From positions 67,036,118 through 67,100,117 of the forward strand of contig CM060190.1 of assembly GCA_030549335.1 (NCBI GenBank): DNA of 64,000 nt. Reading direction: 5' to 3'. Of the stretch, positions 1-64,000 are shown in pieces; positions within the stretch are counted from its first letter, which is position 1; the number at the start of each line of letters is the position of its first letter. The DNA comes from Pontederia crassipes (Eukaryota; Streptophyta; Magnoliopsida; Commelinales; Pontederiaceae). A program made the translations under genes and the position numbers. A model generated the notes under the pieces. It did no database searches. It worked only from the letters and a program-made list of their open reading frames with translations, and was not told where the DNA came from.

Positions 1-1397
1 CTGTCCGAGCCCTTGAACAAGTTACGGTTCAACAAGGCTTGACCTTAGATGAAACCAGGACATTGGGTGAACTTGGGACAGCCAAACTCAAGTCTCTTGA
101 GGAGGCCCTTGAGATCAGATTGAAAGCCATTGAAATGGATGTCATGATGATCAAGGGCCACATGTTGGACGCCACTGGTCTTCGAGCAAGGTCGGCCATT
201 CCAAAGTTCACGGGTCCGGAGCCAAAGAAGTATGAAGGTGCAAGAGATGCCACCATCATCAACGACTTCTTGTGGAGTCTTGAAAAAAGGTTCAAGACTA
301 ATAAGATTTCAGTGGAGAAAGATCAAATCGACTTGGCGGTGCGGTACCTAACGGAGGGCGCACTTTTATGGTGGAGAAGGATGGAATAGAAGATTTCGAA
401 GGAGAAGATCGTCATCGACTCTTGGAGCACCTTCACCAAAGAATTGAAAAATCAATTCTATCCTGGAAATGCCTAGAAAATCTCCATGACCAAGTTGACA
501 AATCTGAGACAAATAGGTTCGGTGAAAAACTACATCGAACGATTCCAACCTCTAATGCTTGAGATGACAGGTACTATGGATGAAGCCACTTGGATCTTCT
601 TCTTCCTAAGAGGCTTGAGGCCCTGGGCGGCGCAAGAAGTCAAGCGACAGAAGGTTGTAACCATCAAAGAGGCCTTGACAGTGGCCAAGGCACTCACTGA
701 ATTCAATGTGGGTCGTGATCTTAGTGCGGCCAAAGACAAGGGTGTGCCCTCGGATAAAGGGCAGATTCACACTAAGAAGGTCAACAAGAAGGGTAAGAAG
801 GAGAAGAAGGAGAACAAGATTAGTAAGGAGGGAACCTCTAAGAAGTCAGTGAAGTATTTTACGTGTGGAGGGCCACACTATGCCCGAGAGTGCCCAAAGA
901 AGGGTGCCCTGGCCGCAATACAGGGCACATCCAAAGATGGAGATGAAGCCGCACATATGGGTGGCCATCATGGCTCTCACTTCAACCTCTGCAACCATAC
1001 CACTGAAGCCGAAGAAGGAGGCCATCAAGGGCCTCATGTTCACTGAAGTATTGGTGCAGGGACAGGCGGCTATGGCCTTGGTCGACACCGGGGACACCCA
1101 TAACTTCATGGCCCTTGAGAAGGCACAACGACTCGGCATCGACTTCAAGCATGAGCTAGGGCTGATCAAGACTATTAATACAGCCTCTCAACCCATTCAA
1201 GAAGTGGCCAAGAACCTACAAGTTCGAGTAGGTGATTGGGAAGGCACCATGTCCTTGACAATTGTGGCCATGGACGATCATAGGATGGTCCTTGGCATGG
1301 AGTTTCTCGACATGTTCTCTGAAGTCCATGTGACCCAGGAGGGGTTACATCTTGTGTCTAAGGAGAGAACACACCTGGTTCCTTTGAAGAGGGCGAA
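1..1397 (+). mobile_element. gag and protease region of the outer gypsy element (fossil part)
   Basis: The region encodes a plant gypsy-type gag with a long Lys-rich linker, a CCHC-type zinc knuckle near 855-895, and an aspartic protease-like domain around 1050-1340 with the LVDTG active-site motif. The reading is cut at 1397 by the nested Athila-like element. This part is a relic and is not expected to make a working product. Confidence 0.8.
1393..1397. repeat. target site duplication, left copy (gcgaa)
   Basis: Pairs with acgaa at 11722-11726 on the far side of the Athila-like element; four of five bases agree. The outer gypsy element continues on both sides, which supports these borders. 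Confidence 0.65.
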
Positions 1398-4170
1398 TGA
1401 TCACTATATGTTTATAACCCATTTTCGATGCAATTCATACATATCAAGTCCCATTTTTGCCTATTTTTTGGCCAATTATACTTAGAATGCATACATTGTG
1501 ATAACTAGTTGATATTCCTCATTTCATACTTATTTTCATGTGCATAGAGGTTCTGAAATGCCAAAATCCATTAATATTTAAATTCTATGCCAAGTTATCA
1601 TTTTGAGTAGAAGTTATCATTCCTATATGTCAAGTTATCATTATTTTGAGTGAACTGATTTTCAATGATTTTCTTGTCCTAAGTCCATCATTATCATGTA
1701 TAAATCATATTTGGATAGTCACATCTCAACTTATGTAAAGTTTTAAGCCCATTTGAACAAGTTATCATTTTTCAAGTACCAAGTTATCGTTAAAGAGCAA
1801 TTCTGTCATTTTGACATGCAAAACCATTAATTCTGCACAGGGACCTTAACCAATCATCTTATTATTGTTCTAAATCATTGCTGGTCAAATTTCATCACAT
1901 TTAGATAACCACAACTCAAGTTATCACAAGTTATCATTTTTAAGTCATATAAGTTATCGTTTTTGGGCACCCAAGTTATCACTTCTTAGAAATCTCATTC
2001 ATATTTGATTTCTGAATACACTCACTTGTTACTCTAGTCCATTTGATGCTTTTAATGCTTTGAATCACTTGCATTTAGATAATTTTCATGATTTGTGACA
2101 AGTTATCATTCTGGGCCCCTTAATTCATTAATTTTGATACAAGTTTTCATTCCTGCACAACACCTAATACCATTTGATATCTGAGCTAGCAACTATCATC
2201 ATCTTAATCTTTATTTCTCAAAACACCATTCAAGAGCTTTGATTCTTGCTGTTTGGGGATTTGTAGCAGGGAGAAAGGTGACCAACAAGTGGAAAAAGTA
2301 GGGGGAACCATCTACTTTTTCCTGCACAAAAAGGTGCTGCAGAGGCAGATTCTTCCAGGACTGGACAGGTGGCTCAAATCAAAGGATAAAGAATAATTTG
2401 ATGCTGATCCAAGGATGAAGAGGAGTCATATAAAAGGTGAAATTTCTAGAGGAGGAAAGGGGGGCTGGTCATTCAGGGTTTGGAGCAAGGAAGGGTTTCT
2501 GCTGGAGCTGCTGCTGCTTGGAGCTGCTGCTACTGCCGAGACACTTCAATCAATGATTTGTATCTGTTTCTCCTTCCATTTGATGTCAAGCTTTGTAAAT
2601 ATGAGAAGCTAAACTCCATTTCTTCTAGGATAGAGTAGTAGTTTAGATTAGTTTTGGATGGATATGGATAAAATTATAATCCTGCACTGAAATCAATTCT
2701 GATTTTTAGATTTTAGAACTATTCTGCATTGATTCATGTTATCATTAGATCCATTTGCAAACTATGACTGAGATGTATTATTTGATCTAATTATCTTTCA
2801 AAAATGCATTAAGAGATAATGTCATATTTCTGGATTCCATATAGATGCAAATCTGATTTCTGATTTTGGTTTCCTGAAAATCTGATTTCTTATTTTTTCT
2901 CTGAATCTGATTTCTTGGACTATTTGAGTCTGTTTGTCATTGTGGACCTGGTTAATAGAGCAGCTGAGAAGTTGATATTGTCCCCAATCTTGTTCAGAAA
3001 TGATTCAAGATGTTTGACATTCTTCATGATTCAAATCTGTTATTGTTTCTAATCTGATTTTAAAATCTGAATTCTGTTTCCTGAATTCTTTGGAATCTGA
3101 TTTGCCAATTGAACCCCTGATTCTATTCAATCACTGAGAGGTGAACCTTAGGGATTTCTTGCAGTCCAGAGATGGGACAAGAAGCATTTGGCAATTCTGA
3201 ATTTCAATGAATAATGTTGTTGATTTCCTGAATTGCAGATTTCTCTTTTCTGGTTTCTATTTGAATTCTGATTTCCATTGTCAAGCCTCAACTTAATCCA
3301 CTGCTGAGAGGTAGTCATTAGGTCATCCTTGAGATCGAAAGATGGACCAAGGAGCAATGGCAATTGTGAATTTCTGTGGTCATATGCTTTGCATTTCCAA
3401 TTGAGTTGTGTTTGTGTGGATTTCATTTTTCTTGCAACCGAGAGGTTGAATTCAAATCCCCCTGAAATTCAGAGATGAATCAAGGAGCACAACCACCATT
3501 ATTGGATAGATTTCATACTAGTTTGATTGTTTGGAGTGTTTCCATCTTTTTAAGATTGCAATTTCAAGTTATCATTTCAGAATTTCTTTGAATTGTAAAA
3601 ATCAGCATTGAGTCTTCATTTGAATTCATTGATAACTTGATTTTCAGTGAGGACCCTCTTTTGATTCAACCTAGCTAACAATTATATAATCATATATTGC
3701 TTAGTTAGAGGTCAATTGAGCTGTGGGAACAACCATTTTCAGGTTGAATCAAAAGTTAGACATTTAATAATAACTTGATCCATTTCATCTTTAATTAATT
3801 TAGATGAACCCCAAATTCTAGAAGAACCTTCCTCATTGATAGTTAAACATTTCTAGTCATTAATTTAGCATTTATAATTCATTTTTACAGAAGTTTTCAA
3901 AATCCCAAAACCTATTATCATTCTGCACTAGTTAAAAATTTGTTTTCACTTTCAACTTAAAAATCTATTTTTAGCCATTAGAGCAGAACTAATCTAGATT
4001 ATTTTAGGGTGTCTTAGACTTCAAATTCTTGTGAATACGATAACCTGAGTCTACTACAATTTACCTGTGCACTTGCAGCTAGTGAGTTGGGAGACCAAAA
4101 ATTTAAAAAAATTGACTCTTTTCTTTAATTTCAGCAAGTTATCACTACTCAATTCCAAATATCACTATCA
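1398..4170 (+). repeat. 5' LTR of the Athila-like element, 2773 bp
   Basis: Starts TGATCAC and ends ACTATCA, so it has TG...CA ends. It is AT-rich and carries about a dozen copies of the motif aagttatc(a/g), mostly between 1588 and 2110, with further copies near 3567 and 4137. The 3' half (about 2760-3500) consists of diverged modules of 140-190 bp with the shared words ctgagaggt and cagagatg(a/g). It matches 8977-11721 over its whole length. Confidence 0.9.
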
Positions 4171-4176
4171 AGTTTT

Positions 4177-4191
4177 TGGCGCCGTTGCCGG
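4177..4191 (+). promoter_or_regulatory. primer-binding site of the Athila-like element
   Basis: tggcgccgttgccgg lies six bases after the 5' LTR. This word is the usual primer-binding site of Athila-type plant elements. Confidence 0.8.
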
Positions 4192-4330
4192 AGATTTGAG
4201 GTCAATTAGGCTAACTTAGATAGTATAGATTAATTTTAGATTAATTTTTAATTTATTTGTTAGGCCAATTTTCAGTTTTTGCGAGTTATCATTTCTTACT
4301 TTTCATTTTTGTCTAGTTTTCATTTCTTTC

Positions 4331-7300
4331 TTGAATTTGATACTTCTGAATCTCTTTATGCAGGACTTGGACCATCAAGATGATCTATACCTATCAGAAC
4401 CTGAACCAGAGAGAGCCTTTAACAGAAGAAGAAGAATCCAAAGAGAAGAGACTAGAAGAAGGATTTTTGGGGAAGATACACACAACCTTGAAATGGAAAG
4501 AGGTGTGAATCAGAATATGGCAACTCCTACAATTCTTAGGGACTGTTATTCACCAAGCAATGCAAGGAATCAACCAGGGGGAGGAGCCTTAGCATCTGTG
4601 GCAAACTTTGAAGTTAATCCAGCCTTGATTTCAATGATTAGGCAAAGCCAATTTTCTGGACTTTGGACTGAAGATCCAGCTTGTCATTTGAACAATTTTA
4701 AGGAGATATGCAGCACTGTGAATTTTAGTAATATCCACATGAATGCAGTATATATGAGATTATTTCCCTTTTCACTCAAGGACAAGGTCAAGACATGGTA
4801 TAAAGAATTGAATTCTGAAGAGGTAGCCACTTGGGAATCAATTATTCAATTGTTCCTTTCAGAATTCTTTTCTCCTTTAAAAAATTGATAACTTCAAGGA
4901 TCAAATAGTGAGGTTCTATCAATTGGACCAAGAAAACATTTGTGAGACATGACAAAGGTTTCAAGGGTTGTTAAGGGCATGTCCCCACCATGGATTTGAA
5001 AAGTGACAATTAGTCAACTATTTTCATAAGGGATTGAACTACCCTAGCAAAGTGGCCTTGGACACTACAGTAGGAGGTATCTTTGCATCCAAAAATATAG
5101 ATGAGACTTACCAACTGATAGAGAACATTACAAAGAACCATCACTTCCTCACACATGATAAGACCTGAAGGCCACCTATGGACAATTCAGTGAACCAATT
5201 GTCAACCCAATTTGAAGAGGTGCTGTACGGACTTTGGAGTGATTGAACTTGCCTCCCAGGCAATAGGGCCTCTAATCCTGAGACAAGGTGCTGTGCATGT
5301 GGGAATCAAGGCCATGTGTCAGAAAATTTCAATTTGATTATGCAACAAGTGGAGCAAAGAGTTGATCAAATCAATGCTGTGGGAAATTATGAAATTAAAC
5401 CTCATGCTGAATTCTACACTCCAGAAAATAGGAATCATCCATACTTTTCTTACAAGGGCAACAACTATCAAGGAGCTCCCATGCAGAATCCTAGTTGGCA
5501 GCCAAGGATTTTTCCTAGAAACCAACAATTTCCATATCCAGATTAGTCCCAAGGTGTTCAAGTGCAAAGACCTCCTTTTGAGCAACCACCATCAACTCAA
5601 CATTCTCAAATTTCAAAAATAGAAGAGATGCTGCAACAAATTCTGAAGAATCAAGGCAATCAGGAGGAGGCAATTCTGAAAATGAATTCTAGACTTGATA
5701 CCATTGAGAACCAAGTTGCTCAGCAACCTAGCACCTCGGCTAGACCTCCTTTATTTTTTTCTGGACAGCCAGAGGTGAACCCTAAAGAACAAGTCCATGC
5801 TGTCCAACTCAGAAGTGGAAAGATTGTTGAAGAACCAATGAAGAAAGTAGAGGACAATCCAGCCCAAGTGAATCCAAAGTCCAAAGCTGCTGAAGAACCA
5901 GCTGAACTTATGGGAGAAAATCAGAACAAAGGCCCTCAAAATGAAGTCAGGACCAGGGTCTTTGATAGGGTACCTTTCCCTCAAAGATTAATCAAGATAA
6001 GGCAGGATCAACAGTATGGAAGGTTCATTGAAATCCTGAAGAAGTTAAATATCAATGTGCCATTTGTGAAGGCAATTCAGGAGATGCCCTCATATGCAAA
6101 GTTTTTGAAGAAAATCTTAACCAAGAAAAGGAGGATTATGAAGCATGAAACTATTACCTTGACTGAGGAAGCCTCTGCAATCATCCAAAACAAATTGCCA
6201 CCCAAGTTGAAAGATCCAGGAAGCTTCTCCATACCTTGTGAAATTGAAAATAGGAATATTCAAAGGGCAATATGTGATTTGGGTGCATTAGTGAGTGTTA
6301 TACCTCTTTCACTTTGTAGGAAGCTTAAAGTTGGAGATTTGAAGCCTACAAATTTATCTCTATAGCTGGCAGACAAATCCGTCAAGTATCCACATGGAAT
6401 CATTGAGGACATACCCTTCAAAGTTGACAAATTTTACATACCAATAGATTTTGTAGTACTTGACATGGATGAGGATTTGAATACTCCCATTCTTCTTGGG
6501 AGACCCTTCTTAGTCACTGCTGGGGCTGTCATTGATGTCAAGGAGGGCAGATTGACCTTTCAAATTGGGGAGGAGAAGATAGAATTTAATTTGGCACAGG
6601 TTATCAATAGACCAAATTGTCAGAAAAATAATTTTGAGGAGGGACAGCTAGATCAAGTTGTTCAGCAAATTTCTGCCATAATTCTCATTGAAGATCCAGT
6701 GCAAAGGTGCCTAATGTTTGATCATTTAAATGAATTAGAGGATCCAGAGGCTGAAGCATACAAATCAGCATTGAATTTATCCAAACCAGTGGAAAATTCA
6801 GAAAATCAACACCAACTACAGGAAGTTATCACTGCTGAAACTCAATTCAACTCAACTCAACTCAAGTCAATTCTTCCAAATTGGAACTCAAGCCTCTCCT
6901 CAACAACCTGAAGTATGCATTCTTGGGAGAGAATTCAACATTCCCTGTTATCATTAATGCAAATTTGCCAAAGGATCAAGTTGAAGAGTTATTGAAAAAA
7001 CTAAGGCTGTACAAGGAGATAATGTGCTATTCTATTAATGATATTAAGTGTATCAATCCCTCAATTTGCATGTATAGGATCCCCATGGAGGACAGCTACA
7101 AGCCCTCCATTGAATGTCAAAAGAAACTCAATCCAACCATGAAGGAAGTGGTCAAGAAAGAAGTATTAAAGTTGCTGAATGCTGGGATCATACATTCCAT
7201 TTCAGATAGTGAATGGGTCTGCCCTGTTGAGCTGAAACCTCCTTCTAGTCCAGGGGATTCATATATCATACATGAGAATTTTTGGGATGAGAAGCTAAGG

Positions 7301-8976
7301 AATTTTTTGTACAATGGTGGAGAAAATCAAGCTGAGAAGCAAAGGTCAATTATTGGCAAATTAAGAGATCCATACTTGATTAGTGAAGCTGTTCACAAAT
7401 TAAGATATCTACTTGATCATATCATACTATTCAAACTTCCTTGACATGAAGAAGTGGAAAAATGTCCAGCCTAAGACATTAAAGTAGGGCACTTATTGGG
7501 AGGTAACCCAAGGCATTTTACACTTAACTTTTCTATTTTGCAGGAATAAAGAAGAGAGGAATCAGATTCATTCATAATTTCAAAATTCAGGGAGTACTCT
7601 TATTCCTATTTCTGATTTTTACACTGAAAACTTAATGATAACTGATAATATCTTTCTCATTATGTTTCATTGATCATATCATCATCTGAACTTACATTCA
7701 TATCAATTATCCAAATCTGTTATAGCCCAATTTCAGTGAATTTCAAAAATTCTGCACTCCAAAATCTGATTAGTTGCAAATCTGCCATTCCACTGATATA
7801 TTTTATTTCTCTGCAGGATTAGTTGCAACTAATGAAGATTAGACCACCCAAAGATGTCGGATAAAATGCCAAGAGAATTCAAGTGCCAAATTTCATGCAT
7901 TTCACTCCCACCCACCCCTCTCCCTTGCCTATTTTTTTCAACCCTGAGGACAGTGTTGAGAATAAGCTTGGGGGAGAAAACCTGGTACTTTTCTATCCTT
8001 TATACCATGTTTTCAATTGATTTTAATGTTCATATCATAAATCATACCAGGTTATCAGTAGATTTTGCAAGTTATCATTGGTTTTCACAAGTTATCACTC
8101 GGTTATCAATTTTTAGACCCAACTCAATTCTGAATTCATTTTAACTCTGAAATGGGTAGAATACTTCATTTTGACAGTGGGTGCACTCCAATACCAAGTG
8201 TCCAACTTGGCCATTAGCCTTCTTGCTTTAATTGGTATTATGAATTCAGATGCATTTGAATGAAATTTTCAACTGAATTTTTTCCTTTTTGTGGGTTACA
8301 CTAGATGACACTTATGGATTGAATTAGTAATATCAGATGTCTAGAAGGGAGTCAAGGCTCTTGCTGCCATGCTAAATAGGAAAACTTGACTTTTTGAATA
8401 AATGGATCTAAACTATACTTGAGTTTGAACTATTGCTCTCTTCATGAACATGGTAGAAAAATGAGAAAAATGAAAAGTAAAAAGTTGTATGCATGCATAG
8501 AAAAAAAGAAGAGAGCAAAACTTCCAAAGGAATCTTTCTTCAATGCAAAAAGAAAAAAAATTAGGAGAGTAAAACTTCCAAAGGAATCTCTCCTAAAGAA
8601 AGCATGAATAAAAATCAGGTGCTAAACCTGTTTATATACATTTCATGAATAAAAGTCAGGTGTTAAATCTGTTTAATCAATTGAAAATCTGTTCATGAAG
8701 ATATTTATAGTTCAACCCCTTTGTAAAGTTGACAATTCCTACAATTCAAACATGTTATTGTTAGTACTTCTTCCATGGCTTAAATTTGTTTTGGCCTCTG
8801 TGATTCCCTAGCTAGAAATTGAGTTTTTGAAAAGAATGAAGTGTTGACAAAGTGAAAAACTCATTGGATTCAATTCAGCTAATCTTTGCTTCATTCGTGG
8901 ACTTTTAATTCAAGTTTGTCCTTAATTTCCGAATGTTTTGCTTGAGGACAAGCAAAAGGCTAAGCTTGGGGGAGTT
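4331..8976 (+). mobile_element. internal domain of the Athila-like element: gag, protease, remnant of RT (fossil part)
   Basis: A plant retrotransposon gag domain is visible near 4640-4880, a protease-type domain near 6240-6600 with the ILLGRPFL block, and the very start of a reverse transcriptase near 7060-7230. The rest, 7440-8976, is AT-rich and has no recognisable coding sequence; it contains small local duplications near 8510-8690. Broken, with several breaks. A polypurine tract (taagcttgggggag, 8961-8974) precedes the 3' LTR, and an identical 14-mer lies at 7963-7976. Confidence 0.75.
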
Positions 8977-11721
8977 TGATCACTTGCTGATCACTATATA
9001 TTTCTAACCCATTTTAGATGCAATTCATACATATCCAGTCCCATTTTTGCCTATTTTTGGGCCAATTATACTTAGAATGCATACATTGTGATAACTAGTT
9101 GATATTCCTCATTTCATACTTATTTCCATGTGCATAGAGGTTCTGAAATATCAAAATCCATTAATATTTAAATTCTATGTCAAGTTATCATTTTGAGGAG
9201 AAGTTATCATTCCTATATGTCAAGTTATCATTATTTTGATTGAACTGATTTTCAATGGTTTTCTTGCCCTAAATCCATCATTATCATGTATAAATCATAT
9301 TTGGATAGTCACATCTCAACTTGTGCAAAGTTTTAAGCCCATTTGAACAAGTTATCATTTTCAAGTGCCAAGTTATCGTTAAAAGATAATTCTGTTATTT
9401 CGACATGCAAAACTATTAATTCTGCATAGGGACCTTAAACAATCATCTTATTATTGTTCTAAATAATTGCTGGTCAAATTTCATCACATTTGGATAACCA
9501 CAACTCAAGTTATCACAAGTTATCATTTTTAAGTCATATAAGTTATCATTTTTTGGCACCCAAGTTATCACTTCTTAGAAATCTCATTCATATTTGATTT
9601 CTGAATGCACTCACTTGTTACTCTAGTCCATTTGATGCTTCTAATGCTTTGAATCACTTGCATTTGGATAATTTCCATAATTTGTGACAAGTTATCATTC
9701 CGGGCCCCTTAATTCATTAATTTTAATACAAGTTTTCATTCCTGCATAACACCTAATACCATTTGATATCTGAGCTAGCAACTATCCTCATCTTAATCTT
9801 TATTTGTCAAAACACCATTCAAGGACTTTGATGCTTGCTGTTTGGGAATTTGTAGCAGGAAGAAAGGTGACCAAAAAATGAAGGTGTTGCAGAGGCAGAT
9901 TCTTCCAGGACTGGACAGGTGGCTCAAATCAAAGGATAAAGAACAATTTGATGCTGATCCAAGGGTGAAGATGAGTCATATAAAAGGTGAAATTTCTGGA
10001 TGAGGAAATGGGGGCTGATCATTCAGGGTTTGGAGCAAGGAAGGATTTCTGCTGGAGCTGCTGCTTGGAGCTGCTGCTACTGCCGAGACACTTCAATCAA
10101 TGATTTGTATCTGATTTTCCTTCCATTTGATGTCAAGCTTTGTAAATATGAGGAGCTAAACTCCATTTCTTTTAGGATAGGGTAGTAGTTTAGATTAGTT
10201 TTGGATGGATATGGACAGAATTATAATCCTGTACTAAAATAAATTCTGATTTTCAGATTTCAGAACTATTCTGCATTGATTCATGTTATCATCAGATCCA
10301 TTTGCAAACTATGACTGAGATGTATTATTTGATCTAATTATCTTTCAAAAATGCATTAAAAGATAATGTCAGATTTCTGGATTCCATATAGATGCAAATC
10401 TGATTTCTGATTTTGGTTTCCTGAAAATCTGATTTCTTATTTTTTTTTTTTCTGAATCTGATTTCTTGGACTATTTGAGTCTGTTTGTCATTGTGGACCT
10501 GGTTAATAGAGCAGCTGAGAAGTTGATATTGTCCCCAATCTTGTTCAGAAATGATTCAAGATGTTTGACATTCTTCATGATTCAAATCTGTTATTTTTTC
10601 TAATCTGATTTTAAAATTTGAATTCTATTTCCTGAATTCTTTGGAATCTGATTTGCCAATTGAACCCCTGATTCTATTCAATCACTGAGAGATGAACCTT
10701 AAGAATTTCTTGCAGTCCAGAGATGGGACAAGAAGCATTTGGCAATTCTGAATTTCAATGAATAATGTTGCTGATTTCCTGAATTGTAGATTTCTCTTTT
10801 CTGGTTTCTATTTGAATTTTGATTTCCATTGTCAAGCCTCAACTTAATCCACTGCTGAGAGGTAGTCATTAGGTCATCTTTAAGATCGAGAGATGGGCCA
10901 AGGAGTAATGGCAATTGTGAATTTCTGTGGTCATATGCTTTGCATTTCCAATTGAGTTGTGTTTGTGTGAATTTCATTTTCCTTGTAACCGAGAGGTTGA
11001 ATTCAAATCCCCCTGAAATTCAGAGATGAATCAAGGAGCACAACCACCATTATTGGATAGATTTCATACTAGTTTGATTGTTTGGAGTGGTTCCATCTTT
11101 TTAAGATTGCAATTTCAAATTATCATTTCAGAATTTCTTTGAATTGTAAAAATCAGCATTGAGCCTTCATTTGAATTTATTGATAACTTGATTTTCAGTG
11201 AGGACCCTCTTTTGATTCAACCTAGCTAACAATTATATGATCATATATTGCTTAGTTAGAGGTCAATTGAGCTGTGGGAACAGCCATTTTCATGTTGAAT
11301 CAAAAGTTAGACATTTAATGATAACTTGATCCATTCCATCCTTAATTAATTTAGATGAACCCCAAATCCTAGAAGAACCTTCCTCATTGATAGTTAAACC
11401 TTTCTAATAATTAATTTAGCATTTATAATTTATTTTTACAGAAGTTTTCAAAATCCCAAAACCTATTATCATTCTGCACTAGTTAAAAATTTATTTTCAC
11501 TTTCAACTTAAAAATCTATTTTTAGCCATTAGAACAGAACTAATCTAGATTATTTTAGGGTGTCTTAGACTTCAAATTCTTATGAATACGACAATCTGAG
11601 TCTACTATAACTTACCTGTGCACTTGTAGCTAGTGAGTTGGGAGACCAAAAATTTTAAAAAATTGACTCTTTTCTTTAATTTCAGCAAGTTATCACTACT
11701 CAATTCTAAATATTACTATCA
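8977..11721 (+). repeat. 3' LTR of the Athila-like element, 2745 bp
   Basis: Starts at TGATCAC right after the polypurine tract and ends ACTATCA, followed by the acgaa flank. It differs from the 5' copy by scattered substitutions and small indels, including an 11-bp repeat of tgatcacttgc at its start. It carries the same aagttatc motifs and 140-190-bp modules. Confidence 0.9.
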
Positions 11722-11726
11722 ACGAA

Positions 11727-14490
11727 CGTGAAGTCAAAGTTGTTGTCCGCCATGCAAGTGTGCAGGGGCATCTAGCACAAGGAGACAACATTCCTAGCCG
11801 CCCTCAAGTTCCATGAAGATCAAAGGACTTCTCCTGTTCCAGAGGAAGTTCAAAAGCTCCTGGCTTTGTACAAGGACATCATGCCCCAGGAGTTATCCAA
11901 GAAGCTTCCTCCCGACCACGCCATTGAATTGGTGCTCGGTGCGCGGCCGCCCGCCATGGGACCATATAGGATGGCACCCCCTGAGTTGGCTGAACTTAGA
12001 AAACAATTGGATGAACTCTTGAAGACAGGATTCATAAGGCCTTCAAAGGCACCTTATGGAGCTCCTGTTTTGTTCCAAAAGAAGCATGATGGCACATTGA
12101 GAATGTGTATTGACTATAGGACTTTGAACAAGTTGACGGTGAAGAACAAATATCATATTCCTTTGATTGAAAATTTGTTTGACAAGTTGGGGAAGGCAAG
12201 GGTCTTCTGAAAGTTGGATCTAATGTCAGGGTATTGGCAAGTGAGGATTGCCAAAGATGATGAAAAGAAGACCACATGTGTTACTCGATATGGAGCATAT
12301 GAGTTTCTTGTTATGCCCTTTGGGCTTACTAATGCACCTGCCACCTTTTGTACTTTGATGAACAAGATCTTTCATCATTTGTTGGATAAATGTGTGGTTG
12401 TTTACTTGGATGATATTGTTATCTATTCTGAGAATCTTGCAGATCATGTCAAACATTTGGAAGAGGTGTTCAAGTTGTTAAGGGAGAATGAAATCTTTGT
12501 GAAGGAAGAGAAGTGCTCCTTTGCTCAACCTGAAGTAATGTTCTTAGATCATCATATCAAGGCTGAAGTCATAAGTATGGACAAGAAAAATGTTCGTGCA
12601 ATTGAAGAATGGCAGCCCCCTTCGAGTGTTCCTGAGTTGAGGTCATTCCTAGAGCTAACCGATTACTATAGGAGATTTGTGGAGGGATATTCCAGGAGGC
12701 CAACACCTCTCACTGATCCCTTGAAAAAGGACAGACCTTGGCATTGGATGGACTCATGCCAAGAGGCCTTTGAAGACCTCAAAGGTGCTATAGTTCGAGA
12801 GCCATGTCTGAGGCTACCCGACTATGACCGACCCTTTGAAGTTCGCACCGACGCATCCGACTTTGCATTAGGAGGTGTCCTTAAGCAAGAAGGTCACCCC
12901 GTGGCCTTTGAAAGCAAGAAGTTCAGCGAGGTGGAGCGCAATTATCCAATGCATGACAAGGAGATGTCGGCCATAGTGCATTGTTTACATACTTGGCGAC
13001 ATTATCTTTTTGGAAGTTCCTTTGTTGTAAAAACTGTTAATGTGGCTACTTCTTACTTTCAAAATCAAAAGAAGTTGACTCCTAAATAGGTGCGATGACA
13101 GAACTTCTTGACCGAGTTTGACTACCAATTGGAGTACAAGGTGGGGCGCACCAACGTAGTTGCGGACGCCCTAAGTCGGAAGGCTCAACTCTCGGCCATG
13201 TGCAGTGTGAAGGGGACTTCCAAGACCAAGTGCGAGAAGGCTTGAGTCATGACTCCAGGGCTGTGGAGATCCTTCGTTTGTTGAACGAGGGAAAGACTCG
13301 AAAGTTTTGGAAGAAGGAGGACCTGCTGTTCGCAACGGGGCGCCGACTGTACGTGCCCCATTGGGAAGGTCTTCGACGTCGCATCCTCAAGGATTGCCAT
13401 GATTCCTTGTGGGTTGTACATTCAGGAATGACCAGGACCTTGTCGTTAGTGGAAGATGACTATTATTTGCCACAAATGCATAGAGGCATATGTGAGGATT
13501 TGCCTCAAATGTCAGCAGGACAAGGTGGAGCAACTCAAACCAACGGGTCTCTTGGAGCCTTTGTCGGTTCCTGAACAGCCATGACAAGTTGTAACCATGG
13601 ACTTCATCAACGTTCTACTAAGATCAGGAGGCTTCGGGTCAATTATGGTGGTAATTGACAAGTTTTCCAAGTACGGAACATTCATCCCAACCCCTAAGCA
13701 TTGTTCGGCCGAGGAGGTGGCCAAACTTTTCGTCAACAACGTGGTGAAGTTGTGGGACATACCTGAGGTAATTGTGAGTGACAGGGATCCTCGCTTTACA
13801 GGTACATTTTGGAGGGAGTTGTTCAAATTCCTGGGGACTGAACTACGCTTCTCAACGGCCTTCCATCCTCAAACGGACGGCCAAACGAAGAGAGCAAATC
13901 ACCTTTTGGAAATCTATCTTCGACACTTTGTGGATGCTAACCAAAAGAATTGGGCAAAGCTTCTTGATATTGCTCAATTCTCCTTCAATATGCAGAGAAG
14001 CGAGGTTACACAAAGGAGTGCATTCGAACTAGTTACTGGTTGGCAACCGGTGACTCCAACAGCCTTGGCAGCAAGGTATGCAAGAAGGTGTCCTGCAACC
14101 TTCAAGGTCGCACATCATTGGCAAGAAACCCTAAAAGAGTCCAAGATAGGAAGAGGAGGCATCTAGGTTGGTGATCAAGTGTTGGTGAAGTTGAGGGCTA
14201 GACAGTTCAAGGCCCTTCGAAACTTGCACCAAGGACTCATGAGAAGATATGAAGGACCTTTCACCATCTTGAAGAGGATAGGCAAGGTGGCCTATCGTGT
14301 CGATCTCCCTACTCGTCTTCGACAGTTGCATCCTGTCTTTCATGTAAGTATGCTGAAGACATACCATGCTGACTTAGAGGAACCAGGACGTGCGATCGAA
14401 GTTCGAAGGTCGGTCAACATCATATCATCTTCCCCGACTACAGGTGAAGGCCAGCAGTTGCCAAGGTCGGCAACGTCTTCAGTGGGGGAG
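11727..14490 (+). mobile_element. pol region (RT, RNase H, integrase) of the outer gypsy element (fossil part)
   Basis: Resumes after the nested insertion. Reverse transcriptase spans about 11860-12450, including the YLDDI catalytic box near 12400, followed by RNase H-type sequence (TDAS motif near 12850) and the connection to integrase. The integrase core lies at about 13597-14030 with the DFI, SDRDPRF and HPQTDGQT blocks typical of gypsy elements. The C-terminal part ends in an HPVFHVS block near 14330. I see no clear chromodomain after it. Broken, with several breaks. Confidence 0.85.
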
Positions 14491-14493
14491 GAA

Positions 14494-15385
14494 TGTCACC
14501 CTCCATGAGTGGAGGACTGCTGGACATGACCGATGGCGACCGGGCGCGCCCTGGGCGCCCAGGTGCACATGGCGGCCATGACCATCCCAGGGATGGGCCG
14601 AGACATCTTAGGGACCAGGCGGAGCTTCTCGGCACTTCTCTATCAAGCAGGAGGCTTGGTGCAGAGACCCAGGCACAGGAGATGGCCGGAGCATATTCGG
14701 GACATGTGACATGGCCGGACGCACATGGCCAGGCGCGCCCGGGCCAATCTGGGGCATGTCGTTCCAGAGCCGATCCAGGCCATCCCAGTGCATCCTCAGA
14801 CATGTGGAAGTAGCAGGCCATCGTCGGATTTGCAGGGGCAAGTGTGAAGGTACCTCAGGTATGTCGACAAGTTTGAAGATGACGGTTATAACCGTCATGT
14901 CCATGGCGGCGACCATGGCTGGCGGGCACAGGGTGGCCGCGCCGGATTTCTGGTGGCCGGAGATGACCAGGAGGTGTCCAAGGATGGAGGAAAGAGATCT
15001 AGATGTTGGAGACTTCAATCAGGATGATGGAAGGCTCCTGACCATTGGATTGAAAGTTGGTAGATTAGGTACTTAAAATTTGAATTTGAATTGTGTTCAT
15101 TTGAATTCAAATCTGGAGCAACAGTTGGTTGACCCTGAGTAGTATAAATATATGTACTCTCCCACATTCTGGGACAAGTGATAATAAAGCCTTTCTTTCC
15201 TCAATAGCCGAGTTCTTCATTGTGTGCATTGTGTGTGTGTGACTTAACTTAAGAAAATAATCTAAGTGTAAATGTGGGCGTGTGAGTGTTCTTCTTGAGT
15301 GAAAAAAAGAAGAGTGCTGTGAGGCTTACTTGAGTGGTTCGAGCAGAGATCATCCAAGGCCGGTTATATCAGATTTCTCTCATGG
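14494..15385 (+). repeat. 3' LTR of the outer gypsy element
   Basis: Begins with TGTCACC directly after a purine-rich polypurine tract (gtgggggaggaa, 14482-14493). It contains a TATA box (gtataaata, near 15142-15150) and an AATAAAG polyadenylation-type signal near 15183. The 3' border is uncertain by about 10 bp because the LTR runs directly into the internal domain of a TRIM element near 15380-15390. The matching 5' LTR would lie outside the window, so its age cannot be measured. Confidence 0.7.
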
Positions 15386-15444
15386 GCTGGGTTCATTTTT
15401 CACATAGTTCAAGTGAACACGCGAGGTAGGCTCTGATATCATTC

Positions 15445-15623
15445 TGTAACACCCCCGGTCCAATCAAGATATTGTTCGCTTTGAGCTTATTGACCCGCAT
15501 GAATTTAAAACGTGTCTTAATAGGTAAAAAGGAATGCCACTTATAAGCTCATGACCTCATTCGTGTTTTGTCCATGTGTGACTAATTTTCTCCCCTTTGG
15601 TCCTTTCACCTTGGGGCCTTACA
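15445..15623 (-). repeat. TRIM LTR copy A
   Basis: TGTAACACCC...CTTACA, 179 bp. It is preceded by a remnant of TRIM internal domain (about 15386-15444) that abuts the gypsy 3' LTR, and followed by only seven bases before copy B. Confidence 0.75.
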
Positions 15624-15630
15624 ATACTTT

Positions 15631-15812
15631 TGTAACACCTCCTTAACTCCGTCAAAATAATGTTCGCTTTGGGTCTTAGGCCCGCACGAATTTAAAACGC
15701 GTCTTGATAGGTGAAGGGGGTAGCTACATATAAGCTCATGACCACCTCTGTGTTTTACCCATATGAAACTATTCATCAAACCATCTTGATCCTTAGGCCT
15801 CAGATCGTTACA
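15631..15812 (-). repeat. TRIM LTR copy B
   Basis: TGTAACACCT...CGTTACA, 182 bp, the most diverged of the five. It is followed by an internal domain (15813-15942) with a pyrimidine-rich start, the complement of a minus-strand polypurine tract, and a PBS-like end. Confidence 0.7.
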
Positions 15813-15942
15813 ATCTTCCCCTCATAAAGATCTTAATGTCCTCGTTGAGCGGGGTCCGTGTTGGCCTATGGCCCGTATTGGCTCGTGGCTCGTGTTTTCC
15901 ACATGGCTCAAGTGAGCACGCGAGGTTAGTTCTGATACCTTT

Positions 15943-16120
15943 TGTAACACTCCCTTAGCTTCATCAAGATATTGTTCGCTTTGGGTCATAGGCCCGCACG
16001 AATTTAAAACGCGTCTTAATAGGTAAAAGGGATGCCACTTATAATCTCATGACCTCCTCCGTGTTTTGTTCATGTGGGACTAATCTTCTCCCCTTTGGTC
16101 CTTTCACCTTGGGACCTTAA
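15943..16120 (-). repeat. TRIM LTR copy C
   Basis: TGTAACACTCC start; the far end is slightly altered. It is followed by an internal domain (16121-16224) that begins with a C-rich run, the complement of a polypurine tract, and ends with the PBS complement. Confidence 0.75.
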
Positions 16121-16224
16121 ATCACCCCCCTAAAGGACTCAATGTCCTCGTTGAATGGCCCGTAGGCCTGGTTAGTTTTCCACATGGTTCAAGTGAGCAC
16201 GCGAGGTAGGCTCTGATACCATTC

Positions 16225-16401
16225 TGTAACACCCCGGTCCAATCAAGATATTGTTTGCTTTGGGCCTATTGGCCCGCACGAATTTAAAATGCGTCTTAAT
16301 AAGTAAAGGGGATGTCACTTATAAATCCATGACCTCCTCCGTATTTTGTCTATGTGGAACTAATCTTCTCTCCTTTGGTCGTTTCACCTTGGAGTCTTAC
16401 A
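16225..16401 (-). repeat. TRIM LTR copy D
   Basis: TGTAACACCCC...CTTACA, 177 bp. Its internal domain (16402-16446, continuing at 21667-21729) is split by the young non-coding LTR element. Confidence 0.75.
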
Positions 16402-16446
16402 ATCACCCTCTCTAAGGGACTCAACATCCTCATTGAGTGGCCCGTG

Positions 16447-17792
16447 TGTCACGCCCCATATGTGCAGGATGTCCCAGGACAAATCCAGTCGTCCCAGAAG
16501 CTTCCTCTGGACATCATATGGCGAGCAGGCCATATGGCCAAAGTATTCTTGAGGAGAAGAAGGCTTTGGGACGTGAAGACTTGGCAAGCAGGACGCCCGG
16601 TATGGCGGGCGCAGCGCACGGCGGACATGTTCGTCCCAGGACGTGTGCAGAACGTCCAGGGGACACATGAGGAGCATTCTGAGGTTCAGGCTTCGAGCAG
16701 GAGGCTTGGCATCACCATCCAGGTGGGATGGGACGGGCAGAATCACCGTGGGACGGTGAGGCCTGCCCGGCGCGCAGGAGGCGCGTACCGAATGCACACT
16801 TTGGCGTTTTGGGGCAGTATCGTCCCAGGATCAAAGTACCTCGTCCCATGCATCCCTCAGGTGGAGGGGAGTCAGGAGAACATCGCCGGCCAGGAGAATT
16901 CTCATGGAGGAGAATTCTGGGACGCTCGAAGTTGCGGAGCGGTGACTAGGCGCACTGCACCAGGACAGGAGGTTCTGGGGCAGTCTGCAGGGCCAAGCAA
17001 GCACAGGTGCACTAACCAGATGGCGAGGAGGTCATCAGGACGCCGAACTCTTGCGGAGAAGACCGGCGGCAGTGCATGGCAGTCATATGCAGTGACTGGC
17101 CAGAAGTCTGGGACGCAGCAGTGAGCGGCTGGGACGCAGTGGCGGGCACCAGTGGCCAGACGGACTTGGCACCTTGGCGGGAAGGCTTGAAGGCGCTCAG
17201 AAGTGTTCCAGAATATTAGAGATGGCGGGAAGGTCATCCAGGGGTTTTGGCTTTGGAGGGAGCATTTGAATTCAAAGGGGAACATTTGAATTCAAATGAA
17301 GGTGGCAGTTACCAGGGAGGTAGTTACACATCCCTCTTGTATATAAATACCCATGTGTTGTAGTCATTTGCATGAAGGGAGTGCCTGATGTATTCAGAAG
17401 GAGTCTGATGTAGTCAGGAGGTGTGTAGTAGTGCAAGTGTGATGTAGTGTAGTGCAGTGGGCAGCAAGTCCTCTGCAGTGCAGTGTAGTGCACAGCAGAG
17501 GGGCAGTGGGTGTTTGAGTGTGGGACGGCCAGATGGGCAGACCTTGGTAGGCTGTTGAGAGCCATTTTGTAAACCAAAGGTCTGTCATCTGGGCGGCAAG
17601 AATTGAGGCTTAATAAAAGAGGCTTTCCCTGTATCTTCTTGTGTGTCTAATGTTGTTCTTATGTGCATGAATTCTGTGGAGTGGTCGAATGCCCTCTGCA
17701 GCGTGTTTCTTGGAGGCTGACTGGACAGGCTCGTCGAGGAGAAGTTCAGTGCCGCACACCCTTACTTCTAGGTGAAAAATAAGGGCGTGACA
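16447..17792 (+). repeat. 5' LTR of the LARD-like element, 1346 bp
   Basis: GC-rich U3; TATA box tatataaata at 17340-17349, an AATAAAA signal near 17613, and an end at GGCGTGACA. The PBS for initiator tRNA-Met begins at 17795. The TATA box and polyadenylation-type signal suggest it could still be transcribed. Confidence 0.9.
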
Positions 17793-20319
17793 AGTGGTAT
17801 CAGAGCCCTGGTTCGAGCAGGAATCTGGGTGCACACCGACAGAACAACGAGATCAGCCACACTTCAACGAAGAAGGAAAGTGCTTTGGCCATGCTTTGGC
17901 CCGAGATAGTGTTCACTCCAGGAGGGCGTGGCACTAGGCAAGGCAGTCCGAGTCACTCAGCAACCCAGGAAGAACAGGAGGTTCTTCCCCTGAGGCGCGC
18001 AGGTCTCAGGACTCAATCCCTGTCCCTTGAAAATGGAAGTTCAAGGGGACACTTGCAGAAGTCGAGGCGCTGGAGGAGCAGGCCACGACCAGCCCTGGTT
18101 CAGGTGGAACCTGGGGCACACTCCCTTGAAGTCTGCATCAACAGTGGCATCCCATGGAGTGGGGTGCCTGGCGGCGGATTTGGTGGGGGAGCAGACCCTC
18201 CAAATGCTGTGGCCACTCGACTTCAGTGGCCAGGACGCAAGGATGCAGCAACCAGAATGTGCAGTGGCCAATTCTGGGGCATGCGTATGCCCTGGATGTG
18301 GCAGCCACATCCACTTCTGGCACATGCGGACGCTGGACGAACAGGATGTTGTGGGGCAACATCTAGTCATCCCCGACTTCGGCCAGGAAGATGTCAGGGT
18401 TATGGCAGGCGGCCATGACTCTGGGGCGCAGGCAGGTGGCCTTGTCCCTGGGACGATGGAGGCAGTCCATGTCCCAGAATCTTCTTCAAGTAAAAGTGGT
18501 GCGGATCATCACTGAAGTCAGCAGACATGACGAGGCGGCTATGTTCCTGGACTATGGCAGACGGCCATGTCCCAGGGACTCCTGCAGGATGTTCGTGTCT
18601 GGGGGTCATGGCAGGCGGCCATGTCCCTGGGATGTTCGTGGCAGACGCATTTCTTGGGACTGATGGCAGGCGGCCATGTCCCAGGATCTGCAGAGGAGTG
18701 CAGATCACAACCGACAGGTCCTGTCTTGGGACTTATGGCAGGAGGCCATGTCCCTGGATTTGCAGAGGAGTGCGGATCAAGGACTTTGTCTTGGGACGTT
18801 GGCAGGAGGCCATGTCCCAGGGTCTGCCGGCAGTGCTCGGTGCAGGCCATGGTGGCCATCGATGAGTGGTGGCCAGGGTGTTGCCCTCGGACAGCAGGGT
18901 AATGCCCACTGATCAGTTCGAGGAGGAACTGGGTCAGGAAGGATCCAAGCAGTGAGATGCGGTATCTTCACTGCCTGGTGCAGTCTGGACAGCAGCCCGG
19001 TGCAGCGGCCATGTCCAGGCCATGGTGCAGGGGCGTGGCGCGTAGGCCACATCCCTAGGACGCTCTCAAGGAGGCTGCGTCCTGATGAAGTCTGCATCGA
19101 CAGTGGCATCCCAAGGAGTGGGGTGTCTGGCGGCGGATTTGGTAGGGGAGCAGACCCACCAGATGCTGTGGCCACTCAGTGGCCAGGACGCAGGGATGCA
19201 GCAACCAGAAGGCACAGTGGCCTATTCTAGGGCATGCGGATGCCCTGGATGTGTCGGCCACATCTCCTTCAGAAGCATGCAGTGCTGAACGAGCAGGACG
19301 TTGTGGGACAACATCTGGGTCGGTAGGAGCAGACTACTGACCATCCCAGACTTCGGCCAAGATGATGTAGAGGGTATGGCAGGCGGCCATGACCTTAGGA
19401 CGCAGGCAGGAGGCCTTGTCCCTGGGACACTAGAGTGCAGTCCATGTCCCAGAATCTTCATCGAGTGGAAGTGGTGCGGTTCATCACTGAAGTCTACAGA
19501 CATGAGGAGGCAGTCGTGTCCCTGGTCCATGGCAGGCGGCCATGTTCCTAGGACTCTTGCGGGATGTTCATGTCTGGGGGCCATGGCAGGCGGCCATGTC
19601 CCTGGGAGGCTCACAGCAAGTGCATGTTTTGGGACCATGGCAGGCGGCCATGTCCCAGGATCTGCAGAGGAGTGCAGATCACAACTGACAGGTCCTGTCT
19701 TGAGACTTATGGCAGGAGGCCATATCCCTGGATTTGCAGAGTAGTGCAGATCATGGAGGACCTTGTCTTGGGACGATGGCAGGAGGTCATGTCCCAGGGT
19801 CTGACTGGCAGTGCGCGGTGCAGACCACAGCGGCCATCGGTGCATGGTGGCCAGGGTGTTGCCCTCGGACAGCAGGGTAATACCCACTGATCAGTTCGAG
19901 GAGGAACCTGATCAGGAGGATTCTGGGCAGTGAGATGTGGCATCTTCACTACCTGGAGCAGTCTGGACAGTGGCCCGGTGCAGCGGCCATGTCCAGGTTA
20001 TGGCGTAGGGGCGTGGCGCGCAGGCCACATCCCTGGGACGCGAGCGAGTAGGCTGTGTCCTAATTAGAAGGAAGGCAGTTCAGCGAGGGTGACATTCTTG
20101 CAGAGGTTCCAAAGTATCTCAGTACAGGGCGAGTAGGTTCTGGAAGGGATGACAGGGAGCAGCAGGTGGCCTTATAATACGAGAAGGTATTAAGGCCATG
20201 TTCAGGAGCGAGGAGGTTCTTGAACGAGTCCAGGTTGAAGGCTTCCTTCAGAGCAGATCCAGACATCGGCGGCACAGTGCAGACATTGCCGGGACGGCAA
20301 TGGTTTGAGTGGGGGAGAA
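17793..20319 (+). mobile_element. non-coding internal domain with ~975-bp tandem duplication and stem-loop array
   Basis: After the PBS the domain consists largely of two diverged tandem units, about 18120-19083 and 19084-20064, offset by 959-978 bp. Each unit holds six copies of a word like atggcaggcggccat, at 18402, 18554, 18608, 18663, 18735 and 18799, and again at 19376, 19529, 19583, 19637, 19709 and 19776. The word can fold into a 5-bp stem (atggc/gccat) with a 5-base loop and is usually followed by gtccc. The long open frames here are by-products of GC-rich repeats. A role as an RNA packaging or dimerisation signal is a guess. Confidence 0.75.
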
Positions 20320-21666
20320 TGTCACGCCCCATATGTGCAGGATGTCCCAGGACAAATCCAGTCGTCCCAGAAGCTTCCTCTGGACATCATATGGCGAGCA
20401 GGCCATATGGCCAAAGTATTCTTGAGGAGAAGAAGGCTTTGGGACGTGAAGACTTGGCAAGCAGGACGCCCGGTATGGCGGGCGCAGCGCACGGCGGACA
20501 TGTTCGTCCCAGGATGTGTGCAGAACGTCCAGGGGACACAGGAGGAGCATTCTGAGGTTCAGGCTTCGAGCAGGAGGCTTGGCATCACCATCCAGGTGGG
20601 ATGGGACGGGCAGAATCACCGTGGGACGGTGAGGCCTGCCCGGCGCGCAGGAGGCGCGTACCGAATGCACACTTTGGCGTTTTGGGGCAGTATCGTCCCA
20701 GGATCAAAGTACCTCGTCCCATGCATCCCTCAGGTGGAGGGGAGTCAGGAGAACATCGCCGGCCAGGAGAATTCTCATGGAGGAGAATTCTGAGACGCTC
20801 GAAGTTGCGGAGCGGTGACTAGGCGCACTGCACCAGGACAGGAGGTTCTGGGGCAGTCTGCAGGGCCAAGCAAGCACAGGTGCACTAACCAGATGGCGAG
20901 GAGGTCATCAGGACGCCGAACTCTTGCGGAGAAGACCGGCGGCAGTGCATGGCAGTCATATGCAGTGACTGGCCAGAAGTCTGGGACGCAGCAGTGAGCG
21001 GCTGGGACGCAGTGGCGGGCACCAGTGGCCAGACGGACTTGGCACCTTGGCGGGAAGGCTTGAAGGCGCTCAGAAGTGTTCCAGAATATTAGAGATGGCG
21101 GGAAGGTCATCCAGGGGTTTTGGCTTTGGAGGGAGCATTTGAATTCAAAGGGGAACATTTGAATTCAAATGAAGGTGGCAGTTACCAGGGAGGTAGTTAC
21201 ACATCCCTCTTGTATATAAATACCCATGTGCTGTAGCCATTTGCATGAAGGGAGTGCCTGATGTATTCAGAAGGAGTCTGATGTAGTCAGGAGGTGTGTA
21301 GTAGTGCAAGTGTGCTGTAGTGTAGTGCAGTGGGCAGCAAGTCCTCTGCAGTGCAGTGTAGTGCACAGCAGAGGGGCAGTGGGTGTTTGAGTGTGGGACG
21401 GCCAGATGGGCAGACCTTGGTAGGCTGTTGAGAGCCATTTTGTAAACCAAAGGTCTGTCATCTGGGCGGCAAGAATTGAGGCTTAATAAAAGAGGCTTTC
21501 CCCTGTATCTTCTTGTGTGTCTAATGTTGTTCTTATGTGCATGAATTCTGTGGAGTGGTCGAATGCCCTCTGCAGCGTGTTTCTTGGAGGCTGACTGGAC
21601 AGGCTCGTCGAGGAGAAGTTCAGTGCCGCACACCCTTACTTCTAGGTGAAAAATAAGGGCGTGACA
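20320..21666 (+). repeat. 3' LTR of the LARD-like element, 1347 bp
   Basis: Almost identical to 16447-17792. It has the same TATA box (about 21213) and polyadenylation-type signal (about 21484) and ends GTGACA, followed by the cgtg flank and the rest of the TRIM internal domain. Confidence 0.9.
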
Positions 21667-21729
21667 CGTGGGCCGGATTCGTTTCCCACATGATTCAAAT
21701 GAGCACGCGAGGTAGGCTCTGATATCTTT

Positions 21730-21896
21730 TGTAACACCCCTTTAGTTTCGTCAAGATATTGTTCGCTTTGAGCCTTAGACCCGCACGAATTTAAAACGCG
21801 TCTTAATAAGTAAAGGAGATGCCACTTATAAGTCCATGACATCCTCCGTGTTTTGTCCATACGAAACTAATCATCCTTTCACCTTGGGGCCTTACA
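21730..21896 (-). repeat. TRIM LTR copy E
   Basis: TGTAACACCCC...CTTACA, 167 bp. This is the last unit of the chain; the sequence after 21896 is unrelated AT-rich DNA. Confidence 0.75.
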
Positions 21897-24800
21897 TTAA
21901 TATTGGTAGTTGTCTGTCTAAATGTATGTGACAATAAGTTCAGCTATTGCTTCATCTGATCGTTTTGGCAACAGTTACCAATGGGTACAAATAATATAAA
22001 AAGTGAACAGTTGTATCCACACCTCCCAGAAAAGAGTGCAGCCTAAGTCTTTATAAGGTGCATAAATAAGATGGCAATGAAGTGCTTTTTCTATTGATCT
22101 TCGATATGGAATAATCAAAGATGCACGATCATTTCAATGTAACATGACAGCAAGTTTCTTAAACACATCCAATCTATCCACCAAGTAAAAGTAAGCCAAA
22201 AGTTATAGAATTGCATAATCCTTGCTCAAGAAAGAAGTATTTGACAATCAATGTTTTTTTTAAACGCGAAAGGACCACTAGCAACATGGGTAGTCATCCA
22301 ATGTTACTTGATCAGAGTACACTGTCCCAAGTTTTTACCATGAGTACTCAATGTAAATGCTGTACACAAAGGGGCTGTTTGGGTGAAAAAAAAAATGTTC
22401 CAGAACATTTTTTTACCCCATGCTAGCTCCCATATTTTATTCTAGCAGAAGCAATATTATTCTAGACTCCCTTAAGAACTCAAATGGGCAATATTATTCT
22501 AGACTCCTTTAAGAACTCAAATGACCCAAATCTAAACTGTTCTTGCAATAATTATTGGTGAGACCCACCGGTTACAAAAAAAAATGGTGTTTGGGTAAGA
22601 AGTTGAGAACAAGCTTGCTATCCCCAACTTATCCCCATACCAAACAGCCCCAAAAGGGTTTTCAAGCTTGTATTTCACAAGTGAATCTGTTTCTTTTTTT
22701 CCGAAAGTGAGTTGCTTCTAATGACAAAGGGAGAGGAGTAGATATCACTTTGAATTGTTAGCTGCATGAAAGGTATGGCTTCAATGTGCATGATATTATT
22801 AGAACTGCCACTGAATTGTCATGATGAGAGAAAGGTCAAGATATTATTTACAAAGAATTAGTTTACTCTACATAAAGTGTTAGCCTATTTTGGAAACATA
22901 AACAACTACTTGCTGCCGACAGAAACAAAGAGATTCAGTAGTTATTTGATAAAAAACAGGATAAAACGATTCATTACCATGGGTTGTCTGAAGAAATGAA
23001 AATTAACAAAAATTTAATAACTTGGAGTGTCATCGTTGCTCATATAAGCACAAAATTAAACAATAGTGATGCAGTTCTGTGAGCTGATAAATGAAGCAGA
23101 TATGTGGAAGGCGGGCATTGAAGGAATATAAACCAAAAGCAAAAACAAGCAGATAATTTTTTTGGCTATCTTTTCTCGAGGACCACACAATGTTCCAACT
23201 AAAACAGTGAAATAACTTCTCATTCTCTCAATTGAAAAAATGAGCTGCCCATAAGAGAGACTCATTAGGGCATATTGGTTGAAGTAGATTCTTAGTTAGA
23301 ATATGGATCAACAAAAAGAGGAATCAAAATCTCATTGCATTAGACAAAAGACAAAAGTTCTGCATAGAATCAGCAAGAATTCCTCTTGTTTTACCCCAAA
23401 AAAAACACACACTTATATGCCTATCACATTGTACCAATCAACTGAAGGCCCTTTAACATTTTGTAACACATTGATTTCATTCCATTATTAGAAATTTTGA
23501 TACTGTACACACAAGAATTAATAATATCTCTATGTATTCTAAATATGAATATGAGCCAACACAAATATATATATCTACATATTTTCATACAAGAGCATAC
23601 ATCTACATGAAATAAGATATTTGACAGCATCAGATCAAGTTGTCACAATCAAATTTCTTTCAATTGATTGATTTTTCTATCCACAATAAAGATTATTACT
23701 CAACATGCTTACTTGCTGCTCTATCGCCTTAATGCAATTGTTGAGGTATCTTACAAACATATACACATATATGTTTAGGAAGAGGATTACATCTTAGAAT
23801 AAAGTTTAGGAATCATATATGCATTCTAGAATGACAAAAATAAATCCAAATCAACAAAAATTTTCATAACATGTTTTGTCCATGAATTTGATATTCCCAT
23901 GTGCCCTTGAAAGTGTCATTTCACTTTTATTTTTTTTTCATATCTCGAACATGACCTAATATTGGCTATACACAGTTAAAGAATGATGATACAATTTCAT
24001 AACTACAAACTAGTCTACACATATTATCCTAATGATTGTTATAATAATTATTTATTCAACAACTTATATGATATGAAAATCCCGATGACAGTTGGGCATA
24101 GATGGGTGAAAAGGGTCAGATTTGCCTAAATCGCAACACAAGGGAAATAGCAGGTCAACCACTTGGGTTAAATTGTCCCAATAATATGAAGATCCTCATG
24201 GGCATATGAGGGCATAGTCATGTTAGTCATGGTTAAAGTAAAATGATTAGCACCTCTGTTCTCAGCATAATATTACCCACTCTTATATAAGTGACACACT
24301 GAACTACTGAAGTATATACATTTCCATGCAGTAACTCAAGATATGGTAGAAAACTTGAAGATTTACTCTTAAGAAAGGTATAGGATTTATCTTTTCTGGG
24401 TATATCTGGCAGAAAACTTTGCATGCCAATATAATAAAAGTTGGGTTGTCGCTTGTTATATTTAAAAAACTTTTAGGTTGTCCATAGATATCCAATAAGC
24501 AAGTACAAGTATCACCTTCTTCTATAGGTTTCCTTCAGAAAGTGTTAATCTACAAAAGCTTCAAGCATTGAGGCAAATAGCAACACAGCAAATTATATGC
24601 ATAGCTTATCAATCTAAGCATAAAGCATTATCAATTCATAATAAGCTCATTTAGCCATCCTAAATGTAAATTCATCCTTGGTTTAGTTTCCCAAGTTCCT
24701 TATTTTTTTAAAGATGTGTATCTCAACCCCACTTATTTACACAAGCTGGACATTTGATACGTCAACATTTAACAACAATTCTATACAGCATAACATTAAA

Positions 24801-25176
24801 ACTAAAGTTGAAAGCCAAAAGGATTGCAGGTCCTGACAATCGGAAGACAATAGAAGAAAAACAATTATCGTGCAGAAAGGAATCATCTGCTTCATTCTCT
24901 ATTTTTAATACAGATCACAAAAACTTTGGCAGAGAATGTATCCTGCCAGTACAAACCCTTCTTCTGCAAGAGTCCCAAATGCCTACTTGTTAAAGCATAG
25001 AAGAAGTAGGCCAAAGATGCTAATTGAAGGGAGAACTAATGGAAAATAGTGGAAAAGAATTTTCGTAAGAACATCAATAAGCAGTGGAACAATTTGAAAT
25101 AATAATCATGACCGTGTCAAAGCAGTAGAAATAGACCTGAACCAGGTTGCCACGGCCACCCTCTGTGCAAGCATTA
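21897..25176. other. AT-rich intergenic DNA downstream of GAE
   Basis: I see no gene here. Short open frames (up to about 80 codons) lack any family signature. The stretch contains one MITE-like element (22371-22651). The segment next to 25176 should hold the GAE 3' untranslated region, but I could not fix its polyadenylation site. Confidence 0.6.
22371..22651. mobile_element. MITE-like element with 12-bp terminal inverted repeats
   Basis: ggggctgtttgg at the left end and ccaaacagcccc at the right end are perfect inverted repeats bounding 281 bp without coding capacity. The TIR wording resembles Tourist/PIF-Harbinger-type MITEs. Both sides show an A-run, so the target duplication (perhaps aaa) cannot be resolved. 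Inside, a segment of about 37 bp starting gcaatattattctagactc is repeated in tandem (about 22448-22523). Confidence 0.65.
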
Positions 25177-26583
25177 TCACAAGCTTAAACTGCTGCTGCC
25201 AACTGAGCTGCCTTTCTTGCTCAAATTAGGAGAGTAGTACTCGAGATACCACCGGACGAATCTCTTGAGGCCAGTGGTCAGGTCAGTCGTGGGCTGGTAC
25301 CCGAGCTCCTTGTGCGCAAGACTGATGTTAGCATGAGTGTATTGCACATCACCATTCCGCGGCATCTTGACGACCTTGCGGATGGCCTTGACCTTCAGAA
25401 GCCGCTCAAGGATGGAAACAAGCTCAGACACAGGGACCGGGGATGTGTTGCCAAGATTGTAAACCTTGAGCGGCGCATTGCCGCGCTTCTTGCCGCCGCT
25501 GCCAGTGCTCTTGCCAGCATTATCCAGCGCTGCGACGCAACCCCTCACGATGTCATCAATGTAGGTGAAATCACGTGCTACGGTGGCATGGTCGGGGCCT
25601 TCGAAGATTGAAATCGGCTTGTGGCGGAGAATGTCCTTGGTGAAGAAGAAATAGGCCATGTCAGGGCGCCCCCAGGGGCCATAGACGGTGAAGAATCGGA
25701 GCCCGGTGATGGAGAGGCCGTAGATGTTGTTGTAGACATGAGCGATCTCCTCGCCGGCCTTCTTGGTGGCAGCGTAAAGGGAGGCGGGGCGGTCTGTGCG
25801 GTCGGCCTCGGAGAAGGGGACGTGGGTGTTGAGCCCGTACACGGAGGACGAGGAGGCCCAGACGACAGCCGGCTGGGGGTCGGCGGCCTTGGCAGCTTCG
25901 AAGATGGACACGAGGCCCGCGACATTGGAGTGGACGTAGGAGGCGGGATTGGTCATGGCATATCGAACGCCGGCCTGCGCCGCGAGGTGCATGACGTGGC
26001 TGAACCGCACGACATGGAAGAGCTTGGCGAGGAGGGGCCCGTCGTTGATGTCGCCCTCGACGACGAAGACCCCGGCGCGCTCCAGGAGGGCCTGGCGGGC
26101 GCGCTTGAGGGACTGCTCGTAGTAGTCGTTAAAGTTATCGAGGCCGACGACGCCGTCGCCGCGCCGCCTGAGAGCGGCGGAGACGTGCGTGCCGACGAAT
26201 CCCGCGGCGCCGGTGACGAGGACGGTCATGCGGCCGCCGTGCCGGACGCGTGCCGAGCCGCGCACGCGCTTCTCCCAAGCGGCCCCGCCCCACGTCTCGG
26301 TGGCCAGGGACCGGCGCCGCTGCCGCTCCCCGGAGGACGAGAGAAGGGACTGCGCATCGGCGCCGGCGCCGGCCGCGGCGGAGGAGGGCTGGCGAGGGGA
26401 GAGGTGGAAGAAGGCGAGGAAGAGGACGAGGGCGCATAGGGACCAGAAGAGGAGCTTCGAGAAGAGCGGGGAGGAATGGTGGAGGCGGAGGAGGAGGTGG
26501 CGGGGGTGGTACATGTGGTGGTGGTAGTGCGGCTTGTCCATCTTGAACTTGCCCGGCGTCGACGGCACGCTGTCTAACATCAT
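25177..26583 (-). CDS. GAE: UDP-glucuronate 4-epimerase, Golgi type II membrane protein
   Basis: Converts UDP-glucuronate to UDP-galacturonate, the donor for pectin backbone synthesis, in the Golgi lumen. The intronless frame gives 468 residues from an ATG at 26583, as usual for plant GAEs; the next codon is also ATG, and the MLDSVPSTPGKFKMDK start matches the family, so the 19 codons open upstream are not used. A membrane anchor lies at about residues 44-60 after a His-rich cytosolic tail, followed by a variable stem. The extended SDR domain has GAAGFVG (125-131) for NAD, a Ser cluster (244-247) and the catalytic YxxxK (Tyr270, Lys274). The C-terminal FVRWYLEYYSP motif is present, followed by a Ser-rich tail. 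It looks intact. The isoform number cannot be assigned. Confidence 0.95.
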   Translation of the reverse strand: MMLDSVPSTPGKFKMDKPHYHHHMYHPRHLLLRLHHSSPLFSKLLFWSLCALVLFLAFFHLSPRQPSSAAAGAGADAQSLLSSSGERQRRRSLATETWGGAAWEKRVRGSARVRHGGRMTVLVTGAAGFVGTHVSAALRRRGDGVVGLDNFNDYYEQSLKRARQALLERAGVFVVEGDINDGPLLAKLFHVVRFSHVMHLAAQAGVRYAMTNPASYVHSNVAGLVSIFEAAKAADPQPAVVWASSSSVYGLNTHVPFSEADRTDRPASLYAATKKAGEEIAHVYNNIYGLSITGLRFFTVYGPWGRPDMAYFFFTKDILRHKPISIFEGPDHATVARDFTYIDDIVRGCVAALDNAGKSTGSGGKKRGNAPLKVYNLGNTSPVPVSELVSILERLLKVKAIRKVVKMPRNGDVQYTHANISLAHKELGYQPTTDLTTGLKRFVRWYLEYYSPNLSKKGSSVGSSSLSL

Positions 26584-27060
26584 CCCCCCCTCAATAATGA
26601 TATCGACCGAATTCTGAACAATTCCAAAAATTCGACCCAACTCAGATCAATTCATAAAGACAAAAATGAAAATCCAGAATCATTATCAAACAAGAAGTTG
26701 ATCGAAAAATCAGATTGCAGATGCAGGCTGTAAATCAAAATGTCACTTATTGGATGATGGGAAAAGAAGATTTCTAGATAAAGGAGAAAAAAAAAGGGGA
26801 GTAGGAAGAAAAGGAAACAAAAAAACAGGAAAGAGAGGAGGAAATGGAAGGTTTCAGAAGAAAAGGATTGTGATGGAATGTGGAGAAGAGAATCTAATAC
26901 TTAGCCCCCTCCTGCTCCTTCCACCTCCTCTTCCTCTCTCATCACTTTTGTTTCCTTTTGAAATGAATGGACCCCTCGAGGAGTGTACTGTGCCCACACT
27001 GCCTCCCCTCTCTCTCTCCCCCCTCCCTCCTCTGTATCTATAACCCCTCAGTGACGATGG
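26584..27060 (-). promoter_or_regulatory. GAE leader and core promoter
   Basis: Upstream of the GAE start the plus strand is strongly pyrimidine-rich at 26910-27030 (ctctctctccccc), so the minus-strand leader has GA-rich runs. A TATA-like word, ttatagata on the minus strand (27035-27043), would place transcription start near 27005 and give a leader of about 420 bases. This is a prediction; no start site is visible directly. Confidence 0.45.
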
Positions 27061-30000
27061 TGATGGTAGTGATGATGAGTGAAATGGATAGGAGGTGTGA
27101 GGATATTTTGGGGGTGAATGACTGTAAAATGGATTTTTGGGATGGAAGAGAAGGGAGGACAAGGAAGGTGGCTTGACCTTGACTACTATTTAATGTATAG
27201 CAAGGGATTATGTGATATATGTGTGTGTGATGTGTCCTTTACGAGGCAATGGTAGGTTGGAGTTGTGGCAAAGTGCCAAATCCAATCTTTTTTATTGTTG
27301 GATCATTGGATGGGGCTTGGTTTTGTTTTGGGAAGGACTCAAAGATGATGCGAGGGAACAATCATTAATCATCTTGATTGCTGCCCTGGTTAACTGGTTG
27401 TTGTTGAACTAGTTTTACTGTTACGCTACTAACGCATGCGAGAGAAAGAGGAGGAGAGAATGGAGGACCTTCTCAGGCTCTCTCCTCCTTTGTCTTCTGT
27501 CCATTTCTGATATTAACCTTTCATTAAGCCCACAAACTCAATTACCAATTGATGGTAATTTTTAACTCTTTGGTGGCCACTGGATGTTTATCCTATAACA
27601 TAAATTCATCAAAAGAAGGACAAAATCCTCCTTTTTTTATGTTTTTTGTTTTGTTTGGCTGTAAAGCATTATAATTTACAATAGTGTTCTATCACTCTGT
27701 GCTATAAGAAACAAAAACCTAAGCATCAAAATCAGAAGAATATACAGGTGGCAAAACCAAAACTTAGTAGAATTCTTCAATCCAAGTCAATAAGGGACTG
27801 TTTCGCGCTCAACATTTTATTCCAAGAACAAAAACTTTTATTCTTGACGCGTTCTTACTGTGGGAGCAAGATGGAAGCTGCGATGTTTCTTGGGTGAGCT
27901 AGAATCATTTTGCTCTTCCTTTTGACTTGTTCTTATCATTAATGACGTGGACCCACTCATCAACAAAATTGCCGTTTGATAAAAAACTTAGGGTTAAGAC
28001 ATTGTTCTCCTTTTTATTCATGTACCAAACGCTCCTTAAAAGTTTAGAAGTATGAAGTCCATTTCAGTAAAACTTTTAGCGCTAACTGAGATTACCCTAC
28101 GTGAAAATAGAAGATTAAATTGTAAAAAAGAGCTAGGAGAAAAAAATGTTATGATCTGACTCTATAACTATTCTTTTCGGATTTCAAACCCCTCAATCTG
28201 AACTCTATATTTTAGAACAAAATTAGATCACACTGTCTGCTGATATAATTTTATTTAATATGGAAACTGGAATGACAAAACAAAATTCAAACATTTTTTT
28301 TAATGTAACGGAATAAGAACATAAGGAAATCATAAAAGAAAAGTTGATGACTTGATGTATATGAGCATAAAATAGATTGGGGACGACAAAACAGGAAGCT
28401 GAGGAGGTAAAAGAGGAAATTAATGGAAACGAACATTAATAAAAATGAATCATTGTAAGCAAAAAGAAAAAAAGAGGAAAGAAAAAGAAAGGAAATATAT
28501 TAATTGAAAATAAATCCAAGAGAACTATAAAAAAAGGAAAACTGTCCATGATTTTAGGCAAAATGGTATATTACTTTTTGTAGTAATAATCATATACTTT
28601 GTATAGTAACAATATCTTATGATACTATTGGTATATTTTAAGAATTTTGTACTATTTTTTTCACAACGTATCTTTAAAAATGAATAAATAATATTAATTT
28701 ATGATTATTTGGTTCAACAAATTAGAATATGATCATCGATCTGCTCCAATCTAATTCGATTGTGAGGTTCTAGATATAGTTGCTTTAAAAAAATCTATAC
28801 ATAAATTATTTCATTTTTCTACGGAAATCAGAAGTTGGGGTGGGCTATATGAAAAATATAGTAGAAGTTAACTTAATGTTTATGTGCCACTTTATTCCAC
28901 ATTTCTAAGGAAAAAAGCTGTGCATCTTTTTTTTTCCTTTCTCATTATGAAAAATATAAAATAAGCTAATGAAAGTTATTCTTAACATAATTTCACGTGG
29001 ATAAAAAAATGCATAATTTCATGCGTGTAAAGAATGTATAATCTTAATTTAATGCATTCATGAGGTAGCCATCCATGTCCTTGGATTTTGCAAGTAAGGT
29101 CACATGCCCATGTCCATGGACTTTACCTTGTGACATTCCGTTAGAACCCATGAATATTATTATCAAACTTATAGAAACGAGAAAGATTAATAGTTGCATG
29201 TTGCCAACTTGCATGTATGGTGACCCGAAGAGTAAAAATTATGCTGTGACATTGGAGAACATGTGAAGGGAATTAATTTCAACCTATAGTAATTTTTTTA
29301 TTTAAATATACTTTTAAAATCAGACAAAAATAAGAAAAAAATCGATGTACATGTTAGTTGAATTAGTTTGAACTAATTTTTGAATAATGTACTTAGTGAT
29401 ACTTTTTAAAAATATGATATGAGTAATTCTCTATAATAAATAATACAGCACTTGAGTAATAATTATTGATTGATAAATATCTATTTTAAAATATTAGCTA
29501 AAGTTACGCTTACTTTCTTCGCCCTTCAATTTTATTTATTGTCTGTGTCTTTAATTTAAGGATAAATAAATTTTAGAATAAAGAAAAATTAATCGACATG
29601 ATTTAAACTCAAAATTTTTAAATTTACAAATAAAGATGTGTGTAATATTAATTAAGAGGTGGCACTATTCCCCATTCTACCCCTTGGTGAGGATACTTTC
29701 CCCCGCTTCGCGGGCTGAAAAAAAACTCCGAAATATATTTTTTTTTAAATTTAATATTAATTTAATAATTTTTATTTTTTAAAATGAGTACAATATGTAA
29801 TTTTTAATATTGTATAACAAAACAATATATTGCAATTATTTTTAATTAGTCATATTTTAGTATACATTATCTATTACTTATTATTTTTAAAATGGGTTTT
29901 TATTACTTTTTATAATTATCATATTTATAAATTCATTAACGAACCCCTTACTCTACGCAGTGGATTGTGGGGATGAAAAGTCCATTTGGCGCATTAAGGT

Positions 30001-30667
30001 TTCTTAAGGCTGCGTTTGGTACCGAAATATTTTGAAACATTTGTTTTCGAGAATTAATTGATGTAATAAAAAAAGTTTGGGTTGGTGTTTGGATGAAAAA
30101 ATGTAATGATGAAAATTTAAAAAGGTGATGTGATAGAAAAGTTTTAGTGGGTGTTTGGATAAAAAATAGGAACTAAGAATATAATTTATTATTTTATGAA
30201 GTATAAAATTATAGTAAATAAGAATATATTATTAATATTATAATTACGTAAATTATTATATTGTTAATATTAATTTTATTTATTTTGATTAAATATTTAA
30301 ATATTATTAATATTATAATTTACGTATATTTTAAAATTCAAATATAATTTATTTTTTTAAAAAAATATTGAATAGTTTAATTAATAAAATATTTATTAAT
30401 TATTAGAACTAATTATTTTATAGTTTTTAAATAATAACATTTAATAAATTATTTTATAAACAATATTTTAAATGATTGTTTCTTCAATACAAATATTAAT
30501 TGAAAGAGATGAATAAATTTAAAAAGAAAAATGAAAAAAAGGGCCTAAAAGGCTTGCGAATCCATCAATTGATTGGCCCAAATTGCTCTTAACACATGAA
30601 GCCTTTTTTTTTCAACTGAAACTGATCGATATGCTAAAATCAACCACCAGTTTTTATTTTTTATTTT
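27061..30667. other. AT-rich intergenic DNA upstream of GAE
   Basis: No gene or intact element is recognised. There are two weak MITE-like fragments with gtttggt wording (about 27797-28035 and from 30007). An isolated GC-rich hairpin (cccgcttcgcggg, near 29702) lies in otherwise very AT-rich sequence. Homopolymer A/T runs are common throughout 28300-30660. Confidence 0.5.
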
Positions 30668-30679
30668 TTTTGGGTTCAA

Positions 30680-33672
30680 CCGCAAGAGCCGCTGCATCCT
30701 CGCCTGAATGCAGTGTTAAATGAGCAAGGGCTACCGCACTCTAATGGACGGAGGCGGTTAAAGAAGCTAGTTCATGAGACTAAGGTCAGATTAGGTTCTT
30801 GGAACATTGAGACGTTGAATGGGAAGCGCCTCGAGGTGGCACAAGTAATGGACCAGCGTAAGATTAGTATCTTATGCTTGCAAGAAACTAGATGGGTAGG
30901 AGAGGGAAGTAAAGAGATTATGTTAAATGGTTCCAAACTTTGGTACACAGGTAAGGTAAATGAAAGGAATGGTGTTGGTATTATCGCGGATGCAGAATGG
31001 AGGAAGAATGTTGTGGAAGTTAAAAGGATTGAGGATCGAATCATATCCGTGAAAGTAATTGTTGGAAAGGAGATTATGAACATTATTAGTGCATATGCAC
31101 CCCAAGTAGGAGCAGAATCACATCTCAAGGAGAAGTTTTGGACAGATACGGAGGGTTTGATTGAAAGTATACCAACAACCGAGAAAGTTTATATTGGGGG
31201 AGACCTTAATGGACATGTTGGTAAAGAGGCAGGACCACATGCAAGGGTTCATGGTGGTTTTGGTTTTGGGGAGTTGAATGAGGAAGGACAAACTATTATT
31301 GATTTTTCTTTAGCATACGACCTTAAGATTATCAACACTTGTTTTAGGAAGAGAGAGGAACATTTAATCACATACAAAAGTGGAACTCATAGGTCTCAAA
31401 TCGATTTTTTCTTGATAAGAAATACTGATAAAAGACGTTGCACTAATTGCAAAGTAATTCCTGGGCATGGAGTGACTACACAACATAGATTGTTAGTTCT
31501 TGATATGCAAATAAAATGTATAAAACCAAAATCCCGAACAGTTTTTGATCGAAAGATCAAGTGGTGGCAGTTAAAGGGGGAGAAGCGAGAGACTTTTAGA
31601 AGTAAGTTATTAGAGGAAAGTGTGTGGGAGTTAGAAGGAGATGCTAGTATCATGTGGAAGAATGTGGCAAAAAAGGTTGAAATGGTTGCTAAAGCCATTT
31701 TAGGAGAATCAAAAGGTTTTGGACCACGAGATAAGGAGACTTGGTGGTGAAATGAGGAGGTCCAAGAAAAGGTGCGTAATAAGAAGAATTGTTTCAAGGC
31801 GATACATTTGGACAATAGTTCTGACAATTGGGAAAAGTATCGTTTGGCGAAAAGGGAGGCTAAGAAGGCAGTTAGTGATGCTCGTGCTAAAGCATACGAG
31901 GGGTTTTATAAGGAGTTAGGGACAAAGGCGGGTGAACAAAGGATTTACAAGATTGCAAGGAACAAAGAGAAGGAGTCGAGAGATTTGGATCAAGTAAGAT
32001 CCATAAAAAATGAAGTTGGCAAGGTTTTAGTTACTGAAGGAGATATTAAGAACAGATGAGAAGAGTATTTCTATAAGCTATTTAATGATGTATGTGAAGG
32101 TTCGCGTTGTAATTTGGAGGACTTGACAGTTAGCGAATGTGAGCTTAATAGGTCATTTTATCGTAGAATTAGAGTCTCGGAGGTTAGCGAAGCTCTTAAG
32201 AAAATGGAGAATGATAAAGCCGTTGGACCGGATGGTATACCGATTGAAGTTTGGAAATGTTTAGGAGAAAAATGTGTGTTGTGGTTATGTAAACTATTTA
32301 ATGAGATTTTACGGTCGAAAAAGATGTCTGATGATTGGAGATTAAGTACATTAGTTCCTATTTACAAAAATAAAGGGGATATTCAGAATTGTGCAAATTA
32401 TAGAGGGATTAAACTTATGAGTCACACTATGAAATTATGGGAAAAAGTGATTGAGCATAGATTGAGAATGGAGACTAGTATTTCTGAGAGACAATTTGGG
32501 TTCATGCCAGGAAGATTCACTACAGAGGCGATTTATTTACTAAGGGGGATGATGGAGAAGTATCGAAGTAGGAGAAGAGACTTACATATGGCTTTCATTG
32601 ACTTAGAGAAGGCGTATGATTGGGTACCAAGGGATGTACTTTGGAAAGCCTTGCAAAAGAAGAGGGTGAATGTTGCCTACATTAAGGTAATACAAGATAT
32701 GTACGATGGGGCATTGACTAGGGTTAGGACACCCGGAGGTGAGACAAATAAATTTTCTATAGGAATTGGCCTACATCAAGGATCAGCTTTAAGTCCGTAT
32801 CTATTTAACTTAGTTATCGATGCTATAACCGAGAGTATCACAGAGGAGGTACCTAAGTGCATGCTATTTGCGGATGATATAGTACTTTTAGCGGATTCAA
32901 GAGAAGAGATTAATACAAAATTGGAAATATGGAGAAATACGTTGGAGTCAAAGGGTTTTCGTTTAAGTAGGAATAAAACAGAATATATGCATAGCAATTT
33001 CACAAATAAACAACTTAGAGACGATTTGAAAGTTAGGTTAGGGGAGGATATAATTCCTCAAGTGACAAAGTTTAAATATTTAGGATCAATTGTAAGACAA
33101 GATGGTGAGATTGATGACGATGTTAATCATAGAATTCAAGCTGGTTGGCGTAAGTGGAGGAAAGCCACTGGAGTTCTTTGTGATAGAAAAGTACCCAATA
33201 AAATTAAAGGAAAATTCTATCGTACTGCTATAAGACCAGCAGTGTTATATGGTAGTGAATGTTGGGCTATGAAGGGACAACATGAACGTAAAGTGATGGT
33301 AGCCGAAATGAGGATGTTGAGATGAATGTGTGGTCATACAAGATTAGATAAGATTAGGAATGACATATACGTGAACGAGTCGGAGTGGCTCCTATTAGTG
33401 AGAAAATGGTAGAGAATCGTTTGAGATGGTTTGGTCATGTTCAGAGAAGACCATTAGATGCGCCAGTAAAAAGAGTAGATCAAATAATCTGGAGTCCGAT
33501 TAAAAGAGGGAGAGGGAGGCCAAGGCGGACACTTGGCGAACTAATAGAGCAAGATCTATTGGTGAATAATATACCGAAAGGTTTGGTTACTAATAGAGCG
33601 GAATGGCGTCGTATGATCCATGTAGTCGACCTCACCTAGTGGGATAAGGCTTTGTTGTTGTTGTTGTTATTG
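30680..33672 (+). mobile_element. RTE-type LINE, nearly full length
   Basis: A 2993-bp non-LTR retrotransposon between 12-bp direct repeats ttttgggttcaa (30668-30679) and ttttgagttcaa (33673-33684, one mismatch). It carries an apurinic-type endonuclease domain, a reverse transcriptase domain and a (TTG)n tail after the word gtgggataaggcttt, as in plant RTE elements. Such elements move by target-primed reverse transcription. The 5' end may be complete or slightly shortened. The coding frame is broken, as described in the ORF entry. Confidence 0.9.
30713..33639 (+). pseudogene. RTE LINE endonuclease-reverse transcriptase, inactivated
   Basis: The first 346 codons hold the endonuclease domain with QETRW, GGDLNGHVG and HRSQIDFF blocks. 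The RT follows with GPDGIPIEVWK, AFIDLEKAYD, HQGSALSPYLFN and the catalytic FADD box near 32867, and ends with the LRWFGHVQRRP block. One frame is kept from 30713 to about 33360, interrupted by three TGA codons (31748-31750, 32057-32059, 33323-33325). Each falls where the family usually has Trp, so each fits a TGG to TGA change. A shift of frame occurs near 33370. The pattern fits decay by cytosine deamination on the minus strand. Confidence 0.88.
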
Positions 33673-33684
33673 TTTTGAGTTCAA

Positions 33685-35479
33685 GTTTGATCAATCCATT
33701 CCCATTCACTTCAACTTTGTCCCCAATTTGGATGTTGAAGCAGGACTGATAACGTGGCCGATTGATGGTTGAACTAGCCGGAGCTTTTTATCTCTTTTTT
33801 TTAAGAGCTTTTTATCTTAATGGTCCAATATGTGGGAGTGTGGATGGTGCTGCATGGACTTGTTAAAGCAACAGTAGTGCCCAATCCCAAGACTCCATTA
33901 GAAAATGGATCTCCATGAAGCGTGAATGCAGTTGGATGCAATGGCCTCATCATAGAAATCCTCATACCCTGCTTCAGCCCAGAATGTCATCCCATTCATC
34001 TTCAAAGACAAGCTCAGCCAGACTGGAACAACGATTATGACAATTGTGCTTCAAGGAATCCGCAGCTATCATTCTAAGTTAACTTCGTAAAGTATAGCAA
34101 GTAACCTGTGTTTTCTGATTTATTGAACAGTTTTTCCAATCAACAGAGCCTGAAACCCCAACTTGAGTGGTTAATGGAATCAATGAAGACAAAAAAAAAT
34201 CACTTTAATGAACTCCGTGTTTGTACAAGCCTTTATATACAAGTATTCTATTAAAAAAATCCACCAAGTATGGATCATGTGAGTTAAGGGGTAGAGTGCT
34301 GCTGAAGAGCATGTCATGGTTGCTGCAGTGGAGCACTTCTTCAGGATATAGGTGAGGTGGAAAAAAATATATATTGGGTTGCTAAGTAATAGAATTTCAA
34401 TCTTTCACTTGAAAAGAAAAGGGAGTAGGATGAGGTGGCGGGTGGGATGGAGAGCCTTCCAAGTTCCAAATCAAAGCTGCTAATGAGAGGGTAATAATAG
34501 TCTTAAAACTTAAGTGGAGTGAAGTGATGGACACTGTCAATAGAGGTGGTAGTCAGGAACCAGTGTGGAAGAGGCTGAGGCGAAGGAAGGGGATGAGTAA
34601 GGTGTAGACAGAGCTCTGATACCAACTTAAAACAAATTGTCTTCAAATGCCCGCACAAAATTGCAATCATGTGCAAGGTATTTAAACAATACACAGGTGA
34701 GGCGGGTGGCGTTTGGTACAACATCACTCGCTCTCAGAACCGTAATTTGTTCTCATTTTTCCTTCCAAGGACTCCTGCAATGGCATCATGGCGGAACAAA
34801 AAAGAAAATTTTAATCTGGAAATTTTATATTATATAAGTTTAGTTCTTGATACATGAAAATTAGGGGGCTTGAGCATCTCCATTTTTTTTCTTCATTAAT
34901 CTGCAAGAACAGAGAGACACAATTGCATATCTAGACTCACTGATGAAGGAAGGACCAAGATGTATATTGCATAATGATAAGAACAGATAAAATGGCCAGA
35001 AAGAAAGTTGTCTCAGAATCATGGATCTCATACTTTTGGAGTGCCAGCAAGAAATTTCACCTTCCTGCTCCACTACGGTGTTAGAAAACACTCGTTCCAA
35101 ACGTATTCTTTTGGCATGGCATGACCCAATTTCAAAAATGGACCGGGCCGGCACATCCGGGTCCTGTCAAACCTTGTTTGAGTGGCCCGGCCCGTTCGCC
35201 ACCATGTGAAAGCGATAGAAAGGCAGAAAGCTGGGGTGCTGTGCTGATCCTCTTCTCTACCCACATCCTTTTCATGCTGACTTGGTGCACCTCAACGTTT
35301 TGTTGCTCCTGTCGTTGGTTGCCCAACGCCCCGAAACCCAAATCCAATTAATCCCCCCACGCTCTCTCCTCTCTCTCTCCCCTTCCCTCGTTCACTCCGC
35401 CCATTCTTTCTGTTTCTCTCTCCTATTTCTTCCCGTCATCTCCATTTCGATCCAATCCCTCGAGGATTCCCTAGCAAAG
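33685..35479. other. intergenic DNA between the RTE LINE and PDH E1 alpha
   Basis: No host gene is seen. A relic of a copia-type LTR element lies at about 34500-34800. The last 400 bases should hold the PDH promoter and leader: a CT-rich tract lies at 35360-35440, but I could not identify a convincing TATA box. Confidence 0.5.
34500..34800 (-). mobile_element. possible copia LTR-element fragment (fossil)
   Basis: On the minus strand ttggtatcagagctctg (34619-34635) is a typical copia primer-binding site for initiator tRNA-Met. It is followed after about 90 bases by a short gag-like stretch (SVHHFTPLKF) that stops near 34503. DNA to the right would be the LTR end. Broken; only a small remnant. 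Confidence 0.45.
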
Positions 35480-35520
35480 AGGAGGAGGAGGAGGAGGAGG
35501 AGGAGAAGAAGAAGAAGAAA
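35480..35520 (+). repeat. GGA/GAA microsatellite in the PDH E1 alpha leader
   Basis: A run of gag/gga triplets changing into gaa triplets ends directly at the ATG (35521). Trinucleotide runs in plant leaders are often length-variable. Confidence 0.7.
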
Positions 35521-38500
35521 ATGTCGGCCATCTCCGCCTCCGTCAAGATGCTGTCCTCGCCGCCGATGGCCGTAGCCGCCTTTCGATCTCCGACTGAGAA
35601 GCCTTCCTCGTCCTTCGCGCTACCGATCACCTCCTCCCCGCCCGGCGTCCTGCGCTCCGCGACGCCCAGGACCTATCGCTTCAAGCCTTCCTCGTCCTTC
35701 GCGCTACCGATCACCTCCTCCCCGCCCGGCGTCCTGCGCTCCGCGACGCCCAGGACCTATCGCTTCGGTCGTCCGTTGCTGGCCGTCTCCGATGTGCTCA
35801 GCGGCCAGAACAACGTCAGCTCTTCCAATTCTTCCCCGTCCCATCCGGTGAGTGATTCGGTCGAGCTCTCAAAAATCTCTATTTCTCGTGATCACTGCTA
35901 TAAAATGTGGTCTTTCTGCAAGTTCTCTGCACAAGGTCCAATCTGGATTGGAATTTCACAACAAAAGTTTTTTTTTTCTTTTTCGTCCCTGCTTCCAACT
36001 TTCCGGTCGGGCCCTTTTCATTGTTCTCTCACCCAAAATAAAAGTTCGGTGTTGTCCTAACCAAAAAATTCATAGAATAACCTTTCTTCCGTTTCTTGCC
36101 TCAAGTCGAATCTTTCTTTCGATTCCCCTGGAAAAATGTCTGTCTTCTTAACCATGTTCTGATATTTTATCTCGATATAGTTTCCCCATAATGACTACAG
36201 TATTCAGGTTATCAAAATAAGATTTTGCAAGTAATTGTTAACTCAATATCCTTTTTTTTACCTAGTTGAACTGTTATTTGATACTCAAACTTATGAGTTA
36301 TGGCCATCGTAGCTTCCTTCGGTGGACTAACCCTTTGGGCATCTCATGGCAGTCGTCGGTGGCGCGGCAGGAAGCTTTAGAGGTTTACGAGGACATGGTT
36401 CTGGGTCGCGCTTTTGAGGACATGTGCGCCCAGATGTACTACAGAGGGAAGATGTTCGGTTTTGTCCACCTCTACAATGGACAGGAGGCAGTTTCCACTG
36501 GTTTCATCAAGCTCCTGGAACTCCGGGACTCTGTAGTCAGCACTTACCGCGACCACGTCCATGCCCTTAGCAAGGGCGTCCCTGCCCGTGCTGTGATGGC
36601 AGAGCTCTTCGGGAAAACCACTGGATGCTGCCGCGGTCAGGGTGGTTCCATGCACATGTTCTCTCGGGAGCACAACCTTCTCGGTGGCTTTGCATTCATT
36701 GGTGAAGGAATTCCTGTAGCTACTGGTGCGGCTTTTTCAGCCAAGTACCGCCATGAGGTTCTCAAGGAGTCGAACCCTGGAGGCCTTGATGTCACTGTTG
36801 CCTTCTTTGGTGATGGAACTTGCAATAATGGGCAGTTCTTCGAGTGTCTCAACATGGCTCAGCTTTGGAAGCTGCCTATCATTTTTGTTGTGGAGAACAA
36901 CTTGTGGGCAATTGGGATGTCACACTTGAGATCAACCTCAGATCCAGAGATTTGGAAGAAGGGACCTCCATTTGGAATGCCTGGGGTGCATGTGGATGGC
37001 ATGGATGTACTGAAGGTGCGTGAGGTTGCTAAGGAAGCAATTGCAAGGGCCAGGAGAGGAGAAGGTCCAACCCTTGTTGAGTGTGAAACTTATCGGTTCA
37101 GGGGCCACTCCCTTGCTGATCCCGATGAGCTCAGAAAACCTGGTAAGTTTTGTTTAAAAGTTGCATGAAATGTTAGAACAATATAAAGGCAATTGTATTT
37201 CTGTTGCTTAATGTTCCTTAAAAGCATGCATTTGTTGTTCATATGATTAAAATGTCAACTTATACCCCTAAAAAGATCAACACCTGAGACGACTAGAAGG
37301 ATGGAGTTCAAGACTTTTATCGCGCGGTGGTAGGTTGATCTTAGTCCGCTCAGTGCTATTAGCAATTCTTGTGTGTTTCATGTCCCTCTTTCAGATGCCT
37401 ATTGGTGTTTGTAATCGCATTGATGTCTTAAGGAGGAGGTTTTTTTTAAAGCATTCTGGTAGCTCCATCTAGGGTCAGAAGTGTGCAGGACACAATCAGA
37501 GGGTGGGTTGGGTTGGGTGTCCGAGAGCTTCGAAAGATGAATGACGCGCTCTTGTCAAAATGGATATACCAATTATTGAGCCCGCAACAAGATTTTTGGT
37601 CGGTTATCATACATGTCTGCCATGGTACTTTCCCACTTGACAATAGGACAACATCATCCTAGGGCCATTCGTCTTGCTGGAAGGCTATATTGTCAGTCAC
37701 CGCAAAGGTTTGATGATTCTTCTCCCCATCCTTAGGATTGGATACAATGTTTCACTTCTGGATGCTTGGGTCTCCCCTTTCGATGTCTTTTTCACGATTA
37801 GCTGCCTTAGCACAAGATAGACAGGCTAATTGTTGGTCAGAATCCTTGTTGTCTAATGGTATTTGGACACCTCTCTTTGCCTCAGCGCTATCAGTTCAAC
37901 GAGTAGACGACCTCCTCTGCCTATTAGAGAGGTTGGATGGGTTAGCATGGACTGCAGGTCAATTCTCAGTATATAAATTGCTGGATGAGGAGAATAGGAC
38001 GAATGATGGTGAATTGGGATTGACGACTGAAAATTCCTCTCCGTATTAAAATCTTTGCATGGTTTTTCAGACGTCTAGAGCGGAATGGCGTCCTATGATC
38101 CATGTAGCCGACCCCACCTAGTGGGATAAGGCTTTGTTGTTGTTATTGGTTTTCAGACGTCAACAGCTGCCAACTAAAAATCTTATATCACAATGGTACC
38201 CTGCAATAAGCATCACGTGCCCGTTGTGTGATGATAGTGATGAGAATCCGGATCATCTCTTTTTTGGTTGCGCTGTGGCAAGGGCTGTATGGAGGGAGGC
38301 AGGATGTCACCTCTTGAACACAACTTCAGCACATAATTTTTGGAGAACATGCCGATTTGGAGGTCATTAACGAGATATCATCATCTATACATCGAAGCAA
38401 CAGCAAACAATTCAATTGTGTGCTTGTGGTCCATATGGTCTCAACGCAATGGAGTCACATTTAGAGGCGAACGGATCTACATTGAAAACGTTGTGGCATC

Positions 38501-39896
38501 TGCAACACATATGGTGCATAGTTGGATGGTGTAATATAACATGTTTTTTGTAATGACATGATCCAATGTAACTGACTTTTGCATCAATAAATCTGGATGG
38601 TTGGCAACCATCCTTCCCCTTCTCAAAAAAAAAACAAAAAAACAAAATATCAACCCCTAGAAAGCAATATCTTGAAATTAGTACTTTGTTAATGTTGGAA
38701 GGTCGTGAATATAAAGTAAAATCTCAAATATCCTAAAAGTAGTAATTCATATTTCATGTGGCGATTAATATTTAAATTATAAATGTTTTGGTTCTTCTTC
38801 TGTGGAATAAATATTCTGAACTTCTCATTGAAACTCTTGTTTCAATGTTTCTGGTTTCATTTTGGAACTAAAGTTGGTGTTTGAGTGATAATAAATATGG
38901 ATATAATATTTTATATCTAGTTTTATAATTAAACAGATAACTTACCTTAAAACCCACAGCAATGTAGAATTGGTTTCTAATTATTTACTATAATTTGAGG
39001 ATAAATGACGAGTTTTATGGGGATTGAAACTGCTTATATTTATCACTGAAGACAGCTATCTTTTGGAGACACTTATTCCTCACAAGGCCTAAGAGAAAAT
39101 TTCTTTTCAAGTATCAGTGGAGATTTCTCTACTGGAACTAGGATTGATGGGATTTTATCATAGTATATTTTCTAATCACTGACTTGGATTTCACTCTTAC
39201 GTTCTTTTATGGTTGTGTTATTTTCTTCATATGTTGACTCCTTGACATCACGAAATGATGGTTCTTGCAATATTGAAATACACAATATTGCATGTTTATG
39301 CATAATTTATTATATCCAAATATGGGGTCTGATGTCATGTCTTCTTATTTTTTCTGTTTAATTCCATGGACTATCAGCAGTTCTCTGTTGTCAATATTGA
39401 TATATGATCTTGAATCTGTGTTCTTAAATTCCTGACGCAGGTACACAAATCTAGCTATTTGTCAAGATCCTTATTGATTTTCTTAATTTTATCTCAGAAG
39501 TTATACGGATGATGTCTTCAATGTTTTCTTTAGCTGCATTATGGTTTTGTAAATTTCATTTCTGAGACAAATTGGACAGAAATTCCTTATGCTGATAGTT
39601 TAATTTACGCATTGACAGATGAAAAAGCACATTATGCTGCAAGGGATCCAATCACAGCCTTGAAAGAGTATATTATTGAAAATGACCTTGCAACTGAAGT
39701 AGAGCTTAAAAGCATCGAGAATAAGATTGATGAAGTTATCGAAGATGCCGTGGAATTTGCTGATTCAAGCCCACTTCCACCACGAAGCCAGCTTCTTGAA
39801 AATGTTTTTGCAGATCCGAAAGGTTTTGGGATTGGGCCTGATGGGAAGTACAGGTGCGAGGATCCCAAATTTACGCAGGGCACAGCTCACGTTTAA
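35521..39896 (+). CDS. PDH-E1 ALPHA: pyruvate dehydrogenase E1 component subunit alpha, chloroplastic
   Basis: Thiamine-diphosphate subunit of the plastid pyruvate dehydrogenase complex, which supplies acetyl-CoA for fatty acid synthesis; works as a heterotetramer with E1 beta. Three exons are proposed: 35521-35847, 36353-37142 and 39619-39896, with GT-AG borders and phases that join to 464 residues. Residues 1 to about 100 form a Ser/Arg-rich transit peptide, with a 28-residue direct repeat (27-54 and 55-82). The body has [16 protein letters not shown], the TPP motif from GDG (262-264) to NN (291-292), and [13 protein letters not shown], the plastid-type phosphorylation-loop region. It ends [11 protein letters not shown] as in orthologues. 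The exon 2 acceptor could alternatively be at 36371 (same phase). Intron 2 is inflated by LINE insertions. Confidence 0.93.
35599..35766 (+). repeat. perfect 84-bp tandem duplication in the transit peptide
   Basis: 35599-35682 and 35683-35766 appear identical base for base. The unit keeps the frame and repeats 28 residues that begin KPSSSFALP and end PRTYRF. The perfect match suggests a recent event or an assembly artefact. Confidence 0.9.
37276..38652 (+). mobile_element. 5'-truncated L1-type LINE in PDH intron 2
   Basis: The stretch from about 37738 to 38540 encodes a decayed LINE C-terminus with a zf-RVT domain (CPLC...DHLFFGC...W near 38218-38292). It ends in an A-rich tail (38627-38647). 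Near-identical words acccctaaaaag (37264-37275) and acccctagaaag (38653-38664) flank it as a target site duplication. It lies in sense orientation within the intron and is interrupted by a short RTE insertion at 38076-38149. It is non-functional. Confidence 0.8.
38076..38149 (+). mobile_element. 74-bp RTE LINE tail inserted into the L1 fragment
   Basis: Matches the last part of the larger RTE element (about 33594-33672) including gtgggataaggcttt and the (TTG)n tail. The 12-bp repeats ttttcagacgtc at 38064-38075 and 38150-38161 are a perfect target duplication. It is an extremely 5'-truncated but clean insertion. Confidence 0.88.
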
Positions 39897-40842
39897 ATAT
39901 CAGAGCTATAAGCAGTATGCGGTAATTTCGAATATTTAGATTATTATCCACTCAGGGTCTTGAGTGAAAACGCATGACTTCTCATTTTATACCTGTTCCT
40001 CCATCTTGGCCTCTACTGTCACAGGGATTGATTAGATTCGCCATTCAGGAAGAGATCATTGATACTTAATCTTCTTCATAGATTACTGTCACTATAAAAT
40101 CACTGTCGTATTATTCATAACAGTATTGACAACTACAACTTTTGTTCTTGGTATGAACTTAATGGACATTTTTCTTGCTATTAGATATGGATATGCAATA
40201 TCTGTCTATGTCGCCGTTCTTTTTGCCTTACATAACCACTTAAAATGCAATATGATTGTGGCTATTTCTTAGTGCACCAAAAATATTACTATTGAGTTTT
40301 TATGGAGTATCGAAGTACATTAAAAAAAGTACATATTTTCATGTCAATCATAAAAGTTGCTTCACTCAAATTAAGAAAATTGAACCCCGACAGCAAGCTA
40401 AAGATATAAAATCCTCAAACAGATACATGTTTTAACGTTTGACCTAAATAAAATCCGAATAACAGGATAAATTTGCCTAAAGAACTGGGTTTCATTATAT
40501 ATTGATAATGAAAAAATAAACTCAAAGCGGAAAAACAAATTTACTGCGATAATTTTATGATACTTTTTTTTTGTCAACTCAATGTTACATAACTTTGCCC
40601 AGGACTAATCTTATTGGTTTCAAATTGCACAAATGATTATGATTACCCTCGTCCCAATGCACACACATGAACTTTATGATGGTTTTAGATCAGTGCGAGA
40701 AGCACCATCCTGTTAGCGAAAGAATATGTTCAATCCACACATCTTTAACTACGCTTTTGCTATACTCATTTGTATCCCAAAGGACATGAAAGCCTAAGGA
40801 TGGAGTTTACGAAGCTTTGGAAAAAACATTTCTAAAGATATA
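39897..40842. other. 3' flank of PDH E1 alpha and intergenic DNA
   Basis: Should contain the PDH 3' untranslated region. The remainder is AT-rich without a recognisable gene. The polyadenylation site cannot be fixed from the sequence alone. Confidence 0.5.
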
Positions 40843-40847
40843 TAAAC

Positions 40848-42024
40848 CATAGCGCCCTGAGACTCGGCCTCATTACGCGGCGCGATCTCCTTCCGTGGCG
40901 CTACTTTGACTTTTTTTCTTCTTTCTTTCATACTTGGACGGTTTGATTGACACGAATGGTCAACACGGAAGGAAATGCAAAGCGGAAGACTAAAGGAATA
41001 AAGTGAAAGATTAAATGAATAAAATAATACTCCCTATCGGCAACTAACTAGAACTCTCTATTATGGAGCAAGTATATGTGCCAGGCTTACTAACCTAGGA
41101 ATGAATCTATGTTCAGAAAAAAAGCCCTGCTCTTGCTTGCAGTCAGTATGTGATAGGGTCTTCAAGCCCCACGCTCGATTCTCGAGATTCATGAGCACGT
41201 AAAAGAAAATATGGAAGCTGATATATAAAATACTTCAACTAGTCTTCATCGGAGGCAACAATGTAAGAGCCACATACATAAAAAAAAGTGACCAAAATAC
41301 ATCTAAAAAATGTGACTTAGTATGAGAGGTAGCCTCATTACAAATCACGACGCGGAAGTCAAAAAATGTGTACTCATCCGCCCAAAAGGAAGATGGTGTC
41401 TCGCTAATGCAATGTTAAACTAGATGTAAAAGCGACTCCGGTCTAGAAGGACTCGGTAAGTCCCATTTGCAAAAGTACACCACCTCATACTACATAAAAG
41501 TAAATAACTACTACCACGCTCGGCAAAAACAATATGCAACAGCAAACCACGCCGAGACATCTGCACACACACCACCACCTCACGAGTAGACATCACACAC
41601 TTGTGGGGATCACACGGGGGAGCAAACTCAATTGTTAGCATAAAGCTAAGTGTGAGCTCATATAAATCATAAATCAGTTTTGTCAGAATATAGCATGAGG
41701 AAATGACATCAATATGAGAGAAAGATCAATTCATCATGAATCAATTTCATCAATTATGACATATATGGAGATCATAGCATCAATATCATAAAAAAATCAA
41801 ATTAGAAGAGAGAACACTTTCGTACTCGTTCTTTTACGTATTCGTTGTCGTGCTTATCTTGCATACTTTCGTACTTTCATTCATTCATCAGAAAAGTTCT
41901 TCATTCTTGAAGGGGATACCATTCCATGCACTGTGAGATGCGACTATTTAGACATCATAGCTGGTGGGTGATTAGTGCCATGGCAAATCCCGTCGGGCTG
42001 GATGACCTCGCCCTAGGCAAAAAA
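40848..42024 (-). repeat. inverted copy of the Tekay-type LTR end
   Basis: This stretch is the reverse complement of 59122-60145, shown for example by shared words around the cacaagtgtg / cacacttgtg site and the caccacctcacgagta segment. Its length differs mainly because about 170 bp (roughly 41029-41197) are present only here. The two arms lie about 17 kb apart and face each other as an inverted repeat. Confidence 0.8.
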
Positions 42025-44210
42025 GTGGACCCCACAAAGGTCGAGGCAGTGGCCAACTGGGTCAGATCGAAGAACGCAACAGAGATTCATAGTTTCCTCG
42101 GCTAGCAGGCTACTACAGACGCTTCATTCGAGATTTTTCGAAGATAGCAGCCCCGCTCACCCACTTGACCAAGAAGAATGAGAAGTTTGCATGGACAGAA
42201 AAGTGTGAGAGTAGCTTCCAGGAACTGAAGAATAGGCTGACCTCCGCTCCGCTTCTCGCCTTGTCATCGAGGAGTGGAAGGTTACTATTTACATCGATGC
42301 TTGCGGCACTGGCCTTGGATTTGTCATAATGAAACACAGAAAGGTAGTTGCCTACGCCTCAAGAAAGTTGAAAAAGCACGAGGTAAATTATCCGACACAC
42401 GTCTTGGAGTTGGCAGCAATTGTATTCGCACTTAAGATATGGAGGCACTACCTATATGGAGAATAGTTTCAGGTGTTCACTGACTACAAGAGCCTGAAAT
42501 ATGTCTTCACTCAGAAGGAACTCAACATGTGACATCGAAGATGGATGGAATTCCTCAAGGACTACGAGTTTGCAATCAACTATCATTTCGGTAAGGCAAA
42601 CTCGGTAGCTGACGCTCTCACTCGAAAATGGGAGGCTTCATTGGCGTTCCTCTAGTTGCGCAGACATGAGATGATCGAGGAACTTAACCAATTAATCGAA
42701 CCCTCGAGCTACGGGGCACAGAGCGATTTTGATGACACATCAGTTACAGTTGAGTCTCATTAGTAGGATTGTGACAGCACGATGACAAACGAAGAATACA
42801 TGAAGATGTTCAGGAGAAACCAGAGTGAGCTAGAAGACTTCAAGATCGTCAACGATGGAGGAATTAGGTATCGGAACTGCCTCTAGGTTCCGAATGACGC
42901 TACTGTCCGATGAGAGGTGCTCGACGAAGTACACAAGTTTGAGTTCGCCATACATCCAGGTAGTACGAAGATGTACATGGACATCAAGCGCTTTTTTTAG
43001 TGGCACGGCATGAAGAGGAAGATAGCTGACTATGTCTCTAGATGCCTAGTATGCCAGCAGGCGAAGGCCGAGCACCAATGACCATACGGACTCATGAACC
43101 CGTTGGGAGTACCGGAATGGAAGTGAGAGAACATCACTATAGATTTCATATCAAGGCTACCCAGGACACAGAAGGGTCGTGACGCAATTTGGGTCGTGGT
43201 CGACAAGTTGACGAAAGCAACCCACAAAAGTTTACTAGAAGTATATCTACGAGAGATCATCTGACTTCATAAGATTCCAGTCTCGATTGTATCCGATCAT
43301 GATCCTTGATTTACATCGAGATTCTGAAAGAGTCTGTAGAAGACTTTTGGCACTAGATTGAGTTACAACACAGCCTTCCACCCACAAATAGATGGATAGT
43401 CGGAGAGAACGATTCGGACATTAGAGGACATGCTCCGAGCATGTGCATTGGATTGACACGATAGTTGGGACGAGCATCTCCCATTGATTGAGTTCTCGTA
43501 CAATAATAGTTTTCACTCCAACATTGGCATGGCGCCTTTTGAGGTGATGTATGGGAGACCTTGTCATTTGCTTGCTCACTGGGACAAAGTCAGCGAGAGG
43601 ATAGCCATGAGCGAGGAGCTAGCAGTCCAAGCTCAAGAGTATGCTGACACAGCGGATGTCATACTGAAGAGAATGAAAGCAGCACAGTCACGACAGAAGA
43701 GTTACATCGAGAGAAAGCGTCGAGAGCAGATTTTCAAAGCCGAAGACCAAGTCTTGTCGAAGGTGTCTCCGCTAAAGGGCATAATGCGATTCAGCAAGTG
43801 AGGGAAGCTCAACCCTGGGTTTGTTGGTCCCTTTGAAGTACTCGATTTAGTTGGCGATGCAGTTTGCAGGTTGGCTCTACCACCCTCCTACGAAAGAGTT
43901 CATAATGTTTTCCACATATCCATGCTTCGAAAGTACAAGCACGACGACGTTAATGTTGTAAAGATCGAAGAGCCTGGCCTGAAGGAAGACCTAACCTACG
44001 CAAAGCATCCGACAAAGATCATGGAGCATAAGGTCCAATATAGGAAGGATAAAGAGGTACCATTGGTTAAAGTCGCGTGGAAGTACCATCATGGGAGAGA
44101 AGCAACGTGAGAACTTGAATTCGAGATGCGCAAGAAGTTTCCGCATCTATTTGGTAAGCCCCATATCTTATCGGATTCGGGGACGAATCCTTTTTCTATG
44201 TGTATTATGA
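42025..44210 (+). mobile_element. pol relic with chromodomain, Tekay/Del type (fossil part)
   Basis: From left to right: the end of reverse transcriptase and RNase H (about 42030-42500), the integrase region (about 42880-43800) with the conserved FSYNNSFHSNIGMAPFEVMYG-type block in partial form, and a C-terminal chromodomain-type region (about 43960-44150) including PLVKVAWKYH. A polypurine-type word and TGTAACACC at 44212 mark the LTR start. Heavily broken. Confidence 0.8.
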
Positions 44211-44211
44211 T

Positions 44212-45043
44212 GTAACACCTGCTTCCAAAAAAAAGAGAGAAGAAGGGGATTGGCCGAGACCTTTCCCTTCTCATTTTGTTATGTTCCTATTGCCCCTTTC
44301 ACGATTATTCTTTCCCCTTGTCTATTTCTACTGCTGCTTCCTCCCCTCACTCCACCGCCGACTCACTCTCTCTCACTCACTCACTCTCTCTCTCTCTGCC
44401 GCCCAGCACCTCCAATGGCCGAACAAGGCTACCTGGCAAGAAAATATGACCGTCGATCTCCTCCCTTGCCGAGAAAGGAAGCAACGGTCGTCGCTCCCCT
44501 TCATAAGGCGCCCGACCCTCCCCTATTTCCCCTCTTCGATCTTTTCCTATTTCTGCAATTCTGTCGCTCATTCATTCTCTCACTCCGTTTTCTTCTCCGG
44601 CACCCGAACAGTAGAGGGCGAGCGGCCAAAGCAAGTGATCCTCTCCAGTGCAGGCGACGAAGGACACGGTGAGGACCTCCCCCCCATTTTCCCCTTCGTT
44701 TTTCCTTGCACCCCCTGCTTCACTCGCGCCCAGCTCGTCTCTCTCTCTCATTTCTTCTCTGACGAGCACGGACAGCAGCGAACGGACGAGCAGCGTCGGC
44801 GAACGTCGCGACGCCGGTGACAGGGAAGGTGGACAACAAGGATGCCAACGCAGTGAAGGTCTGCCCTCTTCTCCTCTCCCTTGTTTCCCTTCTGGTTTCA
44901 TCATTCCGACCTGGCAGCTCACCGCCCTTTTTTCTCTCTGGCGAGCGGACAGCAGCGAGCATGGACGAATGTTGGCGGTCACCTTCAACGCAGACGACGA
45001 CGTGCGAGTTGGAGCGAGACATTGACACGGTCAGAAATCCCTT
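44212..45043 (+). repeat. first part of the Tekay-type 3' LTR
   Basis: Starts TGTAACACC after the pol relic. It contains CT-rich microsatellites (near 44362-44400) and loosely repeated GC-rich segments (gagcggacagcagcga wording at about 44770 and 44940). It is interrupted at 45044 by the CACTA transposon; similar wording resumes at about 54210. Confidence 0.65.
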
Positions 45044-45069
45044 CATTACAAGAAAAATGCCTGTTACAG

Positions 45070-45660
45070 ACGGTCCGAACCGTCGGTAAAATGATCAGAT
45101 CTGTCGGAAATAACATTTTCCGACGGTTCTTTCAACGGATAATGTCCGTGCGAAAAAGGCTCGTCGCAAACAATTTGTGACGGTTTTCTCCGAACCGTCG
45201 GTATTACAGACGGTCTAGCTTGCGGGCGCGGCCATCGATCGTTGAGTATCGACGGCACGAACCATCGATAATATCGATGGTTTGGACCGCCGATATATAT
45301 CGATGATCAAAACTGTCGATAGTATCGACGGTTCATGCCGTCGATATTTATCGACGGTTTGAACCATCGATACTATCGACGGTTCATGCCGTCGATATCT
45401 ATCGACGACTTCAACCGTCGATACTATCGATGATTTTGACCGTCGATATATATCGGCAGTCCAAACCGTCGATAATATCAACAGTTTAAACCGTCGACAA
45501 ACGTTGGTCGACGGATTTACCCGTCGACTCGAAATTTAATTTTCGATGGCTACGACCGTCGATAATTCTGCACGGACAGTTATAACCGTCGATAAGTATT
45601 AAAAAAATCCGTTGCCATTGTAATATATATTTCAGCCGTTTCTGACGGTCAGGACCGTCG
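45070..45660. repeat. left subterminal repeat array of the CACTA element
   Basis: About 20 copies of accgtcgata / tatcgacggt in both orientations at roughly 15-30-bp spacing, often as imperfect palindromes. Such arrays are where the TNPA protein binds in En/Spm-type elements; that role is inferred from the family. Confidence 0.85.
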
Positions 45661-46560
45661 AAAACAAAAAAAATAAAAAAATGCTTAATTTTAAATGTCC
45701 AAACAAATAATACAACACATATAATTCACACCATTTCCAAACCATCAAAGATAATTCACATCACAGATACTATCCAAATATGAAATAAATCAAACATCAC
45801 ATAATCCAACAAAATGTAACTATCGAAACAAATTGAAGCCATTCCAAACAAATTGAAGTCTTGGTGAAGCCATTCCAAACGTCACGATGAAGATAGGAAG
45901 AGCTGAAGTTATGAGCCATTCCAAACGTCGCAAAACAACTCGAACATCACTGCACAATAGAGATTTTAGAAAGTTATAACATGAATTCGGATTTGAAATC
46001 TAATGAACAATAAAGACTGCACAATAGGTAGCTGATTAAGCTCATAATATGTTGCCTCATATCATGGCTAGAGAAATGACTTATGATGCACATATATGGG
46101 AAATTATGTAAGGTTGTATGGGACAAGATATATCAGGTACATTCACAATCCATAAAAAAATTCTTAAACAACACAATTTGAATATGACATCAACATAATT
46201 TGATAAATTCAATCAAAGATGCGTAAACTAACAATGCACCATAATTTGATAATTTGATCATGAAGTATGTTGAAGTTCATGGCCATGTAAATTACAAGTA
46301 TATTTATGCAACAAATAAAAATTTTTTATATTTACCATGGTTATAAACTACAAGTATATTTATTTATATTGAGTACTGACATTTACATAATCCAGCTGTC
46401 TGCACTCCATTTCCGATGAGAACTTTGAAACTCTACAGATCTAACTGAAAGGGATGAAGAGTAAAATCTAAGTTAGTACCCATGTTGATGTCAAAGTGCA
46501 TATGAATGTAATGAGTATAATAAATCTACTGATTAAAGCAAATTCCAAAAAAAAATAAGT

Positions 46561-48078
46561 ATAATGAATCTACCTCGGCGTCGTTGTCGTTCAATTCGCC
46601 ACGCATCATTTTCTTCATTTCAGTCCTGTTACGACGTTCACGTTCTTCGAATTCCTTTCTGACCTCTTCCCTAATCTTGATGGTCACATGATCCACAATT
46701 TCTTGCATACCAGAAGGAGATGAACCTGAAGTAGTTCGTCGACCATATTCAATATCTGTGTCACTCACAGAAGATCCGAGGCCGTAAATGCGACCCTTCT
46801 TCACGCCGACGTGGTCTGTCCAAAGTTGTCTTGGGGTCAACGGTGTGGTCCCATCCTGCGTGGCTTACATAATATGATCAACTTCTTTTGTTTTATAAGA
46901 CTCTTGAAATATAAAGAAAATACAAAGAACTGGCAAAAATAATTAACTATAAACGATGAGTAGGTGATCGACTTCAAAGTTTTATTAATTAACTATTAAC
47001 TTGCGCAGATGAAAAAAATAAAGCCACAAAAAATTACATACATATGTCTCCCGGGCATAATCCGAAACCCATTCTTTGTTCTTTTTCTGATGAGTTCGGA
47101 GAAAAATTTCGTCCTGAGTAGGTGGTCTACCCGTCTCTTTCTTCTGCAATGAGATAATATTTTAAAAATTGTAACTTAAAGTATAATATTTTCTCGACAC
47201 TGTACTGAAAGACCTTACCATTTTCTTAGCAATCGTGCTCGTGGATACACATCCGCCTGAATGCAAGCACGCTCCGTGGTCGGACTCTCGATTGGTTTTT
47301 GTTTTTTCGCATTTCAATTTGTACTCCTCGGTGGACCACTTTCCTAGCAAATCGATCCAAATGACCTCAGGGATCCAATTGGGTCATTCTCCGTCAACTC
47401 GAGCTTCCGAAAGCATCGCGGACAATCTCTTCGAGCACCGAGAGTTAAAAGCCTTCCACATTAAATAATTAAAAATAATTAAAGTATTATGAAGAAAAAT
47501 TTTAATGACCATGTCGGCTTCTAAGGATACCTGAAATTCATTAAATAGCATCCGTCTCGTGGCATAAAGAACTTCCCTCCATGTAAGCCACACTTCCATA
47601 TACCTATGTCGCAACAGTTTAGTAACTGCCGCAGCCGCGAGTTTCGACGGTACAAACCTGGAAGGACACAAACAAACAAAATTATAAAATGTCATGGCTG
47701 GATCACAAAATGAATAAGGATTCGAAATACACAAAATGACACTTACCCTAAATTCTCATCTGGCTGCACGTATGCTTTGTAAACACAATTTGACGAAGCC
47801 TGGTCTGAGCCTTCCACAGAACAACGAGCTCTGTGGGGTTCTTCTTGCAATTGTGTCTCCAAGTCCGCAATATCAGCGTGAGAGGAAGGACCCGGCGGAT
47901 GAGAAGAATGTTCTATTATGCGAATGTCCGTGGCTGATCTAGGAGCCGACGGAGGAGAAGAACGCTCTGTTATGCGAATGCCCGTGACTGGTCTAGGAGC
48001 CGATGGAGTACTGAGAGCTCTAGGGACGACTGACTCCTTTCCTTTATTTTTACTTTTACCAAAGCGATACATCTGCAT
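46561..48078 (-). CDS. TNPA-like second CACTA gene (plant transposase, Ptta/En/Spm type), multi-exon
   Basis: Read leftward: an exon at about 48078-47757 (basic, Ser/Pro-rich start RFGKSKNKG), one at about 47665-47535 (LLRHRYMEVWLTWREVLY), one at about 47450-47222 (WIDLLGKWSTEEYK and a Cys/Gly-rich stretch), one at about 47145-47050 (GRPPTQDEIFLRTHQKK) and one ending near 46561 (GRIYGLGSS, then a coiled-coil-like EVRKEFEERERR segment). This order is typical of the Transposase_24 family. Exon borders are estimates. I see no obvious inactivating stop inside the proposed exons, but the true ends are not proven. Confidence 0.6.
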
Positions 48079-48535
48079 AATACAAAATTTATTCTAAGTC
48101 AAATTTACAATTGATAAAAAATTCAATTGTCACAACGTGTCGACCTGACTATGTTCGGCTACATCTTGTGTTACATCTTGAGGAGCAGAATTGTACGTAT
48201 AACTGGAGAACCAATTCCTAATATCCAGAGGCGCTTATAAAAAAATAAATTAATTCGAATAAGCTTATGCGTAAAATTCTTTTGATTATTTATTTAAGCA
48301 CTCACGAGATGGTAGCGAATATAAGAATGCATCGTCCTCGTCAGGTATCCGTCGATCCGATTGTTTGTCCACATGCATCGCTAACGCATCAAACAAACTA
48401 TTGCGAGATGATAATTTGAGTAAACCATTATGATACAACATGAAAATGAATCGTAAATGAACAATCCATAAGATGACAACAATCTTAATAAAAGATCCTA
48501 GACGTAAGATAAAAAATTACAACATGATCATGATA

Positions 48536-51500
48536 TTAAGGAATAATATCATTACTCATCATCTGAATAATGTCTTTGAGAATGTCGTAATAGTCACATT
48601 CATTTTCTCCGTCCGTGGATCCCACGACACATACTCCACTGTTCATGGTTTTCTTCCCGATCGACCAAGTTTCAGTGTGAAACTTATAACCATTCACAAA
48701 ATACACCGGCCAACTTTTCACCTCTCGAGCCGGTCCCCATGCCAAATTATGGAGACCAGACGTCGTGCCGGTACTGAGAACCTAACATGAAAATGAATGA
48801 TTAGAGTAGATGCTGAAGACGTCAAAATTGTTTAGAATATTGTAAGAATTACCTGTTCCTTAAACCACGGTGCGAAGTCATTCTCGATTATATCTTGTAC
48901 ACATTGTTCAGGGACATTGTAGTATTGCAAGAAAGCACTACAAAGAAAGTTATGGCTAAATCAAAATGTTGTTTGGGAAGACATTAAAGAAAAGAACGCA
49001 TGGAAATTAAACTTACTTAATGTAGTCTTGCACTTCCTGCGTATTTAGGAGGACATGATTCGTGACAGACATGAATTCTGCATCACTTAGCCATCTACTC
49101 CTTGGCTTCCCAAAATGTCTAACTGATTGAAGAGCGACAAAGATGCCACATCAGACTATTCTTCTAGAACATCATCATTTTGATGGACTCTGGTCCTCGC
49201 ACAATTAACATGGGACTCGAAGTAGTAAGAACAGAAGTACGAAATCTCATGAATCATATACGCTTCACATATGGATCCTTCGACGCGTGCTTTGTTATTA
49301 ATCGTCCTTTTAATTCGATTGAGATATCTTTCAAAAGGACACATCCACCCATATTGTACTGGTCCACCTACCATTGCCTCATATGGCAGATGAATAGGCA
49401 AGTGCTCAATGGAATCAAAGAATCCCGGTAGAAATATTCGTTCCAACTTACATAATATTATCGGAATATTACGTTCTAATTGGGTCATATTTTCCACCGT
49501 TAATGTTATAGTACACAATTCTTTGAAGAATTAACTCAACTCTGTTATCGGCTTCCAAATCTTGTCCGAGAGTGAAGAAAAAACAGTAGGAAGCAAAGTT
49601 TCCATTAATATATGGCAGTCGTGACTTTTCATGCCAAATAAACGCAAGTTATTTATGTCCACACATCGAGTCAGATTTGATGCATAACCATCCGACATTC
49701 TCAGATCTTGGATCCAACGGCACACTTGAGTCTTCTGCTCCTTAGTGAGAACATAACTTGTCTTTGGTTTAGATAACCTACCATTAGGTAAAGTCACTAA
49801 GTGCAACTCTGGCCTGCGACAGTACTCCTTCAAATCTAGTCTCGCCTTTAGGTTGTCCTTTGTTTTGCCCTTAATGTCCATAACGATGTTGAATACATTT
49901 TCAAACACATTTCTCTCAATGTGCATGACGTCCAAATTATGACGTATCAAACAATCAGACCAATAAGGTGAATCCCAGAATATACTTCGTTTGGTCCAGT
50001 TATGACAAACACCATACTCATTGTATGTAACATTTGAGTCGTCGACAATTCTGCATAAAGCATTGTCAATGCGACGTAAGTGAGCTCCTGATCGTTTGAC
50101 CGGAGCCATGTCTTCTACAACCCTATTCCGTCGAAATGCATTTCGATTATTTCTGTACGGATGATCAGCTGTAAGAAATCATCTATGACAATCAAACCAA
50201 CTATTTTTACCCCCATTTCTCAAAGTGAACGCATCTGAGTGTTCCATGCAATATGAACAAGCTAATTTTCCTGCGGTCATCCAACCAGACAACATCCCGT
50301 AGGCAGAAAAGTTATTAATGGTCCACAATAAGGCAGCTTTCAATGTGAAATTTTGTTTGGTCGACACATCATAAGCGACGACACCATCCCACAGTTCTTT
50401 CAGCTCGTCTATTAGAGGTTGTAAATACACGTCTATTATCTATTTAGGACTCTGAGAACCAGGAATAATGCATGTAAAAAACATATAAGGTGCGGACATA
50501 CAAATCTCATGTGACAAATTATAAGGTGTTATTATGACCGGCCAACATGAATAAGAAACTGAAGTCTGACCATATGGTGTAAAACCATCCGTTCATAATC
50601 CGAGCCTTATGTTCCTTTCGTCCCTAGCAAAATCAGGATGCTTACGATCAAAATATTTCCATGCTTCACCATCCGATGGGTGAAGCATGATACCTTCAGA
50701 AGTATTATGCTGTGCATGTCACTTCATTTGCGACGCTGACCCTATAGACAGACGAGTATAGTCTTTTAAGCCTTGGAATAAGAGGCAAATAATGCATCTT
50801 TTCACAGCGACTTGAGACTTGTTAGTCACTCTATATCGTTCGGCCCCACAAAATTTGCATTCATTTAGATTAATGTCCTCGCCGTAATATAACATACAAC
50901 CATCACGACAACAATCTATTTTAGTTGAGCCAAGACCAAGTTTACTGACCAATCTTTTTATCCTATAAAAATTTTCAAGAATACGAGCCCCAATTGGTGT
51001 GGCCTCTTTTAAAATATCTAGAAATGCATCAAAACATGCTTGTGAAATATTGTGGTCGGCTTTCAGATTCAACAATCTAACAGCAAGTGATAGTTCCGAA
51101 TGACTTTCACACCCAGGCCATAAGAGTTGGCTCGATGCGTTTAGTAAGTTATAAAAATCTCTTGCTTCTGGATTTGGTGTCTCTTTATTCTGCTCAGATC
51201 TATTATTGCCATACTCAGTTGCAGCTGCGTCATAAACTAACTGTTCATATTTCGAAGCAAATGTTGGTTCAGGATCGACAAAATGAAGACTTGGATTTAG
51301 GATGCTTGTCGAAGGCGCTCCTTCGCCTAAATCATCCCATTGCGAATAATTGGGTTTGAAACCCTTTCTATATAAGTGAACTTTGACAGTCTCTATCGTC
51401 TGTAACTTTGTGCTAGCACATTTCAAATAAGGACACCTAATTGTTCCCTCCCGCTGTTATTGTAAAGATGGACAAGCCACAATAACATAATAGTCAACGC

Positions 51501-51582
51501 CATCTATGAATTCTTGTGTCAAGCCTCTACGATCAGGATTATTTCTATTATACATCCATCGACGATCGTTCAAGTATGACAT
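48536..51582 (-). pseudogene. TNP2-type CACTA transposase, inactivated
   Basis: Starts MSYLNDRRWMYN at 51582 with a Transpos_assoc domain, then Transposase_21/TNP2 (about 50900-49530), a DUF4218-type domain (49518-49156, containing GWMCPFERYL) and, after an apparent intron and frame change, a DUF4216-type domain (48745-48536, PVYFVNGYKFHTETWS). From 51582 to 49156 one frame is kept, but it meets in-frame stops at 51457-51459, 50719-50721, 50593-50595, 50440-50442, 50179-50181 and 49531-49533. Several fit C-to-T changes, for example CGA to TGA at 50179. The protein is therefore not made whole. Confidence 0.85.
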
Positions 51583-52950
51583 AATGACTGCATTATTTGC
51601 AAATCATAAAAAATTCCAGTGATAGAAAATTATATAAGGAAAGAAAAAAGATTTATGAAACAACAGTCATGAATTGTATTATCAGTACTATTGAAGGAGC
51701 AATGCCCAACAGGTGTACTGCTGACCTACAATTTATCCTAATTATTAGAACACAACCAGACATTGATGTACAATTGATCCTAATTATTAGAACAAAACCT
51801 ACAATTTATCCTACAACAGGTGTAAAATTGATGTCAAGCTCTCATATTAAACGTCGTCAATATGTAAGTCTACCCAGAGAGATTTGGAGGGATAGATAAT
51901 TGACTTGAATTCGATATTGACGTGTAGATGTGTAATTATTAAATTTATTTAAAGTGTTTGATAAATATGGCGATTGAATTTGTTAATAATAAAAAAAATC
52001 GAAGCTTTTATCCTCTATTCCCGTTGGCCGACCAAATTAAAAGTGAATTCTATAAGCTTACATGGTATCTTGATCTCAAAAAAATATTGCCACGGAAATG
52101 GACATCTACTGCAATTGTGTATATTTACTCTTTTGAATCAGTTGGTGGCAAATGAGAGGAAAAAAAGAGAACAGACAATTTAGAAATGTAATGGCTGTAA
52201 AAGGGACACTTAAAGCTGTAAAACAAAGGATGGAGGAAAGATTTTTCACAAATTATTTTCAAATTGTTTATCATTTCAGATTGATACATATTGATAAATC
52301 ACTATGCTCAATTGAGCTCCTCGCATAAATGTTAAAACTATAATATTCGTCTGAATATTTTTTACTTTAAAGAAGCCTAAAATTAAATGTTAAAACTATA
52401 ATATTCGTCTGAATATTTTTTACTTTAAAGAAGCCTAAAATTGTTGTGTCCAACTCGGATGAATCCTTCCCTTTTAGTTATTTTTTTCTCTTGCCTTATA
52501 ACATCATTGAACTTTTAAAATTAATCTTCTCAGTCACAAAATATGATAATGGATAACAAGTAACATTAATAAACATAAACATGAATATTCCCGAATTGAC
52601 GTGTCGGAGGTTGGGGCGACTTTTAGAACGTAGTTGACATTTCATATTTTTGTATTTGTTTTATTTTTGGGTTATGCAGTGGTGGGCGTATAAATACCAC
52701 ACCAACATTTTTTGTTCTTTCGCCGTTGTTGGAGTTCTGACTTGAGCATTCTCAAAAGAGGAAGAAAAGTTGGAACCCAAATATATGGAGAAGAAAATAA
52801 CATAAACAAAGAGAACAAACCATTGAAGACAGTCAATTTAAGAAGGGAAGTTAAACACAAAAATGAATGAACGATTTGAATAAAAGAACGTGTGCATCAG
52901 CCAAATTAATAGTATAATTGGAAATAATCTGGAATTTATATTAATAATCT
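51583..52950. other. non-coding CACTA leader/intron region
   Basis: AT-rich DNA between the transposase start and the GC-rich minisatellite. It contains a perfect 58-bp tandem duplication (52327-52384 and 52385-52442). No coding sequence is recognised. If the element's promoter lies at its right end, this stretch is probably a leader intron. Confidence 0.5.
52327..52442. repeat. perfect 58-bp tandem duplication
   Basis: Two identical 58-bp units starting aaatgttaaaactata lie directly next to each other inside the CACTA element. Confidence 0.9.
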
Positions 52951-53392
52951 GGCCGCCGCACGCGGAGGGCAGCCGGATATGGCCGTCACACGAGGAGGGC
53001 GGCCGGATCTGGCCGCCGCGCGCGAATGGCGGCCGGATCTGGCCGCCGCGCGCGAATGGCGGCCGGATCTGGCCGCCGCGCGCGAATGGCGGCCGGATCT
53101 GGCCGCCACGCGCGGAGGCCGGCCGGATCTGGCCGCCGCACGGAGGGCGGCCGAATCTGGCCGCCGCGCGAAGGGCGGCCGGATCTGGCCGCCGCTCGCG
53201 AATGGCGGCTGGATCTGGCCGCCGCGCGCGGAGGGCGGCCGGATATGGCCGCCTTACGGAGGGCGGCCGGATCTGGCCGCCGCGCGCAGAGGGCTGTCGG
53301 ATCTGACCGTCGTGCGCGAATGGCGGCCGGACCTGACCACCGCGCGCGGAGGCCAGCCGGATCTAGCCGCCGCACGGAGGGCAGCCGGATAT
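52951..53392. repeat. GC-rich 30-bp minisatellite in the CACTA element
   Basis: About fifteen tandem units of 28-30 bp. The consensus begins ggccgccgcgcgcg and ends ggcggccggatct; three consecutive units (53011-53100) are identical. The array is very rich in CG and CCG sites within an AT-rich element. All frames stay open on both strands because the unit is 30 bp long, so the long open frames are not evidence of a protein. Confidence 0.92.
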
Positions 53393-53609
53393 GGTCACCG
53401 GAGAGAGCAAGGAGGGCGGGGATCGGAGCTACCTGCGCCGGAGATTGCAGTCGGCGGCGGAAGCTTCTGGCGGTGGCGACGGAAGTCAATGCGCACGCGG
53501 GAGGTGGCCGACGGCCGGATGAAATGCGAACGAAACGGCGGCCGGACGATGAAATTAAGGGGGATCGAAAACGAACAAAGTGAGAGTGGGGTCGTGTATT
53601 TATGTAGCC

Positions 53610-54205
53610 ACTTTTCGACGGTCGTAACCATCGCAAAATGGATAAATATAATATAATATTAATTCGAGTTTTGACGGCTCAAATCCATTGGAAAAACCGT
53701 CGAACATTTCGATGGTTCTCTAAACCTTCGAAACTATTGACGGTTTTAGCCGTCGATATATATAATAATAATTTTCCAACTGAACAGAGTTGCGTAAATT
53801 ATAAATTTCCATTTTCGACGGTTAAGACCATCGAAAAAAATAAAGACGTTTCGACGGGTATGACCGCCGAAATATCGATGGTTGGGTCGAACGTCGCAAA
53901 TTTCGATGGTCAAAACCGTCGAAAATTAAAATAATACTACGGGACCAACGTTGAAATATTTCGACGGTTCAGACCGCTGGAAGTTTCGACGGGTAGGTAA
54001 ACCATCGAAATTTTCGACGGTCTGAACCGTCGAAGTGGTAATATTTTTTACGGAAGCTTTCGACGAATTCTGGACCGTCGAAAGTTTAGATGGCCCGAAC
54101 CGTCGAAAATTTTTCGACGATAATTTCGCCGATTTAGAAGATCCGCCGAAAAAACCGTCGATATTTTCGACGGATGTCGGACCGTCAAAAATGAACCGTC
54201 GATCC
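53610..54205. repeat. right subterminal repeat array of the CACTA element
   Basis: About 20 copies of ttcgacggt / accgtcgaa words, many as palindromic pairs. The core gacggt is shared with the left array, but here the flank is mostly ttcgacgg rather than atcgacgg. Confidence 0.85.
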
Positions 54206-55266
54206 TAGCTCGTTTCTCACCCTGTTCCTTCCTCCCCGATGCGCGTGGACAGTAGAGAGTAGAGGGCAGCACCGGCAAGCGACTTCAACGCCAGTGACGT
54301 GGGAGGCAGAGCACAGTACCGACATGGAGAGGACCTCCCTCGTTTCCCTCTCCGATTTTTCCCTGTTCCCCTCTCACCTTTTTCCTGGTTGGTCGTGAAC
54401 AGAGGACAACGGAGCTGAGACACAGACAGACCTCAGGACGAACCACTCATGACTTCTCAAAAAAGCTTAGGCATAAAGGTGTGTGCATCGGGATCTTTTT
54501 CATAAGTCGAGTCTCTTAACGAACTGAGCATGCTTGATTTAAACCCACAAATAGAACCTCAAAGATGAATGTATGATGTGCTTTAAAATAATGACATGAC
54601 GACCTTGCTACTATGAACGAAGAATTGCATGTTTACTGGAATGATTCCATGATAGACCGGACCGAACTCTTGATGGAACCGCTGAACTGTTCATCGATTT
54701 TTTTTTGTTATAAAATGCATGCTTAATATGATACTTGCATAGTGTAGACTCTAAATGCTCTATAGAATCATGCCTGCAATGTAAATAACTTAGTTGTGAT
54801 GCGCCGGCGATTCGCTAGAGGAAACAAAAATCGAAACCTATTTTACGACTTGACAGAACTCGGCCCGATCCTGTTTGGCCGCACCGGGTTCTGACGAGCA
54901 TGGCCTAGGTCTGCCATGGATGCCGAGCTCGAGCTCGACACGAACTAGGTGCCTGGATCGGGTCACCTATGACTCGGCCCGAGTTCACCGTGGGGAAGAC
55001 GATCGTGAGAGATGACTCTCCCAACCCAATCGTCCTCCAAAATCCGGCTCAAGTATGATCCGCACCCGGCCGGGTTCCCTCAATTTTTCCCTTGGACAGA
55101 TCAAGTCCGATCCAGGTTGAACTCGGCCCGGGTTCCCTCTGCCCGGTCCAAGTTCTGACCCAGATTTTTTGTCTTTCCGATTTCCAATTTTGAATTTAAT
55201 GTATAATTTTTTGATTTGTTACCTTATTAAACATATTTACCTTGATCTATGATTTCTGTACGAAAC
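54206..55266 (+). repeat. middle part of the Tekay-type 3' LTR
   Basis: Repeated GC-rich wording similar to 44560-44750 continues here, followed by AT-rich and then GC-rich sequence up to the solo LTR. No gene is seen. Confidence 0.6.
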
Positions 55267-58200
55267 TGATCACTTGCTGATCACTATATGATTCTAACCC
55301 ATTTTAGATGAAATTCATACATATGGAGTCCCACTTTTACCTATTTTTGGGCCAATTATACTTGGAATGCAAACATTGTGATAACTAGTTGATATTCATC
55401 ATTTCATACTTAATTCCATGTGCATAGAGGTTCTGAAATGCCAAAATCCATTAATATTTAAATTCTATGCCAAGTTATCATTTTGAGGACAAGTTATCAT
55501 TCCTAAGTGTCAAGTTATCATTATTTTGAATGAACTTATTTTCAATGGTTTTCTTGCCCTAAATCCATCATTATTATGTATAAATCATATTTGGATAGTC
55601 ACATCTCAACTTGTGCAAAGTTTTAAGTCCATTTGAACAAGTTATCATTTTTCAAGTGCCAAGTTGTCGTTAAAGGGCAATTTTGTCATTTCGACATGCA
55701 AAACCATTAATTCTGCACAAGGACCTTAAGCAATCATCTTATTATTGTTCTAACTCATTGCTGGTCAAATTTCATCACATTTGGATAATCAAAACTCAAG
55801 TTATGACAAGTTATCGTTTTTAAGTCATATAAGTTATCGTTTTTGGGGCACTCAAGTTATCACTTTTAGGAATCTCATTCATATTTGATTTTTGACCTCA
55901 CTCACTTGTCACTCTAATCAAATTGATGCCTGAAATGCTTTGAACCACCCATATTAGGACATTTCCCAAGATTTCCATAAAGTTATCATTCCGGGCCCTT
56001 GAATTCATTCATATCGATATCGGTTTTCATTCTTGCAACACACCAATTCCCTTTTTGATATAGATCTGATTTTAACTACTGTCCTAATCCTTAGTTGTTT
56101 AAATATTATTAGAAGACTTTCATGCTTGATGTTTTGGCCCTTGTAGCAAGTGGAAAAGGTGGCCAAAAGGAAGAAAAAAAGAGGGGGGACCACTAGCTTT
56201 TTGGCTGTCCAAAAAGCTGTCACTGCTGGAATTTCAGGGCCAGGGGACACATGGCTGCAATCAAAGCACAAAGAATGTTCTGATGCTGATCCAAAGGTGG
56301 GGAGAAGTGATATAAAAGCTGGATTTTTCTGGAGAAAGAGGGGGGCTGGTCATTCAAGGGTTTGGAGCAAGGCAAGGCTGCAAGGGGATTCTGTTGGATT
56401 TTGGGAGCTGCTGGCCAAGAAGCTTCAAAGGATTCATGATTTGTATCTGTTTCTTATCCCATTTGATGCCAAATCTTGTAAATATGAGGAGCTAAACTCC
56501 ATTTCTTCTAGGATAGGGTAGTAGTTTAGATTAGTTTTGGATGGATATGGACTGTTTTATAATTCCTGCACTGAATCATTTCTGATTTTTAGATTTCAGA
56601 AACTTCTTTACTGATTTATGCTATGCTACTATTAGATCTAATTGTAACCAATGACTGAGAAGTATTACTTGATCTAATCATTCTACAGAAGTGGATTAAG
56701 AATTAATGCCAGTTTTCTGATTTCATTCAATTGCAATTCTGATTTCTGATTTGGTTTTCTGATTTCTGAATTTGATTCTTATAAATATCAGAATCTGTTC
56801 TTCATTTCTAACTTGGTTAATTGAGTCCTTGGGATGTTGGTATTGTCCCTATCTTATTCAGAAATGAATCAAGATTGTTTGGGCAATCATTTGACTCAAA
56901 TCAGATTTTCCATTAATTCCTGAACTGAAATCAGAAATCTGATTTTTCTGGTTTTACATTTCTGAAATCTGATTTGTTATAAATCTGATCTTGCCATTTG
57001 AAGACCCCATTTGTATTTATAACTGAGAAGTTATCATTTGGTCTAACCCTTGTTCAGAAATGAATCAAGAATCAATGGCAAGTTCTAGATACAAACCCAA
57101 TTAGAATTCTGATTTCTATTTTCTGAAATCTGATTTCTTGAAATCTGAATTCTGATTTTCTTGGGATGTTTGAATCTGATTGTCATTGGGGATTGAACTA
57201 ATTGAACAACTGAGAGGTTGACATCTATCCCAATCTTGTTCAGAAATGAATTGAGAAGCTTTGACATTCCTATGATTCAAAACTGATTTGGTTTTTCCTG
57301 ATTTGAATGAATTGAATGAGTTGCTGATTTTTTGGTTTCCTGAATTCCAAAATCTGATTTCTTGGGCTTTTGAATCTGATTGTCATCAAGGATTAGATAA
57401 TTGAATAGTTGAGAGGCTAATATATGTCATGATCTTATTCAGAAATGAATCAAGATCATTTGACAATTCAGAATTCAAATCTGATTTTTTTCCAAAATCT
57501 GATTTCTTAGTTTGATTCTAAATTCTATTTTCTGATTGTTTAGAATCTGATTTGCCAATTGTTAATCCCTATTTTATTCAAATCACTGAGAGGTGTACTC
57601 TAGGAATCCCTTGTAATCCAGAGATGGGTCAAGGGGCATTTGGCAAACTTGAATTCCATCAATCCACATTGCTGATTTTTTCAGAAATGTTGATTTCTGT
57701 TTTCTCATTTTTCTAACTTCTGATTTCCATTGTCAACCCTCATATTAATCTACTACTGAGAGGTAGTCTTAAGGGCTTCTTTGAGATCCAGAGATGGGCC
57801 AAGGAGCAATGGAAATTGTGAACTCATGTGGCCATATGTTTTGCATTTCCAATTGAGTGTGTTTGTGTGGATTCCAATTTATTTTGCAACCGAGAGGTTG
57901 ATTTTGAATCTCCCTTGAATTCAGAGATGAATCATGGAACACAAGCACCATTATTGAGTATATTTTATCCTGGTTTGGTTGATTGGAATGATTCCATCTT
58001 TTTATGATTGTAAATGCAAGTTATCATTCCAAACTTCCTTGAATTGCAAAAAAATCAGCATTGAATCTTTCTTTTGAGCCCAATGATAACTTGATTTTCA
58101 GTGAGGACCCTCTTTTGATTCAACCTAGCTAACAATTATATAATCATATATTGCTTAGTTAGAAGCCAATTGAGCTATGGGAACACCCATTTTCAAGTTG

Positions 58201-58625
58201 AATCAAAAGTTGGACATTTAGTGATAACTTGTTCCATTCCATCCTTAATTAATTTAGATGAACCCCAAATCCTAGAAGAACCTTCCTCATAGATAGTTAA
58301 ACCTTTTTAGACTTCATTCTAGCATTTATAATTCAGTTTTGATAAATTTTCAAAACCCAAAAATCTGTTATCATTTCACTTTCTATAAAAAAAAATCTGT
58401 TTTCACTATTCATTAAAAATCTATTTTTAGCCACTTAAGTAGAACTAATCTAAATTGTTTTAGGGTGTCTTAGACTTCAAATTCTTGTGGATACGACAAC
58501 CTGAGTCTACTACAACTTACCTGTGCACTTGCAGCTAGTGAGTTGGGAGACCCAAAAAAATGAAAAATTGACATTTTCTTTAATTTCAGCAAGTTATCAC
58601 TACTCAATCCCAAATATCACTATCA
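55267..58625 (+). mobile_element. solo LTR of the Athila-like family, 3359 bp (fossil)
   Basis: Starts TGATCACTTGC and ends ACTATCA like the LTRs at 1398-4170 and 8977-11721. It is flanked on both sides by the perfect pentamer gaaac (55262-55266 and 58626-58630). No internal domain follows, so it is a solo LTR left by recombination between two LTRs. It is about 600 bp longer than the others because it has about eight rather than five of the 140-190-bp modules (56640-57950). Confidence 0.92.
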
Positions 58626-60145
58626 GAAACCTATACTTCCCACATGAAAATGACTATTGATCTCTCATCAGAAAATGAACGAAGTATGCTTATGCTCCTT
58701 ACGACAAGAATGATGATGATTCTCCTCTCAAACTTCTCCAATGAATGATTATGATGAATATGATATTGACGATGAATGGTTATGAACCATAATATGATGA
58801 TTGAGAAGGATAAGAAACGGCGACCGCACCCTTTGGTCGACCAAGATGATTCTCGACAGGTGACCCTTGACCTTCAAGCGCCCATCGTGTGGATCAGAAG
58901 GAAAGACCTTTCATCTTGACCTGATTTAAATGAACTTCCGTCCACCTGATTTCAAAGTAAATGAAACGAATATAAGAAGGTATTTCTCTACGCCTTGATC
59001 GGTCTACGGATCGAAAGATAGGCCCATGTATGACTATGAAAGATGTTCTAGCCTCATAACAGGCCCTCCCTCTTGGGTTAGCATTTGCTCTATCTAGGTG
59101 GGAGTTAATCTCATATGGATATTTTTGCCGAGGGCAAGATCATCTAGTCCGACGAGATTCACTGTGGCACTTATCGCACACCGACTATGATGTCTAGATA
59201 GTCGCATCTCACAATGCATGCAATGTATCCCCTTCAAGACTGAAAAGCTTTTTTGGTGAATGAAAGGATGAATGAATGAAAGTATGAAAGTATGTAAGAT
59301 AAGCACGACAACGAGTACGTAAAAGAACGATTGAAGAAAAGAAATTGATATGAAAATGTGTTCTCTCTCCTGATTTGATTCTTTTATGATATTGATGCTA
59401 TAATCTCCATATATGCCGTGATTGATGAAACCGATCCATGATGAATTGATCTTTCTCTCATATTGATGTCATTTTTTTATGATATATTCTGACAGAATTG
59501 ATTTATGATTTATATGAATCCATACTTAGCTTTATGCTAACGGTTAAGTTTGCTCCTCTGTGTGATCCCCACAAGTGCGTGATGGCTACTCGTGAGGTGG
59601 TGGTGCGTGTGCGGATGTCTCGGCGGAGTTTGCTGTTGCATATGATTTTTGTTAAGCGTGATAGTAATTATTTACTTTTACGTAGTATGAGTTAGTGTAT
59701 CTTTGCAAATGAGACCTATCGAGTCCTTGTGGATCGGAGTCGCTTTTATATCTAGTCTAGCTTTGCATTGGTGAACCACCATCTTCTTTTTTGGGCGGAT
59801 GAGTACACCTTTTTAGCTTCCGCATCATGATTAATAATGAGGTTGTCCCTCATACTAAGCCACCTTTTTTAGATGTATTTTGGTCACCTTTTGGATATAT
59901 GTGACTATTACATTGTTACCTCCGATGAAGGCTAATTGAAGTATTTTATATATCAGCTTCTGCATTTTCCTTTACGTGTCGTATTATTCTATTCATTTAG
60001 TCTTCCGCTTTGCATTTCCTTCCGTGTTGACCATTCGGGTCAACCAAACCGTCCAAGTATGAAAGAAAGAAAGAAGAAAAGAGTCACAACAGCACCACGG
60101 GATGAGGTCGCGTCGCGTGGCAAGGCTGAGTCTTGGGGCGTTATA
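58626..60145 (+). repeat. last part of the Tekay-type 3' LTR
   Basis: Continues the LTR after the solo LTR and ends with ggcgttata. From 59122 on it is mirrored by the inverted arm at 40848-42024. Short open frames here have no gene signature. Confidence 0.7.
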
Positions 60146-60151
60146 TAAACC

Positions 60152-61480
60152 AATTCTTGTGAGCTTTTTTGTGATGCGTTGTGGTACTTACATCCAATTG
60201 AATGATACTCACAATCAATATGGTTGATCAAGTTGATTTGCACTTGCATCCAATTGAATTCGAATGCTTGCCAATTTCATAACTCATGTTCGGATCCCAT
60301 AAATAATAGAATCAATCAATACGCTACATCTTTCAACCCACGACTCTATGAATTTTTGTATTTAGATAAAGACATCATTCACATCATAAGGGTACCATAG
60401 TAAGGTCATAATCATAAGCATTGAAATGCTATTCATCTGATTATCAAATTTAAAATGTTAATAAGGTCGTCAAAATGGGCCCCAAATACCCAATAATTAC
60501 CTTCTTGCTAGATCATTACAACGACTACTCTCTCTCAACTTTGGCTAAGCTTATAAATCAATTTTAAAATTCTCTTTGTTTGGTAATTGAAAAAAAACTG
60601 ACAAGTATTTACTTTATCTACTTATAAGTTAAAATAAATAAGATAGGGACCTCAACTTATTTTGCATGAGAAAAAAAAGCTGATAACTATGAATAATGAA
60701 TGTATTATTTTATTTTAAAAATATACATAACTTTTATTCACATATTTTATCTATTATGATATTAAATTTTTTTTTATTATTTAACTAAAATAATAATTTA
60801 TAATTTTTTAATTACAAAATACGTAACTACTTATTTTTTAAAATCATCTTCGGTCATTAAATTACTTATCAATATTTTAACTTATTAATTATTTTATATC
60901 AAATAAATCAAATGGATCCTAAGAGAGGTTAGGATAGAGGGGTAAGTCCTTCTGGCTTAAACAATGAATATAATTTTTTTTGTTAACAGCTTCATTTGAT
61001 AACTTCGAGTTAAAACATTGGCCGTTTATGGGACATCCGTGTTGACCAAAAAAAACTTCTAAGCATTAATTTTGATTTCAAACATGAATCAACTCGCTAA
61101 CATTCATAACAACACAAATAACTAGGATAATCAATACGATTTGTAGCAAGAGTGTCCCCGCGAGTCCTGATTGACTTGATTTTTCTTCTCTCTCTATCGT
61201 TCTTCGACATCTTCCATAAAATGGATTTTTAAAATATGTTGACCAGAAGGAAAATGTTACGTAGATAATGCAATAATAATTTCTAAAATGGTGAGTAAAA
61301 TTGAACGTAAAGACTAATTTTAAATATATTTTATAATTGAGAGAACCATAAAATAAAGTTGAAATCGACTTGTTCGATCATTAAAAACTTTGTTAGTGCC
61401 GATCTTGAAATTTATAACACGTGTTTTTTCTAATATATAAGTGGGCGGAAAATGCATAAACAAATGGAACGGCTCATATA
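60152..61480. other. AT-rich intergenic DNA upstream of RPL8
   Basis: No gene is recognised. A stretch at about 60560-60930 has gtttggtaa and cttataagttaaaataa wording seen in degenerate MITEs, without convincing terminal repeats. Confidence 0.5.
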
Positions 61481-61486
61481 ATAAAA

Positions 61487-61557
61487 TGGCCCATTTCTCT
61501 CGTTCACGGTACCCAGCCCACATATATATGACTCTCCCTTCCCTCCAGAAACCCTAA
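61487..61557 (+). promoter_or_regulatory. RPL8 core promoter: site II motifs, TATA-like box, telo-box
   Basis: TGGCCCAT (61487-61494) and AGCCCA (61515-61520) are reverse-strand site II elements (TGGGCC and TGGGCT). A TATA-like catatatatg lies at 61521-61530. A telo-box AAACCCTAA lies at 61549-61557, next to a pyrimidine-rich tract. Site II plus telo-box just upstream of the start is the usual layout of plant ribosomal protein genes and ties expression to cell proliferation. The function is inferred from that family. Confidence 0.75.
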
Positions 61558-61616
61558 TAACCTCTGCGTCTTTCCCGTTCTCATACCCGCCGCAGCCGCC
61601 GTCGCCGTCGTCCGCC

Positions 61617-63450
<1,834 letters not shown>

Positions 63451-64000
63451 ATTGCAGCCACCTTGGCCATCATTTTGTTGCATTTTCCTGTTGCCTGAAG
63501 GGTGTCTAGCAGTGCTCATCAATACTTGTTTGACATGTCTGAGAGGCTTTTGTTTTTATATGAGGAGTCGCTCCGTTATTTGAATCAGAACCCTCTTTTC
63601 TTAGTCCTGAGATGCATATAGCATTGTGCATTTTTTCGTTAATTTTCTTCTCTTATGGTGGCCGTGAGCAAATAGTGTTATGTTTTTTATCTATGAAAAA
63701 GGATGCCTCAACGGGGCTTGGATTAATCGATGTTTCATGGCCTTGAGCTAATTAAATTATTATTAATGTATATTGAATATGTGAACAATTAATTAAATGA
63801 CATAAAATAAATGAAACTCTTTTATTTATTGTAATTTAATTGCTCCTGTTTTCTTTTCTTTTGGCAAATTAAGCATAACATCCGTGGTCCAATTGGCATC
63901 AGATAAAACATTAGATTCAAATTTCTACGTCGGGAAATTCTTGTTGAATGAAACAAAAGGGTGGATAAATTTTCATCGAAAGAGCCCAATTGAGCTCTTC
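63451..64000. other. RPL8 3' untranslated region and flank
   Basis: The first 150-250 bases after the stop are probably the untranslated region. AT-rich intergenic DNA follows, without a recognisable gene up to the end of the window. Confidence 0.6.

What the first reader, a model, noticed from the sequence alone, without database searches (positions are those of the whole stretch)
17793..20319. Non-coding young retroelement with a duplicated array of stem-loops
The internal domain of a very young LTR element holds no recognisable protein. Twelve copies of a word near atggcaggcggccat sit in two sets of six with the same internal spacing and an offset of 974-977 bp. The stem (atggc/gccat) is mostly kept while loop bases vary (aggcg, agacg, aggag), and one change (gtcat) still allows a G-U pair. 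That pattern suggests selection on RNA shape. I propose, as inference only, that the array is a packaging or dimerisation signal that lets the RNA use another element's proteins.
Basis: partly seen in the sequence, partly recalled or inferred. Interest (0 to 1): 0.72.

Follow-up and report, generated by a model that had tools for sequence, protein, structure and literature searches.

The report
Non-coding retroelement with conserved hairpin array
A young plant jumping element that seems to make no protein carries two sets of six small hairpins that have changed less than the DNA around them; a gag-carrying relative has a single similar hairpin and prefers the same kind of insertion site, which suggests the array may be a working signal shared with that relative.

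Summary
In detail: 12 words near ATGGCNNNNNGCCAT in two sets of six, offsets 974-977 bp, inside a young LTR element (16447-21666, LTR K 0.0045) without recognisable protein. Corrections: the "duplicated array" is a fusion of two lineages (43-unit tree). The stem arms are constrained: 26 changes against 66-68 expected (0 of 5000 resamples); the loops less so overall (31 against 43-47). This pattern comes from hairpins 1-4; in hairpins 5-6 the loop is the more conserved part. Covariation inside the 5-bp stem is not found (13 of 26 changes keep pairing, 13.7 expected; no compensatory pair). The arms outside it match best within each hairpin on the + strand (2 of 720 assignments as good), not on the - strand (166 of 720). 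A gag-protease family shares LTR ends, PBS, PPT region and a single hairpin at the matching place. Insertions fit SCC-NN-GGS with a 4-bp CNNG duplication in 12 of 12 with both flanks; 7 of 11 gag-family 5' flanks read CCNNG. Best reading: a LARD-like parasite that multiplied a cis-acting hairpin also present in its gag-bearing relative. Packaging is inference; a DNA-binding palindrome array is the main rival.

The parts
16447..17792 (+). 5' LTR, 1346 bp; TATA-like tatataaata at 17340, AATAAA at 17612 (read by eye)
   Evidence: Boundaries; sequence; K 0.0045 to the 3' LTR.
17793..17806 (+). AG plus primer binding site TGGTATCAGAGC (initiator Met tRNA type, recalled)
   Evidence: shared with a gag-bearing family.
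18127..19085 (+). Unit 1: six hairpins; groups with single-unit lineage A
19086..20068 (+). Unit 2: six hairpins; groups with single-unit lineage B (L021, L023)
   Evidence: junction cctga|TGAAG with 3-base overlap TGA.
18402..18416 (+). Hairpin 1 of unit 1
18554..18568 (+). Hairpin 2 of unit 1
18608..18622 (+). Hairpin 3 of unit 1
18663..18677 (+). Hairpin 4 of unit 1
18735..18749 (+). Hairpin 5 of unit 1
18799..18813 (+). Hairpin 6 of unit 1 (TTGGC variant breaks one pair)
19376..19390 (+). Hairpin 1 of unit 2; positional counterpart of the single hairpin of the gag-bearing relative (both follow GGTAGGAGCAGACTACT)
19529..19543 (+). Hairpin 2 of unit 2
19583..19597 (+). Hairpin 3 of unit 2
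19637..19651 (+). Hairpin 4 of unit 2
19709..19723 (+). Hairpin 5 of unit 2
19776..19790 (+). Hairpin 6 of unit 2 (GTCAT variant, G-U pair kept)
20309..20319 (+). Polypurine tract gtgggggagaa (read by eye)
   Evidence: Sequence; with the LTR start it matches L041, 73 bp at 83.6%.
20320..21666 (+). 3' LTR, 1347 bp
16443..16446 (+). Target site duplication CGTG, 5' copy; target CCC-GT-GGG
21667..21670 (+). Target site duplication CGTG, 3' copy

Best explanation
The element is a young, non-coding (LARD-like) LTR retrotransposon of the Ty3 (gypsy) type in a plant genome. It shares LTR ends, primer site, polypurine region and insertion-target preference with a family that carries gag and protease, so both probably use the same particle and integrase in trans. 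The non-coding interior matches short pieces of the region between protease and 3' LTR of that family, where a single hairpin sits. In the non-coding lineage the hairpin exists in 6 or more copies per unit, and one fusion of two lineages gave 12. The words are held by purifying selection, which in an element without genes can only act in cis. I think they work as RNA hairpins in the + strand transcript, most likely as repeated binding sites for Gag that help the RNA enter the relative's particles. Shown: anatomy, fusion, constraint, the relative's hairpin, shared target preference. Inferred: direction of the hairpin's multiplication, RNA rather than DNA as the working form, Gag as the ligand, packaging as the benefit.
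For: Stem columns 0.43 parsimony changes per column, loop 1.03, rest 1.22; 0 of 958 shifts of the stem mask as low. Stems 26 observed against 66-68 expected in context-matched columns, 0 of 5000; still low without the two-unit copies (0.33 against 1.13) and in columns with few gaps (0.45 against 1.34). In hairpins 1-4 the loop, inside the word, changes at 0.87 of expectation and the stem at 0.28, which homogenisation of whole words does not explain. First array folds better than shuffles: + strand z -6.9, - strand z -4.1. Outer arms fit their own partner on the + strand: 2 of 720 assignments as good, the true one counted; 1-2 of 120 with any one hairpin left out; - strand 166 of 720. Relative: gag E 1.3e-14, protease 1e-9; homology at LTR end plus PBS (80 bp, 80%), PPT plus LTR start (73 bp, 84%) and two internal pieces; one hairpin GACATG(G/A)C-N6-GTCATGTC. 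Over 30 places found by pattern one pair is G-T in 24, A-T in 5 and broken in 1, where the array has G-C. Shared target CC-NN-GG.
Against: No compensatory change inside the 5-bp stem and no excess of pairing-keeping changes. In hairpins 5-6 the loop (0.15 of expected) is more conserved than the stem (0.65), against a pure stem constraint; loops overall are also below expectation (121 and 357 of 5000 as low). The outer-arm test rests on six paralogous hairpins; in the five single copies tried it gives 50, 95, 66, 2 and 6 of 720, and an ungapped Watson-Crick dyad count also favours own arms (13 of 720). Neighbouring stretches (z -4.7, -3.4) fold about as well relative to shuffles as the second array (-3.6). 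The array begins about 0.6 kb after the PBS, not in the leader. No RT or integrase source was found. No expression or binding data.
Confidence: 0.38

Rival explanations
1. The constrained unit is a DNA palindrome ATGGC-N5-GCCAT bound by a dimeric host protein; the array is an internal enhancer or insulator, like the repeated Su(Hw) sites in the gypsy element of Drosophila (recalled).
For: Both half sites are conserved, spacing N5 is nearly fixed in the array, and pairing is not kept preferentially. Ungapped Watson-Crick dyad matches of the arms are better than swapped (13 of 720).
Against: The gag-bearing relative has N6; outer arms fit their own partner on the + strand but not the - strand; 97 of the 100 listed genome matches of the core lie in this family (208 matches in all, 4 in the reversed control), so it is no common host site in that form.
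Confidence: 0.28
2. Tandem repeats of the kind that arise before the 3' LTR of plant Ty3 elements by template switching; the words stay alike through exchange between repeats and have no function.
For: About half of the recently active Retand elements have tandem arrays in that region (PMC11963269, abstract); hairpin number varies and the 12 arose by fusion; in hairpins 5-6 the loop is conserved too.
Against: Stems at about 0.4 of expected changes, 0 of 5000 resamples and 0 of 20000 random block sets; loops of hairpins 1-4 at 0.87 of expected.
Confidence: 0.21
3. Loop-loop dimerisation signal in the strict retroviral sense.
For: The 12-hairpin class joins two lineages, which needs two RNAs in one particle or DNA recombination.
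Against: Loops AGGCG and AGGAG cannot pair with themselves; the array is not in the leader (sequence).
Confidence: 0.06
4. Remnant of a repeat-coding protein gene, sense or antisense.
For: Long open frames exist on both strands, up to 221 aa antisense.
Against: Spacings 55, 64, 67 and 152 are not multiples of three; 23 ORFs without Pfam match above cut-off.
Confidence: 0.02

Closest known systems
LARD elements (Sukkula and kin)
   Same: LTRs, PBS, PPT, multi-copy, no gag or pol found; [quoted passage not shown]
   Different: Interior dominated by one repeated hairpin with measured constraint; short homology to a gag-protease family; strict insertion target. Smaller than the barley LARDs (their size recalled).
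[quoted passage not shown]
   Same: Tandem repeats in the interval before the 3' LTR of plant Ty3 elements (PMC11963269, abstract and section 11 part 1 of 2).
   Different: Here in an element without recognisable gag or pol, with the words conserved; no antisense TRP28 among the 11 antisense ORFs scanned.
TR-GAG elements (name recalled; seen only in listing)
   Same: The relative L041 has LTRs, gag and protease in about 2.9 kb, with no further + strand ORF of 150 aa.
   Different: It is the relative, not the element in the window.
Target palindromes of plant LTR elements (Tos17 ANGTT-TSD-AACNT; PMC6911290, passages)
   Same: Palindromic target preference.
   Different: That survey reports a weak preference, with other base patterns; here 12 of 12 sites fit SCC-NN-GGS with a 4-bp CNNG duplication.

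Membership tests
LARD | Two LTRs, PBS and PPT | tested here: met
LARD | No coding capacity in the interior | tested here: met
   All 23 ORFs of 60 aa or more overlapping the interior, no Pfam match above cut-off.
LARD | Structurally uniform multi-copy family | tested here: met
   8 places with two units (one an array of three); 12 other fetched places (L017-L028) show single units, some with stubs or partial second copies.
LARD | Conserved RNA structure | tested here: inconclusive
   Words conserved, outer arms matched on + strand, no covariation in the inner stem.
LARD | Mobilised in trans by a coding partner | tested here: inconclusive
   Gag-protease family shares ends and target preference; RT and integrase source not found.
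Retroviral packaging or dimerisation signal | Location in the 5' leader (recalled) | tested here: not met
   Array begins about 0.6 kb after the PBS.
Retroviral packaging or dimerisation signal | Self-complementary loop for kissing (recalled) | tested here: not met
   Loops AGGCG and AGGAG.
Retroviral packaging or dimerisation signal | Binding by Gag | not testable with these tools
   No binding data.
Retand | Reverse transcriptase of the Retand lineage | not testable with these tools
   No RT in the element.
Retand | Antisense TRP28 ORF before the 3' LTR | tested here: not met
   11 antisense ORFs, no Pfam match.

The most novel reading that the evidence does not exclude
A non-coding retroelement became a better parasite by multiplying, from 1 to 6 or more and then 12, a Gag-recruiting RNA hairpin shared with a gag-bearing relative: an evolved array of packaging sites. 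The 12-hairpin class is one clade and among the youngest copies (the single-unit copy L021 is as young).
Probability: 0.23. Interest if true: 0.78.

Novelty: new variant of a known kind. Interest (0 to 1): 0.5.

Why it matters
How gene-less LTR elements get their RNA into another element's particles is, to my knowledge (recalled), largely open in plants. This family offers a countable candidate signal (1, 6 or more, 12 hairpins), measured constraint on it, and a relative whose Gag can be tested. The shared target SCC-NN-GGS gives a fingerprint for finding the integrase that serves both families.

Tried and rejected
Inner-stem covariation: tested and not found. Coding remnant: 23 ORFs, no Pfam match above cut-off. 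Known RNA family: none at E 0.1. Fresh duplication of one array: rejected by the tree. Long array hairpin in L041 with 3 mismatches: none; a single divergent hairpin was found by alignment. C-to-T against G-to-A in stems (10 against 4; rest 259 against 309) leans towards G-U tolerance but is small and confounded by methylation context. Literature: searches listed no title that names an amplified conserved hairpin array in a LARD or a strict SCC-NN-GGS target; I saw listings, and passages or sections of four papers (PMC11963269, PMC7215508, PMC12786077, PMC6911290), so absence is not shown. PMC7004042 was not opened (one search failed). Kalendar 2004, Macas 2009, Chaparro 2015, the Su(Hw) array and LARD sizes are recalled.

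Rows dropped or limits: one search scored 40 of 107 candidates and one search scored 40 of 68; three further unit places seen were not fetched. Of 55 unit segments 4 exact duplicates and 7 under 500 bp were left out, giving 44; one truncated segment (L013 start) was dropped, giving 43. LTR pairs of L022 and L024, one of L025 and one of L028 were misaligned or not a true pair and set aside. Target sites: 12 insertions with both flanks; half sites L010, L014, L019, L025 and L032 also fit, L035 does not; the script also printed chance matches and read L011 in the wrong direction, and these were ignored. Gag-family flanks: 22 listed, 11 preceded by the polypurine tract, 11 used: 7 CCNNG, 3 CCNNA, 1 neither; some may be solo LTRs. 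admits only places within 3 mismatches of the typed pattern; some of its 30 places match L041 only over this segment and are not known to carry gag. Of 208 core matches only the 100 listed could be placed.

Full report
WHAT IS THERE. The window lies in a 1.13-Gb genome, a plant by its gene content (recalled). The interval 16447-21666 is an LTR retrotransposon: LTRs of 1346 and 1347 bp with ends TGTCACGCCC and GGGCGTGACA, 6 substitutions and 1 gap between them (K 0.0045), PBS TGGTATCAGAGC at 17795, a polypurine tract before 20320 and a 4-bp duplication CGTG. All 23 ORFs of 60 aa or more that overlap the interior were scanned without a Pfam match above cut-off; no Rfam match at E 0.1. The twelve palindromic words are real, in two sets of six with offsets 974-977.

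FAMILY AND FUSION. The genome search scored 40 of 107 candidates and returned 48 matches. Eight places, one an array of three, carry two units; twelve other fully fetched places (L017-L028) show single units, L023 with a 194-bp stub and L028 with a second, partial one. In a tree of 43 unit copies (55 segments, 12 dropped) unit 1 of the two-unit elements groups with single-unit elements such as L018, and unit 2 with L021 and L023; each set of two-unit copies forms one group. So the 12-hairpin class comes from one fusion of two lineages, joined with a 3-base overlap. Its LTR divergences are 0-0.0045; usable single-unit pairs give 0.0007-0.045. L042, L045, L048, L049 and L050 show extra hairpins.

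CONSTRAINT. Parsimony on that tree gives 0.43 changes per stem column, 1.03 per loop column and 1.22 elsewhere; none of 958 shifts of the stem mask is as low, while 402 of 958 are as low for the loop mask. Against columns matched by trinucleotide or methylation context the stems have 26 changes where 66-68 are expected (0 of 5000); the loops 31 where 43-47 are expected (121 and 357 of 5000). The stem deficit stays without the two-unit copies and in columns with few gaps. It is uneven: in hairpins 1-4 stems have 0.28 and loops 0.87 of expectation, in hairpins 5-6 stems 0.65 and loops 0.15. So the word as a whole is conserved, and the stem-over-loop pattern holds in four of six hairpins.

RNA OR DNA. 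Of 26 stem changes 13 keep pairing, 13.7 expected, and no double compensatory change is seen in 1260 pair cells (1222 unchanged, 14 changed on one side and paired, 24 broken). Covariation in the 5-bp stem is not shown. The 10-base arms outside the word do match: with the core fixed, each hairpin's upstream arm folds best with its own downstream arm on the + strand (2 of 720 assignments as good, the true one counted; 1-2 of 120 with any one hairpin left out). The - strand gives 166 of 720 and an ungapped dyad count 13 of 720; in five single copies the + strand test gives 50, 95, 66, 2 and 6 of 720. First-array RNA folds at z -6.9 on the + strand and -4.1 on the - strand; two neighbouring stretches give -4.7 and -3.4 and the second array -3.6, so the whole element is structure-prone. 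I read this as leaning to an RNA hairpin without excluding a DNA palindrome.

THE GAG-BEARING RELATIVE. A search for the LTR end plus PBS lists 33 exact places, 12 of them outside the known copies. Four of those twelve were fetched: all show gag-like frames by eye and share the last 42-66 bp of the LTR at 76-81% plus the PBS. L041 covers one whole: gag (PF03732, E 1.3e-14), protease (PF13975, 1e-9), about 2.9 kb inside; two antisense ORFs gave no Pfam match, and the rest was not searched for RT. It matches the window element at LTR end plus PBS, at PPT plus LTR start, and at two short internal pieces. After the shared piece GGTAGGAGCAGACTACT, which in the window lies before hairpin 1 of unit 2, it has one hairpin, GACATGGC-GTGCAG-GTCATGTC. 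Among 30 genome places found by pattern (some match L041 only over this segment) the stem columns have 12 differences in 420 cells, loop and flank 37 in 600, and 9 of the 12 keep pairing; one pair is G-T in 24, A-T in 5 and broken in 1, G-C in the array. These copies are related, so the counts are not independent.

SHARED TARGET. In 12 of 12 insertions of the non-coding family with both flanks the target reads SCC-NN-GGS with a 4-bp CNNG duplication. Of 11 gag-family 5' flanks, 7 read CCNNG, 3 CCNNA, 1 neither. A survey of plant LTR elements reports only a weak palindrome preference (PMC6911290, passages). The shared preference is the best evidence that both families use one integrase; its source was not found.

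MECHANISM. In an element without genes, selection among copies can only act in cis. I propose that the hairpins act in the RNA as repeated binding sites for the relative's Gag. The steps from constraint to Gag binding and packaging are inference. The main rival is a DNA palindrome array bound by a host protein; repeat turnover without function is the next.

VERDICT. A LARD-like element (three features met, two inconclusive) with an unusual repeated and constrained hairpin: a new variant of a known kind.

Noticed in passing
16443-16446 and 21667-21670; L009, L012/L013, L015-L018, L021, L022, L026-L028: Strict insertion target SCC-NN-GGS with 4-bp CNNG duplication, 12 of 12 insertions with both flanks; shared preference in the gag-bearing family.
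   Followed up: yes
L034 and L040, around position 1500: Primer binding site duplicated around a copy of a tRNA 3' end (CTGATACCA): looks like a primer-derived snap-back insertion in the gag-bearing family (tRNA identity recalled).
   Followed up: no
L012 and L013 (C7:69424200-69442000): Tandem array of three interiors and four LTRs with 4389-bp period, nearly identical copies.
   Followed up: partly
16447-17792 and 20320-21666: Both window LTRs lack about 400 bp near the 5' end that other two-unit copies have (L009 LTR 1830 bp), with an 11-bp overlap at the break.
   Followed up: partly
L041:3920-3970: A second zinc-knuckle-like stretch after the protease, outside the listed ORFs (read by eye).
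   Followed up: no
window 12214-13089 and 865-1485: Ty3-type RT-RNase H fragment and a protease fragment of other elements.
   Followed up: no
window 25177-26640 (-) and 36266-37168: ORFs that look like a UDP-sugar epimerase and a pyruvate dehydrogenase E1 alpha exon (recognised from memory; ORFs, no family search).
   Followed up: no
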